Below are positions 1 through 38,074 of a stretch of 38,074 nucleotides of DNA, one piece after another. Both the position numbers and the translations under genes were made by a program. The notes beneath the pieces are model-generated. The model was not told the origin of the DNA. It searched no databases and saw only the letters and a program-made list of their open reading frames with translations. Each line of letters opens with the position of its first letter. The stretch's first letter is position 1. Source of the stretch: Armatimonadota bacterium (GTDB lineage: Bacteria; Armatimonadota; Hebobacteria; GCA-020354555; CP070648). The stretch is from assembly GCA_035527535.1 (NCBI GenBank), contig DATLAK010000034.1, positions 1-38,074 on the forward strand, given 5' to 3'.

Positions 1-1
1 G

Positions 2-3000
2 GAGTTGAAGGCGCGGCTGCGGGCCGAGGGGGATTCCCCCTCGCGACCGTCCCAGGCCGAGCTGCGCGCCCTGCTCGAGCTCTATTTCATTGATCACCCC
101 GACAACCGCCGCGCGTGGGAGGCGGTCATCGCCAGCATGGCGCGCGCCGAGGGCCCGGGGCGCGGTTTCCTCATCTCCGGCGCTTACGGCGCCGGCAAGT
201 CGCACATGCTGGCGGCCCTGAGCCTGTTAGCGGAGCACCCGGTGGCATGGGAGCATTTCCTGCGCGGACACCCCTGGCTGCGCCCCTTCGCCCGCGCCTT
301 CGGCCCTGCCCGCCGGCTGGTCGCCGTTGAGATTCCCCTCGACCACTACCGCGGCGGCGCCCACGCCCTGGAGTGGATCGTCTTCCGCCGCATCGAGGAC
401 GAGCTGCGCCGCCGCCTGGGGGACGACGCCCCCGCGCTGGTGGACGAGAGCGCCTACTTGGCGGCGTTCAACAAGCTCATCGTGCCGCAGCGCAGCGCCC
501 CCTTCAAGCGCTTCCTGGTGGAGCTGGCCGAGGACCGTGACTGGGAGCGCGTGGCAGCCGAAGATCGCCTGGCGGCCCTGCGCCTGGCGCAGCGGTTCAT
601 GCACCGCGAGGGCATCGAGTTCTCCCTCGCGCGGTCGCGCGGCGAAACGGCGGCGCGGGTGCGTGAGGTGATGACCGCAGCCGGGCTGACGGGCCTGGTG
701 CTGCTGCTTGACGAACTGAGCCTGTTCCTGGCTTCCAAGGACAAGCGCGGACTGGACGAGGACGCGGCGTTCCTGCAATTCCTGGGCCAACAGGCGCGCG
801 CGATGCCGTGGTGGGTGGTCGCGGCCACCCAGCGCGAGCTGGAGGACGTGGGCGACATTGACGCGCACAGCCTGCGCCAGATCCGCGACCGCTACCAAGC
901 CCACCATCTGTCGCTGGCGCAGTTGCGGGTGGTGATCGAGCGCAAGCTGGTGGAGAAGCCGGATGCTCGCGCCTTCGCCGCCGCGGTGGGCGCCGCGTGT
1001 GAAACCTGGGCCAACGGCGGCCGCCTGAGCTTCGCGCCGGAGGAGCTGGCGCGCACCTATCCCTTCAACCCCCTGGCGCTGGAGGCATTTCAGGGGGCGG
1101 CGGAATCGTTCCTGTCGCAGACGCGCAGCGTGGTGCAGGTGGTAAGCCAGGCGCACGCCTCGGGGCTGCTGGCGCAGGCGCCCCAGCGGCTAATCTCCGC
1201 CGATACGACCTTGGAACTGATCACGGAGCGCCTGGCGGGGCGGCCGGAGCTCGCGCGTTTCGAAGCCGCGCGGCGCTTCTACGCCGAGAACGCCCACCGC
1301 ATCTCGCCGGACGTCCCGGAGTTGGTGGCGGCGCTTTTCCAGGCGTTGGCGCTGGCGGCCCTAGGGAGCGCGCGGTGGACCGTGCGCGAGATGGCGGACG
1401 CGCTGGCGGGCTCGCCGGTGCGCGCAGACCGGGGCGCCGAGTTCTACGCCCGTGCCGAGGCGACCCTCAAAGCCATGCGGCGGCGCGGCGCCTACGTCGA
1501 GTGCGCGCATCAGCCGGGCGACTTGGGCGACCAGTACTACCTGGAGCTGACCAGCGACGCGGGCGAGGCGCTGCGGCGGCGCCTGTACGAGGTGATGCAG
1601 GCGCTCGGCGACCGCGACTCGCGCATCTTTGAGCACGCCGCGGCAACGTGCGGCGAGGGTGCATTTCCCCTCGCGCGGTTCTCCCACCCGGCGCAGCAGC
1701 AGTGCGAATGGATGAACACCGTGCGCCGGGTCACCGTCGAGCGCCGCGATCTGCGCCGCCTGCGGGTGGCGGAACTGTCGCGCCTGGCCGATACGCTGGC
1801 CGCGCCGGGCACGCCCGATTGCGGCTGGCTGGCGATCGGCGGCATGGCCGAGATCGAGGAGCAGCGAGAAGCGTGGGTCGAGGCCGCGCGGCAAGTCGCG
1901 GGCCGCTGGACGCGGGCGCTGGTGGCCTGGCTGCCGCGGGCGCTGCGTGAGGAGGAGTTGGAGGTGCTGCGCGAGCATGCGGCGCTGTGCATGATGACGG
2001 CCGACCCCACCACGCGCGGCGGCGAGCATGGGCGCGAGCTGGTTGCGCTGGCGACGCAGCGCCTCTCGGCCCAGGCCCTAGAGGCGGCGCGCATCGTCGC
2101 CGAGGCCTATGCGGAGGGCGAGCTGCTGCGGGCCGACGGCCACCGCAGCGACCTGACGCGGCTCAGCGGCGGCGACCAGTGGGAGGACCTCCTGGGTTCC
2201 ATTTTCGACTGGCCGCTGCGCGAGCTCTTCACCCGTTTTCGCGAGATCGCGCCGCGCAAGCGCCTGGCGGGCAAACAGCGCAGCACCTTCGTCATCGAGG
2301 GCTTCCTGCGCGCTGGGGCGGCGGCGCCGCCGCCGGATTCCGCGTTGGAGGAGGCCTTGGCGGCTTATGTCGAGCCGCTGGGGCTGGCCCGGCGCGAGGG
2401 TGAACATTGGCGGCTGGCAGTGGCAGCCAGCGCCGCCGCGCAGGCGGCGCTGGAGATGGTGCCGCCGCGAAGTGCGGCCGACGCCTTCGATGCTTCAGCC
2501 GTGGTGCGATTCGCCGACTGCGCCGCGCGTATCGAGAAGAGCGAGTGGGGCCTGACGCCGGAGATGGTGGAGCTGGTGATGGGCGCGCTCGTCCGGGCCG
2601 GACACGTGGTGGCGCTGGACGGCTTCCTCAAGCCGATCCCGTTTGCGCGCCTGGGCACCCCGCTGTCGGACCATGTCGCCTACCTCGCGCGGGCGGTGCC
2701 GCTTGCGCCCGACGACGAAGCGTCCGTGCTGGGGCTGGCGCGCGCCTTGTTCGGTGAGGCCCCGTCGGGGTTGGACTTCGAGGCGCAGAATGATCTGTGG
2801 GAGCGCCTGTGCCGCTGGGCCGAGGACCTGTCGGCACACGCCCCGGGGCTCGCACAGCGGATGACGACGCTCTATGAGGCGCTGGGCCAGGGTCCGGCGG
2901 AATGGGCGGAGTCGCGCCGCGCGCTGGCGGCGGCGGAGCAGCTAGCCGGGGCCGTAGCACCTGACGCCGATGCGCGCGACGGATTGATCGCCGCCGCGGA

Positions 3001-3868
3001 GGTAGGGGCAAGGCATGCCTTGCCCCTACGACATCACGCGCGACTGGTGGGTTTCCTCGGTGGCGATGCCGAGCTAGCGATCCTGATGTTTCGCTATCTC
3101 AACGATGGGCGGCTGCGCGTCCCTGACGAGGCGGCGGCGCGGGCGCGCGAGGAGCTGCTGGCGATGCTGGCGCGGGGGGAAGACCTGGTCGCCGAGTGCG
3201 CCGCTTTCCGTCGCCAGGCGGCGGCATTCGTCTCTGACTACGCGGCGTGCTACCGGCGCCATCACGCCAAGGTCTATGCGGTTGCCAGGTTCCGCCCCTA
3301 TGCCGATCTGCGCCGGAGCGCTGAGCTGCGCGCCCTCACCGCGCTGGCTCCCCTGGGGCTGTGCGCTGGCGATGTCGCGGCCATCGAGGCGAAACTGCGC
3401 GCGCAGATGGAACGCCACTGCGCCGGCGGGCGGCTTCAGCAGGCGCTGCGCCACCAGCCGGTGTGCCCCGATTGCGGATTGGCCCTGGGCGAGGATGTGG
3501 AGCTGGTTGCAACCAAGGACTTACTGGCTGGATGCCGGCAGACCATCGGTGCAATCCTCACCGAGCTGACACAGGCGAATGTGGCACCCCGGCTCGTCGG
3601 GGTGGATCGGGCGCAGGCCATCCAGTGCGCCCTCGACCTGCTGGCAGATGCGCCCGCCGAGGCGGTGCTTGCGGCCTTTACCCCGCCGGTCGTCGAGTGG
3701 CTGGCCGCGGCGCTGCGGCCACCCAGCGGGTCACGGCTGCGCCTGACGGAACTGCAGGCATTCCTTCGCGGCAAGCGCCTCACACGCCAACAGGCCCTGC
3801 GCGCCTTCGCCGATTGGCTGAGCGCGCACGGCGCAGCGGGGGACGAAGACCCCATCGAATTCGAATAG
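2..3868 (+). CDS. Large P-loop ATPase, PglY/BrxC-like (DUF6079-type), 5' partial
   Basis: The reading frame is open to the left edge, and the first possible start (TTG at 5) has no room for a ribosome site, so the true start probably lies outside the window. About 1287 codons are visible. Numbering from that TTG, residues 59-66 (GAYGAGKS) form a Walker A loop and residues 233-237 (LLLDE) a Walker B. They are followed by a long helical region and a CPDC knuckle at 1154-1157. Very large single P-loop ATPases with this layout are known as PglY/BrxC-type proteins of BREX and related phage-resistance systems. The convergent DNA methyltransferase just downstream fits a defence context. Residues 1000-1009 are encoded by a perfect 28-bp palindrome that is also found near argG, so this stretch is repeat-derived. 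The family assignment rests on motifs and size only, and the substrate is unknown. Confidence 0.75.
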   Translation, partial: ELKARLRAEGDSPSRPSQAELRALLELYFIDHPDNRRAWEAVIASMARAEGPGRGFLISGAYGAGKSHMLAALSLLAEHPVAWEHFLRGHPWLRPFARAFGPARRLVAVEIPLDHYRGGAHALEWIVFRRIEDELRRRLGDDAPALVDESAYLAAFNKLIVPQRSAPFKRFLVELAEDRDWERVAAEDRLAALRLAQRFMHREGIEFSLARSRGETAARVREVMTAAGLTGLVLLLDELSLFLASKDKRGLDEDAAFLQFLGQQARAMPWWVVAATQRELEDVGDIDAHSLRQIRDRYQAHHLSLAQLRVVIERKLVEKPDARAFAAAVGAACETWANGGRLSFAPEELARTYPFNPLALEAFQGAAESFLSQTRSVVQVVSQAHASGLLAQAPQRLISADTTLELITERLAGRPELARFEAARRFYAENAHRISPDVPELVAALFQALALAALGSARWTVREMADALAGSPVRADRGAEFYARAEATLKAMRRRGAYVECAHQPGDLGDQYYLELTSDAGEALRRRLYEVMQALGDRDSRIFEHAAATCGEGAFPLARFSHPAQQQCEWMNTVRRVTVERRDLRRLRVAELSRLADTLAAPGTPDCGWLAIGGMAEIEEQREAWVEAARQVAGRWTRALVAWLPRALREEELEVLREHAALCMMTADPTTRGGEHGRELVALATQRLSAQALEAARIVAEAYAEGELLRADGHRSDLTRLSGGDQWEDLLGSIFDWPLRELFTRFREIAPRKRLAGKQRSTFVIEGFLRAGAAAPPPDSALEEALAAYVEPLGLARREGEHWRLAVAASAAAQAALEMVPPRSAADAFDASAVVRFADCAARIEKSEWGLTPEMVELVMGALVRAGHVVALDGFLKPIPFARLGTPLSDHVAYLARAVPLAPDDEASVLGLARALFGEAPSGLDFEAQNDLWERLCRWAEDLSAHAPGLAQRMTTLYEALGQGPAEWAESRRALAAAEQLAGAVAPDADARDGLIAAAEVGARHALPLRHHARLVGFLGGDAELAILMFRYLNDGRLRVPDEAAARAREELLAMLARGEDLVAECAAFRRQAAAFVSDYAACYRRHHAKVYAVARFRPYADLRRSAELRALTALAPLGLCAGDVAAIEAKLRAQMERHCAGGRLQQALRHQPVCPDCGLALGEDVELVATKDLLAGCRQTIGAILTELTQANVAPRLVGVDRAQAIQCALDLLADAPAEAVLAAFTPPVVEWLAAALRPPSGSRLRLTELQAFLRGKRLTRQQALRAFADWLSAHGAAGDEDPIEFE
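3002..3029. repeat. Perfect 28-bp palindrome inside the ATPase gene
   Basis: The half-site GTAGGGGCAAGGCA is followed directly by its exact reverse complement. It is read in frame as VGARHALPLR. The inner 20 bases (GGGCAAGGCATGCCTTGCCC) recur upstream of argG at 33567-33586, so this is a dispersed element rather than a chance palindrome. Confidence 0.9.
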
Positions 3869-3912
3869 CCTTTTCGGGCTTGGGGAAAGGCGCAACGCCG
3901 AGCCGCAAGCAC

Positions 3913-3936
3913 GGTGGCGCAGCCGTCTCGGCTGCG
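3913..3936. repeat. TCT-loop hairpin repeat, copy 1
   Basis: GGTGG is followed by an 8-bp stem, CGCAGCCG/CGGCTGCG (3918-3936), with the loop TCT. It has the same layout and the same GGTGGCGCAG lead as the copy at 25654-25677, but the inner stem bases differ in a paired, compensatory way. It lies in the 247-bp gap between the large ATPase and the DNA methyltransferase. Confidence 0.8.
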
Positions 3937-3940
3937 ATGC

Positions 3941-3968
3941 GGTTGGCGGGCGAGACGCCCGCCCTACC
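3941..3968. repeat. TCT-loop hairpin repeat, copy 2 (inverted)
   Basis: The stem GGCGGGCG/CGCCCGCC (3945-3963) has loop AGA, which is TCT on the minus strand, and ends in CCTACC. Read on the minus strand it begins GGTAGG and closely matches the repeat at 25092-25115 at the end of the E1 beta gene. It lies 8 bases after copy 1. Confidence 0.8.
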
Positions 3969-4027
3969 ATTCCGCAGGCGGGGGCGCCCATGCTCCATTT
4001 CCTGGGCGCGACCTCCGTGAGAGCTTG

Positions 4028-4046
4028 CCCCGAGCTTGTCGAAGGG
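4028..4046. repeat. Short dispersed repeat CCCCGAGC..GAAGGG
   Basis: The sequence CCCCGAGCTTGTCGAAGGG is an imperfect palindrome of a widespread short-repeat type. A relative, CCCCGAGCGCAGCCGAGGGG, is found inside the Mod gene at 13430-13449. Confidence 0.6.
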
Positions 4047-4085
4047 TCGCGAGGATTCGCAGTATTGGAAACCGCGCGCCCATTC

Positions 4086-4115
4086 CCATCCGTGTTCATC
4101 AGTGTGTATCCGTGG
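4086..4115. repeat. ATCCGTG-type short repeat abutting the methyltransferase stop codon
   Basis: A 30-base tract holds two copies of ATCCGTG around TTCATCAGTGTGT. It ends at the base next to the minus-strand stop codon of the DNA methyltransferase (4116-4118). It looks like a member of a short interspersed repeat family, though no second copy was found in this window. Confidence 0.45.
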
Positions 4116-5000
4116 CTACTTCGGCGTTTTGCGGAGGATCAGGCAGTAATGGTGGTGGTAGTTGGGGACGAAGATCTTGGGGTAGCCCCAGATGCCCAGC
4201 GGCTTGGTGTTCTGGCACCACACCTTCTCGCCCTGGAAGGAGAACTTGCGGCTGATGCGCCGCGCCAGGTCCCACGCCAGCGGCTTGACTTCGCCCCCCG
4301 GCGCGCGCAGGTTCTGCACCACGACCACCAGGTACTTCCCCGCCGCCAGGCAGCGATGTACGCGGTCGAACACACCCCCCACCGCCTCGACGAACTCGTC
4401 GTAGTCGGTGATGTTGCCCAGGTCCGCCGCGGAATCCGAGTAATGCGTGTCGAGCCGCTGTTTGGCGCGCTGCTTGTGCTTTGACTCGACTCCCCCGCGG
4501 CTGGTGCGCAGCATGTTCCAGTAGGGCGGGGAGGTGATAACGAAGTCGAACTGCGGCAGCCTCCGTTTGAAGCTCAACCCACATGCCTGCAATTCATCGC
4601 GCGCCGCCGCCCAGAACTGCGGACTCGCCATCCCTGCCGCATCGCCCTCGATCACGGCCTGGTATGAGCGGTCGAGGCTGAGCTGTGCCAGCCGCCGGCG
4701 CGTGATCGTTGCGTAGCGCGGCGACAGCTCGATCCCCACGCCCTGGCGGCCCTGTTCCGAGCACGCCACCAGGGTCGCCCCCGAGCCGAGAAAAGGGTCG
4801 AGCACGAACTGGCGCTGCTTGGTGAAGAAGCGCAAGAACTCGGCGACCATCTCCTCGGGGAAGCGGGCGGGGTGAAGCTCGGTGGGTTTGTTGCGGTGGT
4901 AGCGCGGTGAATCGCACACGAACCACGTGCGCGTGAACTTGATCCACTCGGTGCCGGTCAGGTCGTTGAGGTCGTTCTCAGGGCGCGCCATCGGCATCAT
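4116..5000 (-). CDS. DNA methyltransferase of the TSPPYW (N4-cytosine/N6-adenine) type
   Basis: Transfers a methyl group from S-adenosylmethionine to a base in DNA. Counting from ATG 5000 (about 294 residues), the SAM-binding motif LDPFLGSGAT is at 67-76 and the catalytic TSPPYW at 156-161. TSPPYW is typical of N4-cytosine enzymes. Motif I preceding motif IV places it in a group with permuted motif order. HPARFP near residue 44 is the usual segment before motif I. The start is uncertain: ATG codons at 5000, 4997 and 4991 and a TTG at 5015 all lack a clear ribosome site. The gene lies 28 bp downstream of ftsK on the same strand and converges on the large ATPase. No cognate restriction gene is adjacent, so it is either an orphan enzyme or part of a defence system with the ATPase. 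Confidence 0.88.
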   Translation of the reverse strand: MMPMARPENDLNDLTGTEWIKFTRTWFVCDSPRYHRNKPTELHPARFPEEMVAEFLRFFTKQRQFVLDPFLGSGATLVACSEQGRQGVGIELSPRYATITRRRLAQLSLDRSYQAVIEGDAAGMASPQFWAAARDELQACGLSFKRRLPQFDFVITSPPYWNMLRTSRGGVESKHKQRAKQRLDTHYSDSAADLGNITDYDEFVEAVGGVFDRVHRCLAAGKYLVVVVQNLRAPGGEVKPLAWDLARRISRKFSFQGEKVWCQNTKPLGIWGYPKIFVPNYHHHYCLILRKTPK

Positions 5001-5028
5001 GCGACGCGGGCACAAACCGCTTTACCGA

Positions 5029-7365
5029 CTAGTCCGCGTCGAGAGTCTCCTCTTCCCCGTCGGCGCGGGGGGAGTCCTGCGCCGCTTCGTCCGGTCCCGC
5101 CTCCGCGGCGGGGTCGTCGTCGCCATCCTTGACCGCCACCCCGCCCCGGCTCAGCGGCACCGTATAGACCTCGCGCGGGCGGGAGCCGTCGGCAGGGCCG
5201 ACATACCCGCGATCCTCCATCATGTCCACCAGGCGCGCGGCGCGGGTGTAGCCGATGCGCAGCTTGCGCTGGAGCATGGAGGCGCTGGCGTACTTGGTCG
5301 AGAGCACGAAGTCGAGCGCCTTGTCGAACATCTCGTCGTCAATGCCGGCGCCGGCGCCGCTCTCCGACGGGGAGACGATGGCCTCGGCCAGGAACTGCGG
5401 CTTGCCCTGCTGCTTGAGGTACTGGACGAGGACGCCGATGTCGCGCTCGCTGAGGTAGGCGCCCTGGATGCGCATGGGCTTGGTGGCGTCCATGGGGTAA
5501 AACAGCATGTCGCCGCTGCCGACCAGACGCTCGGCGCCGTTGATGTCGAGAATGGTGCGCGAGTCCACCTGGGAGGCGACGGCAAAGGCGATGCGGGAGG
5601 AGATGTTGGCCTTGATGGTGCCGGTGATGACGTTGACCGATGGGCGTTGGGTGGCCACCACCAGGTGGATGCCGGTGGCGCGCGCGAGCTGCGCGATGCG
5701 GCAGATGGAGGACTCGAACTCGGTCGCCGCCTGCATCATCAGGTCCGCCAGCTCGTCAATCACGATCACCAGGTAGTACATTGGCTGCAAGCCCTCTTCG
5801 ACGGCGGCGAGCTCGTTGTGGCTGGCGATGTTGCGCACCCCCAGATCGCTGAAACGCTGGTAGCGGGCTTCCATCTCTCGGATCGCCCAACGCAGCAGCC
5901 CCGCCGCCTGCTTGGCGTCGTGGGCGACCGGGGCCACCAGGTGGGGGATGCCCGCGAACAGGCTCAGCTCCACCCGCTTGGGGTCCACCATCAGGAACTT
6001 CACCTCGTCGGGGGTGACGCGGAAGAGCAGGCTGACGATCATCGAGTTGAGGCACACGCTCTTGCCGGTGTTGGTGGCGCCGGCGATGAGCAAGTGCGGC
6101 ATGCGCTGCAGGTCGGCGACGCGGCAGTGGCCGGAGATGTCCTTGCCCAGGGCGAAGGCCAACGGCGACGGATGCTCCTTCATCTCCGGGGATTCCAGGA
6201 TCTCCTTGAGGTTGACGAACACGACCTCGGTGTTGGGCACCTCGATGCCGATGACGCCCTTGCCGGGCACCGGCGCCTCGACGCGGACGTCGAGGGCCGC
6301 CAGCCCCAGGGCGAGGTCGTCGGCGAGGTTGGTGATACGGCTCACCCGCACCCCCGGCGGCGGCTGGATCTCGTAGCGGGTGACGCGCGGCCCGCGCTCG
6401 ATCTCGACGACTTTGGCGTCAATGCCGAAGCTGCGCAGGGTGCTCTCCACCAGCTCGATGTTGTCGGAGGTGTCGTCGCGCGCGGGGCGGCTTTCCACTT
6501 GCGTCAGCAAGCTCGTCGGCGGGAGCTTGTACGGAGATGACGCGGCTGGCTCCGGCAGCCCCTGGTCGGCGAGCGTCAACTGCTGCGCGGGGGGGGAGAT
6601 CGCTTTCGGGGGCGCCGCGGCCGGCCGCGACTGCGCCGCGGGTGTGGGCTGTGGTCTGGGTCGCGGCGGGGCGATCGCGCGCGCTTCCTCCGAGGGCAAG
6701 CGCTTGAGCGCCCGCGGCAGGGCCGGTTCGGGCCGCGGCGTCGGCTGCTGCGGGCGGCGCCGGCGTTCGCGCAGGGAGCGCATCCCTGCCACCGCGGCGG
6801 TCGCAGCCGCAACGATGCCGCGCCCGGAAACGGAGGCCAGGGTCGCCAGCGGGGTGTCCACCAGCACCCCCAGGGCGGCGATGCCGGCCAGCACCAGCAC
6901 GATCGCGCCCAGCACCGGTCCTAGCGTCGGCCTCAGCGCCTCCGCCAGCAGCACCCCCACCAGGCCGCCCGGCTCGGCCGTCATCTCGCGCCCGAGCACT
7001 CCCTCGCCCGGCGCGGTCAACTGGTACAGGCCAAGCACGACCGCGAACAGGACGCTGAGGCTGATGGCGGTGGCGCGCATCGGAATGCGGTCGCGCTGCG
7101 CGACGAGCGCGGTTCCGGTCACCAGCAGGGCGATGGCCACCGCCAGCGCCCCGAGGTCGCCGACCAGATACCGCAGGATGTCCCGCAAGTTGCGCGCGAA
7201 GAAGCCGGCGTTGGGGAACGTGCTGAGGGCGACAATAAGCCCCAAGGCGAGCAGCCCGAGGCCGGTGACCTCATGGCGAATGCGGTAGCGGCGATGCTCC
7301 CCGCCCAAGGGGGCCGCCTTGGGCTGCGCGCGTGCGAGATGGGCGCGCGCGCTGCGACTCTTCAT
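5029..7365 (-). CDS. ftsK: DNA translocase FtsK/SpoIIIE
   Basis: A hexameric septal DNA pump that moves and resolves chromosome termini during division. ATG 7365 is preferred over upstream starts because AGGAG sits six bases before it, giving about 778 residues. The N-terminal third holds several hydrophobic membrane segments, followed by a proline/arginine-rich linker. The motor carries Walker A GATNTGKS (429-436) and Walker B around D537-E538. The C-terminal ~65 residues form the winged-helix gamma domain that reads KOPS-type sequences (KLRIGYTRAARLVDMME). Walker A differs from the usual GATGSGKS but keeps the GKS core. The DNA methyltransferase follows 28 bp downstream and may be cotranscribed. 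The gene diverges from pckA. Confidence 0.95.
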   Translation of the reverse strand: MKSRSARAHLARAQPKAAPLGGEHRRYRIRHEVTGLGLLALGLIVALSTFPNAGFFARNLRDILRYLVGDLGALAVAIALLVTGTALVAQRDRIPMRATAISLSVLFAVVLGLYQLTAPGEGVLGREMTAEPGGLVGVLLAEALRPTLGPVLGAIVLVLAGIAALGVLVDTPLATLASVSGRGIVAAATAAVAGMRSLRERRRRPQQPTPRPEPALPRALKRLPSEEARAIAPPRPRPQPTPAAQSRPAAAPPKAISPPAQQLTLADQGLPEPAASSPYKLPPTSLLTQVESRPARDDTSDNIELVESTLRSFGIDAKVVEIERGPRVTRYEIQPPPGVRVSRITNLADDLALGLAALDVRVEAPVPGKGVIGIEVPNTEVVFVNLKEILESPEMKEHPSPLAFALGKDISGHCRVADLQRMPHLLIAGATNTGKSVCLNSMIVSLLFRVTPDEVKFLMVDPKRVELSLFAGIPHLVAPVAHDAKQAAGLLRWAIREMEARYQRFSDLGVRNIASHNELAAVEEGLQPMYYLVIVIDELADLMMQAATEFESSICRIAQLARATGIHLVVATQRPSVNVITGTIKANISSRIAFAVASQVDSRTILDINGAERLVGSGDMLFYPMDATKPMRIQGAYLSERDIGVLVQYLKQQGKPQFLAEAIVSPSESGAGAGIDDEMFDKALDFVLSTKYASASMLQRKLRIGYTRAARLVDMMEDRGYVGPADGSRPREVYTVPLSRGGVAVKDGDDDPAAEAGPDEAAQDSPRADGEEETLDAD

Positions 7366-7500
7366 GGCCTGCTCCTGTGCTGCGATTATGGCTGCGAACG
7401 CTTCAGCGGTGAACGATTTCTCGAGGCCGGCAGACACGTGCATGATAGCAGATTCTCGCCCGCAGCGCAATCGCTTGACCCTTCGTGCCCGAAGACCGGC

Positions 7501-7530
7501 TTGCGCGCGCCGGGGGGCTTATGCTAGAAT
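7501..7530 (+). promoter_or_regulatory. Probable sigma-70 promoter of pckA with extended -10
   Basis: TTGCGC (7501-7506) and TAGAAT (7525-7530) are separated by 18 bases, and TGC directly before the -10 makes an extended -10 element. A transcript would start near 7537, leaving a leader of about 78 bases before the pckA ribosome site. This is a motif-based prediction. Confidence 0.45.
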
Positions 7531-7614
7531 CAGCGACACTGGGCTGACGACCAGCGGTGCACCGGGCGAACGGCTCCCCGCGGCGCTGACGGCATGCTCC
7601 GGAGGTGACGCCAC

Positions 7615-9252
7615 TTGGCACGAAAGAAGACCGCGCTGGATGTTACGCAACTGGCGGAGAAGCTGTACCACCAGCACAACGTCGAGCACCTGTCGGACGC
7701 CGCGGTCAAGGATCGGGCGTTGCCGTTCGGCCAGGTGACGGAGTTCGGGAATCTGAATTTCACCTCGAACGTGCGCAACCGCAGCGCGGGCCTGACGGTG
7801 TACCTGGGCAGCGACCGGGTGCTCCAGCGCAAGCTCAGCCCGCGCCAGAAGGAGATCCGCGACGCCGCCCCCGATGCGCTGCGCAAACTCCACCGCTACC
7901 TCGACCGCACCAAGCTCGTCTGCATCGAGCGCACGATGGGCAACAACGACACCTTCAGCCCCCACTGCACCATGTACGTCTCGGTGTACAGCAAGAGCGC
8001 GGTACAGATCGCCCACATGTGGGGGGAGACGCTGTTCGCCTACAAGCCCACCGCCCCCGGCCCGGACATGAGTTGGATCTGCGTGCCCGAGTGGCCCGAG
8101 CAGGATCGCCAGATCCTGGTCTTCCCCGAGGAGGGGGTGACCTATGTGCTGGGCTCGGACTACATGGGGGAGGCGAAGAAGGGCTTCCTGCGCATGGCGA
8201 TGTGGTATGCCAAGCAGGAGGGCATGCTGGGCGTGCACGCGGGGGCGAAGATGGTGCAGGCGCGCCAGCCCGATCACAAGCTGCACCGCTACAGCATGCT
8301 GCTGTTCGGGCTGTCGGCGACCGGCAAGACCACTCATTCCTGCCACGACCACGGACTGTCCCACGACGGCGAGACGATGGACGTGGTGCAGGACGACGTC
8401 TGCTTCCTGCGCGAGGACGGCAGCGCCCTCGGCACCGAGCGCGGCTTCTACCTCAAAACCGAGGGCCTCGACCCCCACGGCCAGCCGCTGCTCTACAACG
8501 CCGCCATCCAGCCCGACACCATCTTCGAGAACGTGATGGTGGACGGCGACGGCAACGTGGACTTCCAGGACGAGACCTTGACCAGCAACGGCCGCGGCGT
8601 GGTGCAAATGGCCAACCTCGCGCCCCACGCCAGCGACACCATCAACCTGCCGCCGGCGGAGGAGACCGACGGCATGCTGCTGTTCTTCATCACCCGTCGC
8701 AACACCGTGCTGCCGATGGTCGCGCGCCTGACCCCAGAGCAGACGGCCTTGGCCTACATCCTGGGCGAATCGGTGGAGAGCTCCGCTGGCGATCCGCGCC
8801 GCGCCGGCGAATCGGTGCGCGTGGTGGGCACCAATCCCTTCGTCGTCGGCGACGAGGCGGCGGAGGCCAACTGGATCCACGAGTTCCTGCGCCGCCACCC
8901 CAAGGTGCAGGGCTACCTCATCAACACCGGCGGTGTCGGCGAGATCCGCGAGAAACAGCCCGACGGCACCACCCGCATCAAGCGCGAGGTCATGCGCATC
9001 CAGATCCCGGAGAGCTCGGCGCTCTTCCGCTCCGCGGTGCGCGGTAGCGTGAAGTGGCGCCGGGAGTCCTACCTCGGCATGGAGGTGCCGGAGGAGATCG
9101 AGGGCGTGGACATCCGCAAGTTCGACCCCACCTCCTTCTACTCCCAAGCCGAGGTTGACAACTACGTCAATGATCTCAAGCGCGAGCGCCGCGAGTACCT
9201 CGAGCAGTTCCCGGGCCTGGCCCCGGCGATCATCCAGGCTGCCGAGAAATAG
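7615..9252 (+). CDS. pckA: Phosphoenolpyruvate carboxykinase (ATP), divergent subgroup
   Basis: Catalyses oxaloacetate + ATP = PEP + CO2 + ADP, the first committed step of gluconeogenesis, in the cytoplasm. The 545-residue length is normal for the family. The kinase-1a loop is GLSATGKTT (232-240), followed by an acidic metal-binding segment, DVVQDDV, in place of the common GDDEHGW version. This indicates a divergent branch of the ATP-dependent enzyme. The start is TTG at 7615, chosen because GGAGGT (7601-7606) stands eight bases upstream and no in-frame ATG fits. It diverges from ftsK, with a plausible extended -10 promoter in between, and dprA follows 36 bp downstream. Confidence 0.93.
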   Translation: MARKKTALDVTQLAEKLYHQHNVEHLSDAAVKDRALPFGQVTEFGNLNFTSNVRNRSAGLTVYLGSDRVLQRKLSPRQKEIRDAAPDALRKLHRYLDRTKLVCIERTMGNNDTFSPHCTMYVSVYSKSAVQIAHMWGETLFAYKPTAPGPDMSWICVPEWPEQDRQILVFPEEGVTYVLGSDYMGEAKKGFLRMAMWYAKQEGMLGVHAGAKMVQARQPDHKLHRYSMLLFGLSATGKTTHSCHDHGLSHDGETMDVVQDDVCFLREDGSALGTERGFYLKTEGLDPHGQPLLYNAAIQPDTIFENVMVDGDGNVDFQDETLTSNGRGVVQMANLAPHASDTINLPPAEETDGMLLFFITRRNTVLPMVARLTPEQTALAYILGESVESSAGDPRRAGESVRVVGTNPFVVGDEAAEANWIHEFLRRHPKVQGYLINTGGVGEIREKQPDGTTRIKREVMRIQIPESSALFRSAVRGSVKWRRESYLGMEVPEEIEGVDIRKFDPTSFYSQAEVDNYVNDLKRERREYLEQFPGLAPAIIQAAEK

Positions 9253-9288
9253 GGACGCGGCGGTCACGCCGACCCCGGGGAGGCGGAG

Positions 9289-10359
9289 GTGAGCCTCGAG
9301 GGATGGGTGGCACTGAGTAAAGCGGAGCTGCGGCCGACGCAGGCCCTGGCGCTGCTTGAGCGCTTCCCCACTCCCCGAGAACTGCTGGCTGCCGGGCCGG
9401 CGGGATGGCGCTCCGTCTGCCCTCTGTCGCCGTCGGAGGAGCGCCGCCTGCGCGATGCGGCGCAGGCGCCGGTCGCCCAAGACCTGCGCCTGCTGGAGGA
9501 GCTGGCGGCCCACCTCGTCACCATCCGCGATCTGCACTATCCGGCGCTGCTGCGGCAGATCTACGGCGCCCCGCCGGTGCTTTATGTGCGCGGCGAGATC
9601 CGCGAGCAGGACCACCGCGCGGTCGCCATCGTCGGCACCCGCCGCGCCAGCCCCTACGGCCGGCTGGTGGCCGAGACGCTCGCGCGCGACCTCGCCGCCG
9701 CCGGCGTCACCGTAGTCAGCGGACTCGCCCTGGGCGTTGACTCCGCCGCCCACGCCGGCGCGCTGCAGGCCGGCCGCACCATCGGTGTCGCCGCCTGCGG
9801 CCTCGACGTCAGCTACCCCCCGAGCAACCGCGCCTTGATCGAGCGCGTCGCTTCCCAGGGCGCCGTGGTCAGCGAGTTCCCCTTCGGCGCGCGCCCCGAC
9901 CGCTGGCGCTTCCCCGCCCGCAACCGCATCATCGCCGGCATGGCGCTGGGCACCGTCGTAGTCGAAGCCCCCGAGGGCAGCGGCGCCCTCATCACCGCCG
10001 ACCATGCCCTCGACCAGGGGCGCGAGGTCTTCGCCGTTCCCGGCGCTGTCAACACCGTTCAGAGCCGCGGCACCCACCAGCTCCTCAAGCAGGGCGCGAA
10101 GCTCGTCGAATCGGTGGATGACATCCTCGAGGAGCTGGACCTCCCCGCCGCCCCCAAGGCCGAAGCGCCCCGTACCGACGATCTCTCATCCGCGGAAGGC
10201 GGCCTGCTATCCCTGCTCACCCTCCATGAGAAAGACGTGGACTCCCTCATTCAGGAGACGCGGCTGCCGTCGTCCCAGGTCAACGCCATCCTCACCATGC
10301 TGGAGCTGCGCGGGCTGGTGCGGCGCATGCCCGGCAACTACTTCGTGCGGGTGCACTAG
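9289..10359 (+). CDS. dprA: DNA processing protein DprA (Smf)
   Basis: Binds incoming single-stranded DNA during natural transformation and loads RecA onto it, in the cytoplasm. The 356-residue protein has an N-terminal helical SAM-like region, then the Rossmann core with IVGTRRAS at about 114-121, GLALGVDSAAH and SEFPFG. The C-terminal ~60 residues form a winged helix (LIQETRLPSSQVNAILTMLELRG). The GTG start at 9289 is preceded by GGGGAGG. It is the last of the three housekeeping genes before the Type III restriction-modification pair. Without comE/comF-type genes nearby, competence of this organism cannot be concluded. Confidence 0.95.
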   Translation: MSLEGWVALSKAELRPTQALALLERFPTPRELLAAGPAGWRSVCPLSPSEERRLRDAAQAPVAQDLRLLEELAAHLVTIRDLHYPALLRQIYGAPPVLYVRGEIREQDHRAVAIVGTRRASPYGRLVAETLARDLAAAGVTVVSGLALGVDSAAHAGALQAGRTIGVAACGLDVSYPPSNRALIERVASQGAVVSEFPFGARPDRWRFPARNRIIAGMALGTVVVEAPEGSGALITADHALDQGREVFAVPGAVNTVQSRGTHQLLKQGAKLVESVDDILEELDLPAAPKAEAPRTDDLSSAEGGLLSLLTLHEKDVDSLIQETRLPSSQVNAILTMLELRGLVRRMPGNYFVRVH

Positions 10360-10525
10360 CGGCTCCAACATACCGCCACCAAGGCAGTAGCGTTGGTCAA
10401 CGACGAGGGTCGGAAGGCGGTTGCGGAACCCCAGGCATGGGATGTGAAATGCCGGCTCGATGTGCACACACCAGGAGCAAGTCGCACAAGAAGGGCAGCG
10501 TGCGTGAAGAGGGAAGAAGGGCCTT

Positions 10526-13417
10526 ATGAGACAGCGAGCCTCCGATGACGCTTTCGCTCAACTCCACCTGGCTCGCGAGCTCGCGGGCGACATCGAGGGG
10601 TGGAGCAAGCAGGGCTGGCCGGGCGTCACCCAGACAACCCACGATCTCCTCTCCTACTGGTTCAACCGTGATCCGGACAGCGGCGAGTGCTTCTACCTTT
10701 GCCAACAGCGCGCCATCGAAACTGTCATCTACTGCCACGAGGCGCTGCAAGAACCTACACTTGCGCGCCTCTACCAACGCGTCGCACCGGAGGCCCTGCT
10801 GCAATTCCAGGCCCTCAAAGCCGAGGTCCAGAACATCCCCTTCTCCAAGTATTGCCTCAAAATGGCCACCGGCTCCGGCAAGACCTGGGTATTGGCCGCC
10901 CTGCTGATCTGGCAATACTTCAACGCCTTGCGTCGAGAGCGTCCAGGAGTCTACTCAGGTCGCTTCTTGGTGGTCACTCCTGGCCACGAAGTGCTGAACC
11001 GCCTCCTGGACTCGTTTAAGGGCAAGCGTGACCGCAAGACCGGTCTTCGCAACCCGGAGACCTCTGACTATCGCCGGGAACTGTTCATCCCGCCAGGCGC
11101 AATGTGGCAAGATCAGTTCCACATCGAAATCCTGGAGCCGTCAGATGTGCGGCCAAATACTACGCCTCCCGACGGCCCGTTTGTGTTCCTCACGAATTGG
11201 CAGCAGTTCCGCCTCAAACCGCCGGAGGGCAGCCTGTGGGACCGACTGACCGGTGCCGATGTGGAGGAACAGTCGCGCGGCGAAATCATCGCAGACTTCC
11301 TTTCAGAGTTTCCTGACCTGGTAGTGATGAACGACGAGGCCCATCATGTCCACGGCAAAAAGCCGCGCGGCAGCCGTGTCAGCCAAAGCGATGAACTTGT
11401 CTGGCGGCAATTCATGGGGGTGCTCTATGACCGACTGACTGAGGCGCACGGCGACGAACGGGGCCTTTTCATGCAGTTGGACTTCTCGGCCACCCCCTTC
11501 TTCGGAAGCGGCCCGGAGCGAGAATACTTCCCCCACATCGTGTATGACTATGCCCTGCTCGAGGCCATGAACCACATGCTGGTCAAGCAGCTTTTCCTGG
11601 AAGAGCGCCAGGCCATCGGCGGCGAGCGTCTCGAAGAACTTGATTTTCGCGCAGAGCGAACGGAGCCGGAGAGCGGTCGCAGGCGCGGACAGGTAACCGG
11701 ACTTTCGCCAGGGCAGAAGCTGCTGCTCGACATCGGGCGCAGGAAGATGGAGCAATTAGCGGAGGAGTTGAGGCAGCGCGGCATAGACAAGAAGCCAGTC
11801 ATGCTGGTGCTGGCGGAGGAGACCGAGGTTGCGGGCCTCGTGGTGAACCACTTCGCCACCCTTACCGATGAGCGCGGGAATACCTACGGGAAACGCGATG
11901 TGGTCAACGACGATGGCCAGGGGCAGGTGCTGCTCATCCATTCCGGCCTTCCGGATAAAGAACTGGACGGCGCCCGCCGCTGCCTAGATGCCATTGACGT
12001 TGACGCTGACCCGCTGCGGGTGGTCATTTCGGTTCTCATGCTGCGGGAAGGCTTCGACAAGATGAACATCTGCGTGATCGTGGTGCTCCGGGCGACCGAG
12101 GCCGACCTTCTCCTGGAGCAGATCGTCGGTCGCGGGCTTCGCCTGATGTTCCCTCCGGCGAGCCATCCTGAGTTCCAGGATGCCAAGCGGGAGGCCTACC
12201 AGCAGATTCGGCTGGGCCGTATTCCCGCCAACTCTCTCGACTTCCTCTTCATCGTGGAGCACCCTCGGTTCCGTGCCTTCTATGATCAACTTCGCCGCGA
12301 GGGCTACATCATCGGCGAAGGCGATACCAGTCGCGTCACGACGACCGGCGATATCATCCCGGTCGAGGCCATCCCAACGCGCATCCCGTCGCACGACATA
12401 GCCTGGCCGGTCCAGATCTTTGAGCAGGGTCGCCTCCCCGATCTGCGCCAACTCGATATATCAGCGCTACCCGCTTACCCCGGCGACTTCGCCTCTCTCA
12501 AGCAGATGCTGGGGAAACTGGCGATATCCGATGTCCACGTCCCGAGCGATAAGCGCACCCGAACCTGGAAACTCGACAACCCCTACTTCGACTACAACTT
12601 CTTTCTCAGCCAGGCGTCGCGCGCCATCGCGAGAGAGGGCAAGGTGCAACTGCTCACCGGAAAGTTGGCAGAGATCGCCGAGGTCGTGGACGAGTATGCT
12701 GCCCGACATCTCTTCCGCCAGGAGATTGACTTCACCGCGCCTGAGGACTACCAGGTGCTGAACTTCACCCTAGTCTTTGACCATGTCGTCAACCAGGTGC
12801 GCACTGCCATTCTCCGGGCCGCCGAGAAGGCGCAGTTCGAGGTCCGGCAGGGGATCTGGAAACGCCTCTCTCAGGTGCCGCGAATCATGGTCAGGGAATC
12901 TCACAGCGTAGCGACAGACCGGAGCATCTATCCGCGGCTTCCCTACTCGGCGGTTGGCGGTGGGTTCGAGAAAGACTTCATGCTTGAAACACTCAACACC
13001 TCACCCGATCTTGCCTATGCCAAGCTCGACCGCAAACACGGCCTCCGCATTCCTTACCGGGACACCGACGCAATCTACCGGGAGTACGAGGTGGATTTCA
13101 TTGTGAGGGAGGCGGATGCCATCTACCTGGTGGAGACCAAGGCTGACCGCGACCTCGACTCGCCCACGGTGGCCATCAAGGCCCGGGCCGCCCAGGCTTG
13201 GTGTGATACTGCCTCGACGGTGCGTGCCCCGGATGACCTACCGCAACCCTCGAAGTGGGAATACGTGATTCTCTCAGAGAGCCTCTTCAAGCAGAACCGC
13301 GGCCTCAGTTTTCAGGGTCTCGTGCCGCAGTGCCGCGCTCTGCGCGACAGGTTGATTGCCCAGGCCGAAGGGGCGCTCTTTGTGATCGGAGAGGAGGCTG
13401 CCCCTTATGGCGAATAA
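10526..13417 (+). CDS. Type III restriction enzyme, Res subunit (helicase-nuclease)
   Basis: ATP-driven DNA translocation and cleavage subunit that works with the Mod subunit encoded directly after it. The 963 residues are in the usual range. Helicase motif I is ATGSGKT (114-120) and motif II is DEAH (270-273). DFSATPF is motif III, and EQIVGRGLR is motif VI. Near the C-terminus D857, E870 and K872 (VDF ... ETK) give a PD-(D/E)xK nuclease core. All key residues are present, so the enzyme appears intact. The stop overlaps the mod start by 11 bp, which suggests translational coupling. The 166-bp gap before it (after dprA) shows no gene. Confidence 0.93.
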   Translation: MRQRASDDAFAQLHLARELAGDIEGWSKQGWPGVTQTTHDLLSYWFNRDPDSGECFYLCQQRAIETVIYCHEALQEPTLARLYQRVAPEALLQFQALKAEVQNIPFSKYCLKMATGSGKTWVLAALLIWQYFNALRRERPGVYSGRFLVVTPGHEVLNRLLDSFKGKRDRKTGLRNPETSDYRRELFIPPGAMWQDQFHIEILEPSDVRPNTTPPDGPFVFLTNWQQFRLKPPEGSLWDRLTGADVEEQSRGEIIADFLSEFPDLVVMNDEAHHVHGKKPRGSRVSQSDELVWRQFMGVLYDRLTEAHGDERGLFMQLDFSATPFFGSGPEREYFPHIVYDYALLEAMNHMLVKQLFLEERQAIGGERLEELDFRAERTEPESGRRRGQVTGLSPGQKLLLDIGRRKMEQLAEELRQRGIDKKPVMLVLAEETEVAGLVVNHFATLTDERGNTYGKRDVVNDDGQGQVLLIHSGLPDKELDGARRCLDAIDVDADPLRVVISVLMLREGFDKMNICVIVVLRATEADLLLEQIVGRGLRLMFPPASHPEFQDAKREAYQQIRLGRIPANSLDFLFIVEHPRFRAFYDQLRREGYIIGEGDTSRVTTTGDIIPVEAIPTRIPSHDIAWPVQIFEQGRLPDLRQLDISALPAYPGDFASLKQMLGKLAISDVHVPSDKRTRTWKLDNPYFDYNFFLSQASRAIAREGKVQLLTGKLAEIAEVVDEYAARHLFRQEIDFTAPEDYQVLNFTLVFDHVVNQVRTAILRAAEKAQFEVRQGIWKRLSQVPRIMVRESHSVATDRSIYPRLPYSAVGGGFEKDFMLETLNTSPDLAYAKLDRKHGLRIPYRDTDAIYREYEVDFIVREADAIYLVETKADRDLDSPTVAIKARAAQAWCDTASTVRAPDDLPQPSKWEYVILSESLFKQNRGLSFQGLVPQCRALRDRLIAQAEGALFVIGEEAAPYGE

Positions 13418-15317
13418 CCGCGTTGTTTACCCCGAGCGCAGCCGAGGGGAGCGCCGCAAAAAAGACTCGGCGCGGCTGGTGTGGGACACCAAGCCCCGCC
13501 GCGCGCCCAACCCGCGCGACATTGAGTTCCAGACTGCCGAGGTGGTGATTCCGAACCCGGCCCGCGACGCGGCGACTCTCCCGTTCTCCTTCCGCGACGG
13601 CCTTTTCGGTGACGAGGAACTGGACAAGCAGCAGATGAACCGCCTCATCTGGGGCGATAACCTGCTCGCCATGCAGGCGCTGCTCGCGCAGGGGTACGAG
13701 GGGAAGATCAACCTCATCTACATTGACCCGCCGTTCGCATCATCCGAGGATTACTACTACCAGCTGACCATCGCCGGCGATGAGGTTACGAAGCAGCCTT
13801 CAGCGCTTGAACGATTGGCCTACAAGGACTTCTGGGCAGGCGGAAGCGACTCGTATCTCGACATGCTCTATCCGCGACTTCAATTGATGAAGCGGCTACT
13901 TGCGGACACAGGCACTATCTACGTGCACATGGATTGGCACGTCGGACACTACGTGAAGGTGGTGATGGATGAGATCTTCGGAGTGCGGCATATGCGCAAT
14001 GAGATCGTATGGCACTTTCCAAGCATGTCCGCGTCTCGTCGCGACTTTCCAGACAAGCACAACGTACTGTTTCGCTACGTCAAATCGGATGAGTGGACGT
14101 TCAACGCAGACGACGTGCGCGTGCCATACGAGGAGGCCTCCGCAGACGTGATGTCCGCGGGCTACGGAGGGGGCCTGGGTACAGGCGGCGTGTCCGTGCG
14201 CAAGGCCTACGGACATGAGCTGGGGAAAGTACCTGACACGGTCTGGCGCATACGCCACGTGAGTAGCGGAAATGAGAATACTGGTTTCCCTTCGCAGAAG
14301 CCCGAACCATTGCTTGAGCGGATCATTAAGGCGTCATCTAGCCCTGGTGACATCGTCGCGGATCTTTTCTGCGGCTCCGGAACAACCCTTGCCATTGCAG
14401 AAACGCTCGGGCGGCGCTGGATGGGGTGCGACTTCGGCAAGACCGCCATACAGGTGGCGCGCACGCGCCTAGTCGAAGATGGTGCGAAGCCCTTCCTCAT
14501 TGAGAACATCGGCAACTACCAGCGTGAGATGATCTATCTGACTGGCGGGCGCATCGGGGAGATGCAGCGCATCATCCTCAAGCTCTACGGCGCTACGCCC
14601 CGGCCTCGCACCAACGACCTGGGCGCCCGCCAGGTTGATGATGGCGTCCTGGAATTGGTATATGTCGGCTACCCTGACCGGCCAGTAAGCGCCAGGAAAG
14701 TCGAGGAACTGGCTCACCAGGCTGAAGCCCTTGACGGCACCGGCTACCGCCGCCTCGTCATCCTTGCCTGGGACTATGAGTACAACTATTCCACGGCGCT
14801 TGAGAACCGGCTGAAGGCCTCGAAGCGTCCTGCGAAGGTGAGAATCGAGAGCCGTTTCATCCCGCCCGACATCTACGATTACCTCAAAAGGGCCAAAGAC
14901 GAGGGGGATATCGAGCCGCTGCGCGACAAGGTCGTCTTTCACGAGAAGCCATACTTGCGCCTGGCGAAGCCAGTGGTGAAGAAAAAGAAGGACGGGGCCG
15001 CCGAGGTCACCATCGGGATCGAGCGCTATGTTCTGTTTGACATCCCGGTGCAGAAGCAGGAGGATCGCGAGGAACTGCTGGCCCTGGCCAAGAACAACTT
15101 CGCGGTACTCATTGACTACTGGGCGGTTGATTGGGAGTACGACGGCTACACCTTCAAGAGCCAGTGGCAGGCCCTGCGCGGCAACGGCCGGCGCACCCGC
15201 GTCGTGCCCACGACGGTGACTCATAACCTGCCGGCCGGCAAGACCTGCACCATCGCTGTGCGCCTTGTAGACGTCTTCGGCAACGACGCCGCCGGCACAG
15301 TCAACATGGAATTGTGA
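13407..15317 (+). CDS. Type III DNA methyltransferase, Mod subunit
   Basis: Recognises the target sequence and methylates it, and also guides the Res subunit. The 636-residue protein has catalytic DPPF (107-110) before SAM-binding DLFCGSGTT (319-327), the beta-class order, with a target-recognition region between them. A C-terminal module follows (DYWAVDWEYDG, VDVFGNDAAG), typical of Mod proteins paired with such helicases. The ATG overlaps the res gene by 11 bp. Residues about 5-17 are encoded by a short dispersed repeat (13430-13449 core), placed between MANN and KKDSARLVWD, so the native N-terminus appears lengthened by a repeat insertion. The rest looks intact. Confidence 0.93.
   Translation: MANNRVVYPERSRGERRKKDSARLVWDTKPRRAPNPRDIEFQTAEVVIPNPARDAATLPFSFRDGLFGDEELDKQQMNRLIWGDNLLAMQALLAQGYEGKINLIYIDPPFASSEDYYYQLTIAGDEVTKQPSALERLAYKDFWAGGSDSYLDMLYPRLQLMKRLLADTGTIYVHMDWHVGHYVKVVMDEIFGVRHMRNEIVWHFPSMSASRRDFPDKHNVLFRYVKSDEWTFNADDVRVPYEEASADVMSAGYGGGLGTGGVSVRKAYGHELGKVPDTVWRIRHVSSGNENTGFPSQKPEPLLERIIKASSSPGDIVADLFCGSGTTLAIAETLGRRWMGCDFGKTAIQVARTRLVEDGAKPFLIENIGNYQREMIYLTGGRIGEMQRIILKLYGATPRPRTNDLGARQVDDGVLELVYVGYPDRPVSARKVEELAHQAEALDGTGYRRLVILAWDYEYNYSTALENRLKASKRPAKVRIESRFIPPDIYDYLKRAKDEGDIEPLRDKVVFHEKPYLRLAKPVVKKKKDGAAEVTIGIERYVLFDIPVQKQEDREELLALAKNNFAVLIDYWAVDWEYDGYTFKSQWQALRGNGRRTRVVPTTVTHNLPAGKTCTIAVRLVDVFGNDAAGTVNMEL
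13430..13449. repeat. Short dispersed repeat inside the mod gene
   Basis: CCCCGAGCGCAGCCGAGGGG is an imperfect palindrome resembling the intergenic repeat at 4028-4046. It is read in frame as PERSRG within the first 17 codons of mod. Confidence 0.65.
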
Positions 15318-15445
15318 GCAGTTGTGAGACTCTGGCGGACCGGTCCAAGCGGCTGCGGCAGGCACGCACCGCCCCGAAACCGCTTCTGACATCATTGCCG
15401 GGAGGCGGGTTCCCTGTGACTCGTTCCCGGTGGGGGTTAAGTGCC

Positions 15446-16252
15446 ATGCAGACGGAACCGGGTTCCCCTCTCCAGCCGCCGGGGGCGCGGAGGTGCCCGC
15501 ATTGCGGCGGCGCAGCGGATGACGCGGCGCGCTATTGCGTGTCTTGCGGGCGGGCGCTGGACTACGCGCCGCCCGACGTGGATGTCGGGGGTTGGGTCAA
15601 GCGCGGTTGGGACGTCTTCGTCAACAACATCGGCCCCTCCATCGCCATCCCGCTGGTGATGCTCGTCCCCCTCATCGGGCTGGGCATCCTCGTCTACGTC
15701 GGGATCATCGGCGCCGTCATCACGGCCGACGCGGTCGGCGCCCGCGGTGAGAAGATTGCGCTGGCGGCGATGGGGAGCCTGTTCGGGCTACTGGGCCTGT
15801 TCGTCGCTTTCCTGATGCCGGCGCTGCTCGGGGGCATCTACGCTTGTTTCCTGGCGGGGGCGCGCACCGGCAAGGTGACGGCCGCGCACCTGGGCGACGG
15901 CTTCCGCCAATGGTGGGCGTGCACCTGGGTGTGCTGGGTGCTCGGCGCCGCCAGCCTCGTGGCGCTGCCGTTCACGCTCGTCCTCATCGGGCTTCCGGTC
16001 CTCTACGGCATCCAGAGCCTGCTGTGGCTGGCGCTGATGCGCATCGTGGATACGCGTCGGGGCGGTATGGACGCCCTCGATTTCGCGTGGAATGCGATGC
16101 GCGGGCGCTTGTGGATGATGCTGCTGTTCACGTTCCTGATGACGACGTTGATGAACGCAGGCGTGAGTGCGATGTATCTCGGCGCCCTGGTGACCACGCC
16201 CATCGCCACCGCCGCCCTGGCGGCGGGCTACGACGCGCTGAGCAGGAAGTAA
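15446..16252 (+). CDS. Zinc-ribbon membrane protein of unknown function
   Basis: About 268 residues from ATG 15446. The N-terminus holds a zinc ribbon with cysteines 17, 20, 31 and 34 (CPHC ... CVSC). The rest contains roughly five to six hydrophobic segments with the look of DUF975 or glycerophosphodiesterase membrane-domain proteins. An alternative GTG start at 15416 in the same frame has a better ribosome site (GGAGG at 15401-15405) and would add ten residues. The gene is transcribed away from mod and converges on the sulfatase-like gene 27 bp away, where a GC-rich CGCCC/GGGCG hairpin could end both transcripts. No enzymatic motif was seen, and the role is unknown. Confidence 0.75.
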   Translation: MQTEPGSPLQPPGARRCPHCGGAADDAARYCVSCGRALDYAPPDVDVGGWVKRGWDVFVNNIGPSIAIPLVMLVPLIGLGILVYVGIIGAVITADAVGARGEKIALAAMGSLFGLLGLFVAFLMPALLGGIYACFLAGARTGKVTAAHLGDGFRQWWACTWVCWVLGAASLVALPFTLVLIGLPVLYGIQSLLWLALMRIVDTRRGGMDALDFAWNAMRGRLWMMLLFTFLMTTLMNAGVSAMYLGALVTTPIATAALAAGYDALSRK

Positions 16253-16279
16253 GAGACGCCCGCGGGGGCGGCGCCGGCT

Positions 16280-17686
16280 CTACTCGACGGCCAGTTCCGG
16301 TTCCAGCGGGGTGCAGCCCGGCTGGTTGCGCATGCCCAGCAGCCACTCCGGGATCGGTTCGCCGGCGTCGGCTACGGCTAGGGCGGCCATGTGCGCGCAC
16401 ACCTCGGGATGCTCGGCGGCGAGGTTGCGGCGCAACTGCGCATCGGCCTGCAGGTCGTACAGCCGCTCCGCCTCGCGCCCGAGGAAAGCGTTGTACCACA
16501 TGCGCGCATCCCGCACCATCACGAACGGCCCCCAGGCGGTGGTTGTGTGGTCGCGGTGCGCCTCCTGATCCCCCCGCAGCACCGGTGAGAAATCGAGGCC
16601 GGTCATGGTCTCCGGCGGTTCCACCCCCATCAGCCGCAGGAGCGTGACCGGGATGTCGTGCGAGCTGATGAGAGCATCACTCCGCCCCGGTTTCACGCCG
16701 GGCGCCCGCACCATCAGCAGCAGGTCCGCGATCTCGCGCGACATCGGGTGCCCCTGCTTCGAGATCACGCCGTGCTCGCCCAGGCAGTGCCCGTGGTCGG
16801 AAACCACCACCACGATCGTATCCTCGGTCAGCCCCAGCCGCTCCATCGTCTCCATCAGCACCCCGAACCAGCGGTCGGCCATCGTCACCTCGCCCGCGTA
16901 GTTGGCCCGCAGGCGCCGCAGCTCGGCCGCGGTCAGTCCCTGCGCCGGGCCGTAGCCCGACAGGGTCACGTCGCCCACCTCATCGCCGCTGGGATCGTAG
17001 GGCTTGCGGTAGTACTCCGGCGGATCCCACGGCTCGTGCGGATCGAACGATTCAACCGTCAGGAATAGCCGCTCCGCGTCGCGGTTCTGTTGGAGCCACG
17101 CCGCGGCCGCGCGCAAGACCTGGGGGGCGAAGTAGTCCTCCTCGCAGCGGCGTTCCGCCGTGTTCATCAGGTACTGGCGCAGCAAGCCGTAGCCGCGGCG
17201 TTCTGCGAGTGGCTGCTGCAGGGTCGAGGCGGGCAGGTGCGCCGCGATCGCCTCCGGCGACGGCTCCGGGCCGGAGCGGTACTTGTCATTCTCCTGCCCG
17301 CGAATCCAGGTCCATTGATCGAAGCCGCGGTGGAAGTTCTTCGACGGCTTGAACTGGTGATAGACGTCGCTGATGAGTCCGGCGCGATAGCCGGCCTCGT
17401 GCAGGACCTCCGACAGCGCAGGGCGCTCCTCGCGCATGGGCCCCCAGCCGGGCGCGCCGACGAAATCGCCCTTGTATTGGCGGTGGTCGGAGAACGGGAA
17501 CACCCGCGCGCCGGTGTAGAGCCCGCGCCGGAACGGCAGCGTGGGCAGTGATTCGGGGTGGGCGGCGGTGAACACGACGCTCTCCCGCGCGAAAGCGTCC
17601 AGGTGCGGCGTGCGTATCCACTGATTGCCATAGGCGCCGACGTGGTCCTGGCGCAGGGTATCGAAGACGACGAGGATGCAGTTCAA
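16280..17686 (-). CDS. Sulfatase/alkaline-phosphatase-fold hydrolase with atypical active site
   Basis: The 468-residue protein has the sulfatase fold: metal-ligand segment FDTLRQDH (8-15), the conserved YTG after the active-site helix, and the late metal motif SDHGHCLGEHG. The formylglycine signature C/S-x-P-x-R reads S46-L-P-T-L50 here. A serine sits at the modified position, but the arginine is replaced by leucine, so standard formylglycine formation is doubtful. It may be a phosphodiesterase- or phosphonate-ester-type member. No signal peptide is evident, so it is probably cytoplasmic. The start is TTG at 17686, with GAGGAGGT nine bases upstream. An inverted TGACCTCC/GGAGGTCA pair (17695-17721) overlaps that ribosome site. 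It is last in the minus-strand run after wrbA. Confidence 0.85.
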   Translation of the reverse strand: MNCILVVFDTLRQDHVGAYGNQWIRTPHLDAFARESVVFTAAHPESLPTLPFRRGLYTGARVFPFSDHRQYKGDFVGAPGWGPMREERPALSEVLHEAGYRAGLISDVYHQFKPSKNFHRGFDQWTWIRGQENDKYRSGPEPSPEAIAAHLPASTLQQPLAERRGYGLLRQYLMNTAERRCEEDYFAPQVLRAAAAWLQQNRDAERLFLTVESFDPHEPWDPPEYYRKPYDPSGDEVGDVTLSGYGPAQGLTAAELRRLRANYAGEVTMADRWFGVLMETMERLGLTEDTIVVVVSDHGHCLGEHGVISKQGHPMSREIADLLLMVRAPGVKPGRSDALISSHDIPVTLLRLMGVEPPETMTGLDFSPVLRGDQEAHRDHTTTAWGPFVMVRDARMWYNAFLGREAERLYDLQADAQLRRNLAAEHPEVCAHMAALAVADAGEPIPEWLLGMRNQPGCTPLEPELAVE

Positions 17687-17852
17687 GTGGCAGTGACCTC
17701 CTCAGGGCATGTGGAGGTCAGGATACCGCAAGCCCTGCGCTGTGTCAAACGCAGCCACACATCCGCTGACTTCGGCCAGGAAGTGCTAGCGGTCCGGCGA
17801 ACGTCTCCCTATGTCGGGAACAGGTCGGCTTGCCCCGATGCCCTGGGCGCAC

Positions 17853-18461
17853 CTACGACCGGAGCTTGCCCGCCACTTCGGCCACGCGCCGGCCCAGGGT
17901 GCGGGCGATCGCCAATTCGTCCTCGTTCGGCCCCTGGTCGGCCATGGGGCCAGAGACCGAGCTCGCGCCATAGGGGGTCCCGCCGCGGGTGGTGGAGATC
18001 AGCCGCTCCTCCGCATAAGGCACTCCGACGATGACCATCCCCTGGTGGATCAACGGCAGCCACATGGTGAGGATGGTGATCTCGTTGGCGCCGTGCATGG
18101 TCGAGCTGCTGGTGAAGGCGGCCCCGACCTTGCCCACCAGCGTCCCCTCCATCCACAGCGGCCCCCAACCGTCCACCACCGCCTTGAGCGATGCGGTCAT
18201 GTTGCCGAAGCGTGTGGGCGAGCCCAGGATCACCGCGTCCGCCCAACGGAAATCATCCAGCGTCACCTCGCGCACCTGCATGAACCGGGCGTGCGCCGCC
18301 TGCCAGCGCTCGTTCTGCTGGATGATGGCTTCGGGTTCTGACGCCGGCGGGCGCGCCAGTCGCGCCTCCGCCTCCGCCACCTGGCGCGCGCCCTCGGCTA
18401 CGGCCTCCGCCAGCTTGTGGGTATTGCCGTACCTGCTGTCGAACACGATCAGGATGTTCAT
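17853..18461 (-). CDS. wrbA: NAD(P)H:quinone oxidoreductase, WrbA family flavodoxin
   Basis: FMN enzyme that reduces quinones by two electrons and so avoids semiquinone radicals, in the cytoplasm. The 202 residues start with a flavodoxin fold. The FMN phosphate loop SRYGNT is at 9-14, GSPTRFGNM binds the isoalloxazine ring, and TSSSTMHG and GGTPYGASSVSG are WrbA signatures. An insertion around residues 30-60 (rich in A, E and R) matches the usual WrbA insertion region. GAGGGGTG lies just before ATG 18461. It sits 85 bp downstream of the cytochrome gene on the same strand, consistent with a redox-related operon. Confidence 0.92.
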   Translation of the reverse strand: MNILIVFDSRYGNTHKLAEAVAEGARQVAEAEARLARPPASEPEAIIQQNERWQAAHARFMQVREVTLDDFRWADAVILGSPTRFGNMTASLKAVVDGWGPLWMEGTLVGKVGAAFTSSSTMHGANEITILTMWLPLIHQGMVIVGVPYAEERLISTTRGGTPYGASSVSGPMADQGPNEDELAIARTLGRRVAEVAGKLRS

Positions 18462-18546
18462 CTGTCACCCCTCGGCATGGCGGCGGGCCCGAACCATGAG
18501 GCTAGGGCTCGCCTCGTCACCTTGCACATATGCGCTTGCGGCTCGC

Positions 18547-19014
18547 CTACCTGGGCAACTGCGGATAGACCGGCTTGCCCTTGCTCAGCGAGGTCACGTA
18601 GGCCGCCAGTTGCGCGTAGCGGGGATCCTTGGGCTCCAGGGCCTTACCCTTGAGGAACATGGTGATGCAGCCGTTGTTCATCTCCCCCAGGGTGATCACG
18701 CGTCCCGCCCCCATCTTCCACTTGGGGAAGGTCGCCGCCGATCCCTTGAGGGTGGGGATGGGCACGTCCATGCCCATCGCTTGGACCTTGCCGCCGGTAG
18801 TGCCGCCGTTCGGGTGGCAGGAGTTGCAGGTCGCCCGGTTGGTGCCCAGCTTGGGATCGCTATAGACCTGCTTGCCGGCGGCGATGGCCTTGTCCAGCGC
18901 CGCCACCTGCTGCTTCTCCGTCAGCATCTGGTGCATCATCTGCGCTTGCAGCGCCGACAGCGCCATCAGCACCACCAGTCCCGTCATTACCGCCACTGCG
19001 AGCTTCGTCCTCAT
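18547..19014 (-). CDS. Exported monohaem cytochrome c (distant SoxA/TsdA-like)
   Basis: The 155-residue protein starts with a signal peptide or anchor (residues about 4-24, hydrophobic, ending LQAQ). One haem site, CNSCH, is at 63-67. The C-terminal segment, with MNNGC, GKALEP and a YVTSLSKG helix, resembles the domain seen in SoxA/TsdA-type cytochromes of thiosulfate metabolism, but no Sox gene is nearby. Methionines at 80-85 and in the later part are candidate axial ligands. AAGGAGGTGA precedes ATG 19014. It is 28 bp downstream of a second cytochrome gene and certainly cotranscribed with it. It acts outside the cytoplasmic membrane; the partner is unknown. Confidence 0.85.
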   Translation of the reverse strand: MRTKLAVAVMTGLVVLMALSALQAQMMHQMLTEKQQVAALDKAIAAGKQVYSDPKLGTNRATCNSCHPNGGTTGGKVQAMGMDVPIPTLKGSAATFPKWKMGAGRVITLGEMNNGCITMFLKGKALEPKDPRYAQLAAYVTSLSKGKPVYPQLPR

Positions 19015-19042
19015 CCGCTCTCACCTCCTTTTCGGTGATGTG

Positions 19043-19579
19043 CTATCTCTCCCGTTCGCCGACCTGGCGGCGCGCCTGTCGCCGCCAGGCAGCGATTACC
19101 ATGCCTGACACCGCCCCCATCGCCCCCGCAATGGCCAGGGCCGGCCACCACGACCGTTGCCCAGCCGAGGGCGGGACCGGATCGCCGACGGCGCTGGGGC
19201 CGGGCGTCGGCGTCGCTGCCGGCGCCGCCGGGGCGGTAGAGGCGGAAGATGTCAGATAGGCGATGATGCCGTCGAGCTGCTTCTCGCTCCAATCGAACTT
19301 CGGCATGAGGGTGCCGGGCTTGACCGCCGGTGGATCGCGAAGCCACTTGCGCAACCAGTCCTTCGTTCGCCGCTTGCCGACATCGGTCAGGTCCGGGCCG
19401 GGGCCGGGCGCGCCTTCACCTTTCAGCATGTGGCAATTCAGGCAGGCACGCTCCGTCCAGAGTTGCCTGCCCTGCTCGATGAGCCGGCCATCCTGTGCTG
19501 CGCCTGGGTTCGCGCACACGCCAGCCATGGTCACGACTACGGTCATCAACACGACTGCGACAGCGAGTCCTGCTCTCAT
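19043..19579 (-). CDS. Membrane-anchored monohaem cytochrome c
   Basis: The start is ATG 19579 (GGAGA seven bases upstream), giving 178 residues. A signal peptide spans about 1-28. The haem site is CLNCH (46-50), and the axial methionine is probably M92 in the typical PGTLMPKF segment, followed by a LDGIIAYL helix. A proline/alanine linker leads to a C-terminal membrane span (about 143-165) and a positively charged tail, which tethers the haem domain to the outer face of the membrane. This is a class I cytochrome layout like that of small-subunit cytochromes in respiratory complexes. It lies 147 bp downstream of the TrxR-like gene and 28 bp upstream of the other cytochrome. Confidence 0.88.
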   Translation of the reverse strand: MRAGLAVAVVLMTVVVTMAGVCANPGAAQDGRLIEQGRQLWTERACLNCHMLKGEGAPGPGPDLTDVGKRRTKDWLRKWLRDPPAVKPGTLMPKFDWSEKQLDGIIAYLTSSASTAPAAPAATPTPGPSAVGDPVPPSAGQRSWWPALAIAGAMGAVSGMVIAAWRRQARRQVGERER

Positions 19580-19726
19580 GCTGCTATCTCCATTCGCGGA
19601 TGCGGGTTTGCGCCAGCTTCGCACGGATGAAGAGGGCACCCTGTCGGGTTCGAGGACAAGCCCGGGCGCATGTGCGGGTGGTACGACAATGAGGCGAGGC
19701 GGATGGCGGCCGGCCCCACGACGCGC

Positions 19727-20680
19727 CTATCGGCTGGGGCGGAAGCTCTCGCGGCGGTTGACGTAGCGGTCGGCCGAGATGGCGGCGATCGCGCCGTCCG
19801 CCGCCGCCGTGATCGCCTGCCTGAACTCGGTGCACCGGACGTCGCCCGCCGCGAAGACCCCGGGGATCGCCGTCGCCATCGCGCGGTCAACGCGGATGCA
19901 ACCGTTCTCGGTGAGCTCCAACGTGCCGCCCAGGAAATCGGTCACCGGCTTGTTGCCCGCGAGGTAGATGAACACGCCATCCACCGCCAGCGTCCGCGTT
20001 CCCCCTTCGGGCGCGCCGACCACGATCTCGCGCACCTGGGCGTCCCCGCGGATCTCGACGAGCTTGGTATCCGCCAGCATCTCGATCTTGGGATCCGCCG
20101 CCAACGCTTGGCGCACCTCATCGCTCACCCACAGCTTGGGCGGCGGCGCCACCAAGTGCACCTTGGCCGCGAACTTGGTCAGCAGCAGCGCGTCATCCAC
20201 CGCCTCCTCGCTATTGCCCACCACCGCCACTACCTGACCGTCGTAGAAAGCGCCGTCGCAGGTCGCGCAGTAGCTGACCCCGCGCCCTACCCGCTGCTCC
20301 TCGCCCGGAACACGATCTCCGCGCCCCATCGCTCCGGTGGCGATGATGACGGCCTTGCCCAGGAGCACCCCCTCGCCGGTGAATACCCGTTTCGTATCCT
20401 GGCTGAGATCCACCCCGAGCACCGGCGCCTGCAGGTACTCCGCGCCGAAATCGAGCGCCTGCTGTTTGATGGTCCGCGCCAGCTCCGCGCCCGACACCGG
20501 CGTCGTCACCGACGGGAAGTTGGCAATCTTCGGGGCGACCGCCAGCGATCCGCCGAGCTTGGCCTTGTCTATCAGCAGGGTCTTCAGCCGCGCGCGCGCC
20601 GCGTAGATGGCGGCCGTGCCCCCGGCCGGGCCCGCGCCGATGATGACGACGTCGTGCATCGTCTCGGCGTTTTCGCTCAC
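19727..20680 (-). CDS. Thioredoxin-reductase-like flavoprotein with atypical pyridine-nucleotide site
   Basis: The 317-residue low-molecular-weight TrxR type. The FAD site GAGPAG is at 15-20, the redox-active CATC at 138-141, ATGA at 115-118, and the FAD-end motif FAAGDVR near the C-terminus. The second dinucleotide site reads GNSEEAVDDA (155-164) and then HLVAPPPKLW. The arginines of the usual HRR...R NADPH-binding stretch are absent, so the electron donor may be NADH, ferredoxin or none. GTG 20680 is chosen over an ATG at 20659 because GAGGA stands seven bases before it. It heads the minus-strand run with two cytochromes and wrbA. Its thioredoxin partner is not in the window, apart from the extracytoplasmic TlpA-like protein. 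Confidence 0.88.
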   Translation of the reverse strand: MSENAETMHDVVIIGAGPAGGTAAIYAARARLKTLLIDKAKLGGSLAVAPKIANFPSVTTPVSGAELARTIKQQALDFGAEYLQAPVLGVDLSQDTKRVFTGEGVLLGKAVIIATGAMGRGDRVPGEEQRVGRGVSYCATCDGAFYDGQVVAVVGNSEEAVDDALLLTKFAAKVHLVAPPPKLWVSDEVRQALAADPKIEMLADTKLVEIRGDAQVREIVVGAPEGGTRTLAVDGVFIYLAGNKPVTDFLGGTLELTENGCIRVDRAMATAIPGVFAAGDVRCTEFRQAITAAADGAIAAISADRYVNRRESFRPSR

Positions 20681-21032
20681 TGGCTCGTCCTCGTTCGCAC
20701 GATGGTCGGGCGCGAATAGGCCGCCGATGACAGCCGCCCAGGGCCCATTGGCTCGCTGTTTCCGGCATGGCGCGGGCGTCTCCTGCATGACGCTGTCGCG
20801 CGGCGCCCACGCAGCTACCGCAGGCGTAGAACGTTCTCGTCACCGGCCTGGTCATGGGTGTTGCGCGGCGGCAACAGACTACGGTTCACAACCGCCGTGG
20901 TTCCTGCTACGCTGGTAGCGGCCAGTCGCGAGCCAATCGGGCGGCCGCAGTGGTCGCGGGTCTGCGGACGAGACTGCTCCGCGACGCGTGGCCGCCGACG
21001 GCAGCAACGAGTCAGTCAAAGGAGTCGCAGGG

Positions 21033-21242
21033 ATGACCTCGGGAAGGACCGCTGATGCCGGCCGAAGGCCGGCTGAGGGCATGGCACACGATGTGAGCTT
21101 GACGCAGGCCTTGCGCTGCGCGTCGCGCGGGGGCGAGGACCACTGCTCGCGGTGTATCGAGGAGTTCGGCGCTGTGGCCAGCGACCCGCGGGCGGCGGCG
21201 TATTCAACCTACTCGGAGCGACCAGGGCCGGCGGCGGGGTAA
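21033..21242 (+). CDS. Possible small protein, unrecognised (69 aa)
   Basis: ATG at 21033 with AAAGGAG about eight bases upstream. The product is 69 residues with one CxxC (HCSRC) in the middle, and its early part is encoded by a GCCGGCC hairpin that looks like a dispersed repeat. No family was recognised. It could be a real small zinc-binding protein, the remnant of a longer gene, or chance. The main support is the ribosome site and its position in an otherwise empty gap. Confidence 0.25.
   Translation: MTSGRTADAGRRPAEGMAHDVSLTQALRCASRGGEDHCSRCIEEFGAVASDPRAAAYSTYSERPGPAAG
21057..21073. repeat. GCCGGCC-GAA-GGCCGGC hairpin
   Basis: A perfect 7-bp stem with a GAA triloop, inside the small reading frame of the gap before sodA. 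It resembles other short hairpin elements in the window but does not share the TCT loop. Confidence 0.5.
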
Positions 21243-21558
21243 TCGCCCGCGCTCGCGCTCGGGTTGGCGGTAGAGGCGGCGGACACGGGCGTCGCAACCG
21301 CCGAGGCGGCTTGATGCCTCGCGTCGCCAGGCGCTTGCTCCTGCGCGCCGCCGAGCATGAGCGACGATTGCGACAGGAACACGCCGGAGCGGACGCGAAC
21401 CACGCGGGAGACCGGGCCCGGAGATGGCGATTGTGGACGAAACCTGCCGCATCCACGCCACGCGGCCACCGCCAACGACGGCGCGCCCGACAAGCTGGCG
21501 CACAATCCGCGCGGCGAGGCACCGCCGCGCTCTACCCATGCAAGGAGGAAATGGGCAC

Positions 21559-22167
<609 letters not shown>

Positions 22168-22213
22168 CCGGGCGCAGCGCCGGCAGCGCATGGACGCGGA
22201 TGGTCGCTCAGAT

Positions 22214-22320
22214 GTCATTCTGAGCCGCAGGCGAAGAATCCCCTACCTCCTGCGCAACTCCGATAGGGGATTCCGCCACGGGCGGACAAGTCTTCGGTCG
22301 CCAGGCTCCCTCAGAATGAC
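22214..22320. repeat. GTCATTC/GAATGAC inverted-repeat element, intergenic copy
   Basis: A 107-bp element bounded by perfect 11-bp inverted repeats, GTCATTCTGAG (22214-22224) and CTCAGAATGAC (22310-22320). Inside is a 10-bp inverted pair, GAATCCCCTA/TAGGGGATTC. Its reverse complement aligns along its length with the 87-bp element inside the DUF2156 gene (26623-26709). It is non-coding and MITE-like in shape. It separates sodA from the E2 gene. Confidence 0.85.
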
Positions 22321-22403
22321 GTGACGGCTCGCATTCGCGCCGATCGGCAGACACCGGTCCTGGCGCCTGCGAAAATACTGCGAGGAGGTAACTGCAACCC
22401 AAA

Positions 22404-23111
22404 ATGGATGTTCCCAAGCAGGCGCCAGAGTTCGAGCTGATACCCCACACCACGACGCGCGTCGCCATCGGCGAGCGCGTGGGCAAGAGCCGGCGGGAGA
22501 TCCCGCATTTCGACCTCTTCGCCCACGCCGATGCGAGCGCGCTGGTGGCCTATCGCCAGCGGCTCAAGCGAGCGGGTGACGGATGGGCGCCGACCTTTAA
22601 CGACCTGTTCATCTACATCGTGGCGCGCCTGCTGCCCGAGTTCCCTATGCTCAACGCGTGGTACGCGGAGGAGGGGGTCAAGCGGTTCAAGCCGGTGCAC
22701 CTGGGCTTCGCGGTGCAAACCGACCAGGGGGTGCTGCTGCCGACGCTGTTCGACGCCAACCGCAAACCCCTGCGCCAGATCAGCGAGGAGGCGCACGAGC
22801 TTAGTGAGCTCGCCCGCGGCGGTCGGCTGCGGGCGAGCTACCAGCAGTGGGGCGGGTTCACCATCTCCAACGTCGGCCCCAAGCGCATCGAGGCCTTCGC
22901 CGCCATCATCAGCCCCCCGCAGACCGGGATCCTGGCCATCGGCCCCATCGCCAAGCGTCCGCTGGTGGTGGGCGATGAGGTGGCGGCGCGCTCGACGGTG
23001 TGGCTGACGCTGACCGTGGATCACCGCGTCGTGGACGGCGCGGTCGGCGCGGAGTTCCTGGCCGCGCTCATGCCCCGCCTCGAGGACTGGGCCGGCGAGG
23101 AAGGGGAGTAG
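22404..23111 (+). CDS. 2-oxoacid dehydrogenase E2, catalytic domain only (no lipoyl domain)
   Basis: Dihydrolipoyl acyltransferase core. The 235 residues begin almost at the catalytic domain (RVGKSRREIPHF) and contain GGFTISNVG (150-158) and the catalytic DHRVVDG (206-212; H207 and D211). Normal E2 proteins carry one or more lipoyl domains and an E1/E3-binding domain in front; both are missing. An in-frame TAA at 22389-22391 fixes the start region, so no lipoyl domain is fused upstream. GAGGAGG lies 15 bases before the ATG, a rather long spacing. E1 alpha follows after one base. The acyl group must come from a separate lipoyl carrier, or the enzyme uses another thiol such as CoA directly. The natural substrate is not known. 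Confidence 0.9.
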   Translation: MDVPKQAPEFELIPHTTTRVAIGERVGKSRREIPHFDLFAHADASALVAYRQRLKRAGDGWAPTFNDLFIYIVARLLPEFPMLNAWYAEEGVKRFKPVHLGFAVQTDQGVLLPTLFDANRKPLRQISEEAHELSELARGGRLRASYQQWGGFTISNVGPKRIEAFAAIISPPQTGILAIGPIAKRPLVVGDEVAARSTVWLTLTVDHRVVDGAVGAEFLAALMPRLEDWAGEEGE

Positions 23112-23112
23112 C

Positions 23113-24090
23113 ATGGCGCGGCCGTCCACCGAGCAGCTCCTGGCGCTCTACGAGGACCTGCTGCGCGTGCGGTTCTTCGAGGAGAAGATCAACGATGAGC
23201 TTTTCCCCTCCGGCCTCATCCGCGGGCTCACCCACCTCTACATCGGCCAGGAGGCGGTCGGCGTCGGCGTCATTCGCGCCCTGCAGCCACCGGACTACGT
23301 GCTCAGCACCCACCGCGGTCACGGCCACTGCCTGCTGCGGGGCTCCGATCCGGCGCGCATCTACGCCGAGATCCTGGGCCGCCGCGACGGCGTGTGCCGC
23401 GGCAAGGGCGGCTCCATGCACCTGGCCGACATGGAAACCGACTTCGTCGGCTGCAACCCGGTGGTCGGCGCCAACCTCCCCATCGGCGCCGGCCTCGCCT
23501 TCGCCGCCAAGTACCTGGGCAACGGGCGCCTGACCGCCGTCTTCTTCGGCGACGGCGCCATCAACACCGGCGCCTTCCACGAATCCGCCAACCTGGCGGC
23601 CCTGTGGAAGCTGCCGCTGTTCCTCATCTGCGAGAACAACCGCTACGCCATTTCGGTCTCGGTGGAGCGCGCCAGCGCCGTCACCGACCTTGCCGACCGC
23701 GCCGCCGCCTACGGCATCTGGCACGAGACCGTGGACGGTATGCGGGTCGGGGAGGTATTCGAGGCGGCCCAGCGCGCCGCCGAGGTCTGCCGCAGCCACC
23801 AGCAGCCGGTGCTGCTGGTGGCCAACACCTATCGCTTCGTCGGCCACTATACCAGCGACACTCTGCGCTACCGCCCGCCCGACGAGGCGCGCGACGAGTT
23901 CCGCGAGCACGACCCCGTCCACCTCGCCGAGCGCCAGCTCACCGACGACTGCGCGGTGGACATGCAGCAGCTCGTGGCGCTGCGTGATCGCGTGCACCGC
24001 GAGATCGAGCAGGCGGCGGAAACGGCCAAGCTCAGCCCGCCGCCGCCGCCGGAGTCGGCGCTGGAGGACGTCTATGCCCCCGAAGGCTGA
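23113..24090 (+). CDS. 2-oxoacid dehydrogenase E1 alpha (pyruvate or acetoin type)
   Basis: Thiamine diphosphate enzyme subunit that decarboxylates a 2-oxoacid (or cleaves acetoin) and passes the acyl group to lipoate. It has 325 residues. The ThDP/Mg motif is GDGAIN (146-151) with ENN at 174-176; RGHGHCL and GRRDGVCRGKGGSMH are typical of the PdhA/AcoA group. It begins one base after the E2 stop and overlaps the E1 beta start by 17 bp, so the three are one operon. Pyruvate is the likeliest substrate, but AcoA-like acetoin dehydrogenases share these motifs and cannot be separated by eye. The E3 gene is not in the window. Confidence 0.9.
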   Translation: MARPSTEQLLALYEDLLRVRFFEEKINDELFPSGLIRGLTHLYIGQEAVGVGVIRALQPPDYVLSTHRGHGHCLLRGSDPARIYAEILGRRDGVCRGKGGSMHLADMETDFVGCNPVVGANLPIGAGLAFAAKYLGNGRLTAVFFGDGAINTGAFHESANLAALWKLPLFLICENNRYAISVSVERASAVTDLADRAAAYGIWHETVDGMRVGEVFEAAQRAAEVCRSHQQPVLLVANTYRFVGHYTSDTLRYRPPDEARDEFREHDPVHLAERQLTDDCAVDMQQLVALRDRVHREIEQAAETAKLSPPPPPESALEDVYAPEG

Positions 24091-25096
24091 CGTCTCCGCC
24101 CCGGAGCAGACCCGTATGCGCGAGGTCGCCTACGCGCTGGCGGTGCGCACCGCCCTGCGCGAGGAGATGCAGCGCGACGAGCGGGTCTTTCTGATGGGCG
24201 AGGACATCGCAGTCTATGGCGGCGTCTATGGGGCGACCCGCGGCCTGCTGCGCGAGTTCGGCGACAAGCGCGTGCTGGACACGCCGATCTCCGAGGCGGC
24301 GATCGCCGGTATGGCGGTGGGCGCCGCCATCGGCGGCCTGCGCCCGGTGGCGGAGATCATGTACTGCGATTTCCTCTCCATCGCCCTCGATGCCATCGCC
24401 AACCAGGCGGCCAAGCTGCGCTACATGAGCGCGGGGCAACTGAGCATCCCGGTGGTCATTCGCACCTCCGCCGGCGGGCATGGATATGCCGCCCAGCATT
24501 CGCAATCCCTGGAGGCCTGGGTCACCCATATCCCCGGCCTCAAGGTCGTCATGCCCGGCACTTGCGCCGATGCGCGCGGGCTGCTCAAGTCCGCTATCCG
24601 CGACCCCAACCCGGTGGTGGTGATCGAGCACAAGGCCCTCTACCAGACCACCGGCCCCATCCCCGCGCAGGAGACGCTCGAGCCCATCGGTGTGGCCAGG
24701 GTCATGCGTGAGGGCACGGACGTGACGCTCGTCTCGTGGTCGGCGATGGCGGGCGCGTGTTTCGAGGCCGCCCAGGAGCTGGCAGGGGAGGGGATCGAGG
24801 CGGAGGTCATAGACCTGCGCACCCTGCTGCCGGCGGACTTCGAAACCGTCGTGGACTCGGTACGCAAGACGGGGCGGCTGGTGGTGGCGCACGAGGCGGT
24901 GACCTACGGCGGATTCGGGGCCGAGGTGGTGGCGCAACTGACCGAGCGCGCGTGGGGCGATCTCAAGGCGCCCCCGGTGCGCGTGGGTTCGCGCTTCGCG
25001 CCGGTACCCTTCGCGGAGCCGCTGGAGGCCTGCGTCATGGCGGGTAAGCAGGAAGTTGTCGCCGCGGTGCGCTCCTGTATAGGTCGGGATCGGTAG
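24074..25096 (+). CDS. 2-oxoacid dehydrogenase E1 beta
   Basis: Partner of E1 alpha, forming an alpha2beta2 tetramer in which ThDP is bound at the interface. The 340 residues contain the expected FLMGEDIAVYGG, DTPISEAAIAGMAVGAA, RTSAGGHG and EHKALY segments, and a C-terminal transketolase domain (VIDLRTLLPAD, VAHEAV, YGGFGAE). ATG 24074 is preceded by GGAGG, and its first codons overlap the E1 alpha gene by 17 bp. Its TAG stop lies in the start of a hairpin repeat (GGTAGGCCGGGCG), so the repeat forms the end of the coding region. Confidence 0.93.
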   Translation: MPPKADVSAPEQTRMREVAYALAVRTALREEMQRDERVFLMGEDIAVYGGVYGATRGLLREFGDKRVLDTPISEAAIAGMAVGAAIGGLRPVAEIMYCDFLSIALDAIANQAAKLRYMSAGQLSIPVVIRTSAGGHGYAAQHSQSLEAWVTHIPGLKVVMPGTCADARGLLKSAIRDPNPVVVIEHKALYQTTGPIPAQETLEPIGVARVMREGTDVTLVSWSAMAGACFEAAQELAGEGIEAEVIDLRTLLPADFETVVDSVRKTGRLVVAHEAVTYGGFGAEVVAQLTERAWGDLKAPPVRVGSRFAPVPFAEPLEACVMAGKQEVVAAVRSCIGRDR

Positions 25097-25123
25097 GCCG
25101 GGCGTCTCGCCCGGCGCCCCTAC
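25092..25123. repeat. TCT-loop hairpin repeat at the end of E1 beta
   Basis: The stem GCCGGGCG/CGCCCGGC (25097-25115) has loop TCT, is preceded by GGTAG and followed by GCCCCTAC. It matches the reverse complement of the repeat at 3941-3968. The E1 beta stop codon TAG (25094-25096) is part of the repeat. It could act as a weak terminator, though no T tract follows. Confidence 0.8.
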
Positions 25124-25157
25124 AAATCGCCATGTGTGGATACCGAGGAGGTGACCC

Positions 25158-25634
25158 ATGTCGGCGTTGCAAGTGGGAGCCAGGGCCCCGGATTTCGAGC
25201 TCAAGGCCACCGGCGATACTACGGTTCGCCTGTCGGAGCTGCTGAAGCAGGGCAAGCACGTCGTGATCGCGTTCTACCCGGCGGCGTTCAGCCCGGTATG
25301 CGGCGACGAGCTGAGCCTGTTCCAGGAGGCGCGCGACGAGTTCGCGCGTCTCAACGCCCAGGTCATCGCCATCTCGGTGGACAACGTGTGGTCGGCGGAT
25401 GCGTTCGCGCAGGCCAAAGGGATAGCTTTCCCGCTGCTGGCGGATTTCCACCCCAAGGGAGCGGTGGCGGAGAAGTTCGGGGTCATGCGCGACGACGGCA
25501 TCGCCGAGCGCGCGCTGTTCATCATAGACCCCCGGGGCGTCATTCGCTACAGCTACGTCTCGCCCGTCGCGGAGAACCCGGGGGCTGATCGCCTGCTCGA
25601 CGCCCTGGAGCAGATGAGCGCGGGTGGGACATGA
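25158..25634 (+). CDS. 1-Cys peroxiredoxin, AhpE-like
   Basis: Reduces hydrogen peroxide and organic peroxides. In the 158-residue protein C48 in FYPAAFSPVC is the peroxidatic cysteine of the P-x3-(S/T)-x2-C motif. There is no second cysteine, so a resolving thiol must come from another protein or small thiol. GAGGAGGTG precedes ATG 25158. It follows the E1/E2 operon by 61 bp, and its stop overlaps the DsbA-like start (ATGA), so that protein is a candidate reductant. In mycobacteria peroxiredoxins draw electrons from dihydrolipoamide enzymes, which makes this neighbourhood of interest. Confidence 0.92.
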   Translation: MSALQVGARAPDFELKATGDTTVRLSELLKQGKHVVIAFYPAAFSPVCGDELSLFQEARDEFARLNAQVIAISVDNVWSADAFAQAKGIAFPLLADFHPKGAVAEKFGVMRDDGIAERALFIIDPRGVIRYSYVSPVAENPGADRLLDALEQMSAGGT

Positions 25635-26248
25635 CCGGCAGGTTCATGTCTGGGGTGGCGCAGGTTTCTAACCTGCGAGAAGCCACAGGATGCAATCCTG
25701 TGCCACCGAAGGAAGACCAAACCCATCGTCTGCGCGTGGCAGTCTCGGATGACGATTGGTCGCGCGGCCCCGCCGACGCGCCGGTGACGCTGGTCGAGTA
25801 CGCGGACTACGAGTGCCCCCACTGCCAGGCGGCGTACCCGGTGCTCGAGGAGCTGCTGCGCGCGCACGCCGACCGGCTGCGCTTCGTTGTGCGGCACTTC
25901 CCGGTGACGAGCGCTCACCCCCGCGCCGCGGCCGCGGCCCTGGCCGCGGAGGCCGCGGGGCGGCAGGGCAAGTTCTGGGAGATGCACGCGCGGCTGTTTG
26001 GGGATCCGGGGCAACTCGATCCCGCCGACCTGCGGCGCCATGCGCGAGACCTCGGCCTCGACCGGGAGCGCTTCCAGGAGGACCTGGATGACCCGCGCCT
26101 GGCGCGCAAAATCCAGGAGCACAGGCGCCAGGGGCTGCGCAGCGGCGTCAACGGCACGCCGACGCTGTTCTTCAACGGCGCGCGGTATGATGGGCCGCGC
26201 GACCTGAAGTCCCTGTCACAGGCGGTGGAGAAAACGGCCGAAGACTAA
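25631..26248 (+). CDS. DsbA-like thioredoxin-fold protein with repeat-derived N-terminus
   Basis: Dithiol oxidoreductase of the DsbA/Thioredoxin_4 type, 205 residues. The active site is CPHC (62-65, in DYECPHCQ), and the cis-proline segment is GTPTLFFNG. There is no signal peptide, so it is probably cytoplasmic. The ATG overlaps the peroxiredoxin stop, pointing to coupled translation. Residues about 9-26 are encoded by a 54-bp double-hairpin repeat and include an extra cysteine (C21) in a stretch without family counterpart. The family-like part begins near residue 34 (RLRVAVSDDDW). A start inside the gene (ATG 25646 or GTG 25736) is possible but lacks better signals. Confidence 0.88.
   Translation: MTGRFMSGVAQVSNLREATGCNPVPPKEDQTHRLRVAVSDDDWSRGPADAPVTLVEYADYECPHCQAAYPVLEELLRAHADRLRFVVRHFPVTSAHPRAAAAALAAEAAGRQGKFWEMHARLFGDPGQLDPADLRRHARDLGLDRERFQEDLDDPRLARKIQEHRRQGLRSGVNGTPTLFFNGARYDGPRDLKSLSQAVEKTAED
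25654..25707. repeat. 54-bp double-hairpin repeat inside the DsbA-like gene
   Basis: The outer arms GGTGGC (25654-25659) and GCCACC (25702-25707) are complementary. They enclose two hairpins: CGCAGGTT/AACCTGCG with loop TCT (25659-25677) and CACAGGAT/ATCCTGTG with loop GCA (25684-25702). The length of 54 keeps the reading frame. The first hairpin is a copy of the TCT family. Confidence 0.85.
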
Positions 26249-26281
26249 CCACAGAGCGCACAGAACACGGAGAACGGATGA

Positions 26282-26375
26282 ATGAACCACAAAGACACGA
26301 AGTCACCAAGGGAACGGGGATCCCAATTCTGACATCTCAAATCCGATCTTTGTGTCTTTGTGCCTTGGTGGTTCA
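26282..26375. repeat. CACAAAGACAC-type repeat pair before the DUF2156 gene
   Basis: Left arm GAACCACAAAGACACGAAG and right arm CTTTGTGTCTTTGTGCC...GGTGGTTC are inverted, related copies around a central CGGGGATCCC palindrome. The right arm ends six bases before the ATG at 26381. The base composition is far more AT-rich than the surroundings. It occupies the usual promoter and ribosome-site region of the next gene. Confidence 0.65.
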
Positions 26376-26380
26376 ACACC

Positions 26381-27394
26381 ATGGATTGCCTCCTCGAACT
26401 GCCCCACATGCGCGAGCTGACGCTGGATGATCGTGAGGTCGTGGAGGCGGCCTTGGCGCGCGAGCCGCCCGACACCTCGGAGCTGACCTTCACCAACCTC
26501 TTCATCTGGCGTCACGCATACGGCCTGCGGTTGAGCCGGGTGGAGGGCGCGCTGTGCATCTTCGCCTGGCGCGCCGATCCGGAGGAATCGTTCCTGCTGC
26601 CGCCGCTAATGGTTGAAAGGATGTCATTCCGAGGGAGTGCAGCGACCGAGGAATCTCCAGTCGGGGTTGCGCGGGAGGTAGGGGATTCCTCGCCGGAGCT
26701 CGGAATGACACCATCCGGGGCCCCGACGATCGTAGAACGCGCCCTGGCGCACCTGCGCGACCACGGCCACGACCCCAAGCTGGCGCGCGTCTCGACCGCA
26801 CAACTCGAACGCCTGGGCGTCACCGGCGAGCGCTTCTCGGTCGAGCCGGATCGCGACAACTGGGACTACGTCTATTCCGTGCGCGACCTGGTCGAGCTGG
26901 CCGGCGACAAGTACCACCGCAAGCGCAACCACATCGCCCAGTTCCAGGCCGAGCACACGCAGTGGGAGTATCGCCCCCTCACGCCCGACCTCGCGCCCGC
27001 GTGCGAGGAGCTGCAGGACCTGTGGTGTGATGAGAAGCACTGCGATCTCTCAGCCACGCTGCATGCCGAATCGCGCGCGGTCAAGGAAGCCCTGCACAAC
27101 CTCGACCGCCTGTCCGCGCTCGGGGGCTGCATTCTCGTCGGCGGAAAGGTCGAAGCCTTCACCCTCGGCGAGCCGCTCAACGCCGACACCGTGACCATCC
27201 ACATCGAGAAGGCGAACGCCGCCTTCCACGGCCTCTACCAGGTCATCAATCAGCAGTTCCTCGAGCACCAGGGGCATGATTTCGCCTACGTCAACCGTCA
27301 GCAGGACCTCGGCGTCCAGGGCCTGCGCAAGGCCAAGGAGTCCTACCACCCGCACCACATGATCGAGAAGTACGTCGTGCGGTTGCGGGCATAG
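26381..27394 (+). CDS. DUF2156 (LPG-synthase C-terminal-like, GNAT-fold) protein with an inserted repeat
   Basis: The 337-residue protein is of the DUF2156 family, whose fold is that of a double GNAT acyltransferase related to the C-terminal part of lysyl-phosphatidylglycerol synthase. Family segments visible are TFTNLFIWRHAYGL, YVYSVRDLVELAGDKYHRKRNHI (two adjoining pieces) and the C-terminal FAYVNRQQDLGVQGLRKAKESYHPHHM. Residues about 82-110 come from an 87-bp inverted-repeat element that keeps the frame. The ATG at 26381 has no strong ribosome site because a repeat lies directly upstream; ATG 26408 is an alternative. The substrate is unknown. A CGCGGCG/CGCCGCG hairpin (27402-27420) follows the stop. 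Confidence 0.85.
   Translation: MDCLLELPHMRELTLDDREVVEAALAREPPDTSELTFTNLFIWRHAYGLRLSRVEGALCIFAWRADPEESFLLPPLMVERMSFRGSAATEESPVGVAREVGDSSPELGMTPSGAPTIVERALAHLRDHGHDPKLARVSTAQLERLGVTGERFSVEPDRDNWDYVYSVRDLVELAGDKYHRKRNHIAQFQAEHTQWEYRPLTPDLAPACEELQDLWCDEKHCDLSATLHAESRAVKEALHNLDRLSALGGCILVGGKVEAFTLGEPLNADTVTIHIEKANAAFHGLYQVINQQFLEHQGHDFAYVNRQQDLGVQGLRKAKESYHPHHMIEKYVVRLRA
26623..26709. repeat. GTCATTC/GAATGAC inverted-repeat element, in-frame copy
   Basis: An 87-bp (29-codon) element bounded by perfect 11-bp inverted repeats, GTCATTCCGAG and CTCGGAATGAC. Read on the plus strand it aligns with the reverse complement of the intergenic element at 22214-22320, sharing GCGACCGA, GTTGCGC, GGAGGTAGGGGATTC and TCGCC in the same order. 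The DUF2156 family sequence resumes on both sides. Confidence 0.9.
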
Positions 27395-27401
27395 CCGGGC
27401 G

Positions 27402-27420
27402 CGCGGCGCTACACGCCGCG
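27402..27420. terminator. GC-rich hairpin after the DUF2156 gene
   Basis: CGCGGCG/CGCCGCG, a 7-bp stem with loop CTACA, seven bases after the stop codon (27392-27394). No T tract follows, so termination is only a possibility. It may also be another dispersed hairpin. Confidence 0.4.
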
Positions 27421-27484
27421 TGAATCCATTTCGCCGGCGGACTGCATCATAACCATCGGAAGTCGTGTCGTGCGGAGGGATATG

Positions 27485-27880
27485 ATGGAGACGGTCGGTG
27501 TCGGGTTGATCGCGGTGGCGGTGTTCGGCTATTTCGCGTGGGCGCGCTACATGAGCTACAGGGATGCGGCAGCGCTGTTGGAGAGGGGAGTAGACCCGTC
27601 CACTGTCATCCAGTGGAGGGAGCGGTGGGCAACCCGCGCGGGTCTGCTCCAGGGGGCGAAGCTCCTGGTGCTCGGCGTATTGCTGTTCTCCCTGTCATCC
27701 CGGTTCGGAAGATGGATCGGCGCGCCTGACGAAACATGGATGATCGGCTTCGTAGGTGCGTTCATTGCGGTCTTCGGGCTGATTGTCATCGTCGCGTACG
27801 CGATCTGGTCGCGCCGAGTAGGCGCCGGGCACGGCGGTGGCAGGCTGGGAGCCTCTGACCGCTCGAGGGCGAGAGAATGA
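27485..27880 (+). CDS. Small membrane protein upstream of an ECF sigma factor
   Basis: About 131 residues from ATG 27485, chosen because GGAGG (27474-27478) is six bases upstream; ATG 27482 and GTG 27470 are alternatives. There are three hydrophobic segments: near the N-terminus (VGLIAVAVFGYFAW), in the middle (LLQGAKLLVLGVLLFSL) and near the C-terminus (WMIGFVGAFIAVFGLIVIVAYAIW). The LLERGVDPS motif between the first two recalls DUF6249-type proteins, which often neighbour sigma factors. Its stop overlaps the sigma-factor ATG (ATGA), so it belongs to that operon and may take part in its regulation. The function is unknown. Confidence 0.75.
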   Translation: METVGVGLIAVAVFGYFAWARYMSYRDAAALLERGVDPSTVIQWRERWATRAGLLQGAKLLVLGVLLFSLSSRFGRWIGAPDETWMIGFVGAFIAVFGLIVIVAYAIWSRRVGAGHGGGRLGASDRSRARE

Positions 27881-28482
27881 ACGCGGAGGCGACGTGCGCG
27901 CCGTCGTGGCTGATGATGACCGGCCGCGCCGAGGATCACCGCGCCGATGCGGTTGCCATCCAGCGGGCACGCAACGGCGATCGGTCGGCCTTTGACGAGA
28001 TCGTTCGGCGCCACCAAGGGCGCGTCTACAACCTGGCCTATCGCATGCTGCGACATCCCCAAGACGCCGAGGACGTGACCCAGGAAGCGTTTCTCAAGGC
28101 GTTCGGAGCTCTGCCGCGGCTCAAGAATGAGCGCGCCTTCGCCTCGTGGCTCGGGCGCATCGCGGCCAACCTGTGCCTGATGCGGCTGCGGTCGGCGCAG
28201 CGCGCGGAGACGCTAACCGATCCGGCGGTGATCGCTGAGGGAAGCGCATGCGCTGGGAATCCGTCGAGCCTCGACATCGTCGGGGAGACGCGCGCGGCGA
28301 TAGCCAAGCTGCCGCCCAAGTACCGGCTGGCGGTGGTCGCCTTCTACCTGGAGGGTCGTTCCTGCCGCGAGGGCGCCCGTCTGGCCGGAGTGCCGGTGCT
28401 GACGTTCAAGACGCGACTCTACCGCGCGCGCAAGCTGCTGCGCGATCTGCTTGGCGAAGTGCCGGAGGGACCCACACCATGA
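27877..28482 (+). CDS. RNA polymerase ECF sigma factor
   Basis: Alternative sigma factor with regions 2 and 4 only (201 residues). Region 2 includes FDEIVRRHQGRVYNLAYRM and the QDAEDVTQEAFLKAF helix. Region 4 includes LPPKYRLAVVAFYLEG followed by a helix-turn-helix (CREGARLAGVPVLTFKTRLYRARK, in two parts). A 30-residue N-terminal stretch before the family domain is unusual, so the true start might be the internal ATG at residue 13 or 14 (MMTGRAEDH). The adjacent anti-sigma gene overlaps by four bases, so signal-responsive control by that protein is expected. Confidence 0.93.
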   Translation: MNAEATCAPSWLMMTGRAEDHRADAVAIQRARNGDRSAFDEIVRRHQGRVYNLAYRMLRHPQDAEDVTQEAFLKAFGALPRLKNERAFASWLGRIAANLCLMRLRSAQRAETLTDPAVIAEGSACAGNPSSLDIVGETRAAIAKLPPKYRLAVVAFYLEGRSCREGARLAGVPVLTFKTRLYRARKLLRDLLGEVPEGPTP

Positions 28483-28919
28483 GATGCCGGCGCGTCCGCC
28501 AGAAGCTTCAGCCCCTGGTAGACGGAGCCCTCGCCGAGAAGGAGGCCGCGGCCCTCCGTCAGCATCTGAGCGCCTGCGCCGCCTGCGGCCTCGAGTTCGA
28601 GGCGCTGCGCGCCCTCGATCGCGCCCTGGCGGCCGAACCCACGGTTCAGCCGCCGCCGACCATGACCGCGGCGATAGTCAGCCAGGCCGCCGCCCGTTCG
28701 CTCATGGCGCCCGCGACGCTCATCCCGCGACGGCTGGAGGCGCTGAGCCTGGCGGGGTTGGCCCTTGCCTTGGCGGCGTTCGCCGTGGCCGTGTTCGCCG
28801 TCGGCGGGATCTCGATCACGATCGGCCCGTTGACCGTGGGCACCACGGGCGTGATCGCCGTCATCGTTGCGGCGGTCTCCGCCGCCTTCGGTTCCCTCTA
28901 CTACGGGACCTGCGCCTGA
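28479..28919 (+). CDS. Zinc-binding anti-sigma factor, membrane-anchored
   Basis: 146 residues. H29, C33 and C36 (HLSACAAC) form the H-x3-C-x2-C ZAS zinc motif that clamps an ECF sigma factor. One or two hydrophobic spans follow in the C-terminal half (LAGLALALAAFAVAVFAV, then TGVIAVIVAAVSAAF). The ATG overlaps the sigma stop (ATGA), with GGAGGGA eight bases upstream. It would hold the upstream sigma factor at the membrane until an unknown signal, possibly oxidation of the zinc thiols, releases it. Confidence 0.88.
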   Translation: MRCRRVRQKLQPLVDGALAEKEAAALRQHLSACAACGLEFEALRALDRALAAEPTVQPPPTMTAAIVSQAAARSLMAPATLIPRRLEALSLAGLALALAAFAVAVFAVGGISITIGPLTVGTTGVIAVIVAAVSAAFGSLYYGTCA

Positions 28920-28940
28920 GAACTCCGAGGAGGGTCACCC

Positions 28941-29276
28941 ATGCAACGCGTCAATGAGACAGAGTGCGAGTTCAGGCACGGCGACAGCGGCCCCAAGTAC
29001 GTCATGCGGGGGCCGCGCCACGAATGGGGGATCATCGTCTTCCATCCCGGCCAGAGTCTCGGCGCCCACCGCCACAGCGAGGTCGAGGAGACCTTCTACT
29101 TCGTCTCCGGGGAACCGCTGATGATCGTGGACGGGCAAGCGCACCGCGTGAGGCGCGGCGATGTCTTCCGCCTCGAACCCGGCGAGGCCCACGACATCAT
29201 CAACGACACCGCCGCGGACACCCGCGTCATCTTTATCAAGTGCCCCTACCTGCCCAACGACAAGGAGGCGGCGTGA
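28941..29276 (+). CDS. Small cupin-domain protein
   Basis: 111 residues of a single cupin fold. Motif 1 is G41AHRHSEVEETFYF with metal-ligand candidates H43, H45 and E49/E50. Motif 2 is PGEAHDIIN with H84. All metal ligands are present, so it can bind a divalent metal, but single-cupin proteins have many roles and no substrate can be named. GGAGGG stands just before ATG 28941. It follows the anti-sigma gene by 21 bp and may be in the same transcript. Confidence 0.88.
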   Translation: MQRVNETECEFRHGDSGPKYVMRGPRHEWGIIVFHPGQSLGAHRHSEVEETFYFVSGEPLMIVDGQAHRVRRGDVFRLEPGEAHDIINDTAADTRVIFIKCPYLPNDKEAA

Positions 29277-29406
29277 GCATCCTCCGCCGCAGACACTGTG
29301 GGCGCGCTCGGATCACGCCCGAGGCTCGCCCGCCGGTCGTCAGGCGGGGCGAGCGTGCCACATGTAGTTTCAGATGGCTGGCATGTCCAGGAGATAGCGA
29401 CACACC

Positions 29407-30132
29407 ATGAGACCATTCAGACCGCCGCTCTTCGGCGAGGCGCCGATCCGCGCCTCCCACCTCATCCAGCTCGACTACTACACGGACACGCGCAACTTCA
29501 TCCACATGTGGCTGCCCGAGTCCTATGGCGGCTCGTTCCTGCTTGCCCGCACCGAGGACCGCCGCTTCCACACCGAGGGCGACACGCTGGTAACGACGTT
29601 CGAGATGCCGGACCGTTTTCGTCTGCGCGGGGAGGTCTATCCGATCGAGGACGGGGTCGGCCTGCGGTTGGCGGTGACCAACGTGGGGTCCGCCGAGCTG
29701 CCGGCGGGGCCGGCTGGGGTCTGCATCCAGTTCGCGGCCGCGCCCTCCTTCGCCGACTCGGCCCTCGAGCGCTACTTCTATGTCGCGGGGGGTGAGATCG
29801 TTTTCGTCAAGCCGCCCTTTGCGAACAACGAGAATTACGTCTGGTTCTACGGAACGGCCCCCTCCCCGCAGTTCATCCATAACCCCGAGCCTGATTATCC
29901 GTTCATCGGCCTCGCCAGCAAGGACGGGCGCTGGGCGGCCGGCCACGCCTTCGACACGGCGCGCGGGATCGGCGGCAACTGCCACCCGTGCATTTCCTGC
30001 CTCCACGCCGGGCCGAACTTCGACGCCATCGAGCCGGGGCAGACCGCGGTCTCGGAGGGCGTACTCTACCTCATGCCCGGCAGTGCCGCGGACTGCGCCG
30101 CGCGGTTTGAGAGGGAGTTCCGCTGCGGGTAG
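29407..30132 (+). CDS. Unrecognised conserved-looking protein, beta-rich
   Basis: 241 residues with no signal peptide or membrane span. It is rich in short beta-strand-like segments (SFLLART, TLVTTFEMPDRF, GLRLAVTNVGS) and ends with a CHPCISC motif followed by HAGPNFDAIEPGQT. The strand pattern resembles carbohydrate-processing beta-sandwich proteins such as aldose-epimerase-like folds, but no signature was found. AGGAGA (29389-29394) lies 12 bases before the ATG. Codon use matches the neighbours, and the high-GC third positions support real coding. The TAG stop is within a GGTAGG-containing hairpin. It converges on the TabA-family gene, which could hint at sugar metabolism. Confidence 0.7.
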   Translation: MRPFRPPLFGEAPIRASHLIQLDYYTDTRNFIHMWLPESYGGSFLLARTEDRRFHTEGDTLVTTFEMPDRFRLRGEVYPIEDGVGLRLAVTNVGSAELPAGPAGVCIQFAAAPSFADSALERYFYVAGGEIVFVKPPFANNENYVWFYGTAPSPQFIHNPEPDYPFIGLASKDGRWAAGHAFDTARGIGGNCHPCISCLHAGPNFDAIEPGQTAVSEGVLYLMPGSAADCAARFEREFRCG

Positions 30133-30150
30133 GCCGCCCCATTGGGCGCG
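30130..30150. terminator. Hairpin between convergent genes, containing a stop codon
   Basis: CGCCC/GGGCG (30135-30148) with loop CATT lies directly after GGGTAGG, whose TAG (30130-30132) is the stop of the upstream gene. It sits between converging genes, so it could serve both. The stem is short and no T tract follows. Confidence 0.35.
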
Positions 30151-30161
30151 CCCCGATTACC

Positions 30162-30620
30162 TCACGGCAGGAGCGCCACCTTGACCACGATCTTGCGAAC
30201 CGGGTCATCGGAGTCGAGCCGGCAGCCCGGCATGTGGGCATCCTCGGGATAGAACACCGCGAAGCAACCGGCCGACAGTGCGATCGGCGTGTAGCGGGCG
30301 GGTTGGGCGTAGACCGCGATGTCTTGGTCGGCGTCGTAGGGCGTCTCCACCTCCAGCGCCTCGACCGGCGCCCAGCCGATCATCTCCGCGCCGGCGGCAA
30401 CGTATTGCACATCGGCATAGCGCCGGTGGGCCTCGAAGCGGGCGCCCGCGACCGGCTTGGGGACATAGCTCTGCGGCAAGGCGAAGAGCCGGTCGCCCTC
30501 TATCTCGGTGCGGCGCTCGGGCAGCAGGGTCTCGGCGTGCAGTTCCAGGAACTCGAACGCCGGCCGCAACTCCTCCAGGGTGCTATAACGCCGCCAGTTC
30601 TTCAGTTGGTCAACGATCAT
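30162..30620 (-). CDS. YhcH/YjgK/YiaL (TabA, DUF386) family protein
   Basis: 152 residues. The family is a cupin-like fold known from YhcH and TabA, linked to sialic-acid and biofilm-related sugar metabolism. Signatures seen are FEAHRRYADVQYVAAG, AQPARYTPIALSAGCFAVFYPEDAHMPG and the basic IVVKVALL end. GGAGGAC precedes ATG 30620. It lies 30 bp after the cupin gene on the same strand. The exact substrate is unknown. Confidence 0.88.
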   Translation of the reverse strand: MIVDQLKNWRRYSTLEELRPAFEFLELHAETLLPERRTEIEGDRLFALPQSYVPKPVAGARFEAHRRYADVQYVAAGAEMIGWAPVEALEVETPYDADQDIAVYAQPARYTPIALSAGCFAVFYPEDAHMPGCRLDSDDPVRKIVVKVALLP

Positions 30621-30650
30621 GGGTCGTCCTCCCCAAGGGACTGCGAGTCA

Positions 30651-30998
30651 TCAGGGCCGGGTCTGGACAGGAATCACACACAGGAACCGTAGAGTGCTCT
30701 CGCCCGTATTGACGAACTGGTGGGTTTCGCCGGGCGCGACCATCGCGGCGACCCCGGGGCGCAGGGGCAGGCGGCTGTCGGGCGCGGCGAGCTCGCCCTC
30801 GCCGTCGAGGATGAAGACCTCGTGCTCCCAGTCGTGGGAATGCATCGGCGTGTTACCGCCGGGCGCGACCTCGAACATGCGCATGATGAACGTCGGCGCG
30901 CGCTGCTCCGGGCCGATGAGCACGCGCATGGTCACACCCTGCGCGCCCTCCATCTCCATCGCCTGCGGTTGGATGCTATCGGGGTCAATCACCTGCAT
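30651..30998 (-). CDS. Small cupin-domain protein
   Basis: 115 residues, single cupin. The metal-ligand group is H53-S-H55-D-W-E58/E60 in PMHSHDWEHEVFIL, with H93 in GETHQF. The start ATG at 30998 shares its A with the TGA stop of the PCMT-like gene, so the two are translationally coupled. A GTG at 31001 is an alternative. No substrate can be named. Confidence 0.85.
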   Translation of the reverse strand: MQVIDPDSIQPQAMEMEGAQGVTMRVLIGPEQRAPTFIMRMFEVAPGGNTPMHSHDWEHEVFILDGEGELAAPDSRLPLRPGVAAMVAPGETHQFVNTGESTLRFLCVIPVQTRP

Positions 30999-32194
30999 CA
31001 CACTTGTCCTTCATCCGTCGGTGCCACTTCGTCCAACGTGAGAAGATAGTCGTGGTATCGGCGTGTGAAGACGCCCACGCGAGACTCGCCGTCAGTTGCC
31101 ATACCAGCCGCGCGCACCGTGATCGCGTATTCCTGCAACCGCGGACAGCCGAGTTCCTCCCAGCGCCGCGCAATCGCCCGAAAGCGTTCCAATACCTGCC
31201 TCCCCCCAACCGCCGTGAGGGCGTGTTCGGCAGTCAGCGCACAAGCCTGGCGCGCCGCGGTATCGGCGATCCCTGTCGCCATGCCGTGATGTGCTACCAG
31301 GTGCTCATCGGGGGTCAAGTTGGCCAGCATGAACATGACAAACGAATATCCGTGATCGCGTCCCTCAACCGAGACCGGCAGGCGAAAACCCAACTGCGCT
31401 TGCTCAGGACTTAGGGCAAGCGCTTCCGCCATGTCCATGATGCGCGGCAGCGTCGGCGGCGGCAACAGCTCGCTTGTGCAATTCACGAAGTAGATCAGAC
31501 GCGTGAAGTGCCCGCGCAACTCGCCTTCCGTGCGCCGTACGAGCAACGTGGGGTCACCGGCGGGCGCAAAGTGAAGCGGGAACAGGACGGTACCGTCCTT
31601 CGTGACTTGCTCCACCCAGGCCGGCGCCAGGTCATTGCACCCGCAGGTGACGATGATTGCGTCGTAAGGCGCTCCGGGGACATAGCCCTTCGCGCCGTCG
31701 CCGGTCACGACCGTCGCGTCGTGGTAGCCCGCCTCTTCGAGATGACGCTTCGCCGAGCGCGCGAGTTGCTCGTCCACCTCGACCGAGTAAACGAGCGAAG
31801 GGTCGCCTACGATCTCGGCCAGCAGCGCCGCGTTGTACCCGCTCCCGGTCCCGACCTCCAGCACCTTCATGCGCGGTCGCAGGCCGAGGTCCTCCAGCAT
31901 CCAGGCCATGCAGCCGGGCTCGGACGACGTGGCGGAATCGGATATCTGTATCACGTCGTTACGGTATATCCGGTCAAGAACTTGAGGGTCGGGGTGCTGA
32001 TGGTCGCAGACCACCCCGCGCCATTCCTTCCCTTCGTCGAACCACGCCTTGGCGCGATCAATGAAGAGATGCCGCGGCACCTTGCGGAACGCCGCCTCGA
32101 CTGGTGCGCTGACGACGGCGCCGTTAGCCACCAATTCATCCGCAAGGCGATTGACGAAGTGCCGATAGTCCGGCACACTTACTTGGCTGGTCAC
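30998..32194 (-). CDS. PCMT-like SAM methyltransferase with ~200-residue C-terminal extension
   Basis: The N-terminal half resembles protein-L-isoaspartate O-methyltransferase, with FRKVPRHLFI, QISDSATSSEPG and SAM site EVGTGSGYNA (113-122), followed by a TGDGAKG motif. The C-terminal ~190 residues are not part of the ordinary PCMT enzyme (which is near 210 residues). Similar long PCMT-like proteins in actinobacteria modify other substrates such as lanthipeptides. The start is GTG 32194, with GGGGGCACGCC upstream. It is coupled to the cupin downstream and is 38 bp after argG, all minus strand. No peptide precursor gene was found nearby. The methyl acceptor is unknown. Confidence 0.8.
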   Translation of the reverse strand: MTSQVSVPDYRHFVNRLADELVANGAVVSAPVEAAFRKVPRHLFIDRAKAWFDEGKEWRGVVCDHQHPDPQVLDRIYRNDVIQISDSATSSEPGCMAWMLEDLGLRPRMKVLEVGTGSGYNAALLAEIVGDPSLVYSVEVDEQLARSAKRHLEEAGYHDATVVTGDGAKGYVPGAPYDAIIVTCGCNDLAPAWVEQVTKDGTVLFPLHFAPAGDPTLLVRRTEGELRGHFTRLIYFVNCTSELLPPPTLPRIMDMAEALALSPEQAQLGFRLPVSVEGRDHGYSFVMFMLANLTPDEHLVAHHGMATGIADTAARQACALTAEHALTAVGGRQVLERFRAIARRWEELGCPRLQEYAITVRAAGMATDGESRVGVFTRRYHDYLLTLDEVAPTDEGQV

Positions 32195-32212
32195 GGCGTG
32201 CCCCCGTTGCTT

Positions 32213-32236
32213 GGGCGCGATGAATCGCGCCCCTAC
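32213..32236. repeat. Hairpin repeat overlapping the end of argG
   Basis: The stem GGGCGCGAT/ATCGCGCCC (32213-32232) is followed by CTAC. Read on the minus strand, GTAGGGGCGCGAT carries the argG stop codon TAG (32233-32235). The GTAGG border is like that of other repeats in the window. It could act as a terminator for argG. Confidence 0.65.
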
Positions 32237-33471
32237 GATTCCATCAGTTTCTGCCGCTTCGCCAGAATCTCAAACGGCAGGCCGCGCACCTTCGCCGCGT
32301 TGGCGCACCAGCGCTGGTCGAACCCCCGCGCCTTGATCGAGCGGATCTCCGGCGAGAACAGCGAGGTCGCCGATTCCCGCGTCACGATGTCAATGTTGCC
32401 CTTGTATAGCCGCACGCGGAACGACCCGTTGACCACCCCCTGGCTGGCGGCGATGAAGGCGTCGAGCTCGGCCTTGAGCGGGTGATACCACTCGCCGTGG
32501 TAGGTCATATAGGCCCACTTGGCGTCAATGACCTTCTTAAACTGAATCTCCTCCTTGGTCAGGCACTGCTGCTCGAGGTCGCGGTGCAGCTTGAGGATGA
32601 TGTGGGCGGCGGGCGCCTCATAGATCTCGCGGCTCTTGAGGTCCATGATGCCGTCCTCGAACATATCAATCTTGCCCACGCCGTGGCGGCCGCCGAGCTC
32701 GTTCAACCGCGGAATCAGGTCACCCAACGCCATCTCCTCGCCATCCAGCGCTACCGGCAACCCCTCGCGGAATGCGATCTCGACTTCGCCCGGCTGGTCG
32801 GGGGCGAACTCCGGCGGCACGTACCACAACCAGATGTCGCGCGGCAGCTCCTGGTTGAGATCAATCGCCCCCGAGGCGATGGAGCGGCACCACATCGTCT
32901 TGTCGTCGCCGCCGGTGATGGTCTCCGTCACCGGCACCCCCCACTCGCGGCACAGGACTTCCTCTTCCGCGCGGGTCAGGTCGAAATCGCGCACCGGCAC
33001 CAGCACCTCCAGCTCCGGCGCGAACAGCTTGAAGACGTTGTGCATGCGATACTGGTCGTTGCCCTTGCCGGTCGAGCCCTCCAGGATCGCGTCGCAGCCG
33101 CGCGCCCGCGCCTCGACCGCGACGATGCGCGCCACCAACTGCCGCGTCATCGAGGTCGAGACCGGGTAGCCGTTGTAGTCGGAGTTGGCGCGGATGGCCT
33201 TGCTCAACCATTCCTCGGTGAACTCCTGGCGCGCGTCAATCAGGATGGGCTCGACCTGGAGCGCCTTCGCCTTCTCCTCGCCGACGCGCACCTCCTCCTC
33301 GCCCTGGCCGACGTCCACGGTGATGGGGACGATCTCCCGCGCGCGGTATTTGCGGCGCAGCAGCTCGACGCCGAGCGACGAATCGAGCCCGCCCGAATAG
33401 GCGATGGCAGCCTTGCGCACCGTCGGCGCAGGCGCCTCCTCGATCTTGCGGATGATGTCAGCGACGTCCAT
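32233..33471 (-). CDS. argG: Argininosuccinate synthase
   Basis: Joins citrulline and aspartate with ATP to form argininosuccinate, the penultimate step of arginine synthesis, in the cytoplasm. 412 residues. The ATP loop is AYSGGLDSS (24-32), and the other typical segments include EGSTGKGNDQ, GGDDKTMW and GRHGVGKIDMFEDG. ATG 33471 is chosen because AGGAGG stands six bases upstream; a longer in-frame extension upstream lacks family similarity. The leader (33472-33680) holds a 12-bp hairpin and a copy of the 28-bp palindrome. The stop codon lies within a hairpin repeat. Confidence 0.97.
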   Translation of the reverse strand: MDVADIIRKIEEAPAPTVRKAAIAYSGGLDSSLGVELLRRKYRAREIVPITVDVGQGEEEVRVGEEKAKALQVEPILIDARQEFTEEWLSKAIRANSDYNGYPVSTSMTRQLVARIVAVEARARGCDAILEGSTGKGNDQYRMHNVFKLFAPELEVLVPVRDFDLTRAEEEVLCREWGVPVTETITGGDDKTMWCRSIASGAIDLNQELPRDIWLWYVPPEFAPDQPGEVEIAFREGLPVALDGEEMALGDLIPRLNELGGRHGVGKIDMFEDGIMDLKSREIYEAPAAHIILKLHRDLEQQCLTKEEIQFKKVIDAKWAYMTYHGEWYHPLKAELDAFIAASQGVVNGSFRVRLYKGNIDIVTRESATSLFSPEIRSIKARGFDQRWCANAAKVRGLPFEILAKRQKLMES

Positions 33472-33501
33472 GGTGGGCCTCCTGAGACAGTTCGGGGGCC
33501 T

Positions 33502-33532
33502 AGCCCGAATCATTTGGGGCATGATTCGGGCT
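33502..33532. repeat. 12-bp perfect hairpin in the argG leader
   Basis: AGCCCGAATCAT/ATGATTCGGGCT with a 7-base loop, about 30 bases upstream of the argG start on the minus strand. It may be a dispersed repeat or a leader structure. It does not look like an ArgR box, which would be an AT-rich 18-bp palindrome. Confidence 0.6.
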
Positions 33533-33564
33533 CGAGCAGGCGAGCATTGGAACAGGTGAACAGC

Positions 33565-33590
33565 AGGGGCAAGGCATGCCTTGCCCGTAC
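33565..33590. repeat. Copy of the GGGCAAGGCATGCCTTGCCC palindrome
   Basis: The 20-base perfect palindrome is identical to the core of the element inside the large ATPase gene (3002-3029). The outer bases differ by one mismatch (AGGGG / CCCGT). Confidence 0.85.
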
Positions 33591-33688
33591 AAGACCCGGA
33601 TTGCGAGCCTGCGGTCACCTGATCCCCTGATCACCCACTCAGAGGCCCCGGCAGTCAGCTTCTATTCTGCGCGTATGTGACGGAAGAA

Positions 33689-33715
33689 TACTATGCTCGA
33701 CAAAGCGCTGTCAAG
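33689..33715 (-). promoter_or_regulatory. Candidate argG promoter
   Basis: On the minus strand TTGACA (33710-33715) is a perfect -35, and TAGTAT (33689-33694) is a fair -10; the 15-base spacer is short. The transcript would begin near 33682 and carry a leader of about 210 bases. The region also faces the DUF1284 gene on the other strand. Confidence 0.35.
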
Positions 33716-33762
33716 AGAAACACTCGCTCGCGCTCGCGTGGTGGGCGACGCAGGGAGCGCCG

Positions 33763-34245
33763 ATGGCAACGGAGAAGCTCTCCTGCGTCATGCCCGCCGG
33801 CGCGCCGAACAAAGACGAACGCGCCCAGCGACCTCGGCCGCTGCACCTGCGCGCGCATCACCTGCTGTGGCTGCACGGGTTCCGGGGGCTGGGCTACTCG
33901 AACGAGTTCGCCGCCAACATGCGCCGCATCAAGCAGCGCCTGGAGCAGGACTCACCCATGGTGCGGATGCATGTCGGCCCCGACACGATCTGCCGGGCGT
34001 GCCCGCATCTGGCCACCCGCGCTGAGTGCAGTCGGCCGGGCGGCACCGATCGCGATCGCGCGGTGGTCGCCGCACTGGAGATCGAGCCGGGCACGGTGAA
34101 GCCGTGGCCGTGGTGGGTGCGGCAGGTGCGCGCGCGGATCGGCCCGCAGCGGCTGGCCGAGATCTGCGCCGACTGCTCGTGGTTCCCCCTGGGGTACTGC
34201 CAGGCCGGCATCGAACGCTTGCATGAGCATCGAGAAGGAGGCTAA
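33763..34245 (+). CDS. DUF1284 cysteine-rich protein
   Basis: 160 residues of the DUF1284 family (HLRAHHLLWLHGFRGLGYS). Six conserved-looking cysteines, C77, C80, C89, C135, C138 and C146, suggest an iron-sulfur or zinc site. No membrane span or signal peptide is present. GGGAG stands five bases before ATG 33763. It precedes the glycosidase gene by three bases and is probably cotranscribed with it. The function is unknown for the family. Confidence 0.9.
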   Translation: MATEKLSCVMPAGAPNKDERAQRPRPLHLRAHHLLWLHGFRGLGYSNEFAANMRRIKQRLEQDSPMVRMHVGPDTICRACPHLATRAECSRPGGTDRDRAVVAALEIEPGTVKPWPWWVRQVRARIGPQRLAEICADCSWFPLGYCQAGIERLHEHREGG

Positions 34246-34248
34246 ACG

Positions 34249-35169
34249 TTGGAAGAACACGTCAACCCGTACTCACACGTCCGCGGCTTCAACTATCAGC
34301 CCAGCTACGACTTCAGCGGCCACGGCATCTGGCGGCATTTCCAGCCGGACACGATTGACCGCGAGCTGGGGCGGGGCAAGCAGCACTTCCCCGGCATGAA
34401 CACCGTCCGCCTGTGGTTGTCGTTCGACGCCTTCATGGTGGAACCGGCGAGGGTGGCGGACCACTTCGCAACCGCGCTGGCGATCGCCGATCAGCACGCG
34501 CTCAAGGTGATCCCGACGCTGTTCAATAACTGGCACAGCGTGCCCGACTTCGGCGGCATCTCCCTGGAAGCCATCCGCCACTGGAGCGACGAGGGCGCCC
34601 GGACGATACCCGCGAATCCCTTCCTCACCTACGTCGAGAGCGTCGTCGGCGCCCACGCCGCCGACGACCGCATCTTGATATGGGATCTCTGCAACGAGCC
34701 CTTCAACAGCGGCTACAGCGACGAGATTCTGCGCTGGCTGGAATCGCAGTACGTCACCTGCAAAGAGCTGGGGGCGCAGGCGCCGATCTCCGTCGGCGTG
34801 CCCCCCGATAATCAGCAGTTGCAGGCAGTGGAGCCCATCAGCGACGTAGTGACGATTCATCCCTACGGCGACCAGGCGTTCGTGGAGGCGTCGGTGGCAG
34901 TAGCGCGCGGGGTGGGCAAGCCCATACTGGTGACCGAGTGCTGCTGGGGGGCGGTGGACGATGCGGAGCGGGCGGCGATAGTCACGCGGGAACTTACCGC
35001 GCTGTCGGCGGCGGGATTGGGGTTCGTGGCGCATGTCCTGAATCACAGCCTGGTCGCGGACTGCCACCGCGAGCAGTACGGCCCCATCAGCGGGGCCGGT
35101 TACATGGCCTTCATCGAGGCCGACGGTTCCCTGCGCCGCCATCACGAGGTCTTCAACACGTTTGTCTGA
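34249..35169 (+). CDS. Glycoside hydrolase, GH5-like TIM barrel
   Basis: 306 residues forming a TIM barrel of the clan GH-A type. E150 in IWDLCNEPF is the likely acid/base, and E230 in LVTECCWG the likely nucleophile; NEP and the strand-7 glutamate are the clan hallmarks. TLFNNWHS and HPYGD line the expected cleft. There is no signal peptide, so a cytoplasmic oligosaccharide is a likelier substrate than a polymer; the sugar cannot be named. The start is TTG 34249, with AAGGAGG seven bases upstream. Confidence 0.8.
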   Translation: MEEHVNPYSHVRGFNYQPSYDFSGHGIWRHFQPDTIDRELGRGKQHFPGMNTVRLWLSFDAFMVEPARVADHFATALAIADQHALKVIPTLFNNWHSVPDFGGISLEAIRHWSDEGARTIPANPFLTYVESVVGAHAADDRILIWDLCNEPFNSGYSDEILRWLESQYVTCKELGAQAPISVGVPPDNQQLQAVEPISDVVTIHPYGDQAFVEASVAVARGVGKPILVTECCWGAVDDAERAAIVTRELTALSAAGLGFVAHVLNHSLVADCHREQYGPISGAGYMAFIEADGSLRRHHEVFNTFV

Positions 35170-35291
35170 GGAAACCACGGGGCGCGCGGGCACAGGGGGC
35201 AGGTGTAGCCGGGGCGCGAGAGGGGAAAACAGTAACGTAGTTAAGGATCGGGCCGCCGGAGACGGCCCGGCGGTGAACGTATTCCGACATC

Positions 35292-36011
35292 ATGAATGAC
35301 GTGACATATCTGGCGGCGCTCGGTGCGGGGGTGGCTTCGTTTGCATCGCCGTGCGTGCTGCCGCTGGTCCCCGCGTACCTGTCGTTCATCTCGGGCGCGA
35401 GCCTGGAGGACGTTGTCGCGCGGCGGCGCGACGCGGTGCTGGCGCGAGCGGTGACGGTGCGCGCGGTAGCGTTCGTGCTCGGGTTCTCGACCGTATTCGT
35501 CGCCCTCGGGGCCTCGGCCACGGCCCTCGGCGGCTTCCTGGGAGCGCACCTGCCGATCCTCGCCAAGATTGCGGGCGGCCTCGTCATTCTCTTCGGCCTG
35601 CATCTGACCGGACTGGTCCCCATCAAGGCCCTCTACCGCGAGCGGCGCGTGCAGGTGACCGGCAAGCCGGTCGGGCTGGCTGGCGCGTTTGTGGTCGGCC
35701 TGGCCTTCGCCTTCGGCTGGACGCCCTGCGTGGGTCCAATCCTGGCTTCGATCCTGGCGCTGGCGGGCACCCGGGAAAGTGTGGCGTCCGGGGTCGCGCT
35801 GCTGGGGGTCTATTCGTTAGGGCTGGGGCTGCCGTTCATCGCCGCGGGGGTGGCCGTCAACTGGTTTCTGGCGCTGTCCAATCGGGTCAAGCGCTGGGCG
35901 CGCGCCATCGAGGTCGGCACCGGAGTGCTGCTAATCGTCGTCGGCGTGCTCATCATGACCGGCGGCTTCGACCAGGTCACTATGCGCATTAGCCGGCTCG
36001 GCGGCCTCTAG
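35292..36011 (+). CDS. ccdA: Cytochrome c biogenesis/thiol transporter CcdA
   Basis: Carries reducing equivalents across the membrane to extracytoplasmic thioredoxin-like proteins such as the one encoded next. The 239-residue protein has six membrane spans. The two redox cysteines are C21 in ASPCVLPLVPAYLSF and C146 in GWTPCVGPILA. The start ATG 35292 lacks a strong ribosome site; no other start fits better. It precedes tlpA by 34 bp. The pair would reduce apocytochrome thiols before haem attachment, consistent with the c-type cytochromes encoded at 18.5-19.6 kb. Confidence 0.93.
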   Translation: MNDVTYLAALGAGVASFASPCVLPLVPAYLSFISGASLEDVVARRRDAVLARAVTVRAVAFVLGFSTVFVALGASATALGGFLGAHLPILAKIAGGLVILFGLHLTGLVPIKALYRERRVQVTGKPVGLAGAFVVGLAFAFGWTPCVGPILASILALAGTRESVASGVALLGVYSLGLGLPFIAAGVAVNWFLALSNRVKRWARAIEVGTGVLLIVVGVLIMTGGFDQVTMRISRLGGL

Positions 36012-36045
36012 GCGAGCCGGAGCGGGCGCAGGAAAGATACGAACC

Positions 36046-36612
36046 ATGAAGACCGGGCGGAAGGTGATCGCGGCGGGCGCGGCGGTCGCGGTGGTCGCGG
36101 CGGTTGCCGCGATCGCGATTCTGTGGGTAACGGCAGGTTCCGCGGGACTCCCACGCGACACCAAGGCGGCGCAGTTCAAGGCGACCACAATCGCGGGCAA
36201 GGAGTTCGATCTCAAGGGCTTGCGCGGACGAGTGGTGCTGCTCGATTTCTGGGCGACGTGGTGCCCGCCGTGCCGCGCCGAGGCGCCGGAGTTGGAGAAG
36301 CTGTGGCGGAAATACAAGGATCGGGGATTAGTAGTGGCCGGGATCGCCCTCAACAGCGGCGGCGACCGCGACCTGCGAGAGTTCGCGACCGAGCACCGGC
36401 TCACCTACGCGATAGTCAATGATCGGGCTGGCGCAATCGCCGGCAAGTACCGCATCCGCCCCATTCCCACGACCTACATCGTGTCGCCCGAGGGCGTCGT
36501 GCACGCGGTCCATGTCGGCTACCAGCCGGGCCTGGAAAAGCAGCTCGAGAGGGAGATCAAGGAGCTGCTGCCGTCGCGCGCACAGTTGCAGAAGCTCAAG
36601 CCCCTGGAATAG
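36046..36612 (+). CDS. TlpA/ResA-like extracytoplasmic thiol-disulfide oxidoreductase
   Basis: 188 residues. One N-terminal membrane anchor (about 8-30) is followed by a thioredoxin fold. The active site is WCPPC (C73, C76), with cis-proline in PIPTTYIV. Such proteins reduce apocytochrome c disulfides outside the membrane and are recharged by CcdA, whose gene lies just upstream. AGGAAAG precedes ATG 36046. An 8-bp hairpin follows the stop. Confidence 0.93.
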   Translation: MKTGRKVIAAGAAVAVVAAVAAIAILWVTAGSAGLPRDTKAAQFKATTIAGKEFDLKGLRGRVVLLDFWATWCPPCRAEAPELEKLWRKYKDRGLVVAGIALNSGGDRDLREFATEHRLTYAIVNDRAGAIAGKYRIRPIPTTYIVSPEGVVHAVHVGYQPGLEKQLEREIKELLPSRAQLQKLKPLE

Positions 36613-36635
36613 GCGACCCCGGGAAAGGGGGTCGC
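36613..36635 (+). terminator. Hairpin after the TlpA-like gene
   Basis: GCGACCCC/GGGGTCGC with a 7-base loop, directly after the stop codon. No T tract follows, so efficiency is uncertain. Confidence 0.5.
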
Positions 36636-36792
36636 ATTGACCGTAGCGGCCCCGGCGCAGCTTCGCGTCCGGCCCGGCAGCGTGTCAGCACCCCGATGCC
36701 CCGGTCGCGCCTTGTTGCCCCAGCGTCGAACCAGCACATTGCCAATCCGCCGCGGGTTGTGGAACAAGCGAAGGGGATTCCCCCGGTGAGCG

Positions 36793-38074
36793 ATGCCCCG
36801 TACCAACGACCCACGACCGGAGCGCGCGCGCGACCTGCGGCTGGCGCTGTGGATCTTCCTCGGCGCCCTGGGTGCGCGCATCGCTTATCTCGTGCTGAAG
36901 GCGCCGCTGCTTACCGCTGACGGCTCCTACTACTATGCCGTCGCGCGCAACCTTGCCGATGGGCGCGGCTTCACCGTCGCCTACGTGTGGCACTACCTGG
37001 CCGGCATTCCCGCGCGCCTGCCCACCCCCAGCAACGACTACTGGATGCCCCTGACCTCTATTCTCGAAGCGGGGGCGCTCAAGCTCGGCGGCGGAGCCTC
37101 GCTCGTCGCCGCCTCCATGCCCGGTCTCGTCGCCGGGGCGGCGCTGGCGGCGTTTGTCTTCTGGCTGACCAGAGAGCTTTTCGGCAGCACCCGCGCCGCG
37201 CTCCTCGCGGCCGCGATGTGGGGCCTGTCCGCGCACTTGGTGGCGCTGTCGGCGAGCCCCGACTGCTTCATGATCGCCGCGCTGCTGACCTCGCTGGGGC
37301 TCTACGCGATTCATCGTGCCGGGATCGTCCGCGCAGGGACCTGGTCGAGGCCGGCCCTGGGTGCATCGGGCGCGGCGGCGCTGCCGCATCGCGGCTGGAC
37401 GATCGCGGCGGGAGCGCTGGCCGGCCTCGCCTACCTGGCGCGCAGCGACGGCGCGCTGGTGGCCGCAACCTTCGCCCTGCTGTGGACCGTGACCAACCGG
37501 CGCTGCAAGGTCAAGGACGCTAGTTGGCGCGCGCTGGCCTGGTACGTCGGCGCGTTCCTGGTGGTTGCGGCGCCGTGGTGGTTGCGCAACTGGATGGCGT
37601 TCGGGAGGCCGCTGGGTGCGCCGGCGGGCAAGACGGCTTTCCTGGCCACGTACAATGACATCTTCCAACTCCGCGCGTCCGCGCTGACGCTGCAGGACTA
37701 TCTCGCCCTCAACCAGACGGTGCAGGGGTTGATGAAGGGCTATGTGGCGTGGCGCGAGGTGCGACTGCTGGCCGTGATGTGCGGGCTGGCGCTGCCATTC
37801 GCGGCATGGGCGGCGCTGCGGCATCCGCGGCGCCGCCTGCTGTCGCCGTGGCTGGCGTACTCGGCGCTGGCCATCGGCGTAACCGCGTTCATCTTCCCCT
37901 ACCCCGCGCTCAAGGGCGCCTTCTGGCACCTCGCGCCGGGGCTGTGCGTGTTCATTCTCGCGGCCGGGGCCGCCGGGGTGATGCAAGCGTCCGAGCGGCT
38001 GTGGCACACCAATCGCGCGCCGGCTAGGTTCGCAGCCGTGACCCTCCCGGCGGCGGCGGTCGGCCTCTTGGCGG
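36793..38074 (+). CDS. Multi-span membrane glycosyltransferase, GT39/PMT-like, 3' partial
   Basis: The frame runs off the right edge, with 427 codons visible. A short cytoplasmic start is followed by about eight or more membrane spans. The first outer loop reads LLTADGSYYYAVARNLADG, with D43 in the position of the acidic residue that in GT39/ArnT-type enzymes binds the polyprenyl-phosphate sugar. Such enzymes move a sugar from a lipid carrier onto a protein or lipid on the outer face of the membrane. ATG 36793 is chosen because the frame fits. The ribosome site is weak, and the 180-bp gap before it shows no gene. Confidence 0.8.
   Translation, partial: MPRTNDPRPERARDLRLALWIFLGALGARIAYLVLKAPLLTADGSYYYAVARNLADGRGFTVAYVWHYLAGIPARLPTPSNDYWMPLTSILEAGALKLGGGASLVAASMPGLVAGAALAAFVFWLTRELFGSTRAALLAAAMWGLSAHLVALSASPDCFMIAALLTSLGLYAIHRAGIVRAGTWSRPALGASGAAALPHRGWTIAAGALAGLAYLARSDGALVAATFALLWTVTNRRCKVKDASWRALAWYVGAFLVVAAPWWLRNWMAFGRPLGAPAGKTAFLATYNDIFQLRASALTLQDYLALNQTVQGLMKGYVAWREVRLLAVMCGLALPFAAWAALRHPRRRLLSPWLAYSALAIGVTAFIFPYPALKGAFWHLAPGLCVFILAAGAAGVMQASERLWHTNRAPARFAAVTLPAAAVGLLA

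Follow-up and report, generated by a model that had tools for sequence, protein, structure and literature searches.

The locus and its host gene

The window, a stretch of 38,074 nucleotides, is contig C34 of an Armatimonadota draft genome of 3.24 Mb in 192 contigs. It encodes a tandem-GNAT-like protein of the DUF2156 family (LPG_synthase_C), and within this gene lies a palindromic element (Table 1). The terminal inverted repeats are perfect over 11 bp and bound exactly 87 bases, as the original prediction described. The reading frame is likewise kept, ORF 26360-27394 being open across the element, and 29 residues are added to the protein. The host gene has two frame-consistent starts, ATG 26381 and ATG 26408, so that the element-coded residues are approximately 81/82-110 when counted from the former and 72-101 when counted from the latter. 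A second copy in the window, intergenic and in the opposite orientation, is indeed a relative, since its reverse complement aligns with the 87-bp element over the full length, with identical inner blocks and a single inserted block. None of the Rfam families matched the window, and a literature search on the terminal sequence returned nothing relevant. Just upstream of the DUF2156 start, at 26288-26362, the window also holds an inverted repeat (CACAAAGACACGAAG / CTTTGTGTCTTTGTG, 45 nt apart), possibly a second repeat family.

Table 1. Features of the palindromic element, its host gene and its partner copy in the window.
Feature	Position	Strand	Details
Host gene, DUF2156 / LPG_synthase_C, tandem-GNAT-like protein	26381..27394	+	PF09924 at E 4e-54; single copy in genome
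Palindromic element in DUF2156 gene	26623..26709	+	87 bp; host-frame translation SFRGSAATEESPVGVAREVGDSSPELGMT
Left terminal inverted repeat, GTCATTCCGAG	26623..26633	+	T immediately before, shared by 31 of 34 full-length copies
Right terminal inverted repeat, CTCGGAATGAC on +	26699..26709	-	A immediately after, shared by 28 of 34 copies
Left half-unit hairpin	26626..26654	+	Fold; ATTCC, tandem GA, GG ... CC, tandem GA, GGAAT
Right half-unit hairpin	26685..26706	-	Fold; geometry of the left hairpin, inverted
Related 107-bp copy, intergenic, opposite orientation	22214..22320	-	One additional 19-base block

The empty site and the predicted protein

Comparison with homologues shows the host gene without its insert. 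All 89 DUF2156 homologues lack an insertion at the element's position, and none carries the same 29 residues. They align to residues 1-68 and 102-327 of the host protein and not to the stretch between, and the family sequence therefore resumes on both sides of the element, as had been proposed. In a genome of the same family, FLLPPLPLSSGSPQGV stands in place of the window's FLLPPLMVER, the element and PSGAPTIV. Compared with its nearest homologue, which is from that family and approximately 78% identical, the window protein has 32 extra residues, made up of the element's 29 and three at its edges, which leaves an uncertainty of a few codons in the location of the empty site. Candidatus Hebobacteria, a class of Armatimonadota, is among the named lineages with the closest relatives of the host protein, and the genome was assigned to this phylum accordingly. 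Every invariant column of a 31-sequence alignment is retained in the window protein, and peptides such as EVGDSSPELGMTPSGAPTIVER span the insert junction in the predicted product.

An AlphaFold2 model built on the same 31-sequence alignment has a mean pLDDT of 90.8, with values of about 95 in most blocks and below 50 at residues 76-101, which fall within the element-coded residues 72-101 (numbered from ATG 26408). In the predicted fold, the insert sits between a strand near residue 62 and a helix at 102-118. The fold resembles that of PDB 2hqy, a protein of unknown function, with a TM-score of 0.81-0.89. The model predicts that the insert-coded loop is disordered and that the host protein tolerates it, and we infer that this protein is made and active.

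The repeat family and its hairpins

The element belongs to a family with further copies in its own genome, as a search for the ends demonstrates. The pattern GTCATTCYGAG-N10-30-GAATC, which captures half-elements, matches 28 times, compared with 0 matches for the reversed pattern. With the element as query, blastn locates 38 places (E up to 1), and a covariance model trained on eight copies gives at least 78 matches on both strands, corresponding to at least about 50 distinct places. This copy number is a lower bound, as covariance-model scoring covered 150 of approximately 900 first-look candidates. Together, the contrast between 28 pattern matches and none in the control and the roughly 50 covariance-model places indicate that the family is more than a product of chance. 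Full-length copies start with GTCATTC after a T and end with GAATGAC before an A, and lengths range from 51 to 166 nt among the matches listed (about 50 places). On contigs C19, C33 and C139 of this genome (L002, L004, L048), several 113-bp copies are flanked by a longer repeat, GGATTATGCGTAAGGCTTCGGGGAT ... ATGCATAATC, with some copies at contig ends.

Beyond this genome, the repeat superfamily is patchy and abundant across Armatimonadota. Of 291 genomes, 81 matched a loose pattern, the richest of them at 113 sites, while a control pattern matched almost none. Within the same class, copies passing a strict cut-off were found in only one relative (n = 2).

The element is a head-to-head pair of hairpin units with the tags on the outside. 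In each half-unit, ATTCY pairs with RGAAT, and a GA facing GA comes next in each of the 23 distinct units; the search pattern fixed the left GA and let the right one vary. The stem comprises 5 bp (ATTCC/GGAAT), GA/GA and approximately 2 bp more, the loop is usually longer than 4-5 nt, and a C-rich tail (CTCCA or CCCCTA) follows GGAAT. The changes at stem bases covary between C-G and T-A (P = 0.0003 over all units, 0.0013 over distinct units), which supports the hairpin structure. Folding of both strands of both window copies also surpasses that of shuffled sequences, with z-scores from -3.1 to -3.7.

The copies occupy unrelated sites, and the element is therefore probably mobile. The genome encodes three Y1_Tnp genes, the flanks of which carry no element ends (TGTCATTCYGAG), and a Y1/RAYT transposase was rejected as the driver on these grounds. 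No target-site duplication is visible where empty sites are compared at 60-78% identity.

Other copies within genes

Two further copies lie in genes and in frame. One (C126:2336-2422) is found in an MtaB-like methylthiotransferase, between the UPF0004 and Radical_SAM domains, and the other, 88 bp long (C113:53259-53346), in a SAM methyltransferase. Homologues of both proteins have empty sites. The methyltransferase insertion spans 207 nt (69 codons), and in three homologues the sequences that flank it adjoin directly or almost directly; it comprises the 88-bp element, 97 nt and some edge codons. The three genic copies share one core frame, ATEESP-x-G ... VGDSS-x-x-LGMT, and the C126 and C113 copies rank among the closest relatives of the window copy. 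Only at these three genic places is the coding-bias score clearly positive to the left and right alike. Three of the five copies closest to the window copy are genic, compared with none of the other 45 listed being internal to a gene (Fisher P = 0.0005), although this grouping was made after the fact and the statistics are small, with three genic copies.

Other spanning frames in the genome, judged from their translations only, were set aside, as they resemble C-terminal tails (DnaE-like and recombinase-like) or to sequence upstream of a likely start (Pol I-like and phosphoribosyltransferase-like). In three repeat-rich relatives (G031, G017 and G250), inspection of the spanning frames led to none of 69 full-length copies being accepted as gene-internal. 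The best in-frame candidate among them (L297) was discarded because its frame is antisense and the element lies between genes. The difference between 3 gene-internal copies among the 50 places listed in the element's own genome and 0 of 69 in these relatives gives P = 0.07.

Likeness to known elements

By analogy, the element would work like the Rickettsia palindromic elements (RPEs), and in form it resembles head-to-head dimers of CGTC/TGTC-tagged REPs. According to the summary of Ogata et al. in PMC10969869, almost half of the RPEs originally described from R. conorii had inserted into ORFs of the genome, and RPE-4, RPE-6 and RPE-7 are described as having a frequent ATGAC motif (PMC3767692), which is also the end of the Armatimonadota element. 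Like this element, RPEs are multi-copy palindromes of roughly 85-150 bp found in frame within unrelated genes; the comparison is one of descriptions, with likeness in sequence known only for the GTCAT/ATGAC ends. They differ in that the present element belongs to another phylum and that just 3 of about 50 copies listed are gene-internal, compared with a large fraction of RPEs.

In CGTC-tagged REPs, the stem is 8-9 bp long and begins with AT, the loop measures 4-5 nt and the unpaired 3-nt tail is mostly CCA; the tag is CGTC or the variants TGTC and CCTC, and the units occur predominantly as head-to-head dimers, with RPE-4 and RPE-6 included in the group (PMC3733652). They are gene-internal in some species, and no dedicated transposase was reported for them (PMC3733652). 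The Armatimonadota element shares the TGTC tag (T precedes GTC in 31 of 34 copies), the AT at the start of the stem and the head-to-head arrangement. However, its 5-bp stem, followed by a conserved tandem G.A mismatch and roughly 2 more pairs, and its longer loops depart from the stem and loop definition of that group. Its tail is C-rich and reads CTCCA or CCCCTA, not exactly CCA. Paired hairpins and in-frame intragenic copies are also features of GTAG-REPs or REPINs with a RAYT, from which the element differs in its TGTC tag and in the absence of its ends at the three Y1_Tnp loci. The intragenic GTAG REPs of O. terrae are in frame and encode 20-30 residues, and intragenic REPs occur in other species too (PMC3733652), which means that Rickettsia is not the only setting for the phenomenon.

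Small mobile sequences of enterobacteria, RU-1, RU-2 and RU-3, also occur intragenically (PMC2759123). These and bacterial MITEs are, like the present element, small non-autonomous inverted-repeat elements that are occasionally fused with ORFs, but their ends and length are different. An IS-derived MITE would share terminal inverted repeats, here perfect over 11 bp. At this element no target duplication is visible at 60-78% identity to empty sites, and no parent IS was found among the partners searched, namely the Y1_Tnp genes.

Tolerated insertion or selected peptide

Discussion of palindromic insertions that keep the frame has mostly treated them as an oddity of Rickettsia and has considered whether they could supply proteins with new segments. 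Three cases in another phylum with matching empty sites make it testable whether such insertions are selected peptides or tolerated selfish DNA, and the data at hand favor the latter. The original prediction had suggested an element selected to stay translatable, which is borne out only weakly: the frame is kept and there are three genic copies, but selection on the element itself does not emerge. Among the roughly 50 places listed, 25 lengths leave a remainder of 2 on division by three, 14 a remainder of 0 and 11 a remainder of 1, with no bias to multiples of three, and in most intergenic copies the frame that is read in the genic ones contains stops. Among the three genic copies, dN/dS is approximately 1.9, 0.5 and 1.2 (few sites), and the peptide itself thus appears to be under no detectable selection.

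The account that best fits these observations, with a probability of roughly 0.85, is that a non-autonomous palindromic repeat inserted into the DUF2156 gene and was tolerated there, with selection on the host gene retaining only insertions that preserve the frame. The repeat family, the empty sites and the open frame are observed, and we infer that the copies arose by insertion rather than in another way. The 87-bp segment would be one of about 50 copies of a non-autonomous interspersed repeat with TGTC...GACA ends, mobilized in trans by an enzyme that presumably acts on hairpins, and its insertion would postdate the split of this lineage from its sequenced relatives. Tolerance would follow from a length that is a multiple of three, a host frame without a stop and a loop site between a strand and a helix. 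Sibling copies would have taken the same course in the MtaB-like methylthiotransferase and the SAM methyltransferase, while frame-breaking insertions would have been purged by selection on the host genes. The simplest explanation of the genic pattern is such survivor selection on host genes, acting on a subfamily that is open in one frame by chance, though something specific beyond survivor bias could contribute to the genic enrichment in this subfamily. With three of the five closest copies genic, on the same strand and in the same core frame, a rather speculative reading is that the 85-88 bp subfamily is specialized for residence in coding frames. It would then be an independent protein-coding palindrome outside Rickettsia, built of tandem-G.A hairpins and spread by a hairpin-acting enzyme.

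Domestication of the insert, in which the loop serves binding, regulation or localization and the ATEESP...GDSS...LGMT peptide is kept by selection, is improbable. A recognizable peptide and the same core frame are common to the three genic copies, and the peptide is found in no other of the 291 genomes of the phylum; however, common DNA suffices to give a common peptide, and replacement differences are no rarer than silent ones. In addition, the loop is predicted to be disordered, and the three host proteins are functionally unrelated. An action at the level of nucleic acid is about equally doubtful, whether through an mRNA hairpin (attenuation or processing), with which the better-than-shuffled folding agrees, or through an internal start that splits the protein in two. 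For the latter, a Shine-Dalgarno-like motif lies 6 nt before an in-frame ATG at 26705 (GGAG-CTCGGA-ATG, 26695-26707), but the GGAG motif is missing from the MtaB and methyltransferase copies. The reading frame also runs uninterrupted from upstream, the full-length protein is modelled as a single confident fold, and homologues conserve its N-terminal part.

Misassembly or misbinning, by which a repeat was placed into the gene erroneously, is very improbable. Some near-identical copies of a longer subfamily do lie at contig ends (C59, C80, C81, C139 and C140), where the assembler broke at the family. The window copy, in contrast, is unique, with the next-best genomic match in blastn 88% identical, and the nearest contig end is 11 kb away. 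Moreover, the frame is preserved exactly, and the sequence of the host gene continues on either side.

Further insertions in the genic hosts

The SAM methyltransferase on C113 (L079) carries two more in-frame inserts, one of about 97 nt directly before the element, which contains the palindrome GGCGGGATTCATCCCGCC, and another, farther along, of about 22 residues. Both give only short matches elsewhere in the loci compared. In the window, a 25-nt piece at 32212-32236 is 92% similar to the palindrome of the methyltransferase insert. A homologue of the MtaB-like protein in another genome (G005, L175) has a different in-frame insertion, RQSIERQSHNTGE..., in the same linker, which suggests that this linker is an insertion-tolerant site.
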